A stretch of 64,000 nucleotides of DNA from NCBI GenBank assembly GCA_012799605.1, contig JAAZKX010000048.1, positions 1 through 64,000 on the forward strand, in the 5' to 3' direction. The DNA is from Bacillota bacterium. GTDB taxonomy: Bacteria > Bacillota > DTU030 > DUMP01. Position numbers and translations under genes: made by a program. Shown one piece after another: positions 1 to 64,000 of the stretch; within the stretch, counting starts at the first letter, position 1, and the number at the start of each line of letters is the position of its first letter. Under the pieces are notes generated by a model that saw only the letters and a list, made by a program, of their open reading frames with translations, made no database searches and was not told where the DNA came from.

Positions 1-75
1 CTTCCGATCAAGCCGCTAACACCGGCGGAGCTAAAAGAGCTGGAACGAATTCTTACTGAAGGCTATTTCATCTAG
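1..75 (+). CDS. C-terminal tail of an unidentified protein (5' end outside window)
   Basis: The first 75 bases read openly in frame 1 and end in TAG, encoding a 24-residue charged helical tail that finishes GYFI. A strong intrinsic terminator follows within 15 bases, which supports this being the true end of a gene running into the window. The fragment is too short to assign to a family. Confidence 0.6.
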   Translation, partial: LPIKPLTPAELKELERILTEGYFI

Positions 76-84
76 GTTAGTTGT

Positions 85-123
85 AATCCGGGGGCACCCT
101 AAAACGGTACCTCCGGATTTTTT
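85..123 (+). terminator. Intrinsic terminator after the truncated first gene
   Basis: AATCCGG and CCGGATT form the base of a 14-pair stem with one mismatch, closed by a short A-rich loop and followed by a run of T. It separates the partial gene from murI. Confidence 0.85.
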
Positions 124-280
124 AAAGCCGGGCTGGAAAGGAATGCCAGACGCAAAAAGTCAGTGATTGATCAGGTCCCGAATGCTATAATCTAGTAGGT
201 GCATTAATGCCAACCGGTTGGGTTTTTACCGAAACCGCGGCGCCCTAATGGGGCAGAAAGGTAGGATGGAGGGGAATCAG

Positions 281-1069
281 ATGGTGACTATCGGGCTTTT
301 TGATTCCGGTTTTGGTGGGCTTACAGTAGTACGGGAGCTGAACAAACAACTTCCAGGGGCCGGGGTAGAATTTTATGGGGATAATGGCCGGGCTCCTTAC
401 GGGCCGCTATCGCGGGAGCAAATTACTGGCTATGTGCGGCAAATACTAGATTTTCTGAGCAATAAAAACATAGATGCTGCTATTATGGCCTGCAATACGG
501 CAACTGCAGCTGCCTTTGACCGGGTTAAGGACAAATATTCTTTCCCATTACTGGGCGTAATAGAACCGGGAATAAAAGGTGCACTAGCTGCTACCCGCAC
601 TAAAAAAATAGGTGTAGTCGCGACCCAATTTACGATCAAAAGCGGAGCACATAAACTGGGAATCCAGTCTCTAGATCCGGCGGTAGAAGTTATCGGCCAG
701 GCCTGCCCCCAAATCACCCAGCTGGTGGAGTCAGGGTTGACCGCCGGGCCCGAAGTAGATAAAGCGGTAAGCGGCTATCTGGGCAAATTCGAAGGTAGCG
801 GAATCGATACTCTTGTTCTTGGCTGCACCCATTATCCGGTATTGCTGGATCCGATCAAGCGCTATTTGGCTGACGGCGTTACTATTGTCGATCCGGCAGT
901 GGGAACAGTAGCCGAGCTAAAAGAACTGATCGGGAGCAAGGTAGCGAATGCCGGCAGTGTTATTCCGACTTACAATTTTTATACCAGTGGTGATCCACAT
1001 TTGTTTGCAAGAGTTGGTTCGGCGATCCTAGGCTGGCCGATTGAGCGGGTACAGAAAGTAGTCCTGTAA
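281..1069 (+). CDS. murI: Glutamate racemase MurI
   Basis: Converts L-glutamate to the D-glutamate needed for peptidoglycan stem peptides, in the cytoplasm and without cofactor. The 262-residue product has the family length. It carries the N-terminal IGLFDSGFGGLTV motif and both catalytic cysteines in their contexts, ACNTAT (Cys71) and GCTHYP (Cys182). The ATG at 281 is chosen because GGAGGGG lies seven bases upstream and the core starts three residues later; reading could extend in frame to a TTG at 218, but that adds an unusual tail. One detail is odd: the usual DxAR-PYG segment reads DNGRAPYG, with Gly for Ala. The gene stands alone between terminators. Confidence 0.96.
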   Translation: MVTIGLFDSGFGGLTVVRELNKQLPGAGVEFYGDNGRAPYGPLSREQITGYVRQILDFLSNKNIDAAIMACNTATAAAFDRVKDKYSFPLLGVIEPGIKGALAATRTKKIGVVATQFTIKSGAHKLGIQSLDPAVEVIGQACPQITQLVESGLTAGPEVDKAVSGYLGKFEGSGIDTLVLGCTHYPVLLDPIKRYLADGVTIVDPAVGTVAELKELIGSKVANAGSVIPTYNFYTSGDPHLFARVGSAILGWPIERVQKVVL

Positions 1070-1132
1070 TTTATCCCAGTTCTGATAAGAAAGTTCGTTG
1101 CCCCAAGAACTACAAAAACATAATGAATTATA

Positions 1133-1161
1133 ATGACAAAACCGAAAATTGGCAATATAAT
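1133..1161 (+). promoter_or_regulatory. Sigma-A promoter for the truncated GntR gene
   Basis: ATGACA (5 of 6 to TTGACA) is followed by a 17-base spacer and a perfect TATAAT, 45 bases before the GTG start at 1206. The spacing and match make this a strong candidate and imply the shortened gene is still transcribed. Confidence 0.7.
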
Positions 1162-1205
1162 GAACCGGGGGATAAAACTCCCTATCAAAGCAACGGGGAG
1201 GAACC

Positions 1206-1565
1206 GTGGTGAAAAGACGGCTGCTCTTAATGCCTTTGCGGGAGCGACTATACATGGCCTTGAAGAATGATATTTTGTTGAACAGGTACGAACCGGGTGC
1301 GGAACTGCGGATTGAAAAGTTAGCCCAAAAATACGGTGTCAGCACCACGCCGGTTCGCGAAGCTTTGGTGCGACTGGAAGGGGACGGGTTGAATGTTGGC
1401 GGACCTAAGCCTGAAACGGTAAGGTGCGTTATTGAAGAACAGCTTGAAATACTGGCTGCTGCCTTGAAGCAAAATGAAGAAAAGACGGCCGCGGCTATCC
1501 GCCGGCACCTGATCAAAGCTGAAGCCAGAGCCTTAAAGTCACTCGAAGATAAATTGACCGCCTAG
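1206..1565 (+). CDS. GntR/FadR-type regulator with most of the ligand domain deleted
   Basis: The 119-residue product begins with a clear GntR winged helix (residues about 8-60, including YGVSTTPVREALVRLEGDGL). It then jumps at about residue 62 directly to what looks like the last helix of an FCD ligand domain (about 72-115, ending RRHLIKAEARAL). A normal FCD regulator has about 220 residues, so roughly 100 are missing while the frame stays open. The gene has a strong GGGGAG ribosome site, a GTG start, a good promoter and its own terminator. It could be a decaying gene that happens to stay in frame or a functional mini-regulator able to bind DNA without sensing a ligand. Its target is unknown. 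Confidence 0.75.
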   Translation: MVKRRLLLMPLRERLYMALKNDILLNRYEPGAELRIEKLAQKYGVSTTPVREALVRLEGDGLNVGGPKPETVRCVIEEQLEILAAALKQNEEKTAAAIRRHLIKAEARALKSLEDKLTA

Positions 1566-1591
1566 GCAAGTTTCTTTATTGGAACACTAGC

Positions 1592-1626
1592 AACCCGGGT
1601 TAAAATACCCCGGGTTTTCTTTTATT
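1592..1626 (+). terminator. Intrinsic terminator after the GntR fragment
   Basis: AACCCGGG and CCCGGGTT pair around a short A/T-rich loop and are followed by TTTTCTTTTATTTC. It separates the GntR fragment from addB. Confidence 0.8.
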
Positions 1627-1730
1627 TCTTTTATCGGTTAGCTGTTGGAGGTAAACAGGGAACAGCTCCCTTGCTGTCGAATGATGGTTAGTGGTTACAA
1701 GCGTTTAAACAGGATCGGAGGGTGTTACCT

Positions 1731-4700
1731 GTGGCCGCCAAGTTGCGTTTTATATTTGGCCGGGCTGGGACCGGGAAGACACATACTTGTTTGACAGAGA
1801 TCAAAAATGTTATTAGCTCGGAAGGCGAAGAGGGGCCAGCATTGATTTTGCTTGTCCCAGAACAGGCGGCATTCCAAATGGAATATGAATTATATACAAG
1901 TCTGCCCCGGCCAGCTACCGCCCGGGCCCAGGTGCTAAGTTTCCGGCGTCTGGCCCACCGAGTGCTGTCACAGACCGGCGGTGCGGCGCGGCCCTGGTTA
2001 GGTGAGCTGGGAAAGCGAATGGTGCTGCGCTCGCTGATTCAAAAACACCGCGATGAATTGGTTTTGTTTGGCCGCTGTGCTGGTACGCCCGGGTTTACCG
2101 ACCGGTTAGCTCATTCTTTAGCCGAACTTAAAATCTATAATATCTCACCAGAGAAATTGCTCCAGCAGGCCGAGCAGCTGACCCAATTGGGAAAAGATGT
2201 GCCTTTGGCCGGCAAACTTCACGATTTAGCCCTAATATATGCTAATCTTGAAGAATTTCTGGCTGGCCGGTTTACCGATCCGGAAGGATATCTTGCCCTT
2301 TTGGCCACCAAGCTGGATCAGGCTGCACTTGTTCAACAAGCCCGGATATGGGTTGACGGTTTCGCCGGCTTTACGCCCCAAGAATTTGAAGTTTTGGCGG
2401 GCCTGATGAAAACTGCAGCTGAGATCAATATTACCTTGTGTCTGACTGCTCAGGAATTGCTGCAGTCGAGAAAGGACACTGATCTTTTTAACCGCCCCCG
2501 GGAGACTTATGAAAAACTGCTAGCATTAGCTGTTTCCTCTGAGGTAAAATTAGCCGTCCCGGTAGTGTTAGATGCCAAAACCGATACACCGTTTCGGTTT
2601 AGTAGCTCAGCGGAATTGGCTTATTTGGAGCGTTTTTTCTTTACCTACCCTACCCGGGCCTGGAGCCAGCAGCTGTCGGATATTGTAGAAGTCGCGGCCG
2701 CCAACCGGCGGGTGGAAGTTGAGGCAGTAGCCCGAGAAATTGTGCATTTGGTCCGCCAACGGGGCTGGCGCTGGCGGGATATGGTATTGGTTGTACGTGA
2801 TTTGGAGCTGTATCATGATCTGATAGCGACCGTTTTTACCGACCATAGGATTCCTACTTTTATTGACCGTAAAAGGCCGGTATTACATCATCCGTTAGTC
2901 CGGTTGGTTTTGGCTATTTGGGAGATAATTGACAGCCGCTGGTCGCCTGATCCTGTTTTTCGCTGTCTTAGAACTGATTTGCTGCCATTATCGCGATCGG
3001 ACGTGGATTGTTTAGAAAACTATGTGCTCGCCTACGGTATCCGGGGGCAAACCTGGCTGCGCAAAGCAAGCTGGGATTTTCACTGCGGCCGGGAACATGG
3101 GAAATGGCCCCAGGTGGATGAGCTCCGGTGGCAGATAGTCTCTTGGCTACGGCCGGTAATCGAGGCCTGCCAGCAGCCGAACCCGACTGGAATCAGCCTG
3201 ACTACAGCTTTATGGTCCTGCCTTGAACAGCTGGAACTGGAGAAAAAACTTTCTGCTTGGGCTGACGAGGCTGCGGCAGCCGGAGATTGGGAATCAGCCC
3301 AGGAACATAGACAGTTATGGACCAATTTGTTAAAGCTTCTGGATGAATTGGTGATTGGTCTGGGAGATACAGTCCTTACACCGGCCGAATACTTTGAAAT
3401 ATTGGCCAGCGGCCTGGAAGGGTTGCAATTGGGGTTGATTCCTCCTACCTTAGACCGGGTGTTGGTAGGATCGCTGGAGCGGTCCCGGCATCCAAATGCA
3501 CGGGGTGCCTTTGTGCTGGGGGTAAATGAAGGCGTGCTACCGGGCTATGTGCGCGAGGACGCGGTGTTTAGCGATCGTGAGCGGGAGGATCTGGCGGCGG
3601 CCGGTATCGAACTGGCCCCGACAAGCAGAACTGACCAGTTGCATGAGCGCTATCTTACTTATATTGCTCTCACCCGGGCCAGTGAATATTTGTGGATCAG
3701 CTATCCGTTAGCCGATGCCGAAGGCAAAGGCTTGGCACCATCGCGAGTGGTGACCCGCTTGCGGGAATTGTTCCCTGCCTTACCGCAAAGATATGTAGGG
3801 ACTGAACCTGCCGGTGTTATAACAGAGGATTTGAAGTTGTTAACAAACCCGGCTCAAGCGGCCAAACATTTAGTTTCCCAGTTGCGGCGGGCTCAAGCCG
3901 GGCAGACTCTAAATCCAATATGGGTGGCAGTACAACAGTATCTTTGCTCCCAGCCGGAATTAGTTTCTTTGTTTCAACAGGCTATACTCGGTTTAAAGCA
4001 CAAAAACCAGGTTCAACCTTTAGCGCCGGCGGTGGCCAAATCCCTCTATGGCCGCCAGCCGCGCATCAGCGTGACTAGATTGGAGCAATTTGCCGCCTGT
4101 CCGTTTAAACATTTTGCTTATTACGGCCTAAGGTTGAGGACACGAACAGAATATGGGCTCGATTTACCCTCTCTGGGCATGTTTACTCATGCAATTCTTA
4201 ACCGTGTGACCCAGCGCTTGCTGGCGCAAAAGCGTGGTTTCGATGAACTCAATGCCAGTGAGGCAGCGCAGTTGGTGCAAGCGGAAATAGAAAATTTGAC
4301 GCCTAGCTTTAGTGCCGGGGTTTTCACATCATCGCCGCGTTATGCCTATCTATCCGATCGCCTTGGCCGCATTATTACTACCGCCGTTAAGATGATGGGA
4401 AAACAGGCCGAGCGGGGACAGCTTAAACCGTGGTTGGCTGAAGCTAAATTTGGTTTCGATGCTGATGCTGTCTTACCGGGGCTAAAAGTTCGGTTAGCCG
4501 ATGGAACGGACCTTGCGCTAACCGGGCAAATCGACCGAATTGACATCGCGCGTAGCGGGGATGAGCTTTATTTTACGATCATTGATTATAAAAGTCGACC
4601 CCAGAATCTGACTATGGCTGAAATCTATTTTGGCTTATCGCTTCAGCTGCTGATATATCTGCTGGTGGTAAAAGCGGGGCTGGAACAGTTAGAGGAAGGA

Positions 4701-5195
4701 GAGGTTTTTCCAGCCGGTGTTTTTTACTTTGGCCTTCAAGAAGGGTTTGTATATTCATCGGGGCCGCTCGATCCAGATTCGGCTGTAACGGAACAACTAA
4801 AAAAATTTCGCCTTCGGGGTTTGGTGCACGGTGAACCGGAAATAGTGCGGCTTTTAGACCAACAAGGCGGGGGTACGGTAATTGCCCCGATTCTAACCAA
4901 AGCCGGTGGCATAAGAAAAAACAGTCCGGCGGTCAGCAAGGGGCAGCTGGAGCTATTGCTGGACTTTGTCGCCTGGAAAATGAAGGAGCTGGGATTGAGA
5001 GTTTTAAATGGGGAGGTTCAAGTGGCCCCATACAAGCTGGCCGGTAATACAGCCTGTGACTGGTGTGATTTTGCCGCTGTATGCCAATTTGATCCGGTTC
5101 TAGCGGACAATGCTTATCGAATACTGCCAGGACTTGCAGAAAAGGAAATCTGGCAGATTTATGGTGAAAGGAGCAACAAAAATGAGCAGGCCTGA
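1731..5195 (+). CDS. addB: ATP-dependent helicase/nuclease subunit B (AddB)
   Basis: Subunit B of the AddAB complex that resects double-strand breaks for RecA loading in Firmicutes. The product is 1154 residues, close to the 1166 of B. subtilis. It shows an N-terminal Walker A GRAGTGKT (about residues 9-16) and the C-terminal RecB-family nuclease centre around IIDYKSR. It also has four cysteines placed like the 4Fe-4S ligands of AddB: Cys790 in ACPFKHF and Cys1109, 1112 and 1118 in CDWCDFAAVC. The GTG at 1731 is preferred because GGAGG lies nine bases upstream; a GTG at 1722 sits on the ribosome site itself. The 3' end overlaps addA by 14 bases, which suggests translational coupling. Confidence 0.96.
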   Translation: MAAKLRFIFGRAGTGKTHTCLTEIKNVISSEGEEGPALILLVPEQAAFQMEYELYTSLPRPATARAQVLSFRRLAHRVLSQTGGAARPWLGELGKRMVLRSLIQKHRDELVLFGRCAGTPGFTDRLAHSLAELKIYNISPEKLLQQAEQLTQLGKDVPLAGKLHDLALIYANLEEFLAGRFTDPEGYLALLATKLDQAALVQQARIWVDGFAGFTPQEFEVLAGLMKTAAEINITLCLTAQELLQSRKDTDLFNRPRETYEKLLALAVSSEVKLAVPVVLDAKTDTPFRFSSSAELAYLERFFFTYPTRAWSQQLSDIVEVAAANRRVEVEAVAREIVHLVRQRGWRWRDMVLVVRDLELYHDLIATVFTDHRIPTFIDRKRPVLHHPLVRLVLAIWEIIDSRWSPDPVFRCLRTDLLPLSRSDVDCLENYVLAYGIRGQTWLRKASWDFHCGREHGKWPQVDELRWQIVSWLRPVIEACQQPNPTGISLTTALWSCLEQLELEKKLSAWADEAAAAGDWESAQEHRQLWTNLLKLLDELVIGLGDTVLTPAEYFEILASGLEGLQLGLIPPTLDRVLVGSLERSRHPNARGAFVLGVNEGVLPGYVREDAVFSDREREDLAAAGIELAPTSRTDQLHERYLTYIALTRASEYLWISYPLADAEGKGLAPSRVVTRLRELFPALPQRYVGTEPAGVITEDLKLLTNPAQAAKHLVSQLRRAQAGQTLNPIWVAVQQYLCSQPELVSLFQQAILGLKHKNQVQPLAPAVAKSLYGRQPRISVTRLEQFAACPFKHFAYYGLRLRTRTEYGLDLPSLGMFTHAILNRVTQRLLAQKRGFDELNASEAAQLVQAEIENLTPSFSAGVFTSSPRYAYLSDRLGRIITTAVKMMGKQAERGQLKPWLAEAKFGFDADAVLPGLKVRLADGTDLALTGQIDRIDIARSGDELYFTIIDYKSRPQNLTMAEIYFGLSLQLLIYLLVVKAGLEQLEEGEVFPAGVFYFGLQEGFVYSSGPLDPDSAVTEQLKKFRLRGLVHGEPEIVRLLDQQGGGTVIAPILTKAGGIRKNSPAVSKGQLELLLDFVAWKMKELGLRVLNGEVQVAPYKLAGNTACDWCDFAAVCQFDPVLADNAYRILPGLAEKEIWQIYGERSNKNEQA

Positions 5196-8100
5196 CTGGA
5201 CTGATGAACAATGGGCTGCTATCAGCGCGCCGCGGGGCAACTTGTTGGTGTCAGCAGCTGCCGGCGCCGGGAAAACTGCTGTGCTGGTAGAACGGATCAT
5301 TCGCCAAATTGTAACCAGTTCGGCGCTGGACATAGACCAGCTGCTCGTCGTTACTTTTACCGAGGCTGCAGCTACAGAAATGCGCCAACGGATAGGGGCA
5401 GCCCTGGCCCAGGCTTTAAGCGATCGGCCCGGCGATGACCATCTCTTGCGACAATTGGCCTTGCTCAATCGGGCCGACATCAGTACTATCCACTCTTTCT
5501 GCCTGAAAATAATAAGGAGGTATTTTTACTTACTCGACTTAGACCCGGCCTTTAGGGTAACCGATGAAACGGAAGCTGGTTTGATCCTGCGGGAGGTTTT
5601 GGATGATTTATGGGAGGATATGTACGCCGATCAAGGAGCAGCGGGGAAGGCCTTTGTTTCTTTAATTAATTATTATAGCGCCGGCCGCGATGATGAGAAA
5701 CTAAAAGAAATCATAATTACCATCTACAATTTAAGCCGAAGCCAACCTTGGCCCGAACAATGGTTAAAGGAGATCGGACACCGTTTTCGTGTTCCGGCTG
5801 CTGCTTCTTTGACTGATTTACCTTGGGCCCAACCGCTACGGGATTATGCCGTCGCCGTCTTGACGGCGGCTGAAGATGCTTTACAAGAGGCTGTGTATTA
5901 TACTTCACTAGCAAATGGGCCGGCCAAATATGAACCTTGTCTGCGGCAGGAAATTGAAGCGGTAGCTAATTTAGCTGCCAGCGCTCGAGCGGGTAGCTGG
6001 GAAGAGCTGAGGGAAGCGCTGAATTATTCGTTCCCGCGCCTGACCCCTATCCGTAAAGCGGATCAAGTGGACCCTGATCTGCAAACCTGGTGTACCAGTG
6101 CCCGTAACCGAGCCAAAAAGATTATTGCCGGTCTTAAACAAGATGTTTTTGTTCGGCCCGAGCGGGATTTGGTGTCTGAGCTAGAGCGTGTAGCCCCGGC
6201 TATGACGACTGTGGTAGGGTTGGTGCTCGAGCTAGGGCGGAGGTTTGAGGCTGCCAAACGGGCTCGAGGGCGGGTGGATTTTGCCGACTTAGAGCACTAT
6301 GCGCTTCGCATTCTACGGGCACCTGAGTCCAGATACGGGCAGGATTTACCGTCAGCTGCAGCGCATCAGTTAAAACAAGAGTATGAGGAAATATTTGTGG
6401 ACGAATACCAGGATATCAACCCGGTACAGGATGCTATTTTAAACTTAGTTTCCCGCCAGGATAAAGAACCCAATTTATTTTTGGTCGGGGATGTCAAGCA
6501 GAGCATCTATGGGTTTCGGCTGGCCGAGCCGCGGCTGTTTCTGGAGAAGTATCTGAGCTATTCGGCTGCAGCCGGAGATAAAGAGCGCAAGATAGCACTT
6601 ACAGCCAATTTTCGCAGCCGCCCGGCTGTACTTGAGGGGGTAAACTTTCTGTTTCGCCAGCTGCTTACACCCCAATTGGGCGGGCTGGATTATGATCGGG
6701 AAGCGGAACTGCGGGCTGGGGCCAAATATCCGCCGTTACCGGCTGGAACAGCTGGAGCCAGCCACAAGCTGGAAGTCCATTTGCTGGAGCGCCAGTCGGG
6801 CTCGGGGGAGAAAAAAACTGCTGATTTTCTTCCCGGAACGGCCATCGGACTGGACGATCTTACTGCCCTGGAAAAAGAGGCTTTGGTTATCGGTCACCGC
6901 ATCCAGGCCATGGTGCATGGGACAGGGGGGCAGCCGGAACCGGAATTTATGGTTTGGGATCAAAAAAGCAAATGCTACCGCCCGGTAACATACCGTGATA
7001 TTGTGATTTTGATGCGAACAGTGCACAAGCGGGCAAACTCCGTGCTAGAGGTTTTACAACAGCTGGATATTCCGGTTTATGCTGATTTGGGCACGGGTTA
7101 TTTTGCTGCACCTGAAATTCGAGTGATGGTGTCAGTACTTAAAATAATAGAAAATCCGCGTCAGGATATTCCTTTGGCGGCAGTACTGCGGTCGCCCCTT
7201 GTTGGGCTTACGGCGGCAGAGTTAGCCGAAATTCGTTTAACCGCTCCAGAGGGGGACTTTTATGAAGCTGTGAGGACTGCAGCTGCCGGCGGCGTTTCCA
7301 CATCGGGCCGGCAGAAGCTGAACCAATTTTTGAATCAGCTGCAACTGTGGCGGACTGCTGCCCGCCAGCGCAGTTTGGGCGACTTAATTTGGCAGGTTTA
7401 CCGCGATACCGATTACCTTACCTATGTAGCAGCATTGCCCGGCGGCGATCAGCGTCAGGCAAACTTGAGGGCTTTGTATGACCGCGCTTGCCAGTTCGAA
7501 ACCTACGGCCGCCCGGGTTTATCCCGGTTCATGCGCTTTTTGGAACGGTTGCAGGCTGCAGAAGGTGATTTTGGGCCGGCAAGGGCTTTGGGTGAAAATG
7601 AGAATGTAGTCCGTCTGATGAGTATTCATAAAAGTAAAGGCCTAGAATTTCCAGTTGTGTTTGTGGCTGATTTGGGCAAACAGTTTAATTTTGATGATCT
7701 TAAGGGCGAGATTTTGCTACACAAAGACATGGGTTTGGGGCCGATGGTGGTAGATATGAAACTTGGGGTAAAATATCCCAGCCTGGCCCATCGGGCTGTG
7801 CAGCTGGCCGCCCGCGAAGATATTTTGGCCGAAGAGCTGCGGATACTATATGTGGCTCTGACCCGGGCCCGGGAAAAACTTATTTTAGTAGGATCAGCGA
7901 CTGATTTGGCCCAGCAAAGCAGAATCTGGAGCGGTGCAGCCCGTCAAAAACAGAAGGCGCTGCCGCAAGGCAGCCTTATGCAAGCCCGGACTTATTTGGA
8001 TTGGCTGGGCCCGGCTTTGGCCTGCCACCAGGATGCTTATCTGTTGCGGCCGAATCAGGGTCACTATCCGGGGGTAAAAACAGATCCTTCGGCTTGGCAA

Positions 8101-8946
8101 GTATGTCTATACCGGTCCGAAGAAGAGCTCAGGCCCATTTTGGCCCAAATAGAGGCCGGGCGGGAATTAAGCCTCGATTTCCCCGAACCAAAAGAACCGC
8201 CACCGCCAGAGGTGGCTGTAGCAGTAGAAAAAGCGCTGGGGTGGCGCTACTTGTACGAGGACGCTGTTTCGCTGGCCGCGAAAGTTACTGTGAGCGAACT
8301 TAAAGGTCGGCTAGTAGAGGTGGAACCGGAGGTAAGCAGAAACTGGCCACAAACCTTCCCACCCTTGAGCCAGCGCCCCCGCTTTATCGGCGGAAAAACG
8401 ACTCTGACCGCAATGGAGCATGGCAGCGCTGTCCATCTAATTTTGGAACATTTGGATCTTACTCGGTCGCTGACTGCGACCGATATTCAACAACAAATTG
8501 AAAGGCTGGTTGCTAAGGAGTTTTTAACCGAAGATCAAGCCGAAACTGTAGATGCAAGGGCGCTGGCAGCTTTTTTCGCCAGTCCGTTAGGCCGCCGGCT
8601 CACAGCCAGGCCGGAATCAGTCCGCCGGGAAATGCCCTTCAGCCTAGTATTGCCAGCCCGTGCAGTTTATCCCGCAGCAGAGCTTTCTCCAGCTACGTCG
8701 GCAGAGCCGGTATTGGTACAGGGCATTATCGATTGTGCGGTTAAGGAAGATTGCGGCTGGTTGCTACTCGATTTCAAAACTGATCGGGTACAAGGTGCAG
8801 CCTTAGAACGCCGTTTGGAGGGCTACAAAACTCAAATCCGACTTTATGCGTGCGCATTTCAGCATCTAAGCCCCCTGCCGGTAACCGAAGCCTACCTGTA
8901 TTTTTTAACTACTGCAATTGAAGTACCAGTTCCACTAAACAGCTAA
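5182..8946 (+). CDS. addA: ATP-dependent helicase/nuclease subunit A (AddA)
   Basis: The motor and second nuclease subunit of AddAB. The 1254-residue product has the UvrD/Rep helicase signature: Walker A AAAGAGKTAVL near residue 30, motif II FVDEYQDINPVQ, and the motif VI region LRILYVALTRAREKL. A C-terminal RecB-like nuclease domain follows, with GIIDCAV and LLLDFKTD close to the end. The ATG at 5182 is chosen because AAAGGAG lies eight bases upstream and the family core SRPDWTDEQWAAI starts there; the frame is open further upstream inside addB. It ends 60 bases from the convergent MurT-like gene. Confidence 0.96.
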   Translation: MSRPDWTDEQWAAISAPRGNLLVSAAAGAGKTAVLVERIIRQIVTSSALDIDQLLVVTFTEAAATEMRQRIGAALAQALSDRPGDDHLLRQLALLNRADISTIHSFCLKIIRRYFYLLDLDPAFRVTDETEAGLILREVLDDLWEDMYADQGAAGKAFVSLINYYSAGRDDEKLKEIIITIYNLSRSQPWPEQWLKEIGHRFRVPAAASLTDLPWAQPLRDYAVAVLTAAEDALQEAVYYTSLANGPAKYEPCLRQEIEAVANLAASARAGSWEELREALNYSFPRLTPIRKADQVDPDLQTWCTSARNRAKKIIAGLKQDVFVRPERDLVSELERVAPAMTTVVGLVLELGRRFEAAKRARGRVDFADLEHYALRILRAPESRYGQDLPSAAAHQLKQEYEEIFVDEYQDINPVQDAILNLVSRQDKEPNLFLVGDVKQSIYGFRLAEPRLFLEKYLSYSAAAGDKERKIALTANFRSRPAVLEGVNFLFRQLLTPQLGGLDYDREAELRAGAKYPPLPAGTAGASHKLEVHLLERQSGSGEKKTADFLPGTAIGLDDLTALEKEALVIGHRIQAMVHGTGGQPEPEFMVWDQKSKCYRPVTYRDIVILMRTVHKRANSVLEVLQQLDIPVYADLGTGYFAAPEIRVMVSVLKIIENPRQDIPLAAVLRSPLVGLTAAELAEIRLTAPEGDFYEAVRTAAAGGVSTSGRQKLNQFLNQLQLWRTAARQRSLGDLIWQVYRDTDYLTYVAALPGGDQRQANLRALYDRACQFETYGRPGLSRFMRFLERLQAAEGDFGPARALGENENVVRLMSIHKSKGLEFPVVFVADLGKQFNFDDLKGEILLHKDMGLGPMVVDMKLGVKYPSLAHRAVQLAAREDILAEELRILYVALTRAREKLILVGSATDLAQQSRIWSGAARQKQKALPQGSLMQARTYLDWLGPALACHQDAYLLRPNQGHYPGVKTDPSAWQVCLYRSEEELRPILAQIEAGRELSLDFPEPKEPPPPEVAVAVEKALGWRYLYEDAVSLAAKVTVSELKGRLVEVEPEVSRNWPQTFPPLSQRPRFIGGKTTLTAMEHGSAVHLILEHLDLTRSLTATDIQQQIERLVAKEFLTEDQAETVDARALAAFFASPLGRRLTARPESVRREMPFSLVLPARAVYPAAELSPATSAEPVLVQGIIDCAVKEDCGWLLLDFKTDRVQGAALERRLEGYKTQIRLYACAFQHLSPLPVTEAYLYFLTTAIEVPVPLNS

Positions 8947-8991
8947 GTGCAAACCCTGTGGGCAACTAAAAAAGGTGTCTAACAGGCGTCT

Positions 8992-9007
8992 GTTGTTTAA
9001 TAACAAC
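8992..9007 (-). terminator. Small hairpin between convergent addA and the MurT-like gene
   Basis: GTTGTT and AACAAC pair around a TAAT loop, immediately at the stop codon of the minus-strand gene. The stem is short and AT-rich with no clear T run, so termination activity is uncertain. Confidence 0.3.
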
Positions 9008-10410
9008 TAACCGAGCTTTGTTTTGCCCCCCTGTTTTATCAGTTCCCGTCTAAGTGGAGCCAAAACTGTATAGTTGCACAGGATAATTATTTTATCCGTT
9101 GACGACTGCAAAGCCGAGCGAACAGCTCGGTTAACCTCGGAAATTACGGCTATTTGGCCAGAAAGATGGCTACGCCGGAAGCGTGCAGCTACCTCCCGGG
9201 CCCGGCGGCCGCTGCAAATAATAGCTGTGTTAGCGGGGATATAAGTGCTATCTATGTCCTCAAGCCAGGATATATCGCGTCCATCGGCAGGCAAATCGTT
9301 GATGGCTACTATTAATGTGGGGGCAAGGTCCCGTTTTTTGTCCATAAGGGTAGCCAGCGCTTGGTTGAAGCCAGCAGAGTTTTTGGTCAAAGTCAATACT
9401 GCCTCTTTGTCAGGCCAAAGAAAATACTCGGTCCGGCCGGTCGGAGCTTGGAAAGATGCTACAGCTGGGGCCAAGGAGGCCAGCGACAAATGGGGCAGCC
9501 AGGCAAAAGCCGCCGTTAGGGCAGCTGCCGTATTGTATACGTTATAAAGACCGGTTAAAGGGCTTTGTAGCTCTACTTTTTCAACCGGGGTACGGGCTAA
9601 AAGAACCCTAGTTTTAGCCGATCCAGGCCAAAGCGAAACTGTAGCCTGCGGACGACGGAAATCACAGCTCGAACAACGGTAGGAGCCCAAATGGGCGTAA
9701 CGGTAGCTGTTATAATCCAGCTGCCCGCCGCAGCAGGGACAAGGGGTGACTTTACTTCGATCAGCTGGCTCATCTGTTTCGACGCTGAAGTAATAGACCC
9801 GGCTCCAGTCAAAGCCGAAGGAAGTCACCACAGGATCATCAGCGTTTAAGACCAAGGTAGCGTCAGGCCAAGCGGCAAAGGCCTCTTTCATTCGCTCGGC
9901 TAATGCGGCCACGGAACCGTAGCGATCGAGTTGATCGGGAAATAAGTTGGTTACTATTATCATATCAACCTGGCAAAGCTGAGCTGACAAGGCAGGTAGG
10001 CTGCCTTCATCTACCTCTAGCACGGCTAATTTGTATTTGCTGCCGAAAAGGGAAGGCAAAACTGGCTCCGCCCTAAGTAGAGCCGTGACCAGCCCGGGGA
10101 TCATATTGGCCCCTTCCGAATTGGAGACGATATCAAGCCCAGCTTTTTCTAGCAGCTTGGACAGGAGTGCTGTGGTGATGGTCTTACCGTTAGTGCCGGT
10201 GACTAAAATAAAGCCTTGATATTTTTGGCTCAGGGTAGCTAGGATGTTAGGATCTAGCCTAAGAGCGATGCGCCCGGGAAAAGAAGTGCCACCCCAGGGT
10301 AACTTGAAGCCTTGGGCCAGCTTGAGCAAGGCCGAGGAGATTTTACCTCCGATAATCGCCAGCCTAGCCCGAAGCGGGCAACGGGGCCGTTTAATTATCC
10401 TTTTGGTCAT
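9007..10410 (-). CDS. murT: MurT-like Mur ligase (lipid II isoglutaminyl synthase, ligase subunit)
   Basis: MurT, with the glutaminase GatD, amidates the D-glutamate of lipid II. The 467-residue product has the Mur ligase P-loop VTGTNGKTITTALL (about residues 70-83) and the central domain with VLNADDP. An inserted four-cysteine zinc ribbon follows, CPCC then CSSC, as in known MurT proteins, and then the DUF1727 domain with INDLPADGRDISWLEDID carrying the conserved aspartates. The ATG at 10410 follows AGGAGG by about nine bases. What is odd is the context: murT is normally followed by an overlapping gatD, but here only 60 bases separate its stop from the convergent addA, and no amidotransferase gene appears elsewhere in the window. 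Confidence 0.85.
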   Translation of the reverse strand: MTKRIIKRPRCPLRARLAIIGGKISSALLKLAQGFKLPWGGTSFPGRIALRLDPNILATLSQKYQGFILVTGTNGKTITTALLSKLLEKAGLDIVSNSEGANMIPGLVTALLRAEPVLPSLFGSKYKLAVLEVDEGSLPALSAQLCQVDMIIVTNLFPDQLDRYGSVAALAERMKEAFAAWPDATLVLNADDPVVTSFGFDWSRVYYFSVETDEPADRSKVTPCPCCGGQLDYNSYRYAHLGSYRCSSCDFRRPQATVSLWPGSAKTRVLLARTPVEKVELQSPLTGLYNVYNTAAALTAAFAWLPHLSLASLAPAVASFQAPTGRTEYFLWPDKEAVLTLTKNSAGFNQALATLMDKKRDLAPTLIVAINDLPADGRDISWLEDIDSTYIPANTAIICSGRRAREVAARFRRSHLSGQIAVISEVNRAVRSALQSSTDKIIILCNYTVLAPLRRELIKQGGKTKLG

Positions 10411-10521
10411 GATATCCTGCCTCCTAGACAGTGACGCTACGGCTCTAGATCAAATAATGCCACATCAGCCTTGCTTTGTCTAGAAGGTAGGGGGAAAATA
10501 AAGGAAGAGAGGAATCCGGGC

Positions 10522-10556
10522 TGACAAAAAACGAGGGGGGATTACCCCCTCATTTG
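10522..10556 (-). terminator. Intrinsic terminator of the DUF1540 gene
   Basis: Read on the minus strand, a GC stem (GAGGGGG paired with CCCCCTC around a short AT loop, extended by GACAAA/TTTGTC) is followed by TTTTTTG. It lies directly after the stop codon at 10567. Confidence 0.8.
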
Positions 10557-10566
10557 TCCATGCTGG

Positions 10567-10818
10567 TTAAAGTTTCATTACCCCGTCTGTCCGCTCTTTG
10601 CCGGAGCCTTTGTGGGTAAAGGTTTTACAACAAGTTTCTTCACAATATTGAGCTGGTGTGGCTGAAAGGGTGGAAGCCTTCGGGGCATCGATAGTATCAG
10701 GCGCCGATGCCGCAAAGCTATCCGCAGTTACCATGATGCATTCAGCGCCGCAGTGGTTCCCCGACTTCCAATAGTGGCAGGTGTTTACACTGCACATTAT
10801 TTGTTGGTTATGGGCCAT
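10567..10818 (-). CDS. DUF1540 cysteine-rich protein
   Basis: A small 83-residue protein with the DUF1540 pattern: CSVNTCHYWKSGNHCGAECI near the N-terminus and YCEETCCKTF near the C-terminus. The conserved cysteines suggest metal binding, but no function is known; the family is common in spore-forming Clostridia. The ATG at 10818 is chosen because GGAGGTGAT lies about five bases upstream; five residues upstream of it are open but lack a ribosome site. It is monocistronic, with a terminator at its end, and divergent from the methyltransferase gene. Confidence 0.85.
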   Translation of the reverse strand: MAHNQQIMCSVNTCHYWKSGNHCGAECIMVTADSFAASAPDTIDAPKASTLSATPAQYCEETCCKTFTHKGSGKERTDGVMKL

Positions 10819-10933
10819 TAAAATCACCTCCACAGCTAGAATACCCCCAACCGGATGACAAATATGTACTGCCAGCAGGAAAAACTAAAGGCTGCAGCCA
10901 ATAAATAACCCAAGAATGGAGGAGTGGCGGCTT

Positions 10934-13141
10934 ATGCCTAAAACAACGGTTACAGCTTGTATTTTAGCTTTTACTGAAGCGATGGCGAGCCTAAAAAAAG
11001 TGGGATCATACCACAAGGCAGTAGCTACTCTTACTCAAGCCCTTTTTTTATGGGGTTTGGATGAGGTCCGGACCTCCCCGTTAGATTTGGTCCCTTTGGG
11101 CGGCCCTTTTATACGCCCGGCTTGGCGGGGAATGACACCCTCAGCCATTAGCAACTTGTGGACCCGGCTAGAAACAATTCGCCCGACAGCATCCGAATTA
11201 GGATTGGCCCTAGCTACCCTCCATTTAAACCACAAAACCTCTACTAAACGAAATACCGGCATCCATTACACGCCGCCGCCGTTGACCCGGTTTATGACCC
11301 AGCTAGGTTTGGCCCTATATGAACAGAATCTTCCCAGCAGCAGTGGCCCCAATCCATACTCGCTGGGGGAATTGCGGTCATCATCGTTTAGGCTGTATGA
11401 TCCAGCAGCAGGAACCGGGGCATTTTTAGTAACAGCCTTAGACACATTGGCGTCTTTAGTCGGACCCAAAGCAAAAACTGGCGAACTACTGCCGTTTTTG
11501 GCCGGCCAAGACATCGATGCGGACGCGATTTATATAACAAAAGCTCGGCTATGGTTGCAAATGTTGCCTGAAATCAAACAAAATGCTGCTCCTTTTCCAC
11601 CGCTTGCCAATATTACTGTAGGCGATAGCCTCAAAGAACCGCTGCTTAGGGCTGATCTAGTACTGGCTAACCCGCCCTACCAGCGCCAGGAGTGCATCCG
11701 GGCCCAGACTAAGGAATTTTTAGTGGAGCGATTCCGGGGTAAGCTGCCACGGCAAGCAGATCTTTATAGTTATTTTTTAATAAACTTGGACAATATCTTG
11801 AAGCCGGGCGGCGTTGCCGTAGTAATTACCCCGGTGGCTTGGCTGGAAGTAGACTATGGCCGGGCGATCCAAGACTTTTTACAGCAAAGATTGGAGATAC
11901 CGTTGATTGCCAGCTCGGCTACTGAACGCTGGTTCCAAGCTCCTGCTGTCCATACTGCCATCTGCACCTTTTTACGCCGGCACAGCAGTTTAAAACCGAA
12001 AGACCCCACCGCCCTGGTAAATTTACAGGCTCCGTTATCTAAAGTACCGCCCAAAAAACTGGCCGCCTTGACCGGGATGACAGCTGGATTTAAGCAGGCT
12101 AAAAACTGGCGGGTGGTAACTTTGCCTCGCTGCCGTCTGCGAGCGTTGACGCATAAACGTGAGCCGGTTCGAGCTACTTGGGGCAGCATGCTGCGGGCAC
12201 CAGCAGCTTTTTTTACCCTACATCAGTGCAGTCCCGGGGCTTGGACCAGGGCCGGGAAGTTGGGGCAAGTAAGGCGTGGGTTTACTTCAGGTGCCAATGC
12301 GTTTTTCTTTGTCCGCGATGTTACCGGGACTGGTTCTAAGGCTGCGCAGCGACAACTCGGGGCGGCTGGTGGAGATGATTTGGCTATTATCGCCGTCAAA
12401 ACTAGGCAGGGGGAGCATTATTTTTGGGTTGAACGGGAGCTATTATTTCCGCTGATAAAATCACCTCGGGAGGTAGAGGGCTACTTGGTCGATGAAAGCA
12501 GATTAAATTGGAAGGTCCTGCTACTCCCGCCTGATAAGGATTATATCGAAACCTTGCAAGTGGCTGCCTACATCCGCTGGGGCGAGAAGCAAGGTTTTCA
12601 ACATCGGCCTACACTCAAGAGCCGACCTTTATGGTGGAGTTTACCGAAATTGCTGCCGCCACAAGTCCTAGCCCGCCAGTTTTATGACCAGCGGTTTAAT
12701 TTTCCCTACAACCCTGAAGCTATTTTATGCGATCACACTTTTTACTATTTGACTGGATGTAAAGACCCGGAATTGGTAGCTGCGCTATTAAATTCCAGCC
12801 TAAATTTGTTTCATGTAGAACTTTGGGGCCGATCCAATATGGGTGACGGGGTTCTGACCTTTTATGGCCTGGAACTGGCCGATTTGCCAGTGGTCGATCC
12901 TGCTTTGTTCAACTTGGGGCAACAATGGGCCTTAAAAAAATGCTTTCGCCGGCTAACCAAACGGGCGGTATTGCCTATCAGTCAAGAAGTAAAACAGTCT
13001 GACCGACAAGAGTTGGATCTGTTAGTGCTATCGGCCCTTGGCCTAACAGGCGATTCGGCACTGGCTTTATTAGAGAAGATCTATGCTGATTTGAGCCAAC
13101 TGGTTAGCCAGCGCCGGCAGCGTTCGCGGCCGGGCTTGTAG
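10934..13141 (+). CDS. Solitary type II/IIG-like adenine-specific DNA methyltransferase
   Basis: The 735-residue protein has the catalytic core of N6-adenine methyltransferases of the Eco57I/TaqI type: a motif-X-like GIHYTPPPLTRFM, the SAM-binding motif I YDPAAGTGAFLV at about residue 155, and the catalytic NPPY at about residues 246-249. The C-terminal half (about 400-735) resembles a TaqI-like target-recognition domain. No PD-(D/E)xK nuclease motif is evident at the N-terminus and no restriction gene lies nearby. It is therefore probably an orphan methyltransferase, either epigenetic or a restriction-modification relic. The ATG at 10934 follows GGAGGAG by nine bases. The recognition sequence cannot be read from the protein. 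Confidence 0.85.
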   Translation: MPKTTVTACILAFTEAMASLKKVGSYHKAVATLTQALFLWGLDEVRTSPLDLVPLGGPFIRPAWRGMTPSAISNLWTRLETIRPTASELGLALATLHLNHKTSTKRNTGIHYTPPPLTRFMTQLGLALYEQNLPSSSGPNPYSLGELRSSSFRLYDPAAGTGAFLVTALDTLASLVGPKAKTGELLPFLAGQDIDADAIYITKARLWLQMLPEIKQNAAPFPPLANITVGDSLKEPLLRADLVLANPPYQRQECIRAQTKEFLVERFRGKLPRQADLYSYFLINLDNILKPGGVAVVITPVAWLEVDYGRAIQDFLQQRLEIPLIASSATERWFQAPAVHTAICTFLRRHSSLKPKDPTALVNLQAPLSKVPPKKLAALTGMTAGFKQAKNWRVVTLPRCRLRALTHKREPVRATWGSMLRAPAAFFTLHQCSPGAWTRAGKLGQVRRGFTSGANAFFFVRDVTGTGSKAAQRQLGAAGGDDLAIIAVKTRQGEHYFWVERELLFPLIKSPREVEGYLVDESRLNWKVLLLPPDKDYIETLQVAAYIRWGEKQGFQHRPTLKSRPLWWSLPKLLPPQVLARQFYDQRFNFPYNPEAILCDHTFYYLTGCKDPELVAALLNSSLNLFHVELWGRSNMGDGVLTFYGLELADLPVVDPALFNLGQQWALKKCFRRLTKRAVLPISQEVKQSDRQELDLLVLSALGLTGDSALALLEKIYADLSQLVSQRRQRSRPGL

Positions 13142-13212
13142 CCTGCGGTTATTTTTTATTAGGCTACTGCAGGTAAAATTAAAATCGGAGGCAATGCAGG
13201 AATTTTTATAGC

Positions 13213-13263
13213 CGGGGCCAATATATAATCATAAGACCCAATTATCATTTAATTTGGCCCCGT
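13213..13263. repeat. Inverted repeat in the intergenic region before the symporter gene
   Basis: CGGGGCCAA and TTGGCCCCG form perfect 9-base arms about 31 bases apart in an otherwise AT-rich gap. It could be a weak terminator for the methyltransferase gene or an operator. There is no T run after it. Confidence 0.4.
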
Positions 13264-13397
13264 TGGCCAAGTGTGAATATGGCAAATATATTTATGAACT
13301 AAAGATGCTTCGCTCAAATGGCAGCTGGGAGGTGATGTCCAGGTAACAAAGCAGGGGTTTTACTAAGACCGAGTTTACAAATTAAGGAGGTGCAGAG

Positions 13398-14606
13398 ATG
13401 AAATTATGGCAGAAAGTCCTAATTGGCTTTGGTATTGGTACCGTGTTAGGGCTTATTTTTCCACAGCTGGCAGCGCTAAAGCCGGTGGGTGATCTTTTTA
13501 TCCGACTGATCAAGATGCTGATTGCACCCATGGTGTTCGCCTCGTTGGTAGTGGGTGCATCCAGCATCGGCGACCTTAGAAAACTGGGTCGAGTTGGCGG
13601 AAAAACCCTTGTCTACTTTCTTGTCACTACTGCGATTGCTATTATTATCGGTATTATTATTGCTTTAGTAATTCAGCCGGGGGCCGATTACGTGCTGCTG
13701 GAGGTAGAGGAGGAATACGAGCCGACACCGATGCCTAATGTTACAGATGTTATTGTCGACATGGTGCCAACCAATATTCTCAGCTCGTTGGTTTCGGATA
13801 ACATGCTTCAAATTATCGTAGCGGCTTTGCTCATCGGTATTGCGGCCGCCATGATCGGCGACAAGGGTAAGCCGTTTTTAACTTTTTGTGACAGTTTGGC
13901 CGAAGTTATGTACAACATTACTGGCCTGGTGATGAACCTGGCCCCTTATGCCGCTGGCGCCCTGATGGCTTGGGTAACAGCTACCAGCGGAGCGGATGTG
14001 CTCTTGCCCTTGGCTAAAGCACTGGTAGCTGTTTACATTGCTAATATCATCCATGCGGCCATTATTTATTCTGGGGCGGTTTATATCTTTGCCCGGATGA
14101 ACCCCTTGGATTTTTTCCGGGGGATGTTTGAAGCTTGGGCCGTCGCTTTTACCACCTGCTCCAGCGCAGCCACATTGCCTGTCGCGATGCGCAACGCTCA
14201 GGAAAATTTAGGCGTACCTAGCGAGATTTCCAGCTTTGTGCAACCCTTGGGAGCGACCATCAACATGGATGGTACAGCTATTTATCAAGGAGTTTGCGCT
14301 TATTTTATTGCCCAGGTGTATGGTATTCAACTGGGCCTACCTCAATATTTGATGATTATTTTTACGGCGACTTTAGCCTCTATTGGTACCGCCGGTGTTC
14401 CTGGTGCGGGTATGATTATGCTGAGCCTGGTACTGCAAACGGTCGGACTGCCGCTGGATGGGATTTTGCTCCTCGCTGGCGTCGACCGGATTTTCGACAT
14501 GATTCGTACTTCTATGAATGTCATTGGCGATGCTGCCGGGGCTATTGTTGTTGCCAGTACTGAAGGTGAACTTAACCTGCCTACTGGGATAGACATAAGC
14601 GGGTAA
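13398..14606 (+). CDS. Dicarboxylate/amino acid:cation symporter (DAACS family)
   Basis: An integral membrane carrier that couples uptake of a C4-dicarboxylate or acidic amino acid to Na+ or H+. The 402-residue product has the conserved transport core in order: the serine-rich TTCSSAATLPVAM reentrant segment, the cation site ATINMDGTAIYQG, and DRIFDMIRTSMNVIGDA with the aspartate and Asn residues that bind substrate and ions in GltPh-type carriers. AAGGAGGTG lies eight bases before the ATG. Substrate choice between glutamate/aspartate and dicarboxylates cannot be decided. A terminator follows, so the downstream two-component genes are a separate unit. Confidence 0.92.
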   Translation: MKLWQKVLIGFGIGTVLGLIFPQLAALKPVGDLFIRLIKMLIAPMVFASLVVGASSIGDLRKLGRVGGKTLVYFLVTTAIAIIIGIIIALVIQPGADYVLLEVEEEYEPTPMPNVTDVIVDMVPTNILSSLVSDNMLQIIVAALLIGIAAAMIGDKGKPFLTFCDSLAEVMYNITGLVMNLAPYAAGALMAWVTATSGADVLLPLAKALVAVYIANIIHAAIIYSGAVYIFARMNPLDFFRGMFEAWAVAFTTCSSAATLPVAMRNAQENLGVPSEISSFVQPLGATINMDGTAIYQGVCAYFIAQVYGIQLGLPQYLMIIFTATLASIGTAGVPGAGMIMLSLVLQTVGLPLDGILLLAGVDRIFDMIRTSMNVIGDAAGAIVVASTEGELNLPTGIDISG

Positions 14607-14668
14607 TCAGCATATCCGCCTAAGACGCAGAGGGGTTTATAATCGGTATTTAGTATATGTAGCCGTAT

Positions 14669-14710
14669 AAGACGGCTTCCGGATCTTTAATCCGGTTGCC
14701 GTCTTTTATT
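14669..14710 (+). terminator. Intrinsic terminator after the symporter gene
   Basis: AAGACGGC...CCGGAT pairs with ATCCGG...GCCGTCTT around a CTTTA loop and is followed by TTATT, a strong rho-independent terminator. Confidence 0.88.
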
Positions 14711-14797
14711 ACAACCAGTCTGATGATTAGCAGGATAACAGAAACCAGATGCGGAAAGATACGAACTAGATTATGGACCCAACAGGGAGTGCTGGCA

Positions 14798-15493
14798 ATG
14801 GCTGATCAAATAAAAATTCTGGTGGTGGAAGATGAGCAGCGGATGCGCGATTTACTCAGCCTTTATCTGGTTCGAGAAGGATACAAGGTGGTGGAAGCGG
14901 GCGATGGCCAGGCAGCACTGGCTAAATTTTCGCGGGAGGAATTTTCCTTAGTATTGCTGGATGTAATGCTCCCGGGGCTAGATGGCTGGGCAGTATGCCA
15001 ACAGATACGGCAGAAATCGGATGTGCCTATTATTATGCTTACCGCGCGAGGAGAAGAAATTGACCGTGTGACGGGATTTGAATTAGGGGTCGATGATTAT
15101 GTAGTAAAACCCTTTAGCCCCCGGGAGCTAATTATGCGGATTAAAGCACTCTTGAAAAGAACTTGCCCGCTGATAGCCAAACGGGAAGGGGAGCTCAAAT
15201 TCCCCGGCCTGACTATTAACCATCCCTCGCGGCGGGTAGAAGCAGCTGGCACAGAAGTGGCCTTAACGCCCAAAGAGTACGACCTGTTACATTTCTTAGC
15301 CCAGCAAAAGGGGCGTGTGTTTACCCGCGAGCAACTGCTGGAGCGGGTTTGGGGCTATGATTTTTACGGGGATCTTAGAACTGTCGATACCCATATCAAA
15401 AACTTGCGCGATAAACTCAATCAAGCCGGTCAAGGAGCTGAATATCTGGTTACTGTTTGGGGTGTGGGCTACAAGTTTGAGGTGAAACAGTGA
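14798..15493 (+). CDS. OmpR/PhoB-family response regulator
   Basis: DNA-binding partner of the adjacent histidine kinase. The 231-residue product has a receiver domain with acidic pocket EDE (residues 11-13), phosphoacceptor Asp55 in LLDVMLPG and Lys104 in VVKPFSP. A winged-helix effector domain follows with the typical ALTPKEYDLLHFLAQQKG and TVDTHIKNLRDKL segments. The ATG at 14798 follows AGGGAG by eight bases; the open frame upstream overlaps the preceding terminator and is not coding. The signal and targets are unknown. Confidence 0.93.
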   Translation: MADQIKILVVEDEQRMRDLLSLYLVREGYKVVEAGDGQAALAKFSREEFSLVLLDVMLPGLDGWAVCQQIRQKSDVPIIMLTARGEEIDRVTGFELGVDDYVVKPFSPRELIMRIKALLKRTCPLIAKREGELKFPGLTINHPSRRVEAAGTEVALTPKEYDLLHFLAQQKGRVFTREQLLERVWGYDFYGDLRTVDTHIKNLRDKLNQAGQGAEYLVTVWGVGYKFEVKQ

Positions 15494-17262
15494 TGAAAAG
15501 CATAGTTACACGCTTATGGTTGACGCTGGTGATATCGGTAGCTGTAATTTTAATTTTATTGGGGTTGTTTTTGTCACAACTATTCGATAGCTTTTATTTC
15601 GATCTTCAAGCTGATAACCTCATCGCCCAAGGGCAAAATTTAAGCCGGCTGGTATTGACTTCAGGGGATAGCCGGCAGCTGCTAAGGGAGTTGGCTTTGG
15701 TTGAGGATTTTCTCAAGGCCAACGTGCTCATTATGGATAAAAGCGGCCTTGTTTCCAATGTTAGCCCCGGGCTTCGGCATCACCAGCGCCGCGGCGGCCA
15801 GATGTTGACACCACCGCAAGCGGCGGCGGTGCTGTCCGGCCAAATAGTAGTTATAAAGGGCTATCGCCTCGGACAGGAGACCACCACGCTGGCAGTAGCT
15901 GTACCGATAACGACAACAGACAAGGTGGTGGGGGCGGTGTATTTATATACGCCATTAGCCCCCATTACCCGCACCATAGCTTCAGTACGCCGACTTATTG
16001 CCTACGGTATCTTGGGCACGCTGTTCATGGCTACGATCATGGCTTTCTTCTTATCTCGGCGCTTATCTCGGCCGCTGATCCGAATGGAACATGCTGCCCA
16101 AACCATGGCCAGTGGGGATTTTTCGCCCCGGGTCCCGGAACACGCCCGCGATGAAGTTGGCCGCTTGGGGGTGGCCTTCAACCATCTAGCAGCAAAACTG
16201 GCCCGCACGTTGGCCGATTTGGAAGCTGAGCGGGACCAGCTTGCAGAAATTTTAGCTGGCATGACCGATGGGGTGGTTACTTTTTCAGCTGACGGAAAAC
16301 TGCAGATTTATAATCCGCCGGCGGCCGAATATTTGGCGCCCGCCGTTGAGCTGGCCCTGGGGCAGCGGCTAGGAGAAGAGATAGTGCAGGCTGATTTGCA
16401 AAAATCAGTTCAGCAAGTGGTATTTACCGGGGAACCACAAGGCACCGAATTTGAATTCGGCGGGCGCATATTAGTGGCGCGCTTGGCCCCGCTTAAGTCC
16501 GGGGACAAAGTTAGGGCGGTTGTGTGTGTGCTTTTCGATCTGACTAAAGAACGACGTTTGGAAGCGATGCGCCGCGAATTTGTAGCCAACGTTTCGCATG
16601 AACTAAGAACCCCTCTTACCTATTTACAAGGTTATACTGAAGCGATTCTGGACGGGTTAGCAGCCAGTAAGGAAGAGGAAGAGAAATACCTGCACATTAT
16701 TCTAGATGAGACTTTACGCTTGAGGCGGCTGGTAAACGATTTGCTTGATTTAAGCTTGATCGAAGCCGGGCAATTAGTGTTGAACCAAGAGCGAGTAGTA
16801 CTAAAGGACCTGTTCGACCAAGTCCGGCAGACACTGTTGCCGCTGGCTAAGGATAAAAATGTTAACTTAACAGTCCGGCAACAGGAAAACTTGCCGCCGG
16901 TTTGGGCCGACCCTGACCGGTTGCAACAAATTTTAATCAACCTTTTAAGCAATGCTTTGCGCTATACTCCAGCCGGGGGCACTGTTAAAGCTGAGGCCGC
17001 CCTCCATTCTGCGGATCGGCTAAAAATAACAGTTTCAGATACGGGCATAGGTATAGCGCCGGCTAATCTTCCTTATATTTTTGAGCGGTTTTATAAACAA
17101 GAACAGGCCCGCGCCAGTTTTGGCGGCGGTACCGGCATCGGTCTCGCCATTGTCAAGGGGTTGGTTGAAGCCCACGGCGGCGAAATCTGGGTAAACAGCC
17201 AACCCGGAGCAGGCACCATTTTTACCTTTACATTGCCGCTGGCTGATTTTACTGCTACTTGA
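15493..17262 (+). CDS. Membrane sensor histidine kinase (PhoR/ResE/WalK type)
   Basis: The 589-residue kinase has a transmembrane helix at about residues 8-28, an extracytoplasmic sensor region to about 160, and a second helix at about 163-186. A HAMP domain, a PAS domain (about 245-340) and HisKA with the phospho-His in FVANVSHELRTPLTYLQGY come next. The HATPase domain at the end shows NLLSNALRYTP, DTGIGIAP and GGTGIGLAIVKGLVEAHGG. Its start overlaps the regulator stop (TGATG), so the pair is co-translated; a GTG three bases earlier is an equally possible start, and GAGGTG serves either. The architecture matches the WalK/PhoR/ResE group, but the stimulus cannot be inferred. Confidence 0.93.
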   Translation: MKSIVTRLWLTLVISVAVILILLGLFLSQLFDSFYFDLQADNLIAQGQNLSRLVLTSGDSRQLLRELALVEDFLKANVLIMDKSGLVSNVSPGLRHHQRRGGQMLTPPQAAAVLSGQIVVIKGYRLGQETTTLAVAVPITTTDKVVGAVYLYTPLAPITRTIASVRRLIAYGILGTLFMATIMAFFLSRRLSRPLIRMEHAAQTMASGDFSPRVPEHARDEVGRLGVAFNHLAAKLARTLADLEAERDQLAEILAGMTDGVVTFSADGKLQIYNPPAAEYLAPAVELALGQRLGEEIVQADLQKSVQQVVFTGEPQGTEFEFGGRILVARLAPLKSGDKVRAVVCVLFDLTKERRLEAMRREFVANVSHELRTPLTYLQGYTEAILDGLAASKEEEEKYLHIILDETLRLRRLVNDLLDLSLIEAGQLVLNQERVVLKDLFDQVRQTLLPLAKDKNVNLTVRQQENLPPVWADPDRLQQILINLLSNALRYTPAGGTVKAEAALHSADRLKITVSDTGIGIAPANLPYIFERFYKQEQARASFGGGTGIGLAIVKGLVEAHGGEIWVNSQPGAGTIFTFTLPLADFTAT

Positions 17263-17362
17263 AGAAGGAATTAAGCCGCCGGCAATGAATATATCATAGG
17301 TAACAAACAAAACCTGAAGGTAAATTGGCAGCCCGAAGGCTGCGACAAAAGAGGTTAGACTT

Positions 17363-17776
17363 ATGTTACTTGCAGTGATCGACGGCTTGGGCGGAGGTAT
17401 TGGCAGTCAGCTGATAGGTCAGATTAAAGATAATGTACCTGCCGGCAGCAAAATACTAGCCCTGGGTACAAATTCAGCCGCAACCCAAGCTATGATTAGT
17501 GCCGGGGCCCAACGCGGAGCTACCGGGGAAAACGCCATCCGTTATATGGCCGGGCAAGCGGATATTATCCTGGGGCCGCTGGGAATTATTATACCCGATG
17601 CCCTGATGGGAGAAATTACGGTTACCATGGTCGAAGCTATAGTGACCAGTCCGGCTAAAAAATTGCTTCTACCTGTAGCTCAACCGCATGTGGAGCTGGT
17701 GGGCCTGCCACCGCAACCGCTGGGCGCCCTTGTACGGGCTACCAGCCGCAGATTGACCGAGATCATGACAACTTAA
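17363..17776 (+). CDS. DUF3842 family protein
   Basis: A 137-residue protein that begins with a dinucleotide-fold-like LLAVIDGLGGGIGSQLIGQI. It matches my recollection of DUF3842, a clostridial family of unknown function; the later segment GPLGIIIPDALMGEITV is also typical. It lies 100 bases after the histidine kinase, separated by a small hairpin (GCAGCC/GGCTGC) without a T run, so it may be read from the same transcript. It could bind a nucleotide, but no catalytic residues are recognisable. Confidence 0.75.
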   Translation: MLLAVIDGLGGGIGSQLIGQIKDNVPAGSKILALGTNSAATQAMISAGAQRGATGENAIRYMAGQADIILGPLGIIIPDALMGEITVTMVEAIVTSPAKKLLLPVAQPHVELVGLPPQPLGALVRATSRRLTEIMTT

Positions 17777-17800
17777 GAAAGAGCGAATAACGGAACCATG

Positions 17801-17844
17801 AAGGCCCGTACCGGTTTGAAAACCGGCCGGGTCTTACTATTTTA
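17801..17844 (+). terminator. Terminator-like hairpin between the DUF3842 and ECF genes
   Basis: AAGGCCCG and ACCGGTTT pair with AAACCGG and CGGGTCTT around a tiny loop, followed by ACTATTTT. It ends ten bases before the AAGGAGG site of the ECF gene, so it may be a terminator or an attenuator in that gene's leader. Confidence 0.6.
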
Positions 17845-17859
17845 AGGAGGTTAATATTT

Positions 17860-18396
17860 ATGACTACACATTCATTAACGCGTTCACTGGTAATAGCGGC
17901 TCTTATGGTAGCTTTGGGGGTTACACTACCGCTGGCCGTCCACCTAGCTAAAATAGGCGGCCCCATCTTGTGCCCCATGCATATTCCGATTTTTCTCGCC
18001 GGATTATTGTTAGAACCCGGTTGGGCGCTGGTCGTGGCGGTCATGGCACCGATACTGAGCTTCATTTTAACCGGCATGCCTCCCATGTCTCCGCCGATGC
18101 TACCTTTGATGGTAGTGGAGCTTTCTTTTTACGCGGTGTCCATCTCCCTGTTAACCCGGCATACCCGGTACAACATTTGGGTCAGCTTGCCCCTGAGCAT
18201 GATTATAGGGCGCATCGGCCTGGGCCTAGCAGCGGCAGTTATCGGCCCTTTATTCAATTTCAACGTTAATCCTTTAGTTTATGTATACGGAGCTTTAATA
18301 CAGGCTTTGCCTGGGATAGCGCTGCAGCTTCTGATTATTCCAGCGTTGGTCAAGGTGCCATCGATCTCAGCCCAGCTGGCCTACAAAAACAGGTAG
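17860..18396 (+). CDS. ECF transporter S component (substrate-binding membrane protein)
   Basis: A 178-residue, very hydrophobic protein with about five or six membrane helices. Its N-terminal pattern ALMVALGVTLP...GGPILCPMHIPIFLAGLLL and the segment LSFILTGMPPMSPPMLPLMVVEL are typical of ECF-type vitamin transporter S components. Such proteins bind a vitamin or its precursor and share an energizing module (EcfA, EcfA', EcfT) encoded elsewhere. AAGGAGG precedes the ATG. There is no room for a full riboswitch, and the neighbours do not reveal the substrate. Confidence 0.8.
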   Translation: MTTHSLTRSLVIAALMVALGVTLPLAVHLAKIGGPILCPMHIPIFLAGLLLEPGWALVVAVMAPILSFILTGMPPMSPPMLPLMVVELSFYAVSISLLTRHTRYNIWVSLPLSMIIGRIGLGLAAAVIGPLFNFNVNPLVYVYGALIQALPGIALQLLIIPALVKVPSISAQLAYKNR

Positions 18397-18412
18397 GGAG
18401 GCGGGTGCTCTC

Positions 18413-18426
18413 TGCAGTATACTGCA
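18413..18426. promoter_or_regulatory. 14-base perfect palindrome, candidate activator site
   Basis: TGCAGTATACTGCA is its own reverse complement and lies about 120 bases upstream of the sigma-54 promoter, the usual position of an enhancer for a bacterial enhancer-binding protein. Further TGCA half-sites follow within 30 bases. No such activator gene is in the window. Confidence 0.45.
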
Positions 18427-18545
18427 TGCAAATAAATGCAGACAATGCAATAGACTTCAGCTGATTTTCAATTTGGTAGGAACACTGAAAAGAACTAATT
18501 GCCCCACAACGCTGGCGTTTAGGCTTGATTCGGCCTTTCTAATTG

Positions 18546-18562
18546 CTGGCATGAATATTGCA
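18546..18562 (+). promoter_or_regulatory. Sigma-54 (SigL) promoter for the leucine-type dehydrogenase
   Basis: CTGGCATGAATATTGCA matches the -24/-12 consensus (TGGCAc/t-r, four bases, TTGCa/t) with exact spacing between GG and GC. It lies 120 bases before the start of an amino-acid dehydrogenase, and in Bacillus the related bcd and rocG genes are SigL-dependent. Confidence 0.72.
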
Positions 18563-18682
18563 TTAGTATACAGTGGCAACTGCTTTACGAAACCCAATGA
18601 AAATTCTCGTAGAAGGGGATGCAAGAGGGGTTCGCAATGTTGCTACCCGGCATGCAATTTTTAACTAAAGGAGGCTGGTTTG

Positions 18683-19750
18683 ATGCGTGATGTGTTAAAG
18701 AACATGGCTGATTATGATCACGAGCAGGTTTTGTTTGGGTACGACAAAGTTTCTGGTCTAAAGTGCATTATTGCTATTCATAACACAGTTTTGGGGCCGG
18801 CTTTAGGTGGACTTAGGATTTGGCCCTACGAGAGTGAAGATGAGGCTCTGTTTGATGTGCTGCGGCTGTCAGTAGGTATGACCTATAAAAATGCGGCCAT
18901 GGGCCTCGACTTTGGCGGGGCTAAGGGGGTCATGATTCACGATCCAAATACAGATAAGCCCGAAGAATTGATGCGAGCATTCGGCCGTATGGTCCACAGT
19001 CTGGGCGGCCGTTATTACACTGCCGAAGATGTGGGCACCACTTTGGACGATCTTGTCCATGTACGGAAAGAAACTCCGTATGTAGCCGGCTTACCGGAAA
19101 CTTCCGGAAACCCATCCCCCATCACCGGCTGGGGTGTCTACAATGCCATGAGGGCTACCGCCCAGCGTATCTGGGGCAGCGATGACTTGAAAGGCAAAAA
19201 AGTGGCCGTCCAAGGTTGCGGTAATGTTGGCTTTGCTTTAATCCAGCATTTGCTGGAAGCAGGGGCTGAGGTTTACGCTACTGATATGTTTGAAGATAAA
19301 GTGGAGCAAGCGAAAAAAGCCGGAGCCATACCAGTCGAAATGGATAAGATTTATGATCTCGAGGCTGATATTTTCGCCCCATGCGCTTTAGGTGCCATCT
19401 TAAATGACGACACTATACCCAGGCTAAAAGTCAAAGGCATTTGCGGTTCGGCTAACAACCAGCTTCTCGAGCCCCGTCACGGTAAAGCAGTGGCAGCGCG
19501 TGGCATTTTATATTCGCCTGACTTTATTGTAAACGGCGGCGGGGTAATCAATTGTGCCGAAGAGTTCTCACCCGGTGGCTATAATAAAGAAGGAGCTATG
19601 AGAAAAGCTGCAGGCATTTACGACATCCTGCTTAACATCTTCGCTATTGCCGATGAAAGGGAAATTGAACCGTACGAAGCAGCCAATATTTATGCTGAGG
19701 AGAGAATTGAAAAAGCACTCCAACAAAAAAGAATGTACTTTGAAGATTAA
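18683..19750 (+). CDS. Leucine/branched-chain amino acid dehydrogenase (Glu/Leu/Phe/Val dehydrogenase family)
   Basis: NAD-dependent oxidative deamination of leucine, valine or isoleucine to the 2-oxo acid. The 355-residue length is that of leucine and phenylalanine dehydrogenases, shorter than glutamate dehydrogenase. Conserved elements are LGPALGGLRIWPY (residues 38-49), the lysines in MTYKNA (Lys69) and GLDFGGAKGV (Lys81), and the Rossmann motif VAVQGCGNVGFALIQHL. The ATG at 18683 follows AAAGGAGG by eight bases; a TTG three bases earlier is less likely. The sigma-54 promoter and the butyrate kinase gene elsewhere in the window suggest branched-chain amino-acid catabolism. Substrate preference between Leu, Val and Phe cannot be settled from sequence. 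Confidence 0.88.
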   Translation: MRDVLKNMADYDHEQVLFGYDKVSGLKCIIAIHNTVLGPALGGLRIWPYESEDEALFDVLRLSVGMTYKNAAMGLDFGGAKGVMIHDPNTDKPEELMRAFGRMVHSLGGRYYTAEDVGTTLDDLVHVRKETPYVAGLPETSGNPSPITGWGVYNAMRATAQRIWGSDDLKGKKVAVQGCGNVGFALIQHLLEAGAEVYATDMFEDKVEQAKKAGAIPVEMDKIYDLEADIFAPCALGAILNDDTIPRLKVKGICGSANNQLLEPRHGKAVAARGILYSPDFIVNGGGVINCAEEFSPGGYNKEGAMRKAAGIYDILLNIFAIADEREIEPYEAANIYAEERIEKALQQKRMYFED

Positions 19751-19773
19751 GGCTTCCGAAGATTAAGGCTTCC
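19742..19773. repeat. 16-base perfect tandem duplication across the dehydrogenase stop codon
   Basis: GAAGATTAAGGCTTCC occurs twice head to tail. The first copy contains the TAA stop of the dehydrogenase, so the second copy places an unused duplicate of the last codons and stop directly after it. It looks like a recent replication-slippage event. Confidence 0.9.
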
Positions 19774-19788
19774 ATTATCCATAGACTA

Positions 19789-19828
19789 GGGCCCTGTGGG
19801 TCATGGCCAACCCACAGGGCCTTTTTTT
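19789..19828 (+). terminator. Strong intrinsic terminator after the dehydrogenase gene
   Basis: GGCCCTGTGGGT pairs with ACCCACAGGGCC around a short loop and is followed by seven T residues. Confidence 0.93.
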
Positions 19829-19846
19829 AGCAACAAAACGCTTAGA

Positions 19847-20161
19847 TTAAGGCCGCCACCAACCACCTGGTCCTAGCCCCAGTCCGGGGCCATGAGGGCC
19901 CCTGGGGCCAGGGCATTGAAAATTGTACAACATTCTTTGCCTGTGTCCTAGATCTAGTCGGTCTTTTAAGGCGCTATTTTGTTCGGGGGTAATCAGGCCC
20001 AGGTCAGTTTTAACATCGGCAATTTTTTTCTTGATGGCTGTAAGCTGTTCGTACAGGGATTCCAGCTTAGCCAGCTGCGCCTTTTCATCCTGGGCCAGGG
20101 CTGGAACTGTTATAAAAATAAGAGTTGCAATGATTATACTCGGGATCATGTATTTTTGCAT
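19847..20161 (-). CDS. Secreted DUF2680 family protein
   Basis: A 104-residue protein with an N-terminal signal peptide (hydrophobic residues 7-20, cleavage likely after PALA-Q). A helical coiled segment follows (about 26-70), ending in LITPEQNSALKDRLD, which is the DUF2680 signature. The tail is rich in Gly and Pro and ends GGWWRP. It is expected outside the membrane; function is unknown, although the layout resembles small envelope chaperones. The ATG at 20161 follows GGAGG by eight bases. It is divergent from perR and shares its control region, so PerR control is possible but unproven. Confidence 0.75.
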   Translation of the reverse strand: MQKYMIPSIIIATLIFITVPALAQDEKAQLAKLESLYEQLTAIKKKIADVKTDLGLITPEQNSALKDRLDLGHRQRMLYNFQCPGPRGPHGPGLGLGPGGWWRP

Positions 20162-20187
20162 ACTTACCACCTCCAGTGATGATTATA

Positions 20188-20216
20188 GTTATAGTATAAG
20201 ATCAATATGTGATCAA
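20188..20216 (-). promoter_or_regulatory. Sigma-A promoter for the DUF2680 gene
   Basis: On the minus strand TTGATC, a 17-base spacer and TATAAC lie about 27 bases before the ATG. The -35 and -10 hexamers each match the consensus well. Confidence 0.6.
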
Positions 20217-20266
20217 ACTATGAAGGCCAGATCAAGAAATTGTGAACTCCCATTTAGTAAAACATG

Positions 20267-20294
20267 TTTACTTTTGTTCTCTAGGTGCTATAAT
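20267..20294 (+). promoter_or_regulatory. Sigma-A promoter for perR with a partial PerR-box-like repeat
   Basis: TTTACT, a 16-base spacer and a perfect TATAAT precede perR by 36 bases. The -10 lies inside CTATAATAGTAATAG, which partly resembles the TTATAAT-A-ATTATAA PerR box; the right half is a poor match, so autoregulation is only suggested. Confidence 0.5.
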
Positions 20295-20330
20295 AGTAAT
20301 AGTTACGCATTATCAAGATGGGGTGACACA

Positions 20331-20750
20331 ATGGCGACAGGTAGCCAAAAAAAACAGCCACGCCGACGGTCCACGCGTCAGCGCCGCGCTATCTTAAATG
20401 TACTGCGGCAGACAAAATCCCACCCTACGGCGGATTGGGTTTATGAGCAGGTAAAACAAGAAATTCCTAACATCAGTTTGGGCACCGTCTATCGAAACCT
20501 AAAACTGCTCCGTGATCTGGGTGAAATAATGGAAATCAGCTTCGGCAGTGCCCAAAGTCATTTCGATGGTAATCCAAACCCGCATTATCATTTTCATTGT
20601 CTGGATTGTAATCGCATCCTCGATGTGGATATACCTGTACGTCATGAGTTAGAACAAGAAGTTCGTGACCATCATGGGTGGGAAGTGCATCGCCACCGGG
20701 TAGAATTTTACGGGCGCTGTGATAAATGCAGCCGGCAGCGGGAAGAATAA
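20331..20750 (+). CDS. perR: Peroxide-responsive repressor PerR (Fur family)
   Basis: A 139-residue Fur-family metal-dependent repressor that senses H2O2 by oxidation of its metal-binding histidines. All PerR metal residues are present with a uniform offset of six from B. subtilis numbering. The regulatory site is His31, Asp79, His85, His87 and Asp98, and the structural zinc site is Cys90, Cys93, Cys130 and Cys133. The winged helix includes ISLGTVYRNLKLL. The ATG at 20331 follows a modest GGGGTG site; the long open frame upstream runs antisense through the DUF2680 gene and is not coding. It is monocistronic. Confidence 0.92.
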   Translation: MATGSQKKQPRRRSTRQRRAILNVLRQTKSHPTADWVYEQVKQEIPNISLGTVYRNLKLLRDLGEIMEISFGSAQSHFDGNPNPHYHFHCLDCNRILDVDIPVRHELEQEVRDHHGWEVHRHRVEFYGRCDKCSRQREE

Positions 20751-20768
20751 CCAACGAATTTAATGCCC

Positions 20769-20806
20769 TATAAACCCCATTGCATTTATATGCAATGGGG
20801 TTTATA
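20769..20806. promoter_or_regulatory. 17-base inverted repeat containing an ARG box; possible perR terminator
   Basis: TATAAACCCCATTGCAT is repeated exactly as its reverse complement after a 4-base TTAT centre. The central ATTGCATTTATATGCAAT fits the ArgR operator consensus (WNTGAATWWWWATTCANW) at 16 of 18 positions, with symmetric mismatches. The hairpin could also end perR transcription. Its place before argG makes an ArgR operator the best reading. Confidence 0.7.
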
Positions 20807-20808
20807 AT
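20780..20808 (+). promoter_or_regulatory. Sigma-A promoter of argGH, overlapping the ARG box
   Basis: TTGCAT, a 17-base spacer and perfect TATAAT. The -35 hexamer lies inside the ARG box, so ArgR bound there would block RNA polymerase. The leader to argG would be about 108 bases. Confidence 0.7.
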
Positions 20809-20922
20809 TATATATATCCGGGTCAGCCCTATCCGAGCATCAGTTAGACGACATCCGGCCCAATCTTGATTCGGGAGCCGGACAGGATGGAGGAAATAAG
20901 GTACAGGTGGAGGAGGAAACCC

Positions 20923-22137
20923 ATGGGCAAGATCAATAAAGTAGTATTGGCTTATTCCGGCGGCCTTGATACTTCGATTATCATCCCCTGGTTAAAAGAG
21001 AACTACGGGTGCGAAGTTATAGCCATGGCTGCTGATGTAGGCCAGGGAGAGGAACTGGAGCTACTAAAGGAAAAGGCGCTGCAAACGGGTGCCAGTAAAA
21101 TTTACATTGAGGACCTCAAAGAGGATTTTGTCAAGAACTACGTTTTTCCGTTGCTGAAGGCCGGAGCCATTTATGAGGGTAAATACTTGCAGGGTACCGC
21201 AATTGCCCGGCCCATTATTGCAAAGCGCCTGGTGGAGGTAGCTTTGGCCGAGGGGGCTGATGCCCTGGCGCACGGTTGTACCGGCAAGGGAAATGATCAG
21301 GTTCGGTTCGAGTTCACGGCCAAAGCCTTAGCCCCGCAGCTAAAAGTTATTGCTCCCTGGCGGGAATGGGAGATAAAATCCCGGGAAGAGGAGATCGATT
21401 ATGCTTTGGCCCGGAATATTCCGGTGCCGGTCAGTAAAGAAAAACCGTACAGCATGGATCGCAATCTGTGGCATATCAGCTACGAAGGCGGTGTATTAGA
21501 GGATCCGGATTTTGAACCCGAAGAAGATATGTTTTTGCTTACCGTTGCCCCAGAACAAGCTCCGGATAAGCCTACTTATATTACGATTGGGTTTGAACAA
21601 GGTGAACCGGTGGCTATAGACGGCGAACAAATGGAGCCGGTGGCTTTAGTTCAAAAACTAAATATTATTGCCGGGGCCAACGGTGTCGGCCGAGCCGATT
21701 TAGTGGAAAATCGCCTGGTGGGCATGAAGTCCCGCGGAGTATATGAGACCCCTGGTGGTACGGTGCTTATGTATGCCCATCGTGAGCTGGAGGCGCTTAC
21801 CTTGGACCGGGAGACTATGCACTACAAAGAACTGATCGCAGCCAAATATGCTCAGCTGGTTTATTATGGTCTCTGGTTTACGCCCCTTAGGGAAGCCTTG
21901 GCTGCCTTTATTGATAAAACTCAACAGCCGGTAACCGGCAGCGTACGGCTAAAGCTCTACAAAGGCAACATAATTGTATGTGGCCGTAGCTCCCCCTACA
22001 GCTTGTACCGCCAGGATCTAGCTACCTTCGATGCTGATGATATTTATGATCAAAAAGATGCAGCCGGATTTATCAACCTGTATGGTCTGCCGTTAGCAGT
22101 GCAAGGCTGGTTAAAGGGTGAGGGGTTAAAACCATGA
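20923..22137 (+). CDS. argG: Argininosuccinate synthase
   Basis: Joins citrulline and aspartate with ATP in the penultimate step of arginine synthesis, in the cytoplasm. The 404-residue product has the family P-loop-like motif [16 protein letters not shown] at the N-terminus and the conserved segments [26 protein letters not shown] and [10 protein letters not shown]. The ATG at 20923 follows GGAGGAGG by about six bases; the open frame upstream has no ribosome site. Its stop overlaps the argH start by four bases (ATGA), which couples the two. The ARG-box promoter upstream points to ArgR repression. Confidence 0.97.
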
Positions 22138-23531
22138 AGTTATGGGCAGGCAGATTTCGAAAACCGACGGCCGCTGACACTGAGGAATTTAATGCCTCGA
22201 TTCAGTTTGATTATCGTCTCTGGCGAGAGGATATTGATGGCAGTCTCGCCCATGTAAATATGCTGGCAGCGGCCGGAATCCTGTCAGAGACTGAAGCCAA
22301 TAAAATTACCGGCGGGCTGAACGAGATCGGGGCAGAAATTGAACAGGGGCAGTTCAAATTTAGTTCCGACCGGGAAGATATTCATATGCATATTGAACAG
22401 CGCCTGATCGAGAAAATTGGTCCCCTCGGCGGTAAAGTACATATCGCTCGCAGTCGCAATGACCAGGTGGCATTAGATACCCATCTGTATGTTCGCCGGC
22501 AGACAGGTAAAGTATTGGGTCAAATTACTACTTTGCAGCATACCCTGATCTGCTTCGCTGAAACTCATCTCGATATTATTATGCCCGGGTATACCCACCT
22601 GCAACATGCTCAACCAATTCTGCTGGCTCATCACCTGCTGGCTTATGTTCATATGCTTCAACGGGATCGCCAGCGCTTTATGGGTTGTCTTGAGCGGGCC
22701 GATATGATGCCGCTTGGGGCCGGAGCTTTGGCCGGCACGAGTTTTCCTATTGATCAACAGCTTGTAGCTGATAAATTGGGCTTTTCGCGCTTATATGAAA
22801 ATAGTCTAGATGCGGTCAGCGACCGGGATTATATTTTAGAGTTTTTAGCGGCAGCTGCCATTTGTATGGTGCATCTTTCCCGCTTGGCTGAAGAACTGAT
22901 ATTGTGGTCCAGTCAAGAGTTCGGGTTTATAGAGCTCGATGATGCCTACAGCACTGGATCGAGCATTATGCCCCAAAAGAAAAACCCGGACATATTGGAG
23001 CTGATTCGGGGTAAAACCGGGCGGGTGGCGGGGCATCTTGTGGCCCTTTTGGTGACCATGAAAGGATTGCCGCTCGCCTATAATAAAGACATGCAAGAAG
23101 ATAAGGAGGGGTTGTTCGATACAGTAGATACCTTGACGGCATGCTTGGCTATTATGGCAGCTATGATTCCCACTATCAAGGTAAACCGCAGCCGCATGCG
23201 TCAGGCCGTAAGCGGGGATTTTTCAACAGCTACCGATCTGGCTGACTATTTGGCCCGGCGGGGGTTGCCGTTCCGCCAGGCCCATGTAGTAATAGGAAAA
23301 TTGGTTCAATTTTGCCTCGACCAAAATAAGGTGCTGGAGGAGCTGTCTTTGGAAGAGCTACAGCGAGTATCGCCTTTATTTAAACCGGATGTGTTGGAAT
23401 TTCTCCGGCCGGAGGCAGCAGTAGCCGCCCGTACTTCCTATGGCGGTACAGCACCAGAACAAGTTAGGCAGCAATTAGCTCGGTTGAAGAAAACCATAGC
23501 TTTAGATCGGAAACCATCTCAGCCCCAATAA
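22134..23531 (+). CDS. argH: Argininosuccinate lyase
   Basis: Cleaves argininosuccinate to arginine and fumarate. The 465-residue product has the fumarase/aspartase superfamily signature [12 protein letters not shown] at about residue 280, plus [13 protein letters not shown] and TPGYTHLQ-like [12 protein letters not shown]. It overlaps argG by four bases and ends at a perfect GC terminator, so argGH is a two-gene operon. Confidence 0.97.
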
Positions 23532-23548
23532 AATATTGCCTGGTTTGC

Positions 23549-23577
23549 AAAGCCCCCGCCGGCCGGCGGGGGCTTTT
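23549..23577 (+). terminator. Intrinsic terminator of argGH
   Basis: AAGCCCCCGCC pairs perfectly with GGCGGGGGCTT around a GGCC centre and is followed by TT. Confidence 0.9.
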
Positions 23578-23618
23578 AAGTAACCAAATTTAGGCCAGGT
23601 CAATATTATGAGAAAGGA

Positions 23619-23645
23619 AAGGCATGCTCGGGCTGCATGCTTTTA
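23619..23645. other. Hairpin in the leader of the ABC importer operon
   Basis: AAAGGCATGC pairs with GCATGCTTTT (one G-T pair) around TCGGGCT. It lies about 30 bases before the binding-protein start and could be an attenuator or a second argH terminator. No known riboswitch fold was recognised. Confidence 0.35.
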
Positions 23646-23671
23646 CCGAAATCTGGGGAGGGGAACATTAG

Positions 23672-24754
23672 GTGAAAATAAAGGCAAAGGTATGGTTATC
23701 GTTACTTGTGGTGGTGGTTTTGTTTGCAACCGGTTGTAGGCCTGCTCAGCCACCTCCGCTCAAGGAGGAGAAACCAGAACTGAGCGAAGAAAAAAATGTG
23801 CTGGAGCCACTGTCACCAGCGGTTACCGTGACTGTAGGCGCTAAAGAGGTAGTGTCCGATGCCGGGCTTTTGATCGGCATGGCCAAAGGATATTACGAGG
23901 AATTGGGATTAAATGTTGAGTCAGTTAATTTTAACACTGGTCAAGAAATGATCAATGCTTTAGCAGCCGGGCAACTGGATGTAGGCTGCACTGTTACTGC
24001 CAGCGGCCTTTTCAATGCTATGCTACGTGAAATTCCGATCAAAATTGTTGCCGACAAAGGGGTCAATGTTGCCGGTCAAGGTTATTACCGGCTGTGTATT
24101 GGCAAGGATTTAGTTGATGAAATCAAGGACTTTGAGGATTTGCGCGGTCGCAAACTAGCTATCGTAGGTACGGCTTCGCTAGATGAAATAGCCTTGGACC
24201 GTTGTCTTAATGCTGGCGGTATGACTACGGCGGATGTGCAATTGGAACTGATTCGGGCTTTTCCGGACATTGTCGCTGCCATAGCCAATGGGAGCATCGA
24301 CGGTGGTATGATCATCGAACCTTTTGTCGCACAAGGTATGGCTCAGGGCATTTTAGATCCGTGGAAAGATCCGTCTGAATATGATCCCCATGCCCAAACA
24401 GCACTGCTGATCTATGGGACATCGATTATTGACCAACCGGAAATTGCTGACCGGTTCATGATCGCTTATATTAAAGCTTTGCGGGACTATAACGATGCTT
24501 TTTTTAAGGATATAAACAAGGAAGAGATTATTACCATCTTGGCTGAAACATCAGTAGTAAAAGAAAAAGAGTTGTATGAACTGATGTTTCCGGTCGGCTT
24601 GAATCCCGATGGCTATGTCCGGACCAAAGGCATTGAATTAGACCTCGAATGGTACAAAGACCGCCAATTGCTCAAAGGAGACCTTAACCTGGAAGATGTG
24701 CTCGACAATCAGTACGTGGATCGAGCCCTCCAAGTACTGGGCAAATATGAGTAA
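23672..24754 (+). CDS. ABC importer substrate-binding lipoprotein (SsuA/TauA/NMT1-like)
   Basis: A 360-residue lipoprotein whose signal peptide ends in the lipobox LFATGC (Cys22). The mature protein has the periplasmic-binding fold of the sulfonate/nitrate/THI5-like group: GLLIGMAKGYYEELGLNVE, LAAGQLDVGCT, and LRGRKLAIVGTASLDEIALDRCL. It is the first gene of a three-gene importer operon and uses a GTG start after GGGGAGGGG. The substrate could be a sulfonate, taurine, nitrate or a pyrimidine precursor; no motif decides. Confidence 0.85.
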   Translation: MKIKAKVWLSLLVVVVLFATGCRPAQPPPLKEEKPELSEEKNVLEPLSPAVTVTVGAKEVVSDAGLLIGMAKGYYEELGLNVESVNFNTGQEMINALAAGQLDVGCTVTASGLFNAMLREIPIKIVADKGVNVAGQGYYRLCIGKDLVDEIKDFEDLRGRKLAIVGTASLDEIALDRCLNAGGMTTADVQLELIRAFPDIVAAIANGSIDGGMIIEPFVAQGMAQGILDPWKDPSEYDPHAQTALLIYGTSIIDQPEIADRFMIAYIKALRDYNDAFFKDINKEEIITILAETSVVKEKELYELMFPVGLNPDGYVRTKGIELDLEWYKDRQLLKGDLNLEDVLDNQYVDRALQVLGKYE

Positions 24755-24760
24755 GCAACA

Positions 24761-24783
24761 GGGGGGCTGAAGCTACAGCCCCC
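24761..24783 (+). other. Intra-operon hairpin after the binding-protein gene
   Basis: GGGGGCTG pairs with CAGCCCCC and no T run follows. Such hairpins after binding-protein genes commonly protect the upstream mRNA and give it higher expression than the permease and ATPase genes; this role is inferred. Confidence 0.55.
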
Positions 24784-24819
24784 TCCTGCCTGTTCCTTAT
24801 CGTTTGGAGGTGCTGTTAA

Positions 24820-25581
24820 GTGCGAACGGAAGGGAAGATTATTTCATTTTTTTCCCCCCTTTTGCTGTTGGTTTTGTGGGAGCTGCTGGCCCGGGTTGGG
24901 GTGGTGGATATACGTTTGTTTTCTTGCCCCAGCCGTATCATGAAAACATTTGTTCCAGTGCTACTATCTGGTGAGCTGTTATACCACAGTTGGGTTAGCG
25001 TTCGCCGAATTTTATTAGGGTTTGCTGCCGGAGCAATACCTGGGATGCTGCTGGGGCTGTCTATGGGTTTAGTACCGCTTGTGCGCGCGGCTTTGGAACC
25101 CATGGTGGCCGCAACATTTCCAATTCCTAAACTGGCCATCATGCCGCTTATTTTGCTGGTGTTCGGCCTTGGGGAAAGTTCGAAAATATTTACTATCGCT
25201 ATCGGCGTATTCTATCTGGTTCTAATAAATACCATGGCCGGCGTGCTGAGCATTGATCCGATCTATCTTGATGTAGCCAAAAACTATGGTGCCAGCCGCT
25301 GGAACTTCTATCGAACCGTAGCTTTACCTGGCGCCTTGCCGATGATTTTTGCCGGTTTTAAGCTCGGCATGGGCACCGCCTTACTGCTGATTGTGGCAGC
25401 CGAGTTGACCGCGGCCTGGGCCGGGGTTGGCTACTGGATTTGGCGGGCTTATGATATGTTCGATATTGAGCGTATGTTTACAGCCTTGGTTATGATGTCG
25501 GTGCTAGGTTATTTGCTGTCGTACCTGTTAGATTTTATCGAACGACAGGTGATACCGTGGAAAACACCACCGGCTCAATAA
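24820..25581 (+). CDS. ABC importer permease (SsuC/TauC type)
   Basis: A 253-residue protein with about six membrane helices. The cytoplasmic EAA loop DVAKNYGASRWNFYRTVALPGALPMIFAGFK (residues about 147-177, given here in the family order) contacts the ATPase. The GTG start at 24820 follows TTGGAGG by nine bases. It lies between the binding-protein and ATPase genes of the same operon and belongs to the nitrate/sulfonate/taurine permease group. Confidence 0.9.
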   Translation: MRTEGKIISFFSPLLLLVLWELLARVGVVDIRLFSCPSRIMKTFVPVLLSGELLYHSWVSVRRILLGFAAGAIPGMLLGLSMGLVPLVRAALEPMVAATFPIPKLAIMPLILLVFGLGESSKIFTIAIGVFYLVLINTMAGVLSIDPIYLDVAKNYGASRWNFYRTVALPGALPMIFAGFKLGMGTALLLIVAAELTAAWAGVGYWIWRAYDMFDIERMFTALVMMSVLGYLLSYLLDFIERQVIPWKTPPAQ

Positions 25582-25608
25582 GGCCCAGTATAAGGAAGAG
25601 GTGAGAAA

Positions 25609-26406
25609 ATGTCCGAAATCAATGACGCCATTATTTTACAAGGGATAAGCAAAGTGTTTCCCAGCCGCCACGGGCCTCCGATAGTGGCTTTGGAGGACAT
25701 TAATCTCACTGTAAAAGAGGGGGAATTTCTTTGTATTGTTGGGCCCAGCGGCTGCGGAAAGTCGACTTTGCTAAGAATTTTAGCCGGGTTGGAGCAGCCC
25801 ACAACCGGTGAGGCTATAGTAACTATAAAGGAAGAAGGTAAGCCGGTAAATTCCATGGTTTTTCAGGAGCAATCGTTGTTTCCTTGGTATACAGTAAGGG
25901 AAAATATCGCCTATGGTTTGACTATGCGCGGGATTTCCCCTCAAGAGTGTCAAAGAATTACTGACCATTATCTTAAAATTACCGGCTTGGGGAAGTTTGC
26001 CCGGGCCTACCCGCATCAATTGTCGGGGGGAATGAAACAACGGGCCAGTGTAGCTAGAGCCTTTGCTAACGATCCCTCCATCCTTTTGCTCGATGAACCA
26101 TTCGGTTCTTTAGATGAACAAACGCGTGTGCTGTTACAGCAAGAGCTACTAAAAATTTGGGAAGGAACTCAAAAGACAACCATGTTCATAACCCATAGCA
26201 TTGATGAGGCCCTGGGGTTGGGAGACCGGGTGTTGGTGATGACCGCGCGCCCGGGACGGGTAAAAGAAGTGCTGGACATCAACCTGCCCCGCCCCCGGGA
26301 TTTGACCATCATTCGCTCCCAGCCTAGCTTTTTAGATCTATTTCACACTATTTGGTTTAGTCTAAGGGAAGAGGTATTGAAAGCTAGAAATGAGGAGATG
26401 GGCTAG
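25609..26406 (+). CDS. ABC importer ATPase (SsuB/TauB type)
   Basis: A 265-residue ATPase with Walker A GPSGCGKST (about residue 46), Q-loop VFQEQSLFPW, signature LSGGMKQRASVARAF, Walker B ILLLDEPFGSLD and the H-loop FITHSIDEA. It powers the preceding permease. The gene order binding protein, permease, ATPase and the 27-base gap indicate one operon, which is separated from cdaA by about 125 bases. Confidence 0.92.
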   Translation: MSEINDAIILQGISKVFPSRHGPPIVALEDINLTVKEGEFLCIVGPSGCGKSTLLRILAGLEQPTTGEAIVTIKEEGKPVNSMVFQEQSLFPWYTVRENIAYGLTMRGISPQECQRITDHYLKITGLGKFARAYPHQLSGGMKQRASVARAFANDPSILLLDEPFGSLDEQTRVLLQQELLKIWEGTQKTTMFITHSIDEALGLGDRVLVMTARPGRVKEVLDINLPRPRDLTIIRSQPSFLDLFHTIWFSLREEVLKARNEEMG

Positions 26407-26532
26407 TTAATAATTGGTGACAAAAAATGTCGCTAAAGCAAAAGGTTTTTCGGCCATCCTCAGCGAAAGTATAGGGAGCATCTACTTTAGGAAGTAATAG
26501 AAAGAGAAACAATAATTGGTAAGGTGAGGCTG

Positions 26533-27327
26533 ATGCTAACCCAATTGCACGACTTTAGCGTGCTTGATTTCCTTGATATTGTAATTGTTGCTTTTGTGTT
26601 TTATCGGGTAATAATCTGGATACGGGGCACGCGTGCCGTGCAATTAATTAAGGGTTTAGCTGTGTTGTTGCTGGCTTATTTTATAAGCCGTCGCTTCGAA
26701 CTTGCGGCCACCAGCTGGTTATTGGATAAAGCTATGACCATAGGCCTGATCGCTATCCCACTGATTTTCCAACCCGAACTACGCCGCGGTCTGGAGCAAT
26801 TAGGGCGCGGCCGTTTGTTTAGGGGCACCAATTGGTTGCCTGATACCGAGGATGTCAGCAATGTAATTCGTGAAGTGGTCCGGGCGGCTCAAGTCTTGTC
26901 CCGCAACAAGGTCGGTGCTCTAATAGTACTGGAACGGCAAACAGGCCTTAAGGAAGTCGAAGAGACAGGAATTCCATTGGATGCTGTGGTATCAGCCGAA
27001 GTGCTGGTAAATATATTTGTGCCCAACACACCGCTCCATGACGGAGCGGTCATTATCCGCAGCGATCGCATTGCAGCTGCGGGTTGCTTTCTGCCTTTGA
27101 CGGAAAGCGAAGTCAGCCAAAAATTGGGGACAAGGCACCGGGCGGCCTTGGGCATCAGCGAACAGTCCGATTGTGTCACTGTGGTGGTTTCCGAAGAGAC
27201 AGGCATTATCTCTTCCACCTATGAAGGAAATATCAAGCGCCATTTGGACGAATCTAGCCTAAATGAGTTGCTTAATAGAATATTTAAAAAGGAAACTTCA
27301 ATACCATTCCTGCGTTGGGGGTCTTAA
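26533..27327 (+). CDS. cdaA: Diadenylate cyclase CdaA
   Basis: Membrane-bound cyclase that condenses two ATP into c-di-AMP, which controls potassium, osmolyte and cell-wall homeostasis. The 264-residue product has three N-terminal membrane helices (about 8-85) and a cytoplasmic DAC domain with both catalytic motifs, DGA at 170-172 and RHR at 201-203. The ATG at 26533 is chosen because AGGTGA lies five bases upstream; a GTG at 26524 is inside that site. It is followed after one base by cdaR and then by glmM, the conserved Firmicute arrangement in which both proteins modulate the cyclase. Confidence 0.96.
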   Translation: MLTQLHDFSVLDFLDIVIVAFVFYRVIIWIRGTRAVQLIKGLAVLLLAYFISRRFELAATSWLLDKAMTIGLIAIPLIFQPELRRGLEQLGRGRLFRGTNWLPDTEDVSNVIREVVRAAQVLSRNKVGALIVLERQTGLKEVEETGIPLDAVVSAEVLVNIFVPNTPLHDGAVIIRSDRIAAAGCFLPLTESEVSQKLGTRHRAALGISEQSDCVTVVVSEETGIISSTYEGNIKRHLDESSLNELLNRIFKKETSIPFLRWGS

Positions 27328-27328
27328 C

Positions 27329-28537
27329 ATGGATGGTTGGCTACAAAAAGATGCTGTTGTCCGTGTGGTGGCGCTTGTTCTAGCTTTTGTCATGTGGCTG
27401 TTTGTGGTAAATGAACAAAACCCGCAGGATACACGCATAATTTCAGTATTGCCAGAGCTGCGTAACATACCAGCAGGAATGGTGCTGGCTGAAGATATAA
27501 AGCCGGTATCGGTCCGGCTACGCGGCCGCCGAAATGACCTTTATGCGATCGGGGCCTCGGAAATCAGCCTGTTTGCTGATTTGGCGGCGGGAACAGAAGG
27601 TGAGGAAACCTATCCCATCCGGGTTGAATCTTTGCCGGACAACCTTCAGCTTGTTCAAGTAAACCCGCCGGAGGTAGCGGTTAAACTGGAAGCGATTATT
27701 CAAAAAGAAATACCAGTGGAACTGGCCCAACGTGGCGATCCGGCGGCCGGATATTCGGCCAGCGAACCGGTTGTAAGCCCAGTACAAGTTCTGATCGAAG
27801 GCCCGCGTAGCCGGGTAAACATTGCCAGCAGGGCGGTGGTAAGATTGGATCTGGAGGGGGCACACGAAGATCTGCACGTAAGCGTCCCGGTTCAGATCTT
27901 GGATAATAAAGGGGCCCCAGCAGCCGAGGGACTGAGGATTAAGCCGGAAGTGATCGATGTCATGCTGCCCATAGCGCGCTTACCGGCCAAGATAGTGCCA
28001 GTAAATGTTCAACTAGCTGGTGAACCGGCTGCCGGTTTCCGGGTAGCAGAGGTGCGGGTGGATCCATCCACGGTGTTGGTCAGTGGACCGCCCGGGGTGC
28101 TGGCTGAAATCGCCTCGGTATCCACCTTATCGGTTACTATCAGTGATGCGACAGCTAATCTAACCGAAGATGTCCGCATAGTCCTGCCGCGCGATGTGCG
28201 GGCGGAAACAGAGAAGGTAAAGGTAACCGTGGTTATCGAACAGCGGACTATCCAGCGGACTTTGGATGATACGAAAATAACGGTGCGGGATCTGACTCCC
28301 GGTTTGGAGGCGCAAATTGAACCCGGATCGGCTAAAGTTACCGTATCCGGACTTTCTCAAACTATAAACCGGCTTAGCACAAGTGATATAGTTGCTTATG
28401 TAAGCGCTCTCGATCTGGCCGCAGGCGAACACGAGCTGCCACTTCGGCTTGCACTTCCGGATGGTGTTCGCCAAGTGAGAATTGAACCGGTCCAGGCAAA
28501 AGTCGTTCTTCGAGAAGCGAGCGAAAGCAGCGGTTAA
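27329..28537 (+). CDS. cdaR: CdaA regulatory protein CdaR (YbbR-domain protein)
   Basis: A 402-residue extracytoplasmic regulator of CdaA. It has one N-terminal membrane anchor (about residues 10-28, LVLAFVMWLFVV) and a long external part made of about four YbbR repeats, each near 80 residues with the recurring P-x-x-V-x-V-x-[GL] strand pattern. The ATG at 27329 lies one base after the cdaA stop, with GGGGG about eight bases upstream. Another open start upstream lies inside cdaA. Co-translation with cdaA fits their physical interaction in other Firmicutes. Confidence 0.92.
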   Translation: MDGWLQKDAVVRVVALVLAFVMWLFVVNEQNPQDTRIISVLPELRNIPAGMVLAEDIKPVSVRLRGRRNDLYAIGASEISLFADLAAGTEGEETYPIRVESLPDNLQLVQVNPPEVAVKLEAIIQKEIPVELAQRGDPAAGYSASEPVVSPVQVLIEGPRSRVNIASRAVVRLDLEGAHEDLHVSVPVQILDNKGAPAAEGLRIKPEVIDVMLPIARLPAKIVPVNVQLAGEPAAGFRVAEVRVDPSTVLVSGPPGVLAEIASVSTLSVTISDATANLTEDVRIVLPRDVRAETEKVKVTVVIEQRTIQRTLDDTKITVRDLTPGLEAQIEPGSAKVTVSGLSQTINRLSTSDIVAYVSALDLAAGEHELPLRLALPDGVRQVRIEPVQAKVVLREASESSG

Positions 28538-28592
28538 AGAAAAACGCTTCTGATCTTGGCTAAATTTATCCCAACTAAAAGGAGGACCCAAG

Positions 28593-29930
28593 TTGGCGCG
28601 TCTGTTTGGAACTGATGGAGTTCGCGGTGTAGCAAACCAGGATCTTACCCCGGAATTGGCCTTTGCCTTAGGTAGAGTAGGGACTTATGTGTTGGCCGAA
28701 GCCACTAATAGGCCACAGTTTGTAGTAGGACGCGATACCCGCCTATCCGGTGATATGCTGGAGGCAGCATTGACGGCCGGGATACTGTCGGCAGGAGGGG
28801 ATGTTCTTAGCGCAGGCGTTATTCCCACGCCGGCTGTCGCTTACCTGACTCGGGTTGTAAATGCTAAGGCCGGGATTATGATCTCGGCCTCCCATAATCC
28901 GGCCCAGGACAATGGTATTAAATTTTTTACCGCCGAAGGCTATAAATTGCCGGCTGAAATTGAAGCCGAAATCGAAAAAAAATTAGCCGAGGATAATTTT
29001 CCCCGGCCGACCGGGGCTGGGGTGGGAAAAAAGTGCCAACTCGAACAAGCCTCAGGGCTCTATCTTGACCATTTAGAATGGAAATTAGCTGCTGATTTGT
29101 CTTCTCTGGCGGTAGTAATAGATGCAGGCCATGGTGCAGCCTACAAAGTGGCAGCGGAGATAATAAAGCGGTTGGGGGCTCAGGTTAGAGTGATCAACGC
29201 TGCCCCGACCGGAACCAACATAAATGCCGGCTGTGGCTCTATCTACCCGCAACCGCTCCAGCAGCTAGTAAAAGAAATCAAAGCTGACCTGGGCCTAGCA
29301 TTTGACGGCGATGCTGACCGCGTTGTAGCTGTGGATGAGAAAGGTCAGCTGGTGGACGGTGACCAGATTATGGCTGTATTGGCGCTATGGTACAAAGACA
29401 AAAGAATGCTGAAAGGAAATGGCCTCGTTGCTACCCCGATGAGTAATATGGGCCTAAAGGTGGCGCTGGCCAAAAACGGAATCCAGTTAGTTCAGGCGCC
29501 GGTGGGTGACCGCCATGTATTGGAAGAATTGCTCCGGCGCGGCTGGAATCTGGGCGGCGAACAGTCCGGTCATATTATTAATTTAGACTATAATTCCACT
29601 GGTGATGGCTTGAGCACAGCGTTACAGCTGCTGCGGATTTTGGCAGAGACGAAGCGGCCGTTATCCCAGCTGGCTGCAACGGTCAAGCCTTTTCCCCAGC
29701 TATTGTTAAATGTGCCGGTAAGAAGCCAACTGGGTTGGCAGGAAAACAGGCAGATTCAAACAGCTATCTCAGACGCTGAACAAGCCATACGCGGCCGGGG
29801 CCGCATTGTCGTTCGTCCTTCCGGGACAGAACCGGTAATAAGAGTTATGGTGGAAGCGGAAGAGGAAGGGCTACTGGCCAAACCAGCCCATAATATTGCT
29901 GCCGCCATCAAAGAGCAGTTGGGAAGATGA
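28593..29930 (+). CDS. glmM: Phosphoglucosamine mutase GlmM
   Basis: Interconverts glucosamine-6-P and glucosamine-1-P for UDP-GlcNAc and peptidoglycan synthesis. The 445-residue product starts with ARLFGTDGVRGVAN, carries the phosphoserine loop ISASHNPAQDNG (Ser100), the metal loop DGDADR, and the C-terminal VRPSGTEPVIRVM phosphate-binding loop. The start is TTG, set by AAAAGGAGG seven bases upstream. As third gene of cdaA-cdaR-glmM it ties the c-di-AMP level to cell-wall precursor supply; GlmM is known to inhibit CdaA in several species. Confidence 0.97.
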   Translation: MARLFGTDGVRGVANQDLTPELAFALGRVGTYVLAEATNRPQFVVGRDTRLSGDMLEAALTAGILSAGGDVLSAGVIPTPAVAYLTRVVNAKAGIMISASHNPAQDNGIKFFTAEGYKLPAEIEAEIEKKLAEDNFPRPTGAGVGKKCQLEQASGLYLDHLEWKLAADLSSLAVVIDAGHGAAYKVAAEIIKRLGAQVRVINAAPTGTNINAGCGSIYPQPLQQLVKEIKADLGLAFDGDADRVVAVDEKGQLVDGDQIMAVLALWYKDKRMLKGNGLVATPMSNMGLKVALAKNGIQLVQAPVGDRHVLEELLRRGWNLGGEQSGHIINLDYNSTGDGLSTALQLLRILAETKRPLSQLAATVKPFPQLLLNVPVRSQLGWQENRQIQTAISDAEQAIRGRGRIVVRPSGTEPVIRVMVEAEEEGLLAKPAHNIAAAIKEQLGR

Positions 29931-29970
29931 CTCAGAAAATAAAAAATAAAGCACAAGGAAGGTATAAAAG

Positions 29971-30924
29971 ATGAATTTGCACTATCTGGGTAAAACAGGG
30001 ATTAAAGTTACCGAACTGTGCTTTGGGGTGCTACCTCTGGGGCCGCTACAAAAAAATTTAACTCTTGAAGCTGCGGTTCGCCTTTTACAAACGGCGATTG
30101 GCCGGGGCTTGAATTTTTTTGATACTGCTGAGAGTTATCAAACCCAGCAATATTTGGGTCGGGCCCTCGCCGGACAGGAGCGCCAACAGCTGGTTCTGGC
30201 TACTAAATCTGCAGCTGAAACGTATGAAGGCATGAAACTGAGTGTTGAAAAATCGTTGGATGAACTTAATACTGATTATATTGACATTTACCATCTCCAT
30301 GCTGCCCGGGTCACACCGGCTGTGTTTACGGAACGGGAAGGAGCACTCGCTTGCCTTACAGACATGAAAAAACAAGGGAAAATAAGAGCGGTGGGCATCT
30401 CCACCCATTCTGTTTCCGTAGTGGAAGCTGCAGCCAAGCGGGATGACATCGATGTAGTGTTTCCGATTATAAATATACTCGGCCGCGGTATTCAAGACGG
30501 AACTAAAGAAGATATGATAAGAGCTATCGGAAAGGCAGCAACAGCCGGCCAAGGCGTCTACGCCATGAAAGTATTGGCCGGTGGGCACTTAGTCAGCGAA
30601 GTGCCGGCAGCAATGACATATGTGCGTCAAATACCTGGCGTTAGCTCGATTGCCGTGGGCATGGTGGATGAAGCCGAATTGAATTACAATATTGAGCTGT
30701 TTAAATTTAATCATGTCTCACCGGAGTGTGCAGCCGCCGTGCAGGCTGATCATAAGCGGCTGATCGTATTGGGATTTTGCCGCGGTTGCGGTGCCTGCGT
30801 GAATGTATGTCCCAACCAGGCTTTGAGTTTAGTCGGCAATAAAGCCCGGGTGGACAATGACAAGTGCATTCTTTGTGGTTATTGTAATCCGGTTTGTCCC
30901 GAATTTGCCCTGCGCATAGTATAA
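29971..30924 (+). CDS. Aldo/keto reductase fused to a 2[4Fe-4S] ferredoxin domain
   Basis: The first 260 residues form an aldo/keto reductase barrel (LGKTGIKVTELCFG, NFFDTAESYQTQQYLG with the catalytic Tyr, and KAATAGQGVYAMKVLAGG). The C-terminal 50 residues hold two four-cysteine motifs, CRGCGACVNVCP and CILCGYCNPVCP, which should bind two [4Fe-4S] clusters. The fusion suggests electron exchange with ferredoxin instead of, or as well as, NADPH, as in anaerobes. It lies 40 bases after glmM and probably shares its transcript. The substrate is unknown. Confidence 0.88.
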   Translation: MNLHYLGKTGIKVTELCFGVLPLGPLQKNLTLEAAVRLLQTAIGRGLNFFDTAESYQTQQYLGRALAGQERQQLVLATKSAAETYEGMKLSVEKSLDELNTDYIDIYHLHAARVTPAVFTEREGALACLTDMKKQGKIRAVGISTHSVSVVEAAAKRDDIDVVFPIINILGRGIQDGTKEDMIRAIGKAATAGQGVYAMKVLAGGHLVSEVPAAMTYVRQIPGVSSIAVGMVDEAELNYNIELFKFNHVSPECAAAVQADHKRLIVLGFCRGCGACVNVCPNQALSLVGNKARVDNDKCILCGYCNPVCPEFALRIV

Positions 30925-30977
30925 TTACCCCACCGATTAAAAGACAGGGTAAAATGGGATTAGTGGAGGCGAGGCTT

Positions 30978-31979
30978 GTGTTACCAGAACCTGTAGCCGT
31001 ACTTTACCGCGGCGGCTGGGCTGAAAGCCGGCATTATGGCTCGATTGCGGTGACAGATAGCGGAGGCAAGCTGCTTTATAGCCGCGGCGTTGCAGAGCGG
31101 ATGACTTTTTTACGCTCGGCGGCAAAGCCGTTTCAGGTGCTGCCATTGTTTACCACCGGGGCTTATGCCAAATATCGGTTTAGGTTGGATGAAATCGCAG
31201 TGATGGCGGGTTCCCACAGCGGACAAGATGAGCATGTCGAGCGGATTAAGTCCATCTTGGAGAAAATCGGCCTCGATGAGGCTGCGCTCCAATGCGGGAT
31301 TCAGCGCCCATTTCACCGTCAGACGGCGCAGCGGTTGGCCCAGGGGGGTAAACCGATCAGCCCGTTAAGAAATGCCTGCTCGGGGAAACATGCCTGCATG
31401 CTAGCAATCGCCCAGTCCCAGGGCTGGAATACGGCCGATTATACTAAGATAGAGCATCCAGTACAACAGCTGATGTTAGCGACGATAGCTAAAATAACTG
31501 AATTTCCGGCTAAAGACATCGGCCTTGGCCTCGATACTTGTGGCGTGCCGGTGTTTGCCCTGCCGCTTAATAACATGGCCCTGGCTTATGCAAAACTGGG
31601 AAGCCAAACGGCGACCTCGGCGACTGAACAACAGGGTATGGAGACCATTATCGCTGCGATGACAACTTACCCCGAATTAGTAGCCGGCAGCGGCCGGTTT
31701 ACCAGCAGCTTACTCCTTGCTGGGGCAGGATCCTTGGTAGCTAAAGATGGCGGCGAAAGCACTTTTGGTATCGGCTTTACCGGGAAGGACCTGGGCATCG
31801 CGGTCAAAATAGAAGACGGTGCAAGCCGGGCTTTGGCCCCGACGGTGCTTCAAATATTGACCGAATTAAAGCTACTGACGCCAACAGCAAAGGCAAAAAT
31901 CGATTCCTACCGGGAACGACCTATTTGCACCTTTGGCGGCATGCCAGCTGGCATTATTAAGGCAGTACCGTTGTTTTAA
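30978..31979 (+). CDS. L-asparaginase II family protein
   Basis: A 333-residue protein of the asparaginase II family (COG4448, unrelated to the E. coli enzymes). Conserved segments are RSAAKPFQVLPL, NACSGKHACMLA and GLDTCGVPVFALPL. It probably hydrolyses asparagine to aspartate. The GTG at 30978 is chosen because GGAGG lies eight bases upstream; an ATG at 30954 would add eight residues but has only a weak site. It follows the aldo/keto reductase gene closely. A 10-base inverted repeat spans its stop codon. Confidence 0.85.
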   Translation: MLPEPVAVLYRGGWAESRHYGSIAVTDSGGKLLYSRGVAERMTFLRSAAKPFQVLPLFTTGAYAKYRFRLDEIAVMAGSHSGQDEHVERIKSILEKIGLDEAALQCGIQRPFHRQTAQRLAQGGKPISPLRNACSGKHACMLAIAQSQGWNTADYTKIEHPVQQLMLATIAKITEFPAKDIGLGLDTCGVPVFALPLNNMALAYAKLGSQTATSATEQQGMETIIAAMTTYPELVAGSGRFTSSLLLAGAGSLVAKDGGESTFGIGFTGKDLGIAVKIEDGASRALAPTVLQILTELKLLTPTAKAKIDSYRERPICTFGGMPAGIIKAVPLF

Positions 31980-31994
31980 CAGTACTGCCTTATC
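31959..31994. terminator. Inverted repeat, possible bidirectional terminator
   Basis: AAGGCAGTAC and GTACTGCCTT are perfect 10-base arms around a T-rich loop that contains the asparaginase stop codon. It lies between the ends of two convergent genes. There is only a weak T run on either side. Confidence 0.5.
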
Positions 31995-32014
31995 ATCTTG
32001 GGCGAGTTTTGACC

Positions 32015-33121
32015 TCAAGAAATAACTGCCTCGATAGTAGCCAGCCGGTCAAGCAGTTCAGCCTCGGCCGCCGGCACTCTTAACCGCACCGATGCCGAGC
32101 TCAGCCCGGCAAATTCATTCCCATCTACCACCAGCACGCCTTGGCGTAGAAACTGCTGCTTCAAATTAAGGCCTGGGCAGGGAGCGGTCAGTGTCATTAT
32201 CGGGGTAGTTTCATAACTATGGGCGAGGTTAAGGCAGGTAAGCTGTTGTCTTATCTGTCTTTTGATTCGGGCTGTTTTTTCCCGGGACTGAATAATAAAA
32301 TCTGGCTCGGCCAAAGCAGCAGTAGCGGCCGCTGCTGCCGGATCAATGAGGCTAAATGGCATGTCTATTTTCGCATACAACTTCCTTAGCTTGGTATTGA
32401 TAACGCCATAACCGACCCGCAGTCCGGCCAGCCCCCACCCTTTGGAAAATGAACGAGCTACGGCCGTATTAGGATAACGATCGACCAGATTGATAGCTGA
32501 ATTATCTTGGGGCATAAAATCGCCGTAGGCTTCATCCACAATTAATGCTGTATTTTGGGCCAGGGCTTTGGCGGCTATCGCTTCCAAATCAGCCAATGGT
32601 ACAACTTGACCGGTGGGATTATGAGGGTTGTCAATATAAACTGCTGCTATATCCGGATTAAGCTGCTCCAGTAGCTCGGCAGCAGATATTTTAAATTCTG
32701 GAGCCTTTAGGTTTACCGCTTGGTAGTTAGCGCCTCGGGCCTGGGCCGCACGCACATAATCGGTAAACTGGGGGGTAACACCAAGTAGCTGGGCCCCTGG
32801 GGCCAAAAATAAAGTATTCAGCCGCTGAAGAATCCCGATTGAACCGGCTCCCAAGATGATGTTGGTAGGGCCAATATTGGCCTTTGTCCAGTAAGCGGCC
32901 AGCGCCCTTTTTAGTTTTTCGTTCCAGGGTTCTGGATAAGAGGTTATATCCAAGCCCCGGGCGGCAGCCAAAAAAGCGGCCCGGGCTCCTTTGGGGGTAC
33001 CAAAAGGATTTGTGCCCAAAGCACAGTCGATAATGCTAATTTTAGCTCCAGTAACAGGGATATCAGCATCTACATAACTTCCAGCAGGGATGGCTTCTAG
33101 ATATGTATTGCGGCTCAACAT
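32015..33121 (-). CDS. PLP-dependent aminotransferase, HisC/CobD-like (class I/II)
   Basis: A 368-residue fold-type I aminotransferase. It shows the substrate-side segment DCALGTNPFGTPKG, NPHNPTG, VDEAYGDF and the PLP lysine in SFSKGWGLAGLRVGY. The nearest groups are histidinol-phosphate aminotransferases and the CobD threonine-phosphate decarboxylases; the enzyme is stand-alone and no histidine or cobalamin gene lies beside it, so the substrate is open. The ATG at 33121 follows GGAGGG by about seven bases; a GTG 24 bases upstream lies before that site. Confidence 0.8.
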   Translation of the reverse strand: MLSRNTYLEAIPAGSYVDADIPVTGAKISIIDCALGTNPFGTPKGARAAFLAAARGLDITSYPEPWNEKLKRALAAYWTKANIGPTNIILGAGSIGILQRLNTLFLAPGAQLLGVTPQFTDYVRAAQARGANYQAVNLKAPEFKISAAELLEQLNPDIAAVYIDNPHNPTGQVVPLADLEAIAAKALAQNTALIVDEAYGDFMPQDNSAINLVDRYPNTAVARSFSKGWGLAGLRVGYGVINTKLRKLYAKIDMPFSLIDPAAAAATAALAEPDFIIQSREKTARIKRQIRQQLTCLNLAHSYETTPIMTLTAPCPGLNLKQQFLRQGVLVVDGNEFAGLSSASVRLRVPAAEAELLDRLATIEAVIS

Positions 33122-33275
33122 TAAATGCTCCCTCCATTTCACCAAGCCGTCGTTTTGTGGGTCCGGGAATTATTTCCGCCTGCTGATTGTGGTCCCCAAG
33201 CATGTTACCGCAGAATTTTAATATGATACTATTACCCCATACACAGGACCCCAAGGCTGGACAGGAGGTAAACAT

Positions 33276-34133
33276 ATGCGAACAAGATGGCTTAGTATAT
33301 TGATGGCTGTTATTATTTTAGCTACGACCCTAACAGGCTGCGCGGTAGAGGTATTTATAGATACGCCCCGGGCACCGCTCACAGTTCACGTGCTCGATGT
33401 CGGGCAAGCCGATTCTATTTTGGTGCAGACGGCCAAAAAGAGCATGCTTATCGATGGTGGGAACCGGGCTGATGCAGACGGGATAATGGATTATCTTCGG
33501 TCTCAAGGGGTAAAAGAGCTCGATGTTGTTGTAGCCACCCACCCTCACACTGATCATATCGGGGGTTTAGTGGACATCGTAAAAGATTTTCCCGTGGCCC
33601 AAGTATATATGCCCCGGGTGGCGCATACTTCAAAAACATATGAAGATCTGCTAATCAATATCAAAAATGCCGGCTTAAAAATAACGCCGGTCAAGCCAGG
33701 TCTTACGGTGGAGTTAGATTCAGGTATAGAGGCCGTCTTTTTAGCGCCGGCAAGATCCGACTATGATAACTTGAACAATTACAGCGCAGTCCTCAGGCTT
33801 GGTTTCCAAAACACCAGCTTTTTATTTAGCGGTGATGCTGAAGCTGAAGCGGAGGAGGAGATGCTGGCCTCAGGGTTTGATCTTAGCAGCACTGTGCTCA
33901 AAGTGGGCCACCACGGCAGCAATACATCGACCACGTCCGAGTTTTTAGCGGCGGTAAATCCCGAAGTGGCTGTAATTTCGGTCGGGGCAGATAACAGCTA
34001 TGGGCACCCCAGCGAGCAGGTGCTCAAGCGGCTTGAAGAAGCGGATATTCGTGTTTTTAGGACCGACATTCATGGTGTAATAACAATCAGTAGCGATGGG
34101 CTGAAACTAACTGTGTTGACTGATCGCAGTTAA
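33276..34133 (+). CDS. Secreted ComEC/Rec2-like metallo-beta-lactamase-fold lipoprotein
   Basis: A 285-residue lipoprotein with lipobox LTGC (Cys22). It has a metallo-beta-lactamase hydrolase domain of the kind found at the C-terminus of ComEC: LDVGQADSILVQ, the metal motif HPHTDHIGG, FSGDAE and the late VGHHGSNTSTT. It may be a nuclease or phosphodiesterase acting outside the membrane. A DUF3006 gene follows after 70 bases, a pairing common in Firmicutes. Substrate unknown. Confidence 0.85.
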   Translation: MRTRWLSILMAVIILATTLTGCAVEVFIDTPRAPLTVHVLDVGQADSILVQTAKKSMLIDGGNRADADGIMDYLRSQGVKELDVVVATHPHTDHIGGLVDIVKDFPVAQVYMPRVAHTSKTYEDLLINIKNAGLKITPVKPGLTVELDSGIEAVFLAPARSDYDNLNNYSAVLRLGFQNTSFLFSGDAEAEAEEEMLASGFDLSSTVLKVGHHGSNTSTTSEFLAAVNPEVAVISVGADNSYGHPSEQVLKRLEEADIRVFRTDIHGVITISSDGLKLTVLTDRS

Positions 34134-34203
34134 AGATGGACAGACAGAAAAAACTGACTTCAAGCATGATATTAAAATAAGGGCCCGGAAAGGAGCAGCA
34201 ACA

Positions 34204-34404
34204 TTGTTTATTATCGACCGTTTTGAAGGTGAGATGGCAGTGATTGAACACCGGGACAGGACGTTTAATTTTCCTCGCTATCTTTTGCCGCCTGAGGCCA
34301 AAGAAGGTCAGGCCCTGAGCTTTAGCGTGACCATTGACCAAGCAACGACTAAGCAGCGGCGGGCCAAGGTTGAGCGGTTGCTGGACGAGCTAGTTGAAGA
34401 ATGA
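34204..34404 (+). CDS. DUF3006 protein
   Basis: A 66-residue protein with the DUF3006 pattern: FIIDRFEGEMAVIEHRDRTFNFPRYLLPPEAKEGQAL. The start is TTG, supported by AAAGGAG about eight bases upstream. It is commonly adjacent to ComEC-like hydrolase genes, as here. It ends six bases from the convergent PsiE-like gene. Confidence 0.8.
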   Translation: MFIIDRFEGEMAVIEHRDRTFNFPRYLLPPEAKEGQALSFSVTIDQATTKQRRAKVERLLDELVEE

Positions 34405-34410
34405 ACGCGG

Positions 34411-34821
34411 TTAGTCTGTTTGTGCCCCGGCATCAGCCTTTTTAGCCCGTGCAGCCATCAGATATTTGCGGATGGCAAACAGCCCGGCCAAGGCCACAAC
34501 CCCAACAGCCAATTCATAGGCGCTGTCGGCCTGAATAAGCAATTTACGGGCCAGAGCATAGATAAGTACTTCAACGATGCTATAAGGCGAATGATGAAGC
34601 AACATCAGGGCCAACTCCAACCCGATGACGAGCAGCAGAGTGTGGGCCATAAAGTCTTGAAACAGTTCATAAGTCCGCGTAAAATCATGAATGGTGATCA
34701 CATGATAAAACCGGCGGACCAAAGTGATACTGCTGGCTGCCACTGCGAAAACAAGAAAAGCTGCCAAAAAAGTCTCGATAATAGTCACACAAGCAAGGAT
34801 ATAATCGGTATAGCGCTTCAT
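34411..34821 (-). CDS. PsiE-like four-helix membrane protein
   Basis: A 136-residue membrane protein with four hydrophobic segments (about 7-30, 55-77, 83-97 and 103-120). The pattern resembles the phosphate-starvation-inducible PsiE family, including the conserved HDF and the central FMAHTLLLVIGLELALMLLHHSPYSIVEVLIYALARKLLI. Function is unknown. The ATG at 34821 follows GGAGGG closely. The opposite strand is also open but lacks any recognisable protein. Confidence 0.65.
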   Translation of the reverse strand: MKRYTDYILACVTIIETFLAAFLVFAVAASSITLVRRFYHVITIHDFTRTYELFQDFMAHTLLLVIGLELALMLLHHSPYSIVEVLIYALARKLLIQADSAYELAVGVVALAGLFAIRKYLMAARAKKADAGAQTD

Positions 34822-35193
34822 AAAGCATCCTCCCTCCTTTAGTAGGGGGGTTCTTTATATTTTCGAGTTTAGCCCCTTTTTTCCTGCCTACAGCCGGACA
34901 AAAAACAGCATTCTTGTAGCAACAAATGCCGGACAGCTCCGGCAAAAGCGGAACCATGGACATAAAGGTACAAAGATCATTAGTTATTGGTCAATTGGCA
35001 CAATTGGAAGGGGGGGGGTATTTAGAACAAGTGTCGAAGCTATACCAATTTTCTGGAGTTGGTCTGGCACTTCCGTTTTGTACAAGAGGTAAACACGTAA
35101 AGCCTGTAATATATAGGCGAGGGCTTGGCCTTAGGCGTTAATTCCGATTTAATTGACTGAACCTTTTAACAACAAAAGAAAGGTGGTATTGAA
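34822..35193. other. 372-base intergenic region without a recognised gene
   Basis: It holds a hairpin (TGCCGGA/TCCGGCA at 34927-34944), a run of nine G (35010-35018), three ATTGG repeats just before that run, and a small CCAA/TTGG hairpin near 35045. A 71-codon open frame on the + strand from 34926 has no good ribosome site and no recognisable similarity. No riboswitch or tRNA was recognised. It presumably carries divergent promoters for the PsiE-like and Trp-Pro membrane protein genes. Confidence 0.5.
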
Positions 35194-36288
35194 ATGAATG
35201 AAGGATTTTTAACTGCTGATTGGGCGAAAAAGCAGCCGGGGCGCGGGATATTTGTATTGATTGTAACTTTTATCATTGCTTTTATTATCACGGCTAGTTT
35301 CAGTATTGAGACCTACACTGGATTTTTCGGTTTTGTGGTCATGTCTTGTATTGGCATGTTCGTTGTGTTGGGTAACTTGTGGAAGGGCAAGAGTCTGCCG
35401 GTGGATCAGATCCCTCAGCCTTTGAGCGGATTGCTGCTAGCGGGGTTCGCGTTTGCATGGGGTACGTTGGTCGCTTATTGTCTGATTAATTTTGTCGGCG
35501 GGGGAGTGCTCCATCCGTATGTCGCTCTCCACACTATTACTACCATTGTAACGATTTTCTTTATGTTCATGGCCTTTGGCTTCTGGCCTTTTAATCGGTT
35601 GTCCCCACCGGCAGCTGGCTTTTTGTTCATTATTACTGCTTATGTTATTGCGTTAGGATTGGTTCAACTGTTTGATTTTAGCCTAATTTCTTACCCAGCC
35701 GGGGTATTTCCCTCTCCGGTGGATCCGGTGCCATTTTATGCTGAAGGCGGTCCGTTAGCGATGTTTTATGCGCCGACGGGGCCATTTTTGTGGGAGCATG
35801 CGATCACGTATACAATTTGTTCGGTAGTTTTTCTGTGGTGTTTTGCCATTTTGGGCATGTGGCCGTTTACCGAGCTGAAATTGGAACAGCCGCTGTTTGG
35901 TCTTGCTGTAACTATTACCTGCTTAATTTTAGGCTATATCAGTTTTAAAATTGGAGTTTATCAATTGCATATCGAACCTTCTCACCTTATGTCTTATGCG
36001 ATTGCTGTTATCTTTGGGGTGCTGATAACTTTGACCATATTCCAGACTTGGCCTGGTAGGAACATGGAAGGACTTACCGGAGGCTTTGTGAATTTAATCT
36101 TTTCGATCGTTTTGGGTGCTGTAGGTTATGTTATTGTTCGAGCCTTTTGTCAGTGGCATTTTGCTGCTGATTTTCTACTCCCGGACAGCCTCAATGCAAT
36201 CAATACCATGATGCTGGGCTTGCTGTTTCCCATGTGGGCTGCCTATGGCGATCTATTCGACTTTTGGCCCTTGCCGCCACTATCTTGA
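35194..36288 (+). CDS. Multi-pass membrane protein with repeated Trp-Pro motifs, family not recognised
   Basis: A 364-residue integral membrane protein with about nine hydrophobic segments. I do not recognise the family. Internal repeats are visible: each of five units ends a membrane helix with a Trp-containing turn at W63 (LWKG), W131 (FWPF), W223 (MWPF), W286 (TWPG) and W358 (FWPL). In four of them a Leu/Pro stretch and a Gly-rich next helix follow. This suggests duplication of a two-helix unit. A conserved-looking YPAGVFPSPVDPVPFYAEGG loop (about 167-186) lies between repeats two and three. AAAGGTGG precedes the ATG. Butyrate kinase follows after 33 bases, so a role linked to organic acid metabolism or export is possible but unproven. 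Confidence 0.7.
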   Translation: MNEGFLTADWAKKQPGRGIFVLIVTFIIAFIITASFSIETYTGFFGFVVMSCIGMFVVLGNLWKGKSLPVDQIPQPLSGLLLAGFAFAWGTLVAYCLINFVGGGVLHPYVALHTITTIVTIFFMFMAFGFWPFNRLSPPAAGFLFIITAYVIALGLVQLFDFSLISYPAGVFPSPVDPVPFYAEGGPLAMFYAPTGPFLWEHAITYTICSVVFLWCFAILGMWPFTELKLEQPLFGLAVTITCLILGYISFKIGVYQLHIEPSHLMSYAIAVIFGVLITLTIFQTWPGRNMEGLTGGFVNLIFSIVLGAVGYVIVRAFCQWHFAADFLLPDSLNAINTMMLGLLFPMWAAYGDLFDFWPLPPLS

Positions 36289-36321
36289 TGGGAGTAAATC
36301 CTTACTGCGCTAAGGAGAGGG

Positions 36322-37407
36322 ATGGTTCGTATGCCGATCAGGCTATTGGTGATTAACCCGGGCTCGACATCGACCAAGGTTGCGGTCTATGCTGGTGATC
36401 GTCCTTTGTTTGTGGATGCTGTTGAACATAGCCAAACGGAACTGGCTAAATACGGCAACATTAACGATCAGTACCCGCTACGAAAGAAAGCTGTTTTGGC
36501 GATGTTAGGAACCCATGATATCAAATTAGAATCTATTACTGCTGTTGTTGCCCGCGGAGGGCTGCTGCCGCCGGTAAACTCGGGAGCCTACCGGGTGAAC
36601 GAAGATATGGTTTTTCAGCTGACCTACCACCCCCAAAACGAACATGCATCCAACCTGGGCGCTATTATTGCCCATAGCATAGCCCAGCAATTGGGGATCG
36701 AGGCTTATATTTATGATCCGGTGACGGTGGATGAGCTGGAGCCGATCGCCAGAGTTACCGGTTTGCCCGAAATGGAAAGAAAGGGGATGGGGCATAATCT
36801 CAATATGAGGGCATCGGCCATCCGCCATGCCCAGCAAGTGAACCGACCTTACAACCAATTGACGCTTATTGTGGTTCATCTTGGCGGCGGAATTACTCTT
36901 AGCTTGCACAAAAAGGGCCGGATGATCGATATGATTTCAGATGATGAGGGCCCCTTCTCACCGGAGCGGGCCGGGGGATTACCCGGGTTTCAGTTAATAA
37001 AAATGGCCACCTCGCCAGACTATGATTATAAACGGCTAATGAACAAGGTGCGGACTCAAGGGGGGCTGATGGCCTATTTCGGTACTACTGATGCTCGGAA
37101 AGTGGAAGCAAAAGTCAAGGCTGGGGATGAAAAAGCTGCCCTAATTTATGAGGCTTTGGCTCATAATGTAGCTAAAAATATCGGTAAACTAGCAGTGGTG
37201 GTAGCAGGAAAACTGGATGCAATAATTTTAACCGGGGGTATGGCTCATTCATCCCTGCTCACTGGCTGGATTGAGAAACGGGTAAGTTTTATTGCCCCTG
37301 TTGTGGTGCTCGCCGGAGAGAACGAAATGGAAGCCTTGGCCCAGGGAGCGCTGCGGGTGCTTAGAGGGGAAGAACAAGCCCGGGAATTTGTCAAAAGCTA
37401 TAGCTAA
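36322..37407 (+). CDS. buk: Butyrate kinase
   Basis: Converts butyryl-phosphate (or a branched acyl-phosphate) and ADP to the acid and ATP. The 361-residue product belongs to the acetokinase family: LLVINPGSTSTKVAVY, VARGGLLPPVNSGAY, GHNLNMRASAIRHA, HLGGGITLSLHKKG, and IILTGGMAHS. No phosphotransbutyrylase gene is adjacent. The ATG at 36322 has GGAG four bases upstream; an ATG nine bases later would give MPIRLLVINPG, also typical. It is probably co-transcribed with the upstream Trp-Pro membrane protein. Leucine dehydrogenase at 18.7 kb makes branched-chain acids a plausible source. Confidence 0.93.
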   Translation: MVRMPIRLLVINPGSTSTKVAVYAGDRPLFVDAVEHSQTELAKYGNINDQYPLRKKAVLAMLGTHDIKLESITAVVARGGLLPPVNSGAYRVNEDMVFQLTYHPQNEHASNLGAIIAHSIAQQLGIEAYIYDPVTVDELEPIARVTGLPEMERKGMGHNLNMRASAIRHAQQVNRPYNQLTLIVVHLGGGITLSLHKKGRMIDMISDDEGPFSPERAGGLPGFQLIKMATSPDYDYKRLMNKVRTQGGLMAYFGTTDARKVEAKVKAGDEKAALIYEALAHNVAKNIGKLAVVVAGKLDAIILTGGMAHSSLLTGWIEKRVSFIAPVVVLAGENEMEALAQGALRVLRGEEQAREFVKSYS

Positions 37408-37456
37408 AAAAAGTGGGGCGTTAGCTGTAATATCGGCTAACAACCCCACCCATTTT
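37406..37456 (-). terminator. Terminator shared by buk and the AraC gene
   Basis: GTGGGG and TTAGC pair with GCTAA and CCCCAC. On the minus strand a seven-T run follows, which suits the AraC gene; on the + strand only a weak TTTT follows. Confidence 0.7.
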
Positions 37457-37482
37457 CCAATAGCTACGTTATGGTGTAACTA

Positions 37483-38313
37483 TTATTTGGCTGCTGATAG
37501 GCTACTTTTAAATTGGGTTGGTGAGTCTGAGACGAAGCGCTTAAAATCTCGGATAAAATGGGCCTGGTCAAAGTAACCATTGTCATGGGCCACTCGGGTC
37601 ATACTGATGCTATCATTATGATAAAATGATTTCACGGCATTTTGGAACCTCATCATACCGTTGTAGTGGGCCAGGGTAATTCCTAGCAGCTGTTTAAACC
37701 GTTCGCGGCAGTGGCGGTCAGTATAACCTACGGCCTTTACCAACTCACTTACTTTTTTCTGACCTTTTGATACACACATGGATACTGCTAGCCATTCTTC
37801 CAGCGAGCAAGTATACTGGTAATCGATCAAATGTTTTTGAGCATAATTGAGGAGGACTTGTAGCCGCAAGTTAAAATTGGAAGCCGAAAGGATTTTTTCA
37901 GTCAGCAGTTCTATTTGCGGGAAATAATGCTTAAGGTCTATTTTTTGATCCACCAACTCGGCCCAGTGGAGGTATTTGGGCCGGATGGCAGCCGGGGAGT
38001 AGGGTTTGAAGCCAAAATAGGTTGTGTCTGGCTGAAGCTGCAAGCGGCTTTGTTTGGTGATAATACCCAGAAGTAACCCCTGAGGGTTTCTTTCGTCGCA
38101 TTGGAACAGTACGTTTATGCAACCGTCCGGTATAAGGTCAATATTGCTTAAATTCCGGTCCGTGGTAAATTGATAAAACAATCCATAACCTTTTATCGAA
38201 ACGGGATTCCACTTTAAGACTGCTCTTTGGTAGTTGCGGACACAGGTCTTTATTTTGGGCTGGATAGGTGGGGATATTTGTCCCATGCGTTCCTGAGCCT
38301 GTGTAAACCTCAC
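37483..38313 (-). CDS. AraC-family transcriptional regulator
   Basis: A 276-residue regulator whose C-terminal 100 residues hold the two AraC helix-turn-helix motifs (VSELVKAVGYTDRHCRERFKQLLG and VAHDNGYFDQAHFIRDFKRFVSDSP). The N-terminal 160 residues are a sensing region beginning with YGLFYQF and IPDGCINVLF, resembling the cupin-like N-domain of many AraC proteins. The GTG start at 38313 follows AAGGAGGG by seven bases and lies within an inverted repeat. It is divergent from the aldehyde dehydrogenase gene, the likeliest target. Confidence 0.85.
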   Translation of the reverse strand: MRFTQAQERMGQISPPIQPKIKTCVRNYQRAVLKWNPVSIKGYGLFYQFTTDRNLSNIDLIPDGCINVLFQCDERNPQGLLLGIITKQSRLQLQPDTTYFGFKPYSPAAIRPKYLHWAELVDQKIDLKHYFPQIELLTEKILSASNFNLRLQVLLNYAQKHLIDYQYTCSLEEWLAVSMCVSKGQKKVSELVKAVGYTDRHCRERFKQLLGITLAHYNGMMRFQNAVKSFYHNDSISMTRVAHDNGYFDQAHFIRDFKRFVSDSPTQFKSSLSAAK

Positions 38314-38316
38314 AGG
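38299..38316. repeat. Inverted repeat covering the AraC start codon
   Basis: CCTGTG and CACAGG are perfect arms around TAAACCT, and the GTG start codon at 38313 lies in one arm. It could fold in the mRNA and hide the start, or be an operator for autoregulation. Confidence 0.5.
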
Positions 38317-38381
38317 AACCCTCCTTTCTGATCAGTCCGGCCAAGACGAGAGTCTGAAAATTGTGGTTTTCCCTAATTTAT

Positions 38382-38410
38382 AGTATAGCCGCGGTCGACT
38401 AAAAAGACAA
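38382..38410 (-). promoter_or_regulatory. Sigma-A promoter for the AraC gene
   Basis: Minus strand TTGTCT, a 17-base spacer and TATACT, about 70 bases before the GTG start. Confidence 0.65.
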
Positions 38411-38486
38411 GCTACTTCAAGATAAAAAGCTTAATTTTAGGACCAAGGTTCCGTTTTATACAATGGTAGCGGGTCAAAATGTTATA

Positions 38487-38516
38487 TTGTAATCCTGCCG
38501 ACATAGGTTTGATAAT
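38487..38516 (+). promoter_or_regulatory. Possible sigma-A promoter for the aldehyde dehydrogenase gene
   Basis: TTGTAA, an 18-base spacer and GATAAT, 85 bases before the ATG. The -35 is a moderate match, as expected for an activator-dependent promoter. Confidence 0.45.
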
Positions 38517-38601
38517 TAGGCTATTTAGCGGCATTAGGGCAGTAGAATTTTGAGTGTTTTCGGTTCGGGCGGAAATGCTAACAAAGGAAAGGAGATGCGA
38601 T

Positions 38602-39966
38602 ATGAGCCAAAATCTTAAGGTGCTATTGGAAAACTCCAGGGTTGCCCTGAAAAAGATGGAAAAATGCACCCAAGAAGAAGTCGATTTAATGTGCCGGGTC
38701 ATCAACAAGGCTGTAGTTGATAATGCTGAGGAATTAGCTCAAATGGCTGTAGAAGAGACCGGGATGGGTAACGTGCAGTCCAAAATTGATAAAAATAAAA
38801 CCATGGGTGCAGGCGTTTGGCTGACAATGAAAAATAAAAAATCCATGGGTATTATCAAGCGTGACCAGGAGAAGGGGTTGCTTTATGTGGCCCATCCTAA
38901 GGGAGTAATTGCATCGGTATCACCGACTACCAACCCCACTATCACTCCCTTAGGTAATGCTATGCTGGCTATCAAAGGGCGCAATACGATAATTGTTTCA
39001 CCGCACCCCCGGGCCCAAAAGACTACCGGCAAAACGATCGAATATATGAATAAGGCCCTGGCTGCAATTGATGCCCCGGAGCATGTCATTCAAATGGTTC
39101 ATGATCCTAGCATCGAGGCTACCCAGGAGCTGATGGCTGCTGCCGATGTGATTGTGGCGACCGGCGGTATGGGCATGGTAAAGGCCGCCTACTCCAGCGG
39201 CAAGCCAGCCCTCGGTGTGGGGCAAGGGAATGTGCAAGCAATTATCGACCAGGATTATGACAATCTGGATTTAGCAGCCCAGTTTATCATGATCGGACGT
39301 ACTTTCGACAATGGTGTCATCTGTGCTTGCAATCAATCGGCTATTGTTCCTGAAAGCCGGAAAGATGAAATAGTTAAAGCCTTTGAGCAGCATGGTGCCT
39401 ATTACGTTGAAAACGAAAAAGAGGTTGAAAAAGTAAGGGCAGCTTTATTTGAACCAAATGGACGGCCCCATATCGATGTGATTGGAAAAACTGCAGCCGA
39501 AATTGCCCGTAAAGCCGGGATAGATATCCCCGAAGGCACGACTGCCCTTTTGGTAGCAACCCAGGCCCGGGGAAGTGCGGATGTCCTTTGCGGTGAGAAA
39601 CTGTGCCCGGTATTGATCCTGACCACCTATACTGAGTTTGAAGAGGCAGTTAAGATCGCCCGCACTAACTTGCTTTACCAAGGAGCAGGGCATAGTGCCT
39701 GTATATTCTCTAATAATGATGATAAGATCGAGCAAGTGGGGATGGAGTTGCCAGTAGGAAGGCTGCTAGTAAATGTTCCTGGTATTGCAGCCGGGGGCGG
39801 CGGTCTCTTTACCCATCTTAATCCAACTCCTTCGCTCGGGACAGGCTCCTGGGGCGGAAATAGCATTTCCGAGAACCTCACCTATGAGCATCTGCTGAAC
39901 ATTGCAACCATTGCCTATCCCAGGGAAGGTAAACCGCCTACTGACGAAGAAATTTGGGCTGAATAA
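38602..39966 (+). CDS. CoA-acylating aldehyde dehydrogenase
   Basis: The 454-residue protein belongs to the aldehyde dehydrogenases that interconvert acyl-CoA and aldehyde with NAD(P)H, like the N-terminal half of AdhE, EutE and succinate-semialdehyde dehydrogenase SucD. It shows SPTTNPTITPLGNAMLAIKGRN, the catalytic cysteine in FDNGVICACNQS, and the C-terminal NPTPSLGTGSWGGNS motif. The ATG at 38602 follows AAAGGAG by about eight bases; an upstream open frame has no ribosome site. It is divergent from the AraC gene and ends in a strong terminator, so it is monocistronic. Acetaldehyde or butyraldehyde is a likely substrate. Confidence 0.9.
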   Translation: MSQNLKVLLENSRVALKKMEKCTQEEVDLMCRVINKAVVDNAEELAQMAVEETGMGNVQSKIDKNKTMGAGVWLTMKNKKSMGIIKRDQEKGLLYVAHPKGVIASVSPTTNPTITPLGNAMLAIKGRNTIIVSPHPRAQKTTGKTIEYMNKALAAIDAPEHVIQMVHDPSIEATQELMAAADVIVATGGMGMVKAAYSSGKPALGVGQGNVQAIIDQDYDNLDLAAQFIMIGRTFDNGVICACNQSAIVPESRKDEIVKAFEQHGAYYVENEKEVEKVRAALFEPNGRPHIDVIGKTAAEIARKAGIDIPEGTTALLVATQARGSADVLCGEKLCPVLILTTYTEFEEAVKIARTNLLYQGAGHSACIFSNNDDKIEQVGMELPVGRLLVNVPGIAAGGGGLFTHLNPTPSLGTGSWGGNSISENLTYEHLLNIATIAYPREGKPPTDEEIWAE

Positions 39967-39997
39967 AAACATGGCTACCGGATAAAACGTTGAAAAT

Positions 39998-40050
39998 ACC
40001 CCCCTTGGAGAACGAGTGACGGGCAAGTTCCCCAAGGGGGGTTGCATTTT
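39998..40050 (+). terminator. Intrinsic terminator after the aldehyde dehydrogenase gene
   Basis: ACCCCCCTTGG pairs perfectly with CCAAGGGGGGT across a loop of about 23 bases, followed by TGCATTTT. Confidence 0.75.
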
Positions 40051-40221
40051 AGCCGGGAAAAAGGAAATAGGGATTATCTTGCCGAACACTGAACCATAGG
40101 CCGCAATAGCATCCGGATTTGAGAACGGTTTAACGGCTAAAGATAAAGAGCTGATGACAAAGATGGCTTTTGGGACAATATAATAAGTATGACTTACGAG
40201 GTGACAAGGGAGGGCAAAAAC

Positions 40222-41049
40222 ATGAATTTTGCTTCGCTAATTTGGCTGTTCTTTTTATTTTCGGCCTTGCTTCCAGCTTGGAAACAGCGCCAACTGGAGG
40301 CGAACCGCCTGAAAATGGTCCGCCGGCTGGAGCAACAGCGGGGTTCCAGGCTGATTACTATCATTCACCGTCAAGAGGCGATCAGCTTTCTTAACATTCC
40401 CTTAAGCCGCTATATCAGCATTGAAGATTCGGAACAGGTTCTACGGGCTATTCGTATGACACCGCCGGATATGCCCATTGATATTTTATTGCACACCCCA
40501 GGTGGCTTGGTCTTGGCCACGGAGCAGATCGCCCATGCCATACGTAAACATCCGGCTAAAGTCACAGTTTTTGTGCCCCATTACGCTATGTCCGGCGGCA
40601 CTCTACTAGCTTTGGCCGCAGATGAAATTGTTATGGATATCAATGCTGTCTTAGGCCCGGTAGATCCGCAGCTAGGTAAATATCCGGCCGCATCTATTTT
40701 AAATGCTGTTTCCCAAAAGGTTATTAATGAAGTCGATGACGAGACCCTGATTTTGGCTGACATGGCTAAAAAAGCAATTAACCAAGTACGGGATCTGGTT
40801 ATGGAGATTTTGAAGGACAGAATGGTACCGGAGCAGGCAGAAAAATTGGCCCGGATACTGACGGAGGGCCATTGGACCCACGATTATCCGATCACCTGTG
40901 AAAAGCTGCGTGACCTTGGGGTTCAAGTATGCGGCGAGTTGCCGGAAGAGATCTATTCGCTGATGGATTATTATCCCCAACCTGCTCAGCGCCGGCCTAC
41001 GGTGCAATATATCCCTGTACCTTATCGCCGGGAAGAGAATAAAAGCTGA
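40222..41049 (+). CDS. Membrane-anchored ClpP-class serine protease (SDH/SppA-like)
   Basis: A 275-residue protein with one N-terminal membrane helix (about 4-18) and a ClpP-like crotonase-fold domain of the serine dehydrogenase proteinase family (PF01972). Key segments are LLHTPGGLVLATEQIA and the nucleophile motif HYAMSGGTLLALAADEIVMD, followed by LGPVDPQLG. It probably degrades membrane or peptide substrates at the inner face of the membrane. The ATG at 40222 is chosen because AAGGGAGGG lies seven bases upstream; an ATG at 40189 precedes that site. The isochorismatase gene follows after 17 bases. Confidence 0.85.
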   Translation: MNFASLIWLFFLFSALLPAWKQRQLEANRLKMVRRLEQQRGSRLITIIHRQEAISFLNIPLSRYISIEDSEQVLRAIRMTPPDMPIDILLHTPGGLVLATEQIAHAIRKHPAKVTVFVPHYAMSGGTLLALAADEIVMDINAVLGPVDPQLGKYPAASILNAVSQKVINEVDDETLILADMAKKAINQVRDLVMEILKDRMVPEQAEKLARILTEGHWTHDYPITCEKLRDLGVQVCGELPEEIYSLMDYYPQPAQRRPTVQYIPVPYRREENKS

Positions 41050-41066
41050 ATGGCTAGAATGGTCGC

Positions 41067-41663
41067 TTGACGGCAATTAAGGGGGTTGTTTCACTGCGAA
41101 AACATTTTTTGGACAGGGGCCAGTCGCTGCTGATGATTATCGATCTTCAAGAACGACTGATGGCAGTTATGGACCAGGCCCAGAAAGTCTATCGAAATAC
41201 ATGCCTTATGCTGGCTGTTTGCCAGCAGCTAGAAATGCCTGTTGTTGTAACCGAGCAATATCCGCGCGGACTGGGAAGAACGGTCCCTGACATAAGCGAA
41301 AAACTAGGCCAACATCTTCTGATTGAAAAGATTACGTTTTCAGCTGTAACTGCAGAAATGCTTGCCCAACTGCAGGAACTAGGGCGTAAACAAATATTGG
41401 TAGCGGGTAGCGAGACCCATGTTTGTGTATTTCAGACGGTTAGAGATCTGGTAGCAGTGGGATATGAAGTTTATCTTTTGCAAGATGCCGTTTGTTCCCG
41501 GCGTAAGCGTAATTATAAAAATGGATTGCAGCTGATGAAGGAAGAGGGGGCCGTTCTCACTGATACGGAAACGGCAGTGTTTGATCTTTTAAAAAAAGGC
41601 GACACGCCTGGGTTTAGGGCAATTCTAGCGCAGCTGAAACAACTTAGCGGCCACAGGAAGTAA
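41067..41663 (+). CDS. Isochorismatase/nicotinamidase-family cysteine hydrolase
   Basis: A protein of up to 198 residues of the cysteine hydrolase fold. It shows the catalytic Asp in LLMIIDLQERL, the Lys in LLIEKITFSA and the nucleophilic Cys in VAGSETHVCVFQTVRDL. The group most like it is the YcaC/isochorismatase-like set, with unknown substrate. The start is uncertain: the TTG at 41067 has no ribosome site, whereas an in-frame CTG at 41094 has AAGGGGG eight bases upstream and would begin just before HFLDRGQSLLMIIDLQ. It probably forms an operon with the preceding protease. Confidence 0.82.
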   Translation: MTAIKGVVSLRKHFLDRGQSLLMIIDLQERLMAVMDQAQKVYRNTCLMLAVCQQLEMPVVVTEQYPRGLGRTVPDISEKLGQHLLIEKITFSAVTAEMLAQLQELGRKQILVAGSETHVCVFQTVRDLVAVGYEVYLLQDAVCSRRKRNYKNGLQLMKEEGAVLTDTETAVFDLLKKGDTPGFRAILAQLKQLSGHRK

Positions 41664-41702
41664 TGAAAAACATTCGGGACTGGAGTCCAGGAAGGTGATT
41701 GT

Positions 41703-41993
41703 TTGATTTATAAAAACCCTTATTATAAAAAAGTGAGGGGCAGCCACAACATATTAGTTTGTTGTGGCTATTGTAAAAGGGAGATTGCCCTTTACCAAAA
41801 AGTGGGCAAGGGGATCCTATTACGAATGTATGTCGACCGGATTATCAATAGCTCGATCGATTTGTCTACTCAGCCCGGAGCCTTGTTTTGTCCGCGGTGT
41901 AACCGCCAGTTGGCAACGAAAGTTACCTTAAAAGGAAAAAACATTGAGGCCTATGTGATGAAGCGGGCTGTATTTAATACAAGAATAGTATAG
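41703..41993 (+). CDS. Small zinc-ribbon protein of unknown function
   Basis: A 96-residue basic protein with two cysteine pairs, CCGYCKRE at about residues 20-27 and FCPRCNRQL at about 62-70, which should form one zinc ribbon. The long spacer between the pairs is rich in hydrophobic residues. The start is TTG, supported by AAGGTGA about six bases upstream. No enzymatic motif is present. It may follow the isochorismatase gene on one transcript. Confidence 0.7.
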   Translation: MIYKNPYYKKVRGSHNILVCCGYCKREIALYQKVGKGILLRMYVDRIINSSIDLSTQPGALFCPRCNRQLATKVTLKGKNIEAYVMKRAVFNTRIV

Positions 41994-42209
41994 TAGGGCT
42001 TGGCCCACGGGTTAGCCTAAGTTACCGGCCGGCCTGGCCACTTGGCGAAAAGATGAACCAGTATGATTGAATAAAGTTTTCAAATGTCCTATAATAAATC
42101 TACGGTTGAAAAAAGAAAAGGCGATAGCCACAGCTGGCCCCAAACAGGATATTGATTGTAAATCTTGGCCCAATGGTGTTGCCAAGGAATAAATGCGGGA
42201 GGGGTTAAC

Positions 42210-43583
42210 ATGAAAAAAACGGATCTGCTCGTGATCGGCGGTAGTGCAGGTGGAATGTTAACAGCGACCATGGCGCGGAAAGCATACGGGAATATCGACA
42301 TTACTTTGATTCGCGAAACCGAAACGGTGATGGTTCCATGCGGTATTCCGTACATTTTTGGGACTCTTCATGATCCAAAGAAAAATGTTATTCCGGACGC
42401 AGCAATCCTCGAGTCGGGCATCAACCTGATTATTGATACTGCAACTAAGATCGACCGGGAACAAAAGACGGTAACTACGAAAGAAAATGGCCTAATAGCT
42501 TATAAAAAACTGGTTATTGCCACCGGGTCGTTGCCCATCATCCCGACATTTATTCCTGGCTATGACCTCGATAATGTATTTCCCGTTTTAAAAGATGAAG
42601 GTTATTTAAGCAAAATTCTTGCCCGGCTGGAGTCGACCAAGAACGTAGTTGTGGTGGGCGGAGGTTTTATTGGGGTCGAGTTCGCCGAGCAAATTAGACT
42701 GCTAGGTAAAAATGTTACCCTAATCGAAATGGCCGACGCATGCTTGTGGCAGGCTTTTGACCGGGAATACACAGATCAGATCGAGACTTTGTTGAAGGAC
42801 AACGGTATTAATGTAATGACCAGTACCAAGGTAGAGGCTCTGCTAGGCGACCGGTCAGTAGAGGCGGTCAAGCTAGAAGAGGGCCAGACCATCCCGGCTG
42901 ACCTGGTAATCTTGGGCTTGGGGATGAGGCCACATGGTCTTTTAGGTAAAGAATGCGGGCTAACAATGAATGATAAAGGTGCTATTGTAGTGGATGAATA
43001 TATGAGAACAAGCGATCCCGATATTTTTGCTGTCGGAGATTGTGCGGAAAAGCGCTGCTTCTTTACCGGCAAGGACGTACCTTTGCTGCTGGCTTCGACA
43101 GCAACGATGGAAGCTAAAATTGCGGGTAGCAATATATTCCATCTGAGGTTAATCCGGGCCAACAAAGGTACTATAAGCACATTTGCTACTAAGATATTTG
43201 GCCAAACATTTGCGGCTGCTGGACTTACCGAGGCTAGAGCTAGGCAAGAAAAATTTTGCCTTATGGTCGGCAAGTTTAGTACCATGGATCGTCATCCTGG
43301 CACTCTGCCTGATGCCCAAAAAATTAATATCAAGCTAATATTTTCCCGTTGTTCGGGAACGCTCCTTGGGGCCCAGGTTTCAGGTGGAAACACTGTGGCT
43401 GAAATGATAAACATACTCAGCCTGGCTATCCAAAAGGGCATCACAGCTGCGGAACTCAATACTTTCCAAGCGGCGACCCACCCCTTGGTATCGCCTTCAC
43501 CTGCTTCCTATCCAATAAACGCGGCTGCGATGAATGCCATAGCCACCAACTGTAAGCATCTTAACGAGGATTTAATAATTTAA
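42210..43583 (+). CDS. FAD-dependent pyridine nucleotide-disulfide oxidoreductase (CoA-disulfide reductase/NADH oxidase-like)
   Basis: A 457-residue flavoprotein with an N-terminal FAD motif LLVIGGSAGGMLTATMA and a single redox cysteine in VMVPCGIPY, the position of Cys43 in CoA-disulfide reductases. The NAD(P)H motif VVVVGGGFIGVEFAEQI and the second FAD motif TSDPDIFAVGDCAE follow, and then a dimerisation domain. The activity could be CoA-disulfide reduction, NADH oxidation or polysulfide reduction. The ATG at 42210 is fixed by GGGAGGGG about six bases upstream. It is monocistronic, with a terminator at its end. Confidence 0.87.
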   Translation: MKKTDLLVIGGSAGGMLTATMARKAYGNIDITLIRETETVMVPCGIPYIFGTLHDPKKNVIPDAAILESGINLIIDTATKIDREQKTVTTKENGLIAYKKLVIATGSLPIIPTFIPGYDLDNVFPVLKDEGYLSKILARLESTKNVVVVGGGFIGVEFAEQIRLLGKNVTLIEMADACLWQAFDREYTDQIETLLKDNGINVMTSTKVEALLGDRSVEAVKLEEGQTIPADLVILGLGMRPHGLLGKECGLTMNDKGAIVVDEYMRTSDPDIFAVGDCAEKRCFFTGKDVPLLLASTATMEAKIAGSNIFHLRLIRANKGTISTFATKIFGQTFAAAGLTEARARQEKFCLMVGKFSTMDRHPGTLPDAQKINIKLIFSRCSGTLLGAQVSGGNTVAEMINILSLAIQKGITAAELNTFQAATHPLVSPSPASYPINAAAMNAIATNCKHLNEDLII

Positions 43584-43604
43584 ATTAGCTTGCACAGCAA
43601 CCTC

Positions 43605-43632
43605 AGCACCTGCTACAGCAGGTGCTTTTTTG
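43605..43632 (+). terminator. Intrinsic terminator after the flavoprotein gene
   Basis: AGCACCTGCT pairs with AGCAGGTGCT around a two-base gap and is followed by six T. Confidence 0.92.
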
Positions 43633-43695
43633 TCTGACTTCCCATGGGAATGTAGCATGTACCAGGTGCTACTTTCGGTTTTATGATACGCTCCC

Positions 43696-44265
43696 TTATC
43701 GATGCAATTGGCTGACTACCAGCTGCCAATCCGCTAGAAAGTATTTGTATAAAGCTGGCCTTCTTCTTACCGCCAAAGGGTGGTAGGAGGTGATAACTTC
43801 ATAACCATCAATTAGATGCACCTGGCCCCGAAGGTCTTTTACTTGGGCTTTTTGATCATCCCAAACAGATTGACAGACTGTGTTACCAAGGGCAAAAATT
43901 ATTTGAGGGTTGCCCTGTTTAAGCTGTTGCCCTAAAAAATTTATGCATACTGATCTAGCCTTGGGTTTATCATAAGCACGCCGGGGCCGGCATTTAAGGA
44001 GATAGGTTACATACAGCTCGTCAGCTCCAAGACCAGCCTCATAAGCAGCCTGCTGCAGAGTTTCTCTGGTGCCACATAAAAATGGCCGACCTTCATTGTC
44101 TTCTCTGGCTCCGGGATTGTCTAAAATAACGTATACCGGGGCACCCGGATTGCCTTCGCCCCAAATGGTTCGTGTTTTGTGTTGGTGCAACTCGCACTGG
44201 CGGCACAAACTAAAATCGGGAGGGCCGGAATGTTCAGGCAAAATTGTCGGTTTGTGAACGGACAA
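43696..44265 (-). CDS. Uracil-DNA glycosylase, family 4/5-like, with altered motif A
   Basis: A 189-residue member of the Fe-S uracil-DNA glycosylases. The four cluster cysteines are visible at Cys21, Cys24, Cys92 and Cys107, as are ED-x-x-GRPF (residues 55-62) and the late SYHPLAVRRRP motif. Motif A, normally GEAPG, reads LDNPG, so the Glu that is usual there is replaced. The enzyme may still bind uracil or another damaged base, but its chemistry could differ. The start is TTG, seven bases after AAAGGGGT. It is convergent with the flavoprotein gene. Confidence 0.82.
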   Translation of the reverse strand: MSVHKPTILPEHSGPPDFSLCRQCELHQHKTRTIWGEGNPGAPVYVILDNPGAREDNEGRPFLCGTRETLQQAAYEAGLGADELYVTYLLKCRPRRAYDKPKARSVCINFLGQQLKQGNPQIIFALGNTVCQSVWDDQKAQVKDLRGQVHLIDGYEVITSYHPLAVRRRPALYKYFLADWQLVVSQLHR

Positions 44266-44321
44266 GGCGTTTACCCCTTTCCTCGGCTCGAGATTTGCTA
44301 CAAATAGTTTATTCCTAAATT

Positions 44322-44350
44322 TTGGATTTGCAATAAAGATTTTTTATAAA
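44322..44350 (+). promoter_or_regulatory. Sigma-A promoter for the MFS transporter gene
   Basis: TTGGAT, a 17-base spacer and TATAAA, 86 bases before the ATG at 44436. Confidence 0.6.
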
Positions 44351-44435
44351 TGGGGAGGAACAGATAGCAGAGGTAGAGAATTAAAAGACAAATATGACGC
44401 AGGGCAGTCCGACTGCGGACTTAAGGAGGAGAAGG

Positions 44436-45599
44436 ATGGACCGGTCTAAGCGGTGGCTGATACTGGTAGTTCTTTATACTGCTATGTTAATTTTTGCTTT
44501 AAGCTATCAAAGTATTCCACCTGTGCTGGGTGTGATTATGTCAGATTTGCACTTGTCCCATGGTCAAGCTGGTTCTCTTATGAGCATGTATGCGCTGCCC
44601 GGCATTATAATATCTATTCCGGCCGGAATGTTAGCCGATATATATGGTTATCGTCGGGTTGGATTGATTTCCATGGCACTAGCTATACTCGGATCGCTGT
44701 TAGTTGCTTTAAGTTCGGATTTTCTTTTTCTAGCGGGAGCCAGGATAGTGACCGGGGTGGGGGGGATGGCCATAGCGGTAATTATTCCGCCAGCCTTATC
44801 TAAGTGGTTTCAAACCGGCGAGCTGGGGATCGCTATGGGGATTTTAAATACTGCTATGCCGCTGGGCACCACTTTAGCCTTCAATATGTTTGGTTGGATA
44901 GGGTATGGCTGGGGGTGGCAGATTCCTATTTTATTGACAGCAGCCGCAGGGGCCGTTTCCGTGACAGCGTTTTATATTACTTATCCGCGCGATAAGAGGG
45001 AACCGGGGGGCACCACCGGGGAAAAACTTTCCATACGTAAAGCGGTCAGCCAGGTAGGGTCGCCAGTGTGGTTAGCAGCCGGTGTTTGGGCTGCTTATAA
45101 TGCGTCAGTTCTTTCGTATTTAACCTTTGCTCCTGATTATTATGGCTCCCTAGGGTTGTCGCCCGGCTATGCTAGTTTTTTGGCCAGCTTGTTTATGATC
45201 GGCTCCCTTGCTGCCCCGGCAGTGGGCTATTTAATCGGCAAGGTGAACAGCCCAGAGCTACTTATGGCCGGCGGCAATATTGTAGTGGCGGTATTGCTGC
45301 TAATTATTTTTTACGCCCTATCGGGCTCATCTACTTTGGGGTTAGCATTGGGAATTGCAGGCTCTTTAGTTCCGGCTCCGGTATTTGCTCTTGTTCCTCA
45401 GCTGGTGGTACCAGAGCGGCGGGGGTTGGCTTTCGGTATTGTTAGCTCCTGTATGAACATCGGCGCTGCTATAGGCCCCTTTTTTGTCGGCCGGTGCTAT
45501 GATCTTACTGCTTCGTACAGCTGTAGTTTTTTGATCATGGTTATTTTTGCCCTGACCGGTGCTGTTTTAGCGCTTCGCTTAAAGGCCGCAAGAAGATAG
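44436..45599 (+). CDS. Major facilitator superfamily transporter
   Basis: A 387-residue carrier with about twelve membrane helices. The MFS signature between helices two and three reads GMLADIYGYRRVGL, and the second half has ALVPQLVVPERRGLAFGIVSS. It most resembles the nitrate/cyanate-type and oxalate-type MFS carriers, but the substrate cannot be assigned. The ATG at 44436 is preferred because GGAGGAG lies just upstream; an ATG at 44394 adds an unlikely Arg-rich leader. Confidence 0.88.
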   Translation: MDRSKRWLILVVLYTAMLIFALSYQSIPPVLGVIMSDLHLSHGQAGSLMSMYALPGIIISIPAGMLADIYGYRRVGLISMALAILGSLLVALSSDFLFLAGARIVTGVGGMAIAVIIPPALSKWFQTGELGIAMGILNTAMPLGTTLAFNMFGWIGYGWGWQIPILLTAAAGAVSVTAFYITYPRDKREPGGTTGEKLSIRKAVSQVGSPVWLAAGVWAAYNASVLSYLTFAPDYYGSLGLSPGYASFLASLFMIGSLAAPAVGYLIGKVNSPELLMAGGNIVVAVLLLIIFYALSGSSTLGLALGIAGSLVPAPVFALVPQLVVPERRGLAFGIVSSCMNIGAAIGPFFVGRCYDLTASYSCSFLIMVIFALTGAVLALRLKAARR

Positions 45600-45631
45600 G
45601 TTGGCTCCGGGGCTAATATGCATATTTAGTT

Positions 45632-45656
45632 CCTGTTCGTAAATAATACGAGCAGG
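45632..45656 (+). promoter_or_regulatory. Hairpin overlapping the ribosome site of the coat protein gene
   Basis: CCTGTTCGTA pairs with TACGAGCAGG (one G-T pair) around AATAA. The right arm includes the first three bases of the AGGAGG ribosome site, so folding would lower translation. A regulatory role is inferred. Confidence 0.5.
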
Positions 45657-45669
45657 AGGCGAGTAACAA

Positions 45670-46119
45670 GTGGCACATCAATTGACCCAAAAAGAGCAGA
45701 TGATGTTAGAAGACCTAAAAAAACATGAGGAGGTATGCATTCATAAATATCAAACTTATGCTAGCCAGGTTCAAGATCCCCAGCTCAAGCGGCTATTGGA
45801 CAGCTACGCCAAAGAGGAACAGCAGCATTTAAATTCTGTTGACCAAATGCTAAGAGGGGAAATTCCAACCCTACCTCAGGGCCAAGGATCAGCACCCACT
45901 TTCCAGCCTCAGGGGACGGGAAACAAGCAGGACGAGCTACTTTTGACCGACCTGTTAATGACGGAAAAACACGTTTCTGGTACTTATGACACTGCTATTT
46001 TTGAATTTACCAACCCCCAGATGCGGCAGGTGCTCAACCATATTCAACAAGAAGAACAGCTGCATGGCGAGGGGATTTTCAATTACATGACAACCCATGG
46101 GATGTATACCCCCAAGTAG
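45670..46119 (+). CDS. CotF-like spore coat protein
   Basis: A 149-residue protein of the CotF/ferritin-like group. It has an N-terminal helix pair (LTQKEQMMLEDLKKHEEVCIHKYQTYA, residues about 5-31, then KEEQQHLNSVDQML), a Gln/Pro-rich linker at about 65-85, and a second helix pair (LLTDLLMTEKHVSGTYDTA, then HIQQEEQLHGEGIFNYM). Such proteins are coat components in Bacillus and Clostridia and support a spore-forming host. The GTG start follows AGGAGG by ten bases. It ends in a terminator and is monocistronic. Confidence 0.82.
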   Translation: MAHQLTQKEQMMLEDLKKHEEVCIHKYQTYASQVQDPQLKRLLDSYAKEEQQHLNSVDQMLRGEIPTLPQGQGSAPTFQPQGTGNKQDELLLTDLLMTEKHVSGTYDTAIFEFTNPQMRQVLNHIQQEEQLHGEGIFNYMTTHGMYTPK

Positions 46120-46151
46120 CTTCAGGCAGTCTAAATTAACCCCGAATACCC

Positions 46152-46185
46152 ACCAGCCAGGCTTAAATCGCTCTGGCTGGTTTTT
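46152..46185 (+). terminator. Intrinsic terminator after the coat protein gene
   Basis: ACCAGCCAG pairs with CTGGCTGGT around a 14-base loop and is followed by TTTT. Confidence 0.88.
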
Positions 46186-46343
46186 GCTTGATCTTCATTT
46201 TTTAGACCGAGAGGATTTATGTGAAGTTATCTCGAAATTATTGTTGAGCGGGAAATAAGCCGGTAAGTTTACCCGCACAGATGGTTGGAACCACCGGCGG
46301 ATTAAAGAGGAGGCAAACCTATTCGAAAGGAGATGCATCTTAG

Positions 46344-47378
46344 ATGGCAGTGGGCAAAATTTTATTTCTGTATAATGCAGTACCTGATGTTAGGCAACAA
46401 AAATATTCTCCGGGACTTGTGACGTTCTCCCAAATCGAACTTCTAAGTCAGGCTTTAACCGAGACTGGAAATCAAGTGATCCATCTAAATCTGCGCCGGC
46501 CGGAACAACTGAGAGATTTTATCCAGGCCAAGGGCCCGTTCAGTATAGTTTTTTGCATTGCAGAAGGATTCCTGGATCTACCGGCAACCATAGCGGACGG
46601 TTCTGGCGCAGCTTGGATACGGCGGATGTTGGTTGATCTTGGTGTAGAAGCAACCCATTCTACGGCGACGGCCATGGAAGTATGCTGGCACAAAGATCGG
46701 ACTCATCAAGCTCTAAAATTATTCGACATCCCAACACCTGAGCATGTTGTTATCCAGCCGGAACCAAAATTACTAGAGCAGCAGCTCGAACAAGTCGGGC
46801 AAGAACTATCATTCCCTTTGTTTGTTAAGCCCGCTGTCGGGGGGACCAGTGTTGGTATTTACGAGCAATCTCTTGTTAACGATCCCCAAGAATTAGCAGC
46901 CCAGGTGCGCATCTTATTATGGGAATTTAAAAATGTACCGATTCTGGTAGAAACATATTTGCCGGGTCGGGAGTATACGGTTGGGGTCATAGGTAACCGG
47001 GAAAAACTGGTACCGCCTATTATCGCCTTTCCCACCGATCAGAAGGTTCGAACCCGGAAGGTTAAAAGAAATCGGGATGAATCCAAGTTAGAAAAGATTA
47101 CAGCTGGGGATCCACTCTATCAATTACTGTCTGAGCTGGCAATAAACGTGTTTGAGGCTGTAGGAGCGCAGGATGTTTTGCGAATTGATTTTAGGGAAGA
47201 TGCTTACAACAAGCCGATGGTTATAGACGTGAATGGAAGCCCGGCCCTTACGCCGACAGCTTCCCTAGCTTTTATGGCGGCTTGGGCCGGGCTTTCTTAT
47301 TCTGAGTTTGTCAGATTGTTGCTAAATGTTGCTCTCGAGCGTGTTTATGGACAGGCTGATGGGCAGGAAATCGCCTGA
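46344..47378 (+). CDS. D-alanine-D-alanine ligase-like ATP-grasp protein
   Basis: A 344-residue ATP-grasp protein. The ATP-binding segment VKPAVGGTSVGIY and the carboxylate-amine motif RIDFRED...MVIDVNGSPALTPTASLAFMAAWAGLSYSEFV align in pattern with Ddl. The hallmark EVNTLPGMT is changed to DVNGSPALT, and the N-terminal half differs from Ddl. It may ligate a different amino acid or peptide and is not a secure peptidoglycan Ddl. The ATG follows AAAGGAGATG by about ten bases. A LysM-NlpC/P60 wall hydrolase gene is convergent eleven bases away. Confidence 0.78.
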   Translation: MAVGKILFLYNAVPDVRQQKYSPGLVTFSQIELLSQALTETGNQVIHLNLRRPEQLRDFIQAKGPFSIVFCIAEGFLDLPATIADGSGAAWIRRMLVDLGVEATHSTATAMEVCWHKDRTHQALKLFDIPTPEHVVIQPEPKLLEQQLEQVGQELSFPLFVKPAVGGTSVGIYEQSLVNDPQELAAQVRILLWEFKNVPILVETYLPGREYTVGVIGNREKLVPPIIAFPTDQKVRTRKVKRNRDESKLEKITAGDPLYQLLSELAINVFEAVGAQDVLRIDFREDAYNKPMVIDVNGSPALTPTASLAFMAAWAGLSYSEFVRLLLNVALERVYGQADGQEIA

Positions 47379-47388
47379 GATTACGGGG

Positions 47389-48255
47389 CTAAAGGCGGCG
47401 GGCACCTTTGTAATTGTTTTGGTAGTAGTTGTCCGCTAAAGAGCTGGTTACAACTTTGCCTTGCCCGCTGGAGGCATGAATGAAGTTGTTATCCCCGGTA
47501 TAAATGCCGACATGCTGGATGCTGGCGCTGCCGTAATAGCCGAAAAAGACTAAATCACCGGGCTGCAAGTCGTTCTTGGCTACTGGCTGGCCGAATTTAT
47601 ACTGGGCTGCAGCATTATGCGGCAGCTGTATACCTGTTTGGGCAAAAACATAGGCCGTAAAACCAGAGCAATCGAAACTCGTCGGGCCGGAGCCGCCGTA
47701 GGTATAGGGGCAATTTTGATATCGGGCAGCTATTTCCACGATAGAAATACTGCTTCGGCTGCTACCCCGGGAGGAAACGGTGTTATCTATGGTGGGGTGT
47801 TTCGGATCAGCACTGTTTGAAACGATCGGAATCTGTAGCGATTGCCCCGGATAGATAAGAGGTGACGAGAGGTAGTTGGCGGCCATAATCACGTCGGCGC
47901 TAATGTCGTAATCTTGACTGATTTGGTACAGGGTGTCGCCCGCTTGGACCACATACAGCTCCGAGCCGGGTTCAGGCTTATCCTGGGGCGCATCTGCCGC
48001 GATATCCGCCTCGGCTGGGGCCTTTACGGCTGTTTCCGTATCGGGTACGGTTAGCTGCTGGCCAGGATGAATCAAATCCCCATACAGTTTGTTTAAAGAT
48101 TTTACCTGGTTCACGGTGGTGTTATATTGCCTGCTGATACCCCAAAGGGTTTCCCCAGGTGCCACAGTATGAACTGCAGCTTGGGCAACCGGTGCTGCTA
48201 ACAGCAGCCCGGCGGTAACAGCGGCTATCTTACACCCCCATCGATATTTTGACAT
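47389..48255 (-). CDS. Secreted LysM-LysM-NlpC/P60 peptidoglycan hydrolase
   Basis: A 288-residue exported endopeptidase. It has a signal peptide (residues 1-26, cleaved after AQA), a first LysM (about 28-71) and a second LysM (about 100-143), both with the GETLW/GDTLYQIS pattern. A Ser-rich linker then leads to an NlpC/P60 catalytic domain (about 170-288) with the triad cysteine in FDCSGFTAYVF, HVGIYTG and FIHASS. It is expected to cleave stem peptides in the wall. The ATG at 48255 follows GGAGGG. Confidence 0.93.
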   Translation of the reverse strand: MSKYRWGCKIAAVTAGLLLAAPVAQAAVHTVAPGETLWGISRQYNTTVNQVKSLNKLYGDLIHPGQQLTVPDTETAVKAPAEADIAADAPQDKPEPGSELYVVQAGDTLYQISQDYDISADVIMAANYLSSPLIYPGQSLQIPIVSNSADPKHPTIDNTVSSRGSSRSSISIVEIAARYQNCPYTYGGSGPTSFDCSGFTAYVFAQTGIQLPHNAAAQYKFGQPVAKNDLQPGDLVFFGYYGSASIQHVGIYTGDNNFIHASSGQGKVVTSSLADNYYQNNYKGARRL

Positions 48256-48359
48256 AGTCTACCCTCCGACAATAGGAGTCATTGTTTCCTATACTATTCG
48301 ACATTGGCGTTGGGTTCCCTGCCAAAATTACCTGCATATAAGCATCGGCTCTGATCTTT

Positions 48360-48388
48360 TTGCTAACCGCTCCTATATCGGCTACAAT
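48360..48388 (+). promoter_or_regulatory. Sigma-A promoter of the acpS operon
   Basis: TTGCTA, a 17-base spacer and TACAAT, about 78 bases before the acpS ATG. A second TATAAT at 48424 lacks a good -35. Confidence 0.6.
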
Positions 48389-48465
48389 GCAGGGTAAGCT
48401 AGGGTTGCTTCAGAGCGATCTGCTATAATGTGAACAACTTGCAATTGATTGGGGTGGCTGCGGTG

Positions 48466-48855
48466 ATGATACAAGGATGTGGCATTGATCTGGTGGAAAT
48501 AAAGCGGATAAGACGGACGATAAACAGGTTTGGCTCGCGGTTTTTAGCAAAAGTATTTACCTCGGCTGAGCGAACCTACTCCCGGGCCCGTTTCCGACCA
48601 GAGGAATCTTTTGCGGCCCGGTTTGCTGCTAAAGAGGCGGTGGCCAAAGCGCTGGGTTTGGGCTTAGGCCAATTTTGCTGGCACGATATTGAGATCGTAC
48701 GTTTGGAAAATAGCGGCCCCCAAATTAAGTTAACCGGAAGGGCACTGGCCCGTGCCAACGCCCTAGAGGTGGACCGGGTATTAATTTCCCTGTCCCATAG
48801 TTGCCATTACGCGGTTGCTCAGGCAATTGCAGTAACAAATTGCCGTGGAGATTAG
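48466..48855 (+). CDS. acpS: Holo-[acyl-carrier-protein] synthase
   Basis: Transfers 4'-phosphopantetheine from CoA to acyl carrier protein. The 129-residue length is typical. It shows the magnesium-binding GIDLVEIKRI near the N-terminus and the second acidic site AARFAAKEAVAKALG. The ATG at 48466 is chosen because GGGGTGG lies eight bases upstream and the family core begins at once; earlier GTG and ATG codons add an unusual leader. It opens an acpS-nnr-endoAI-endoA run like the B. subtilis acpS-region order. Confidence 0.93.
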   Translation: MIQGCGIDLVEIKRIRRTINRFGSRFLAKVFTSAERTYSRARFRPEESFAARFAAKEAVAKALGLGLGQFCWHDIEIVRLENSGPQIKLTGRALARANALEVDRVLISLSHSCHYAVAQAIAVTNCRGD

Positions 48856-48878
48856 CCAAAAATTAAGGAGTGAATGTA

Positions 48879-50432
48879 GTGCGGCTGGTATCGGTAGGGG
48901 AAATGCGGGCGGCAGATCACTACACAATTGAGAAACTGGGGATTCCGAGCCTGGTTTTAATGGAAGAAGCCGGACGCCATGTGACCGAGCTTTGTCTAGG
49001 GCTTTTACGAAAGCAGCCAACTCAAGGCCCTGTTGTTATTTGGGCCGGCCGAGGCAATAACGGCGGCGATGGCTTTGTGGTAGCACGCCGACTAAAACAG
49101 GCGGGATATTACCCCGAAGTGTTTCTGGTTTGCCCCGATCCAGAACAGATAAAAGGAGCTGCCCGGAAAAATCTGGATATCCTCCGACGTTTACATCTCC
49201 CTGTGCGGCGAGCGTGGAGCAGGGACGAAATTTCTGCCGCTGCCGCCAAAGCTAGAAGAGCCAGTATGCAGGTCGATGCCCTATTAGGAACTGGCACGAA
49301 AGGGGATCTTGCCGGGCCTTTAGCCGAAGCTGTCGCGGCTATGAATAAAACAACAGCACCAATTGTAGCTGTCGATCTTCCCAGCGGGCTCAACGCGGAT
49401 ACTGGTGAAATATCTGCGCCGGTTGTCAAGGCCAATTATACGGTAACCATTGGGCGGGCAAAACCAGGCCTGGTTACTTACCCTGGGGCTGAATATGTGG
49501 GCGAGCTGCGAGTTGCTGATATTGGTATCCCCGATTATGCCTATGATTGTAGGGAGCCAAAGACATTTTTGATCGAGAGCCATGATGTAGCAGCGCTGTT
49601 ACCTCCCTGGCCCCAAACAGCCCATAAAGGAAACCGCGGCCGGGTTTTTGTGGCTGCTGGCTCGACGGGTCTTACAGGTGCGGCTTGCTTGACCAGCCGC
49701 GCGGCTCTCAGAAGCGGGGCCGGACTGGTAACTTTGGGTGTTCCCGAAAGCTTGCATAATCTGATGGAGATCAAGCTAACCGAAGTGATGACCAGTCCAC
49801 TTCCGGATGCAGGCAGCGGGATTTTGGGTCGAAGCGCGTCTGAAGCTATCTTGGAACATGCTAATTCGGCCGATAGCCTAGCTATTGGGCCTGGTTTAGG
49901 ACAAGGTGAAGGACTAGCGCACATTATGGCTACGATTGTGCAAAAATCTACCGTTCCGACCGTAATTGATGCCGATGGCCTCAATGCTTTACCCGTTGGC
50001 GCGGAAATTTTAGCTGACAAAAGGGCGCCGCTAGTTTTAACCCCTCATCCGGGTGAATTAGCCCGGTTAGCGGGGATTACCGTTGCTGCAGTACAGGCCC
50101 GTCGGCTGCCGCTAGCGCGCGAGCTGGCCCAAAAATGGGGCGTGGTGCTGGTGCTTAAAGGAGCTCGTACAATAGTTGCTACCCCCAAGGGGTCTTGTTA
50201 TATAAATCCCACCGGGGGTCCGGCTTTGGCTACCGCCGGAAGTGGCGATGTCCTTACCGGTATGGTCGCTGCTTTTTTGGCCCGGGGTTTAACCGCTATC
50301 GAAGCGGCTCTAGCTGGAACTTATGTGCACGGATTGGCCGGAGATTTGGCAGCCAAACGGTCTGGGTCGGAGTTAGGGATTGTGGCCGGAGATTTAATTA
50401 GTATTTTGCCAGAAGCATTCGCAACAATATAA
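48879..50432 (+). CDS. nnr: Bifunctional NAD(P)H-hydrate epimerase/ADP-dependent dehydratase
   Basis: Repairs hydrated NADH and NADPH. The 517-residue product has an N-terminal YjeF epimerase domain (about 1-215; GRGNNGGDGFVVARRL, LLGTGTKGDLAGPLA, VAVDLPSGLNADTG). A C-terminal ribokinase-like dehydratase domain follows (about 225-517; KGNRGRVFVAAGSTGLTGAA, DADGLNAL, LTPHPGELARL, TAGSGDVLTGMVAAF). The GTG at 48879 follows AAGGAG by eight bases; a GTG at 48870 lies on the ribosome site. It is the second gene of the acpS operon. Confidence 0.95.
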   Translation: MRLVSVGEMRAADHYTIEKLGIPSLVLMEEAGRHVTELCLGLLRKQPTQGPVVIWAGRGNNGGDGFVVARRLKQAGYYPEVFLVCPDPEQIKGAARKNLDILRRLHLPVRRAWSRDEISAAAAKARRASMQVDALLGTGTKGDLAGPLAEAVAAMNKTTAPIVAVDLPSGLNADTGEISAPVVKANYTVTIGRAKPGLVTYPGAEYVGELRVADIGIPDYAYDCREPKTFLIESHDVAALLPPWPQTAHKGNRGRVFVAAGSTGLTGAACLTSRAALRSGAGLVTLGVPESLHNLMEIKLTEVMTSPLPDAGSGILGRSASEAILEHANSADSLAIGPGLGQGEGLAHIMATIVQKSTVPTVIDADGLNALPVGAEILADKRAPLVLTPHPGELARLAGITVAAVQARRLPLARELAQKWGVVLVLKGARTIVATPKGSCYINPTGGPALATAGSGDVLTGMVAAFLARGLTAIEAALAGTYVHGLAGDLAAKRSGSELGIVAGDLISILPEAFATI

Positions 50433-50557
50433 TCGGGGCCCGGTTGGAGGAAAGAACCAAACGGTCCCTTCTATCTGCCTCGTTGACACCCCCAACCGGC
50501 AGATATATAATTGAATCACGACGTTGCCCATACTGTGCCTACACGGAGGTGCTGTCG

Positions 50558-50842
50558 GTGAGCGAGCTAAGGCGGGTAGTTATCACAATGCCGGACACGC
50601 TTTTACAGGAGATAGACGGTATGGTGGCTTTGGAGAAAGGAGTAAGCCGCAGCCAATTGGTACTTGAGGCAGTACACCGATTTTTAGAGGAACGTAAGCG
50701 TCGAGAACTCCGGGATCAAATGAAAATGGGATACCTATCGATGGCCGGGATCAATTTACAATTAGCCGAGGAAGGATTGTGCTCAGAGGAGGATGTAGAT
50801 GAAGTGGTACAGGTTTATCTCACTGCATTGGAAGGTGAGTGA
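50558..50842 (+). CDS. endoAI: EndoAI-like ribbon-helix-helix antitoxin
   Basis: A 94-residue CopG/MetJ-type protein. The N-terminal ribbon SELRRVVITMPDTLLQEIDGMV and the following helix GVSRSQLVLEAVHRFLEERK form the DNA-binding fold, and the acidic C-terminal half should neutralise the toxin encoded next. The GTG at 50558 follows GGAGG by eight bases; the frame is open 114 bases upstream, but that part has no ribosome site and contains an unrelated Cys-rich stretch. It lies four bases before endoA, as in the B. subtilis ydcD-ydcE pair. Confidence 0.85.
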   Translation: MSELRRVVITMPDTLLQEIDGMVALEKGVSRSQLVLEAVHRFLEERKRRELRDQMKMGYLSMAGINLQLAEEGLCSEEDVDEVVQVYLTALEGE

Positions 50843-50845
50843 GGG

Positions 50846-51196
50846 GTGATCATTGAACGGGGGGATATTTTCTATGCCGATTTGCGCCCAGTAGTCGGGT
50901 CGGAACAAGGTGGAATCCGACCCGTTTTGATCCTCCAGAATGATATTGGCAATAGATATAGTCCTACGACCATTGTCGCCGCCATTACGTCCAAAATTAA
51001 CAAGGCCCACTTGCCCACCCATGTGGAACTTAAAACCGAAGAATTTGGGCTAGAACGAGATTCGGTTATTTTGTTAGAACAAATTCGGACTATCGATAAA
51101 AAACGCTTACGAAGCCGAATCGGGCGGTTAAAAGGGGACATAGTGGATAAAATCAATCGAGGGCTATTGATCAGTCTGGGTCTGACCAAGCTATAA
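50846..51196 (+). CDS. ndoA: EndoA/NdoA (MazF-type) mRNA endonuclease toxin
   Basis: A 116-residue MazF/PemK-family endoribonuclease, expected to cut mRNA at short U-A-containing sites and to be held inactive by the preceding antitoxin. The family pattern is well kept: [42 protein letters not shown] and [16 protein letters not shown]. The GTG start directly follows the antitoxin stop region with GAGGGG as ribosome site. It is typical of the chromosomal EndoA of Firmicutes. Confidence 0.95.
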
Positions 51197-51248
51197 TATG
51201 TACATAAGCTAAATGGGTGGGCAACAATTAAAAGAACGGGAGATGAGC

Positions 51249-52085
51249 ATGAAAGTCTATGCGCTAATCGGATCTTCAGGCACAGGGAAAAGCCATCATG
51301 CTCAAGCTGTGGCTTACCGGGAGAACATCGATACTATTTTGGATGATGGCCTCCTAATCCAAGGAAGCAGGATCATCGCCGGGCGTTCGGCCAAGCGGGA
51401 GCCCACCAGAATGCAAGCCGTACGCCGGGCTATATTTATGGATTCGGAACATGCGGAAGCGGTAAAAGTGAAACTGGCGGAGATAAAACCGGAACGCCTG
51501 CTGGTTATCACAACTTCCGACCGGATGTTTCAGCGCATTGCCGATCGGTTGCAATTGCCAGCACCGACTAAAATAATTCAAATCGAGGAAGTAGCCAATT
51601 CCAAGCAGATAGCTAGGGCCAGGAAAGCCCGTGAACGCGAAGGCAAACATGTAATCCCGGTACCGGCTATTGAGGTAAAGCGCAATTTACCGGGAATACT
51701 AGTGGATCCGTTAAAATATGTTTTTCCGCGAATAGAACAAGGGAGACCGCCACGACGGGGGGAAAAAAGTATCGTACGCCCTACCTTTAGTTATATTGGC
51801 CGGCTGGCTATTGGGGAAGGGGCTGTGAGAACCATAGCCCGGGAGCTGGCCAAAACAGTCCCGGGAGTTCTGAGGGTCATTCGAGTTGGCGTTCAAGAAG
51901 AAAAGTACACCATGAGGCTTGGGATTGATATCTCCATAGACGGGCTGGTATACATACCTGCGGTTTTAGCAGCCGTCCAACATACGGTTAAACAAGAGGT
52001 AGAGGAAATGACTGGTCTGGAAGTACAAGAAGTTAACGTTACGGCTCGTACATTGGTTTTAGCTCATTGTGCTGCGAAGGCTTGA
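51249..52085 (+). CDS. P-loop ATPase fused to an Asp23/Gls24-type domain
   Basis: A 278-residue protein with two parts. Residues 1-150 are a P-loop domain with Walker A GSSGTGKS at residues 8-15 and a kinase-like LLVITTSDRMFQRIAD segment. Residues about 175-278 match the Asp23/Gls24 envelope stress family, with FSYIGRLAIGEGAVRTIARELAKTVPGV and the hallmark VQHTVKQEVEEMTGLEVQEVNV. Asp23 proteins act at the membrane in wall stress, so an ATP-driven role there is possible. The ATG at 51249 is set by GGGAG six bases upstream. It lies 52 bases after the toxin gene and may be co-transcribed. No specific function is known to me. Confidence 0.78.
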   Translation: MKVYALIGSSGTGKSHHAQAVAYRENIDTILDDGLLIQGSRIIAGRSAKREPTRMQAVRRAIFMDSEHAEAVKVKLAEIKPERLLVITTSDRMFQRIADRLQLPAPTKIIQIEEVANSKQIARARKAREREGKHVIPVPAIEVKRNLPGILVDPLKYVFPRIEQGRPPRRGEKSIVRPTFSYIGRLAIGEGAVRTIARELAKTVPGVLRVIRVGVQEEKYTMRLGIDISIDGLVYIPAVLAAVQHTVKQEVEEMTGLEVQEVNVTARTLVLAHCAAKA

Positions 52086-52113
52086 TTTTCAGTGTGCGGG
52101 GCGGCTAAAATTT

Positions 52114-52142
52114 TTGCTAAACTGCTGGGAGTATACTATAAT
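52114..52142 (+). promoter_or_regulatory. Sigma-A promoter of the hisC-like gene
   Basis: TTGCTA, a 17-base spacer and TATAAT, 44 bases before the GTG start. Confidence 0.75.
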
Positions 52143-52186
52143 AAAAATGGTTTCACTTTACCAAATTTTGAGGGGAGGCAGAATTT

Positions 52187-53287
52187 GTGGGCGAACGAGA
52201 GAAGCTGTTTCGTAAGGGGATAGCCGATATCAAGGCTTATGTGCCAGGGAAACCGATGGAGGACGTCATGCGGGAATTTGGTTTGACGGAAGTTGTTAAA
52301 TTGGCGTCCAATGAAAATCCACTCGGTCCTTCGCCTAAAGCTGTGGCTGCAATGAAAGAAGCACTCGATAGTGTCAATTATTATCCGGACGGGGCTTGCC
52401 TAGCCTTGACCCAAAAGCTGGCCTCGAAAGTAAATATCGATCCGGATGCGATCATTTTTGCCAACGGCGAGGATAACATTATTAGCCTGATCTCTAAAAC
52501 GTTTCTTAACGAAGGCGAAGAGATGATAATGGCGGATCCTAGTTTTTCTAGCTTCGAAATTAGCGCCCGCGCCATGGGAGCGAAGGTTGTTAAGGTACCG
52601 GTGCGGACGGATTTCACGACGGACTTAGATGCGATCCTTGAAGCAATGACCGAAAAGACTAAATTGGTATTTTTGTGTAACCCGAACAATCCTACCGGCA
52701 CTATAAGTACAAGCTCCGAAGTAGAAAGCTTTTTGAACCAATTGCCCGACCGGGTAGTGGTGATTTTGGACGAAGCATATAAGGAATTTGTCGATGACCC
52801 CGACTATCCAGAAGGGTTGGATTATGTCCGGGCCGGACATAATGTTATAGTGAGCCGGACTTTTTCCAAGGTCTATGGTTTGGCCGGTATTCGGGTGGGG
52901 TATGCTATCGGTCATCCTCAGTTTATCGGGGGCATGAAACGCATACGGGAAGCCTTTGCAACTAACAGGCTGGCGCAGATTGCAGCTCTGGCTGCCCTGG
53001 ACGATGATGAGTTCTTGGAAAAAGTCATTGCCTCCAACCGGGAGGGCAGAGAATATCTATATGCGGAATTTGAGCGGCTGGGATTGCCTTATGTAAAAAG
53101 CGAAACGAACTTTATGCTCGTTGATACTAAAAAAGATATTCAACAAGTGTTTCTCGACCTGCAGCGGCACGGTATTATTGTGCGGCCGGCCCATATTTGG
53201 GATATGCCCACCTGGGCCCGTGTTTCAGTAGGTACTAGGGAAGAAAACGAAAAGTTTATCCGGGCATTGGAACAGGTGCTAGCCTAG
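52187..53287 (+). CDS. hisC: Histidinol-phosphate aminotransferase family enzyme
   Basis: A 366-residue fold-type I aminotransferase of the HisC group: KLASNENPLGPSPKAVAAM, FLCNPNNPTGT, ILDEAYKEFV and the PLP lysine in SRTFSKVYGLAGIRVGYAIG. It converts histidinol-phosphate to the imidazole acetol phosphate or, as HisC relatives often do, acts on aromatic amino acids. It is alone between its own promoter and terminator and not in a his operon, so an aromatic role is possible. GTG start, with GGGGAGG about ten bases upstream. Confidence 0.85.
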   Translation: MGEREKLFRKGIADIKAYVPGKPMEDVMREFGLTEVVKLASNENPLGPSPKAVAAMKEALDSVNYYPDGACLALTQKLASKVNIDPDAIIFANGEDNIISLISKTFLNEGEEMIMADPSFSSFEISARAMGAKVVKVPVRTDFTTDLDAILEAMTEKTKLVFLCNPNNPTGTISTSSEVESFLNQLPDRVVVILDEAYKEFVDDPDYPEGLDYVRAGHNVIVSRTFSKVYGLAGIRVGYAIGHPQFIGGMKRIREAFATNRLAQIAALAALDDDEFLEKVIASNREGREYLYAEFERLGLPYVKSETNFMLVDTKKDIQQVFLDLQRHGIIVRPAHIWDMPTWARVSVGTREENEKFIRALEQVLA

Positions 53288-53335
53288 GAAGGCTCGAGCT
53301 GAAAGATAAGCTGGTAAACTTTGACTAATAACGGG

Positions 53336-53370
53336 AAGCCGCTTCTAACTTAGGAGCGGCTTTGTTTCTT
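53336..53370 (+). terminator. Intrinsic terminator after the hisC-like gene
   Basis: AAGCCGCTTC pairs with GGAGCGGCTT around a short loop and is followed by TGTTTCTT. Confidence 0.82.
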
Positions 53371-53458
53371 CCGGTGCCCATGGCGCTGCGAATAGAAGTT
53401 TGGCGACGAAGAGGTCGAAAAGACACAGAAGGATTTTATTTACATATTATGGAAGTAA

Positions 53459-53477
53459 ACCCCACCGAGAGTGGGGT
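53459..53477 (+). promoter_or_regulatory. Hairpin that contains the ribosome site of the FxLYD gene
   Basis: ACCCCAC pairs perfectly with GTGGGGT around CGAGA, and the right arm contains the GGGGT of the ribosome site for the GTG start at 53486. Folding would hide the site. Confidence 0.55.
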
Positions 53478-53485
53478 GATAATTC

Positions 53486-54235
53486 GTGTTGATGCCGGGC
53501 CAAGGAAGTTTAGCTGTCAGTGTTTCGCTTATTTTGTTATTGCTTTTTTGCCCCCGCTTGGTGGGGATGGAACCGACTGCAACTTATGATACTGGGCCGG
53601 AATTTTGGCTTGAGGCAGCAGCGGAAACGACAAGAGTTGGGGAAGAAAGTGATTGCAGGCAACAGTTGGTAACGGAGATTATTGCAGCCGAAGGCGACGG
53701 TGGTATTTTTTTAGAACAAGAGCTAAATCTTTTTCAGACAGGTCCCAGTTCCCACCTAGTGGGGCGGGTCAAAAATCGATCTGGTACAGGAGCCGAGCTG
53801 ATTCTTATTACCTGGGAAGTAGGTACTCGGGATAAAAAGATAGCAGCATCTGCCGGAGTATATATCAGGGGACTTAATCCGGGCGAAAGCAAGCCTTTCA
53901 AACTGATGCTGCCCTATAGACCGGATATAACCCGGTCACAGGTGCGGATAACACCGGGGTTTAAGAGTAAACCGCAGCCGGTTCGGTTAGTAGCCGTTAC
54001 CGAACTGTATGCCGACCGAGGCCAGGCTTATTTAAGCCTGCTGGGACATGTAACCAACAAAGGGGGAGAACGGGAAGATTTGGTCAAGGTTGTAGTCGAG
54101 TTTTTAGATAAGGATGGTAAACTGCTAGATGTTGACTGGGCTTTTTTGAATTACTTGGATCCTGGCGCAAGCCAAAGCTTTACCGTTTATACGCCGCGGC
54201 TGGAAACCCGGACCTGGAATGTATATTTTGATTAG
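53486..54235 (+). CDS. Secreted protein with two FxLYD-like domains
   Basis: A 249-residue protein with an N-terminal signal or anchor (about residues 8-27, LAVSVSLILLLLFCPRLVG). Two immunoglobulin-like beta domains of the FxLYD type are visible: HLVGRVKNRSGTGAEL...LNPGESKPFKL (about 87-147) and YLSLLGHVTNKGGERED...LDPGASQSFTVYTP (about 180-240). Such domains occur in exported proteins of unknown role. The GTG at 53486 has GGGGTGA about eight bases upstream; another ATG follows six bases later. It stands between hisC and the tsa operon. Confidence 0.75.
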   Translation: MLMPGQGSLAVSVSLILLLLFCPRLVGMEPTATYDTGPEFWLEAAAETTRVGEESDCRQQLVTEIIAAEGDGGIFLEQELNLFQTGPSSHLVGRVKNRSGTGAELILITWEVGTRDKKIAASAGVYIRGLNPGESKPFKLMLPYRPDITRSQVRITPGFKSKPQPVRLVAVTELYADRGQAYLSLLGHVTNKGGEREDLVKVVVEFLDKDGKLLDVDWAFLNYLDPGASQSFTVYTPRLETRTWNVYFD

Positions 54236-54248
54236 TTGTAAGGCTCGC

Positions 54249-54277
54249 TTGACCGCCATCGGTAGCTCACCTATAAT
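54249..54277 (+). promoter_or_regulatory. Sigma-A promoter of the tsaE-tsaB-rimI-tsaD operon
   Basis: TTGACC (5 of 6), a 17-base spacer and a perfect TATAAT, 44 bases before tsaE. One of the best promoters in the window. Confidence 0.82.
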
Positions 54278-54320
54278 GGGATAAAGGATAGACGTGCCCG
54301 GTGGTAGGAGGTAAGCTGTT

Positions 54321-54812
54321 GTGCTTCAGGTAATAACCAGATCGGTAGAAGAAACGGAATGGATAGGCACGGAATTGGGCGGGCTTGCTTTCCCAGGGAT
54401 GGTTGTTCTCCTTAGCGGGGATCTAGGAGCGGGAAAAACTGCGTTCGCACGGGGTGTGGCCCGAGGCCTTGGAGTAAAAGGTCCGGTAACCAGCCCCAGT
54501 TTTACATTGGCTGAAATCTACTGTGGCCGGATGCCCTTGTACCATTTGGATGTTTACCGGCTAAACAGCCCTCTGGAACTGCTGGATATTGGCTATGAGG
54601 AATATGTCTATGGAGCGGGCGTTTGTTTGATCGAATGGGGGGATATGGTGCGGAATCTTGTTCCGGCCGACCACTTGGAGATTAGGATTATTGGAACCGG
54701 CAGCGAACGAAAATTATCTTTCATGGCTTCCGGAACTGATTATAGAAATGTGATCGAGGAGCTGAGGAAAATTGTGGCTCTTAGCCGTGGAGACAGCAAC
54801 ACCCACGCTTAG
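54321..54812 (+). CDS. tsaE: tRNA threonylcarbamoyladenosine biosynthesis ATPase TsaE
   Basis: The ATPase that regenerates the TsaB-TsaD complex making t6A37 in ANN-decoding tRNAs. The 163-residue product has Walker [17 protein letters not shown] (about residue 31), [21 protein letters not shown] and the acidic LIEWGDMV. The GTG at 54321 follows TAGGAGG by nine bases. It overlaps tsaB by 41 bases and heads the operon. Confidence 0.95.
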
Positions 54813-55509
54813 TGTAGCCTTATTAAAAGACGGCTGCCTGGTGGTGGAGCATAACGAACAGTCAAAACGCCGCCATGCCAAAACTACGGCTCCGACCATT
54901 GCTGCCCTTCTTGCTGTTGCTGGTTTAAAGCCTACTGATTTGGGAGCCGTAGCCTGCGGCCTGGGACCTGGCTCTTTTACCGGGCTCAGAATCGGCCTCA
55001 GCACGGTAAAAGGACTGGCTCAGGCGCTTGATATTCCGCTTATTGCCGTCAGCACGTTAGATGTATTAGCAGCAGCGGCTGTGAGGGCTGGCTTTATTAC
55101 TGTGCCGCTTATAGATGCGAAACAAGAACATATCTATGTAGCTTTTTATCATGGCCAGGGCCGGGCGGATGATCTTTGCCCGCTGGGTGGATATTTGGCT
55201 TTAAAACCAGAGCAGGTGGCAGCGCAGGCTAAAGAGCTAGCCGGAGGTTCCCAGCTGGCAGTTTGCGGGGACGGTGTTCCTTTGTGCCGGGAGTACTTCC
55301 GCTCGGAGGGATTGAAGCCGGTAGAACTACCGCCCTGGTACAGCCAGCCGCGGGCTGCTATTTTAGGCCAGCTGGCGGCTCAGAGATTAAAAGCCGGCGA
55401 ACGAACAAATGTAGCTGCATCCCGGCCGCTCTATGTGCGCCAGGCTGCGGCCGAGTTGGCGTTAAAAGCACGCCGGTTGCGGGAGAACGAAAATGCCAAC
55501 CAATCTTGA
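54772..55509 (+). CDS. tsaB: tRNA threonylcarbamoyladenosine biosynthesis protein TsaB
   Basis: Non-catalytic partner of TsaD in t6A synthesis. The 245-residue product has the ASKHA-fold start [16 protein letters not shown] and the family motif [24 protein letters not shown], followed by [15 protein letters not shown]. The start is TTG inside the end of tsaE, with GAGGA five bases upstream. It overlaps rimI by 17 bases. Confidence 0.94.
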
Positions 55510-55975
55510 AATTCAAATCCTGCCTATGGCTGCAGATCATTTACCCCAGGTGACGGAAATAGAACGCCGGTCGTTTTTGGTGCCCTGGTCTTCGGATGCA
55601 CTTAGGTTTGAACTTTTTCATAACAAAGTGGCTCATTATTTGGTGGCCGTAGTTGAAAATGCGGTAGTCGGTTATGCTGGTATGTGGGTGCTGGTCGATG
55701 AAGCCCATGTGACTAATATAGCGGTGCTGCCCAAATGGCGACGCCGGGGGATTGCCAAAGCCCTGTTACGGAAGTTGATCAATGTTGCCGTAGCCAGTGG
55801 TGTAGATAAAATGACCCTGGAAGTTAGAAAGTCAAATTGGGGGGCCCGCAAGCTGTATGAGGGGCTGGGGTTTAAGACGCTGGGCTGCCGGCGCAACTAC
55901 TACGCCGAAACGTGTGAAGACGCTCTTGTTATGTGGAAGTTTGATTTAAAGGCCAGGCCAGATGGGCATCGATAA
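55493..55975 (+). CDS. rimI: Ribosomal protein S18-alanine N-acetyltransferase RimI
   Basis: A 160-residue GNAT acetyltransferase. It shows the acetyl-CoA loop [18 protein letters not shown], and [21 protein letters not shown] with the conserved Asn and Tyr of RimI. The position between tsaB and tsaD is the usual Firmicute order and supports RimI over other GNAT families. The ATG overlaps tsaB by 17 bases. Confidence 0.93.
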
Positions 55976-56006
55976 CTAATAAACAATGAAGCTGAGGGTG
56001 AACCTG

Positions 56007-57080
56007 GTGGAAAGACAACAGATAATTTTGGGAATCGAAACCTCATGTGATGAAACGGCAGCAGCCTTGGTAGCGGATGGTCAACATATTTTAGCCAACA
56101 CCATTTCTTCCCAGGTCGACTTACATGCCATTTACGGTGGGGTGGTGCCGGAGCTGGCCTCAAGGCGGCATGTGGAGCTGATCGTACCGGTAGTTAACGC
56201 AGCTTTAAAAGAAGCAGGGTTGACATTAAATGACGTAACGGCTGTAGCAGTTACAGCCGGCCCGGGGTTAATAGGAGCCCTGTTGGTTGGCTTGTCTTAT
56301 GCCAAGGGAATCGCTTTGGCTCGAAGTCTCCCTCTAATAGGTGTCCACCATATTGCCGCTCACATTTACGCTAACTGGCTTGTTTACCCACAGCTGAGGG
56401 CCCCGTTTTTAAGCTTGGTAGTTTCAGGCGGGCATACTTCGCTGATCCAAGTCGAGGGGCATGGTTGCTATCAGTTGTTGGGCAGCACAGTGGACGATGC
56501 CGCTGGGGAAGCTTTCGATAAGATCGCCCGTACCTTAGGCTTAGGCTATCCGGGCGGGCCCGCCATTGAACGTTTGGCCCAGGAAGGTGATCCAAGGGCC
56601 CTTTCCTTACCCCAGCCGGTAGTAAAAGGGCAACCGCTGGATTTCAGTTTTAGCGGACTTAAAACTGCAGTACTAAATTATCTAAACCGGCTCCATCAAC
56701 GCCAGGAACAGCCCAATAAAGCTGATGTAGCAGCTAGTTTACAACAGGCAGTGATTACTTCGCTAGTCGAGCGGACACTATTGGCCGCGGAAATTACTGG
56801 GCTGAAACAGGTCGCTCTGGCCGGCGGTGTGGCTGCCAATAAAGGGCTTCGGCAGGCACTAAAAACAGCCGGGGCTGAGCGCGGGTTGGAGGTTCTAGTT
56901 CCGCCGCCGGTTTTATGTACTGATAATGGGGCTATGGTGGCCTGTGCTGGATATTGGTATTTAAAACATGGTTTTACGGCACCACTGTCCTTAAATGCAA
57001 CCGCTAATTTGCCATTGGGATCCGAACAGGCCTGGGGAAAACTTGGGGAAAAAAAAGATAGTGCTGGCAAAAGCGGCTAA
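56007..57080 (+). CDS. tsaD: tRNA N6-adenosine threonylcarbamoyltransferase TsaD
   Basis: Catalytic subunit that transfers the threonylcarbamoyl group to A37. The 357-residue product shows LGIETSCDETAAALV, the metal ligands HHIAAH, SGGHTSLIQ, LGYPGGPAIERLA, and FSFSGLKTAVL. The GTG at 56007 is chosen because GAGGGTGA lies about five bases upstream; an ATG at 55986 has no ribosome site. It is the last gene of the tsa operon. The 3' flank carries the DnaA-box cluster. Confidence 0.96.
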   Translation: MERQQIILGIETSCDETAAALVADGQHILANTISSQVDLHAIYGGVVPELASRRHVELIVPVVNAALKEAGLTLNDVTAVAVTAGPGLIGALLVGLSYAKGIALARSLPLIGVHHIAAHIYANWLVYPQLRAPFLSLVVSGGHTSLIQVEGHGCYQLLGSTVDDAAGEAFDKIARTLGLGYPGGPAIERLAQEGDPRALSLPQPVVKGQPLDFSFSGLKTAVLNYLNRLHQRQEQPNKADVAASLQQAVITSLVERTLLAAEITGLKQVALAGGVAANKGLRQALKTAGAERGLEVLVPPPVLCTDNGAMVACAGYWYLKHGFTAPLSLNATANLPLGSEQAWGKLGEKKDSAGKSG

Positions 57081-57121
57081 CGATATGGGTTGTTGCTTAA
57101 TCAAATATAGGATCAAGATTT

Positions 57122-57202
57122 TGTGGGTAATGTGGATAAGCGGTGAAAAATGTTGGTGGGAGCCGATCTGACTGTGGATAATCCTGTGGATTATGTGGAT
57201 AG
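57122..57202 (-). other. Cluster of five DnaA-box-like sites
   Basis: Read on the minus strand, five 9-mers match the DnaA box TTATCCACA. Two are exact (57131-57139 and 57173-57181) and three differ by one base (57122-57130, 57185-57193, 57194-57202). All have the same orientation, and two neighbouring pairs abut with 9-base spacing. The cluster lies between convergent tsaD and yigZ. No dnaA, dnaN or rpmH lies nearby, so an origin is unlikely; a DnaA-titrating cluster like those outside oriC in B. subtilis is the better reading. Confidence 0.75.
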
Positions 57203-57206
57203 TGGG

Positions 57207-57234
57207 AATAAGCACCCATGTTCGTGCTTATTTG
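57207..57234 (+). terminator. Terminator-like hairpin after tsaD
   Basis: AATAAGCAC pairs perfectly with GTGCTTATT around CCATGTTC. It sits between convergent tsaD and yigZ and could act in both directions, though no long T run follows. Confidence 0.55.
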
Positions 57235-57269
57235 GCCCTATAAGTGGGGGAATATAGCACATTTTTTAT

Positions 57270-57866
57270 CTAGGACCAATTTTCTATCCGGGCAATGTGT
57301 TGGACTTGGGTGGCGAAACTAGCTGCTTTAGACTGAGGTACGGCGACCTTGAGGGTAACTTGTTCTTTATAATCAGCTGCTAATACTTGGCCGCCGATTG
57401 TTTTAAGCAGGTGTAAACACCGGTCCAGCTCGGGGTAGCTGATAGTAATCCGAAAAGTTTCAGCAATAAGCTTGGCAGCAATTCCAGCTGCTGCTAAAGC
57501 CTGGCTAGCAGCCTGGCCATAAGCATCTATTAATCCGCGAATACCTAGTTTTTTTCCGCCATAATAACGTGTTACTACCACTAGTACATCGGTAAGCTCA
57601 AAGCTTAAAATGGCACGCATAATAGGCTCACCGGCAGTTCCGGTAGGTTCGCCAGCATCACTGGCAAAACGCGTGTCACGCCGGGGGTCTATGCGGTAGG
57701 CCCAGGCATTGTGAGTTGCTTGATGGTGCTGTTCGCTGCGGTTGGCAATTAAAATTTTTGCTTTTTGTTCTGAATCTACAGGGCGTACCCAGCCGATAAA
57801 GCGGGAACGCTCTATTTTTATTTCTACTTCGGCTTCCTGAGCCGGACTCCGGTAGACATCGACCAT
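57270..57866 (-). CDS. yigZ: YigZ/IMPACT family protein
   Basis: A 198-residue member of the UPF0029/IMPACT family. It shows IKIERSRFIGWVRPV, the family signature SDAGEPTGTAGEPIMRAI, and VVTRYYGGKKLGIRGLIDAYGQA. The N-terminal half is the conserved domain and the C-terminal half the DUF1949 ferredoxin-like domain. A role in translation stress has been proposed for relatives. The ATG at 57866 follows GGAGG by about six bases; an upstream extension is less likely. Confidence 0.9.
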   Translation of the reverse strand: MVDVYRSPAQEAEVEIKIERSRFIGWVRPVDSEQKAKILIANRSEQHHQATHNAWAYRIDPRRDTRFASDAGEPTGTAGEPIMRAILSFELTDVLVVVTRYYGGKKLGIRGLIDAYGQAASQALAAAGIAAKLIAETFRITISYPELDRCLHLLKTIGGQVLAADYKEQVTLKVAVPQSKAASFATQVQHIARIENWS

Positions 57867-57990
57867 GATGACACCTCCAATGCTTCTTATCACCATCATA
57901 ACATAGATTCATCTTTAGAGCGGTAGAGCCCGTAGTACCTAAGGTTATCCGGGCCAAAAGTAAAAAAATGATTAAAATATAGATTTGTTC

Positions 57991-58019
57991 TTGACCCCCG
58001 GAAACTTTGGCCATATACT
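57991..58019 (+). promoter_or_regulatory. Sigma-A promoter of the osmoprotectant importer operon
   Basis: TTGACC, a 17-base spacer and TATACT, 126 bases before the ATPase start. The long leader leaves space for regulation. Confidence 0.78.
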
Positions 58020-58144
58020 AAGGTTGCCGGCAGCTTGTGTAAACAGATAAAGTGGTCGGGTGCAATAACGGCTCTACTGGGCCCAACAGGAGAGCACTGA
58101 AGTTCTGGAAAAAACAGCGAGTGATGCTATAAAGGGGTGAAAAG

Positions 58145-59314
58145 ATGATTAAATTTGATCAGATAACAAAAATTTACCGCGGTGGCACTGTTGCCGTTAA
58201 GAAATTAAACCTCGAAGTTAAAGCAGGGCAATTGATCGTTTTGGTCGGGCCCAGCGGTTGTGGCAAAACTACCACGCTTAAAATGGTAAATAGACTGATA
58301 GAACCGAGCAGTGGCAACATCTATATCCATAATCAACGGATACAATCGTTTGATGTGGTCGAATTACGGCGAAATATTGGTTATGTGATTCAAACCATAG
58401 GGTTGTTGCCCCATCTTACGGTAGCAGCTAATATCGCCTTGGTGCCGCAATTGAAAGGCTGGTCCCGGAAAAAATCACAAGCCCGGGTCGATGAACTGCT
58501 TACTATGGTGGGCCTGGATCCGGCTGTGTATGCCGGACGTTATCCAGCCCAACTATCTGGCGGCCAGCAGCAACGCATCGGTGTCCTTCGGGCCCTGGCT
58601 GCCGATCCGGAACTAATTTTAATGGACGAGCCTTTTGGGGCCCTGGATCCCATTACCAGGGAACAGCTACAACTGGAATTAAAACGGCTACAGGAACAGC
58701 TAAAGAAAACTATCATATTTGTTACCCACGATATGGGTGAGGCTATGTTGTTGGCTGATCGTATTGTTATCATGAAAGAGGGCGTTGTAATTCAGGATGC
58801 GACTCCCGAAGAGATTGTGCGCTATCCTGCTAACGATTTTGTAGCCAGCTTTATTGGCCGCGGCGCACGGCCGCAATCGGTTGATGAGTTGAATGTAAGC
58901 GATGTGATGAATACGAATCCGGTGACGATCGGGACAGATCGCGGCTTGGGCGAAGCGCTGCTACGGATGCAGCAGCGGCGGGTAGATAGCCTTTTGGTTG
59001 TGAAAGAAGGAGTCTTGCAGGGCATTGTTCGGGCCCGTGACTTATACCCGTACCTTATGCGGGACGAAATGATTTCAGTGGCAGAAGTAATGACATTGGC
59101 CCCGGTAATAGTTCAGGAAGAGGCAACGTTATCGCTGGTTGCAGAAAAATTAGCCGATGGCAGGATTAATTTGGTTGCCGTTGTGGACGGGAACAATCGC
59201 CTTCAGGGTGTGGTCACACGAGCCAGCTTAGTTGGTGTTTTAGTCAACAGCTATGGGAACGGGCAGGCCGGCGAAAAGCATTCCTTGCTGCAGGCGGTAG
59301 GAGGTGGAAAATAA
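58145..59314 (+). CDS. opuCA: Osmoprotectant ABC importer ATPase with CBS domains (OpuCA-like)
   Basis: The 389-residue ATPase of a betaine/choline/carnitine-type importer. Its ABC domain shows Walker A GPSGCGKTTT, QTIGLLPHLTV, signature LSGGQQQRIGVLRAL, Walker B LILMDEPFGALD and FVTHDMGEA. It is followed by two CBS domains (about 250-370) with VMNTNPVTIG and VMTLAPVIVQ. CBS domains in OpuCA proteins sense ionic strength or c-di-AMP. The ATG at 58145 follows AGGGGTG by about seven bases. Its stop overlaps the permease start (TAATG). Confidence 0.93.
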   Translation: MIKFDQITKIYRGGTVAVKKLNLEVKAGQLIVLVGPSGCGKTTTLKMVNRLIEPSSGNIYIHNQRIQSFDVVELRRNIGYVIQTIGLLPHLTVAANIALVPQLKGWSRKKSQARVDELLTMVGLDPAVYAGRYPAQLSGGQQQRIGVLRALAADPELILMDEPFGALDPITREQLQLELKRLQEQLKKTIIFVTHDMGEAMLLADRIVIMKEGVVIQDATPEEIVRYPANDFVASFIGRGARPQSVDELNVSDVMNTNPVTIGTDRGLGEALLRMQQRRVDSLLVVKEGVLQGIVRARDLYPYLMRDEMISVAEVMTLAPVIVQEEATLSLVAEKLADGRINLVAVVDGNNRLQGVVTRASLVGVLVNSYGNGQAGEKHSLLQAVGGGK

Positions 59315-60000
59315 TGAAACTAGGTATGGTGCGTACTTTTATCAGAATGCTAGAATATATAATTTCTAACGGTTCAGGGTTTGCTGCTTCATTCCAAGAA
59401 CACATTTTGATCCTGGTAATATTGCCGGTTAGCTGGGCCATACTGGTAGCTGTGCCGTTGGGAATACTGGCGACCCGCTATCATTCTTTGGAACGCTTGG
59501 TAATGGGGGTAGGCAGCGTTATCCAGACGATTCCCAGCCTGGCTTTGTTGGCCTTGTTTATCCCTCTAGGCCTTGGCATCGGTAACAAGCCAGCTGTAGT
59601 CGCTTTATTTTTGTATTCGCTGTTACCCATTATGCGAAATACCTACACCGGAATCAAAGGAATAAGCCCTGATTTAAAAGAGGCAGCCAACGGTATGGGC
59701 ATGACGCCCCTGCAGTTGCTGTTTAAAGTTGAATTGCCCCTAGCCATACCGGTAATTATGGCTGGGGTACGGACCGCTACGGTCATTGCCATCGGCACTG
59801 CTACTTTAGCAGCCATGGTCGGTGGCGGCGGGCTGGGACGGTATATTGTCCGTGGCCTCAATCAAATGCGTGACTACTTGGTCTTGGTCGGGGCTGTTCC
59901 GGCCGCTACGTTGGCGTTGGCAGTAGATTTTTTGCTAAGCCAGGTCGAACGGTGGGTAACTCCGGCAGGATTGAGGCTGTACAACGAACGTGAAAGCTAA
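59314..60000 (+). CDS. opuCB: Osmoprotectant ABC importer permease (OpuCB-like)
   Basis: A 228-residue permease with about five or six membrane helices. Its EAA loop (ISPDLKEAANGMGMTPLQLLFKVELPLAIP) contacts the ATPase, and GGGGLGRYIVRGL is typical of OpuCB/OpuCD. The ATG overlaps the ATPase stop. No second permease gene (opuCD) follows, so the transporter may work as a homodimer in the membrane. Confidence 0.92.
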   Translation: MKLGMVRTFIRMLEYIISNGSGFAASFQEHILILVILPVSWAILVAVPLGILATRYHSLERLVMGVGSVIQTIPSLALLALFIPLGLGIGNKPAVVALFLYSLLPIMRNTYTGIKGISPDLKEAANGMGMTPLQLLFKVELPLAIPVIMAGVRTATVIAIGTATLAAMVGGGGLGRYIVRGLNQMRDYLVLVGAVPAATLALAVDFLLSQVERWVTPAGLRLYNERES

Positions 60001-60030
60001 GGCTGGTTTAAATAAAGGGGGGGAATCCTA

Positions 60031-60954
60031 ATGAAAAAGTTAGCTATGATCCTAAGCGCGACTTTGGTAGTCATGCTGCTGTTTGCCGGCTGCAGCGGCT
60101 CTGGAACCGGTAGTGAAGCGGAAGCAGATAGTAGTACTACGGTTCGGATCGCTTCGGCAAGCTATGGCGAGGTGGAGATTCAGGCGGAGATGGCCAAAGC
60201 ACTGATCGAGGCTCAGACAGATCATAAAGTTGAACGGATATTGAACATGAATGAGTGGTTAAGTTTCCCAGCAATTGTCCGTGGTGAGCTGGATATGTAT
60301 GTTTCATTTACCGGTACTCATTTTTTGGGCACGTTAGAGCAAACTCTGACTCCAAAATGGCGCGACCCGGATAAGGTATGGGAATATGTGCATGATCGAT
60401 TGCTCGAGGAGTACGGACTTTATGCCTTCGAGCCCTACGGGTATAATAATGTCTACGGGCTGGCGGTGCCAAGGTCCAGGGCTAAAGAACTGGGTTTAAA
60501 GACTACCAGTGATATTGTGCCCTATGCTGCCGAGATGGTGCTGGCTACAGATCAAGTATTTCAAGACCGGCCGGGACAAGGATACAAAGAATTGTGTGAG
60601 ACTTATGGGTTTAACTTCAAAGAAGCTGTCCCGATGGAGTTAGGGTTGATGTACCGGGCGCTTACTACCGGTGAAGCGGATGCTGGGATTATCTACACTA
60701 CTGATGGGCGCAATATAGCCCAGGATTTAGTGATTTTAGAGGACGACAAACAGTTCAATCCACCTTACTATGGTATGTTGCTGGCGCGGGCTGATATATT
60801 GGAACAGCATCCGGAAATAAAAACTGCTATAGAACCTCTATGTGGCTTGTTCGATACCAAAATGATGACCGAACTAAATGCCCGGGTGGATGTAGATGGA
60901 GAAGATGCAGCTCAAGTAGCCCGGGATTTTCTTCAGGAACAAAATTTATTATAA
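60031..60954 (+). CDS. opuCC: Osmoprotectant-binding lipoprotein (OpuCC-like)
   Basis: A 307-residue lipoprotein with lipobox LFAGC (Cys21). The mature protein has the OpuAC/OpuCC fold with conserved ITEQYI-like features such as IASASYGEVEIQAEMAKALIE, GELDMYVSFTGTHFLG and TTGEADAGIIYTTDGR. It captures a quaternary amine such as glycine betaine or carnitine; aromatic residues expected for the ligand box are present but the ligand is not certain. It ends the operon at a terminator. Confidence 0.9.
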   Translation: MKKLAMILSATLVVMLLFAGCSGSGTGSEAEADSSTTVRIASASYGEVEIQAEMAKALIEAQTDHKVERILNMNEWLSFPAIVRGELDMYVSFTGTHFLGTLEQTLTPKWRDPDKVWEYVHDRLLEEYGLYAFEPYGYNNVYGLAVPRSRAKELGLKTTSDIVPYAAEMVLATDQVFQDRPGQGYKELCETYGFNFKEAVPMELGLMYRALTTGEADAGIIYTTDGRNIAQDLVILEDDKQFNPPYYGMLLARADILEQHPEIKTAIEPLCGLFDTKMMTELNARVDVDGEDAAQVARDFLQEQNLL

Positions 60955-60967
60955 ACTGCTCCTGCAA

Positions 60968-60998
60968 GAGGGTCAGGCGCAAACCTGCCCCTTTTTTT
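60968..60998 (+). terminator. Intrinsic terminator of the importer operon
   Basis: AGGGTCAGG pairs with CCTGCCCCT (one mismatch) and is followed by seven T. Confidence 0.88.
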
Positions 60999-61005
60999 CA
61001 TGTCG

Positions 61006-61034
61006 TTGACGCTGCCCGTACAATATGATAGCAT
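61006..61034 (+). promoter_or_regulatory. Sigma-A promoter of the busR-like-ireB-murA operon
   Basis: TTGACG (5 of 6), a 17-base spacer and TAGCAT, 77 bases before the regulator start and just after the importer terminator. Confidence 0.65.
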
Positions 61035-61110
61035 GAGTTCAGATAATTAATGGGGAGAATAGCTATATGACTCCCCGGTTAGAAGAAATCCCCATAAGGA
61101 GGCCTACAGA

Positions 61111-61743
61111 TTGGCACAGCACAAAAGGCTGGGCGTGTTGTCGCGCTACGAACAAATTGCTTTAGACATCGCCTCTCGCATTTTGCGCGACGAATACAAG
61201 GTAGGGCAGAAAATCTTTGGGCGATCAACTTTAGCTGGCCGTTACAAGGTATCGCCGGAAACCATACGTAGGGCTATAGCGCTACTGCAAGATGCTGACG
61301 TGGTGGAAACTGCTCCCGGAATGGGGATAATTATCAAATCAAAAAAAGCAGCAGATTTATATTTCCATCAGTTTCGGGGGCAGCAGGCTTTGGCCGACAT
61401 GCAAAAAAGATTGCGCCAGCTGTTTGAAGAAAAACGCAAACTCGACCGGGAAATTGAAACCACTAGCCGGCAAATGGTCAGCTATTTATGGGGTATGCTA
61501 AATAATTTGCAGTATCTCGAAAAAGTTGAAATTGGGGAAAACTCTTGCCTACTTGGACATACCTTAGCTTCCGGTCGCATTCGAACCAGAACCGGGGCTA
61601 CGGTAGTGGCGATCGAACGCGACGGCCAGGAACATTATTCGCCGTCTTCGGAAATGGTATTTGAGGCGGGGGATCTGTTGCATGTGGTGGGTACGGTAGA
61701 AGCCAAGGGTAAGCTAAGAAGGCTGGTAGAAAAGGAGGGCTAG
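61111..61743 (+). CDS. BusR-like GntR regulator with RCK_C (TrkA-C) domain
   Basis: A 210-residue regulator with three parts: a GntR winged helix (about 10-75; YKVSPETIRRAIALLQDADVVETAPGMGIII), a coiled coil (about 88-125; ADMQKRLRQLFEEKRKLDREIETTSRQ), and an RCK_C/TrkA-C domain (about 135-207). That is the architecture of BusR, which represses a betaine importer when its RCK_C domain binds c-di-AMP. The osmoprotectant importer lies immediately upstream, and cdaA is also in this window. The start is TTG, with AAGGAGG about ten bases upstream. It is followed after three bases by ireB. c-di-AMP binding is inferred from architecture only. Confidence 0.85.
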   Translation: MAQHKRLGVLSRYEQIALDIASRILRDEYKVGQKIFGRSTLAGRYKVSPETIRRAIALLQDADVVETAPGMGIIIKSKKAADLYFHQFRGQQALADMQKRLRQLFEEKRKLDREIETTSRQMVSYLWGMLNNLQYLEKVEIGENSCLLGHTLASGRIRTRTGATVVAIERDGQEHYSPSSEMVFEAGDLLHVVGTVEAKGKLRRLVEKEG

Positions 61744-61746
61744 CTG

Positions 61747-62034
61747 TTGGCCGGGGCGAACATTGATAAAACACGATTTTTTCCGGCGGCAGAACAGGCA
61801 AATACTGCCCGGACGGTGCTAAACTCAGTATGTCTTGCCTTACGGGAACGAGGCTACAACCCGGTAGATCAGCTGGTAGGATATTTGCTATCGGGCGATC
61901 CTACTTATATTACCAGTTTTGGTCAGGCTCGCGAGCTGATCCGCAGTGTAGAGCGGGACGATCTATTAGAAGAGATCATGCGCAGGTACCTGGAACTAGA
62001 AGGGGGGCCGCAGGATGAGCAAACTGGTGATTGA
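61747..62034 (+). CDS. ireB: IreB/ReoM family regulatory phosphoprotein (UPF0297)
   Basis: A 95-residue protein with the IreB core: ALRERGYNPVDQLVGYLLSGDPTYITSFGQARELIRSVERDDLLEEIMRRYLELEG. The N-terminal DKTRFF keeps a Thr (Thr9) near the position that is phosphorylated by the PASTA kinase in relatives. In Enterococcus IreB affects cephalosporin resistance, and in Listeria its homologue ReoM controls ClpCP-dependent turnover of MurA. The start is TTG, eight bases after AAGGAGGG. It overlaps murA by 20 bases. This is not its usual place next to alaS and ruvX. Confidence 0.9.
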   Translation: MAGANIDKTRFFPAAEQANTARTVLNSVCLALRERGYNPVDQLVGYLLSGDPTYITSFGQARELIRSVERDDLLEEIMRRYLELEGGPQDEQTGD

Positions 62035-63286
62035 TGGAAACAAGGTGCTCAACGGCGTGATTACTGCCAGCGGAGCTAAAAATAGCGCCCTCCCCATAAT
62101 AGTAGCGTCGGCTTTGGCTGAGGAAGAATCATTGTTGCGCAATGTACCCCACGGTACTGATGTCGAGACAATCTGTTCGATTCTATCCTCTTTGGGTGCT
62201 AAAGTTTCCTGGGATGGGCCGGGACAACTTCGGGTTAACGGGGCCGGATTAAAAAAAAGCAAGGCACCGTATGAGTTGGTACGCAAAATGCGCGCCTCTT
62301 TTTATGTGGCGGGAATGCTGTTGGGCCGCCTGGGTGAAGCAGTAGTGCCCTTGCCGGGCGGTTGTTCGATTGGATCACGCCCGGTTGATTTTCATATAAA
62401 GGGGTTCGAGGCCCTCGGTGCGGATGTAACCTTGGAGCATGGGTCCATGAAGGCCCGGGCTAAACGGCTTACTGGATCTAAATATTATGTTAGCCGGGCC
62501 AGTGTAGGAGCGACAGTCAATACGATGTTAGCAGCTGTGCTGGCTGACGGGACGACAGTGTTGGAAAATGCCGCCCGGGAACCGGAAGTGGTGGATTTGG
62601 CTAATTTGCTCAGCGCTATGGGGGCCAAAATTCGTGGTGCTGGCATGGACGTGATTCGAATTGAAGGGGTAGATCGCTTACATGGCACCGAGCACGAGAT
62701 TATCCCCGACCGAATTGAGGTAGGGTCTTATCTTATTTTAGGGGCTATGGTCGGCGGCGAGGTAGTGGTCGAAAATGCTATGGGCGAACATCTGCGCTCG
62801 GTGTTGGCCAGCCTTGAAGCTATTGGAGTTAAGATAAAAGAAAGCACAACAGCTATCCAAGTTTCGCGCCCGGACAAGTTAGCCCCTCTTAATATCGTTA
62901 CCCAGCAATATCCTGGGTTCCCGACTGATTTACAAGCGCCTTTTAGTGTACTGCTTACACAGGCTGATGGTGTAAGTACGGTTCGGGAAACAATTTTTGA
63001 TGGCCGCTTTAAATATGTAGATGAATTGCGGCGTATGGGGGCCGATATTCAAGTGGAACGGGATACAGCTATCATTACCGGGCCGGCTGAGCTTGCCGGA
63101 GCCCCGGTAGAGGCTACGGACTTGCGCGGCGGGATGGCACTGGTGATTGGGGCACTTTCAGCCCAAGGTCGAAGCGAGATTATTGGCCTGGAACATATCG
63201 ACCGGGGCTATGAAAACCTGGAGCAGAAACTCCAAAACTTAGGGGCGTCTGTCAAACGTTTTCGAGCTAATGCCGTCCGATCTTAA
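62015..63286 (+). CDS. murA: UDP-N-acetylglucosamine 1-carboxyvinyltransferase MurA
   Basis: First committed step of peptidoglycan synthesis, enolpyruvyl transfer to UDP-GlcNAc. The 423-residue product has ASGAKNSALPII, the RKMRASFYVAGMLLGR helix and the catalytic loop PLPGGCSIGSRPVDFH with Cys117, the fosfomycin target, so it is not the Asp variant. Later motifs include PGFPTDLQAPFSVLLTQADG and the Arg in DLRGGMALVIGAL. It begins inside ireB (20-base overlap) with AGGGGGG about eight bases upstream, implying translational coupling. Confidence 0.97.
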   Translation: MSKLVIDGNKVLNGVITASGAKNSALPIIVASALAEEESLLRNVPHGTDVETICSILSSLGAKVSWDGPGQLRVNGAGLKKSKAPYELVRKMRASFYVAGMLLGRLGEAVVPLPGGCSIGSRPVDFHIKGFEALGADVTLEHGSMKARAKRLTGSKYYVSRASVGATVNTMLAAVLADGTTVLENAAREPEVVDLANLLSAMGAKIRGAGMDVIRIEGVDRLHGTEHEIIPDRIEVGSYLILGAMVGGEVVVENAMGEHLRSVLASLEAIGVKIKESTTAIQVSRPDKLAPLNIVTQQYPGFPTDLQAPFSVLLTQADGVSTVRETIFDGRFKYVDELRRMGADIQVERDTAIITGPAELAGAPVEATDLRGGMALVIGALSAQGRSEIIGLEHIDRGYENLEQKLQNLGASVKRFRANAVRS

Positions 63287-63342
63287 CGGGTCGGCGGTAG
63301 GAACATGTTCTGGGTGCTGCTGATACAGGGGTGAATATTTTA

Positions 63343-64000
63343 GTGAAGGTTACAGTTTTAGGCCGCTACGGCCCTTTCCCAGCGGCCGGCGGGGCCTGTT
63401 CAGGCTATCTGATAAATGCTTCCGGTTCATACGTGCTGCTCGATTGCGGGGCAGGGGTACTGAGCCGGTTGGCTGTTTATATAGCGCCGGAGTCCTTATC
63501 AGCCCTCATTTTATCCCATTTGCATAGCGACCATATCAGTGATGTTTCTGTACTTCGGTATGCTTTGGATTTGGCTTCTGAACGCCGCGATGATGCGTTG
63601 CCTGTTTGGGTGCCCTTAGAACCTAAAGACCAGTTGGGTCAGCTGTTGTACCGGGATCACCTTGTGCTGCACGAACCCTTGTGCGGACAAGCGGTCAAAA
63701 TAGGGGCGCTTAAAGCCACGCCGGTTGCTGTTAAGCACAGCATCCCAACTTTTGGCTGGCGGATAAGCGATGGTGCTAAGACTTTAGCTTATTCGGCTGA
63801 CAGTGAAAATTGCGAGTCGCTGGTCGAGCTGGCCCGAGAGGCAGACTTGTTTTTATGTGAAGCCACCTATATCGATGAACGGCTCCGGCAGGGGGGGAGG
63901 AACCATCTGTCCGCCCGTCAGGCCGGACAGATTGCTGCCCGGGCCGGGGTTAAACGGCTGCTACTGACCCATTTATGCCCGCTGGAGGATCCTGACCTGT
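63343..64000 (+). CDS. RNase Z-like metallo-beta-lactamase hydrolase (YhfI-like), 3' end outside window
   Basis: The frame stays open from a GTG at 63343 to the window end, about 219 codons. It encodes a metallo-hydrolase with the metal motif LSHLHSDHISD and VLLDCGAG, then AYSADSENCESL, CEATYIDE, HLSARQAGQIAARAGVKRLLLTH. This is the RNase Z/arylsulfatase-like group and resembles B. subtilis YhfI. GGGGTGA lies eight bases upstream; a GTG at 63331 in frame is an alternative start. The C-terminus is cut off, and the substrate is unknown. Confidence 0.88.
   Translation, partial: MKVTVLGRYGPFPAAGGACSGYLINASGSYVLLDCGAGVLSRLAVYIAPESLSALILSHLHSDHISDVSVLRYALDLASERRDDALPVWVPLEPKDQLGQLLYRDHLVLHEPLCGQAVKIGALKATPVAVKHSIPTFGWRISDGAKTLAYSADSENCESLVELAREADLFLCEATYIDERLRQGGRNHLSARQAGQIAARAGVKRLLLTHLCPLEDPDL

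Follow-up and report, generated by a model that had tools for sequence, protein, structure and literature searches.

In the window, that is, the whole stretch of 64,000 nucleotides analysed here, a cluster of five DnaA boxes lies between two convergent genes, tsaD and yigZ (Table 1). The first-pass annotation had placed the cluster between these genes, and Pfam bears out both of them; it had also described two exact boxes and three with one mismatch, all in one orientation, and all five were recovered at the same positions on the minus strand. The first box begins 41 bp past the tsaD stop. The density of the boxes had been regarded as far above chance, and this too holds good: boxes with at most one mismatch number 25 on both strands of the 64-kb window against 13.6 ± 3.9 in shuffled sequences, which gives an expectation of about 0.017 per 81 bp, so that the five boxes in 81 bp are not a matter of chance.

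Table 1. DnaA boxes and flanking genes at the tsaD locus (positions in the window).
Feature	Position	Strand	Basis and remarks
tsaD	55986..57080	+	Pfam TsaD, 4.8e-96; element adjoins 3' end
DnaA box A, TTACCCACA, 1 mismatch	57122..57130	-	Scan; box aligned in relatives
DnaA box B, TTATCCACA, exact	57131..57139	-	Scan; alignment with relatives; abuts A directly
B-D spacer, 33 bp	57140..57172	.	B to D, start to start, 42 bp
DnaA box D, TTATCCACA, exact	57173..57181	-	Scan; alignment with relatives
DnaA box E, TAATCCACA, 1 mismatch	57185..57193	-	Scan; alignment with relatives; 3-bp gap from D
DnaA box F, CTATCCACA, 1 mismatch	57194..57202	-	Scan; alignment with relatives; abuts E directly
yigZ/UPF0029	57270..57899	-	Pfam UPF0029, 1.3e-33; convergent neighbour, outside conserved unit

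Directly past box F, at 57,207-57,232, there is a perfect 9-bp inverted repeat, AATAAGCAC / GTGCTTATT, with an 8-nt loop; it has no T-run and is therefore not a canonical terminator. No promoter-like or canonical intrinsic terminator sequence was found at the site, and Rfam gave no match to an RNA element at the locus; a 76-nt stretch of it folds modestly better than its shuffles, which does not amount to evidence for an RNA. The organism's own DnaA is a normal DnaA whose DNA-binding-domain motif, GGRDHTTV, is identical to that of the best PDB match, so it is expected to read the same box.

Compared with related sequences, the five boxes in the window are the local version of an element that many Bacillota retain at one place, facing one way and with the same spacing. 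The sample comprised 177 distinct tsaD loci, in which boxes with at most one mismatch were counted in the sense of tsaD: their density was 9.35 per kb in the first 200 bp past tsaD and 2.27 per kb in the next 200 bp, against mostly 0.1-0.6 per kb elsewhere, and 79 of the 177 loci had three or more boxes per 300 bp, compared with 0 at two control offsets. A profile search, whose counts are partly circular because 20 of the tested loci went into the profile (the box counts of the 177 loci are not), placed the element within 500 bp of tsaD in 87 loci, all 87 in one orientation, and further downstream in six more, and it matched 23 of 39 named Bacillota (the tsaD element being missing in 16) versus none of 34 named non-Bacillota. 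In one genome, G098, the element stands 633 bp from tsaD. Moreover, on a tree of TsaD the element is present in every one of the 18 rows in the Bacilli clade, and the trait needs 17 changes on that tree versus 57 with shuffled labels. Such persistence, which extends to a place where Bacillus subtilis DnaA is known to bind, suggests that DnaA has long had a regulatory site here, away from the origin.

The element travels with tsaD, not with the neighbouring gene. The gene next to it in other genomes is lgt, an ABC-F gene, 5-formyl-THF cyclo-ligase, tsaB, rimI, murC, a radical SAM/PDZ protein, a transglycosylase or yigZ (for murC and the transglycosylase the identification was made by eye on the sequence), on either strand, and in the sampled Bacilli it is an ABC-F gene; a link of the element to yigZ is ruled out by this variation. 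At four loci (L304, L305, L306 and L308) at least one gene separates tsaD from the element, which is still present 1-3 kb downstream, and in the Thermosediminibacter group (L047 and L057) the element lies between tsaD and a convergent rimI or tsaB. At L047, from genome G048, the lagging strand carries tsaD, whose operon has apparently undergone rearrangement; the boxes still face with tsaD, which speaks against the idea that their orientation is kept for the replication fork. Box orientation follows tsaD, although a single inversion carrying both would explain G048 too.

In addition to place and orientation, the distances between boxes are conserved. The order in the loci is A, 9 bp, B, 12 bp and a weak C, then D at 42-44 bp from B, followed by 12 bp, E, 9 bp and F; box C is not recognisable in the window. 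The arrangement A-9-B-(42-44)-D occurs in 32 of the 78 loci with at least three boxes versus 0.7 expected and a maximum of 4 in 300 simulations, in which boxes were placed at random within the same span and the loci were treated as independent although they are related. In the alignment of relatives the sequence between boxes is not conserved, but the B-D length of 42-44 bp is. By simple arithmetic, spacings of 21, 42 and 63 bp are close to whole helical turns. Pairs of boxes separated by 2-3 bp are those that Escherichia coli DnaA binds best (PMC11317965); the 12-bp steps match these preferred gaps, and the 9-bp steps leave no gap. Several lineages (loci L181, L202, L136 and L174) appear to have two DnaA modules in tandem behind tsaD, about 89-98 bp apart.

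In the established nomenclature, gcp is tsaD. The gcp-ydiF cluster of Bacillus subtilis, one of six that this species has outside oriC, is a high-affinity DnaA site with a 16-fold preference for ATP-DnaA (PMC4447404). When all six non-origin clusters of B. subtilis are deleted, initiation takes place early, and one cluster put back relieves this partly; reviews describe the six as sites that hold DnaA and whose removal has a strong effect only if none is left, and they state that datA and DARS are missing from B. subtilis (PMC5295017, PMC13220808). The window site joins this known class of non-origin DnaA-box clusters, having several intergenic boxes away from oriC, and it occupies the same place as the gcp-ydiF cluster, directly 3' of gcp/tsaD between convergent genes, a comparison that rests on position and box number, the spacing being known from the other loci. 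A DnaA-binding cluster outside oriC, as in B. subtilis, had been proposed from the first, and for a predicted site this is well supported by the same position as the gcp-ydiF cluster, by the lack of a skew turn and by the location of dnaA on contig C69. The two clusters differ in that the other gene is ydiF (ABC-F) in B. subtilis and yigZ in the window, in that 10 predicted sites in 300 bp stand against 5 boxes in 81 bp, and in that DnaA binding is known from B. subtilis only, the window site being predicted; since the element follows tsaD, the ydiF neighbour is not a defining feature.

The reading that we favour, with a probability of about 0.6, is that the site binds DnaA outside the origin, corresponds in position to the gcp-ydiF cluster, and seeds a cooperative DnaA oligomer that helps to delay re-initiation. 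DnaA binding and ATP preference would be carried over from the equivalent B. subtilis site, and we infer that in this organism, too, DnaA binds to the element, which would hold initiation back by titration or modulation. The same-facing boxes with their 0-bp and 3-bp gaps, set in two groups with B and D 42-44 bp (about four helical turns) apart, would seed the oligomer, which probably favours ATP-DnaA, and with each module nucleating such an oligomer less DnaA would be available for initiation. Furthermore, the element usually lies in the early- to mid-replicating part of the chromosome (in 18 complete or near-complete chromosomes the distance from dnaA to tsaD amounts to 10-36% of the chromosome), so that its duplication after initiation would take up or alter free DnaA and re-initiation would thereby be delayed. 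Plain titration hardly accounts for a cluster that much of the phylum retains at the end of one gene, facing one way and with its spacing fixed, and this geometry suggests more than a passive sink; that plain titration needs less than fixed spacing is counted against the explanation given here.

The dense DnaA boxes, which share the box sequence of Bacillota oriC and are presumably served by the same DnaA, could also be taken as a replication origin, chromosomal or secondary. The first-pass annotation had held the site not to be the origin and had found no origin genes near it, and both statements stand: the GC skew is uniform, being positive throughout the window without a turn, and when oriC was looked for at dnaA-dnaN, dnaA and flanking boxes were found on contig C69, the window being on contig C11. 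The tsaD element is thus not at dnaA, and it differs from oriC in its spacing as well, for the same-strand box spacing seen most often at 27 dnaA loci is 12 bp, versus 9 and 42-44 bp in the tsaD element, and oriC boxes occur in both orientations. A main origin is excluded by the skew and the position of dnaA, and an origin of either kind is extremely improbable. The organism's own dnaA-dnaN gap (L249:2819-3030, on C69) has an exact DnaA box and then a CTACTACTA tract, which distinguishes it from the tsaD element and fits a bipartite Bacillota origin; the tract probably represents the DnaA-trios of the oriC unwinding region. A chance cluster or a functionless tandem duplication deserves no more credence, even though the boxes are short and some Bacillota are without the element, because it is refuted by conservation: one position recurs across many lineages, with variable sequence between the boxes but fixed spacing and orientation.

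A closer competitor of the proposed oligomer-seeding element is an active regulator of the nucleotide state of DnaA, like E. coli datA (ATP hydrolysis) or DARS (ADP release), as opposed to a passive sink. Spacing, orientation and position fixed over long evolutionary time would agree with such a regulator, as would the 16-fold preference for ATP-DnaA seen in B. subtilis (PMC4447404), and there are likenesses to both E. coli systems, datA being a non-coding locus of DnaA boxes away from oriC by which initiation is restrained, which is the role proposed for the window site, and DARS1 and DARS2 being small non-coding loci with a conserved arrangement of DnaA boxes. However, the core boxes I and II of DARS face each other whereas those in the window all face one way, and membership of the DARS type is excluded by the orientation of all five boxes on one strand (PMC8682772); datA has another genomic place and promotes ATP hydrolysis in an IHF-dependent manner, and B. 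subtilis is without Hda, DiaA and IHF (PMC13220808). We regard such a regulator as unlikely. Less likely again is that DnaA bound at the site controls transcription of tsaD or its neighbour by repression, roadblock or intergenic termination: B. subtilis DnaA does regulate genes at several other clusters (PMC4447404), and the element is always at the tsaD 3' end in the tsaD orientation, but it comes after tsaD, in the downstream direction, the gene that follows differs between genomes in both identity and strand, and the site has no promoter-like or canonical terminator match.

A literature search, with the primary papers on the B. subtilis clusters outside its range, found no report of fixed-spacing conservation across the phylum or of a second site, and priority for both is uncertain. 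The B. subtilis binding study had too few sites to learn the features behind the ATP-DnaA preference (PMC4447404); dozens of natural variants, among 87 near matches, make this question testable.

A model of the element, at E ≤ 0.01, has a match in 184 of the 200 genomes of the phylum set, many of the top-scoring matches lying beside tsaD, and in 12 of 16 named genomes the tsaD site outscores every other match in the genome when match coordinates are compared with tsaD positions. Moreover, a second recurrent site with the same geometry is present in many genomes near hpf-secA and comFC or flagellar genes (its loci were chosen by eye among the top matches), and the tsaD site and the second site are on opposite arms in seven of the eight chromosomes where both were placed. 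It is conceivable, though we put it forward tentatively and hold it to be rather doubtful, that Bacillota have long possessed two dedicated DnaA-regulatory elements with a shared geometry (A-9-B-12-C, D 42-44 bp from B, D-12-E-9-F), the first behind tsaD and the second near hpf-secA/comFC, as a rule on opposite arms, at which a defined DnaA complex would actively set the timing of initiation as a separately evolved Gram-positive counterpart of datA/DARS. A scan of the organism's own genome for comparable clusters, which covered the whole assembly (1.57 Mb, 89 contigs), gave TGTGGATNA pairs at most 30 bp apart at only two places, the tsaD site and C81:69133. The module at the latter place (C81:69129-69205, or L224:9130-9206) has box spacings of 9 and 43 and lies near hpf, an amino-acid ABC transporter and fliS.
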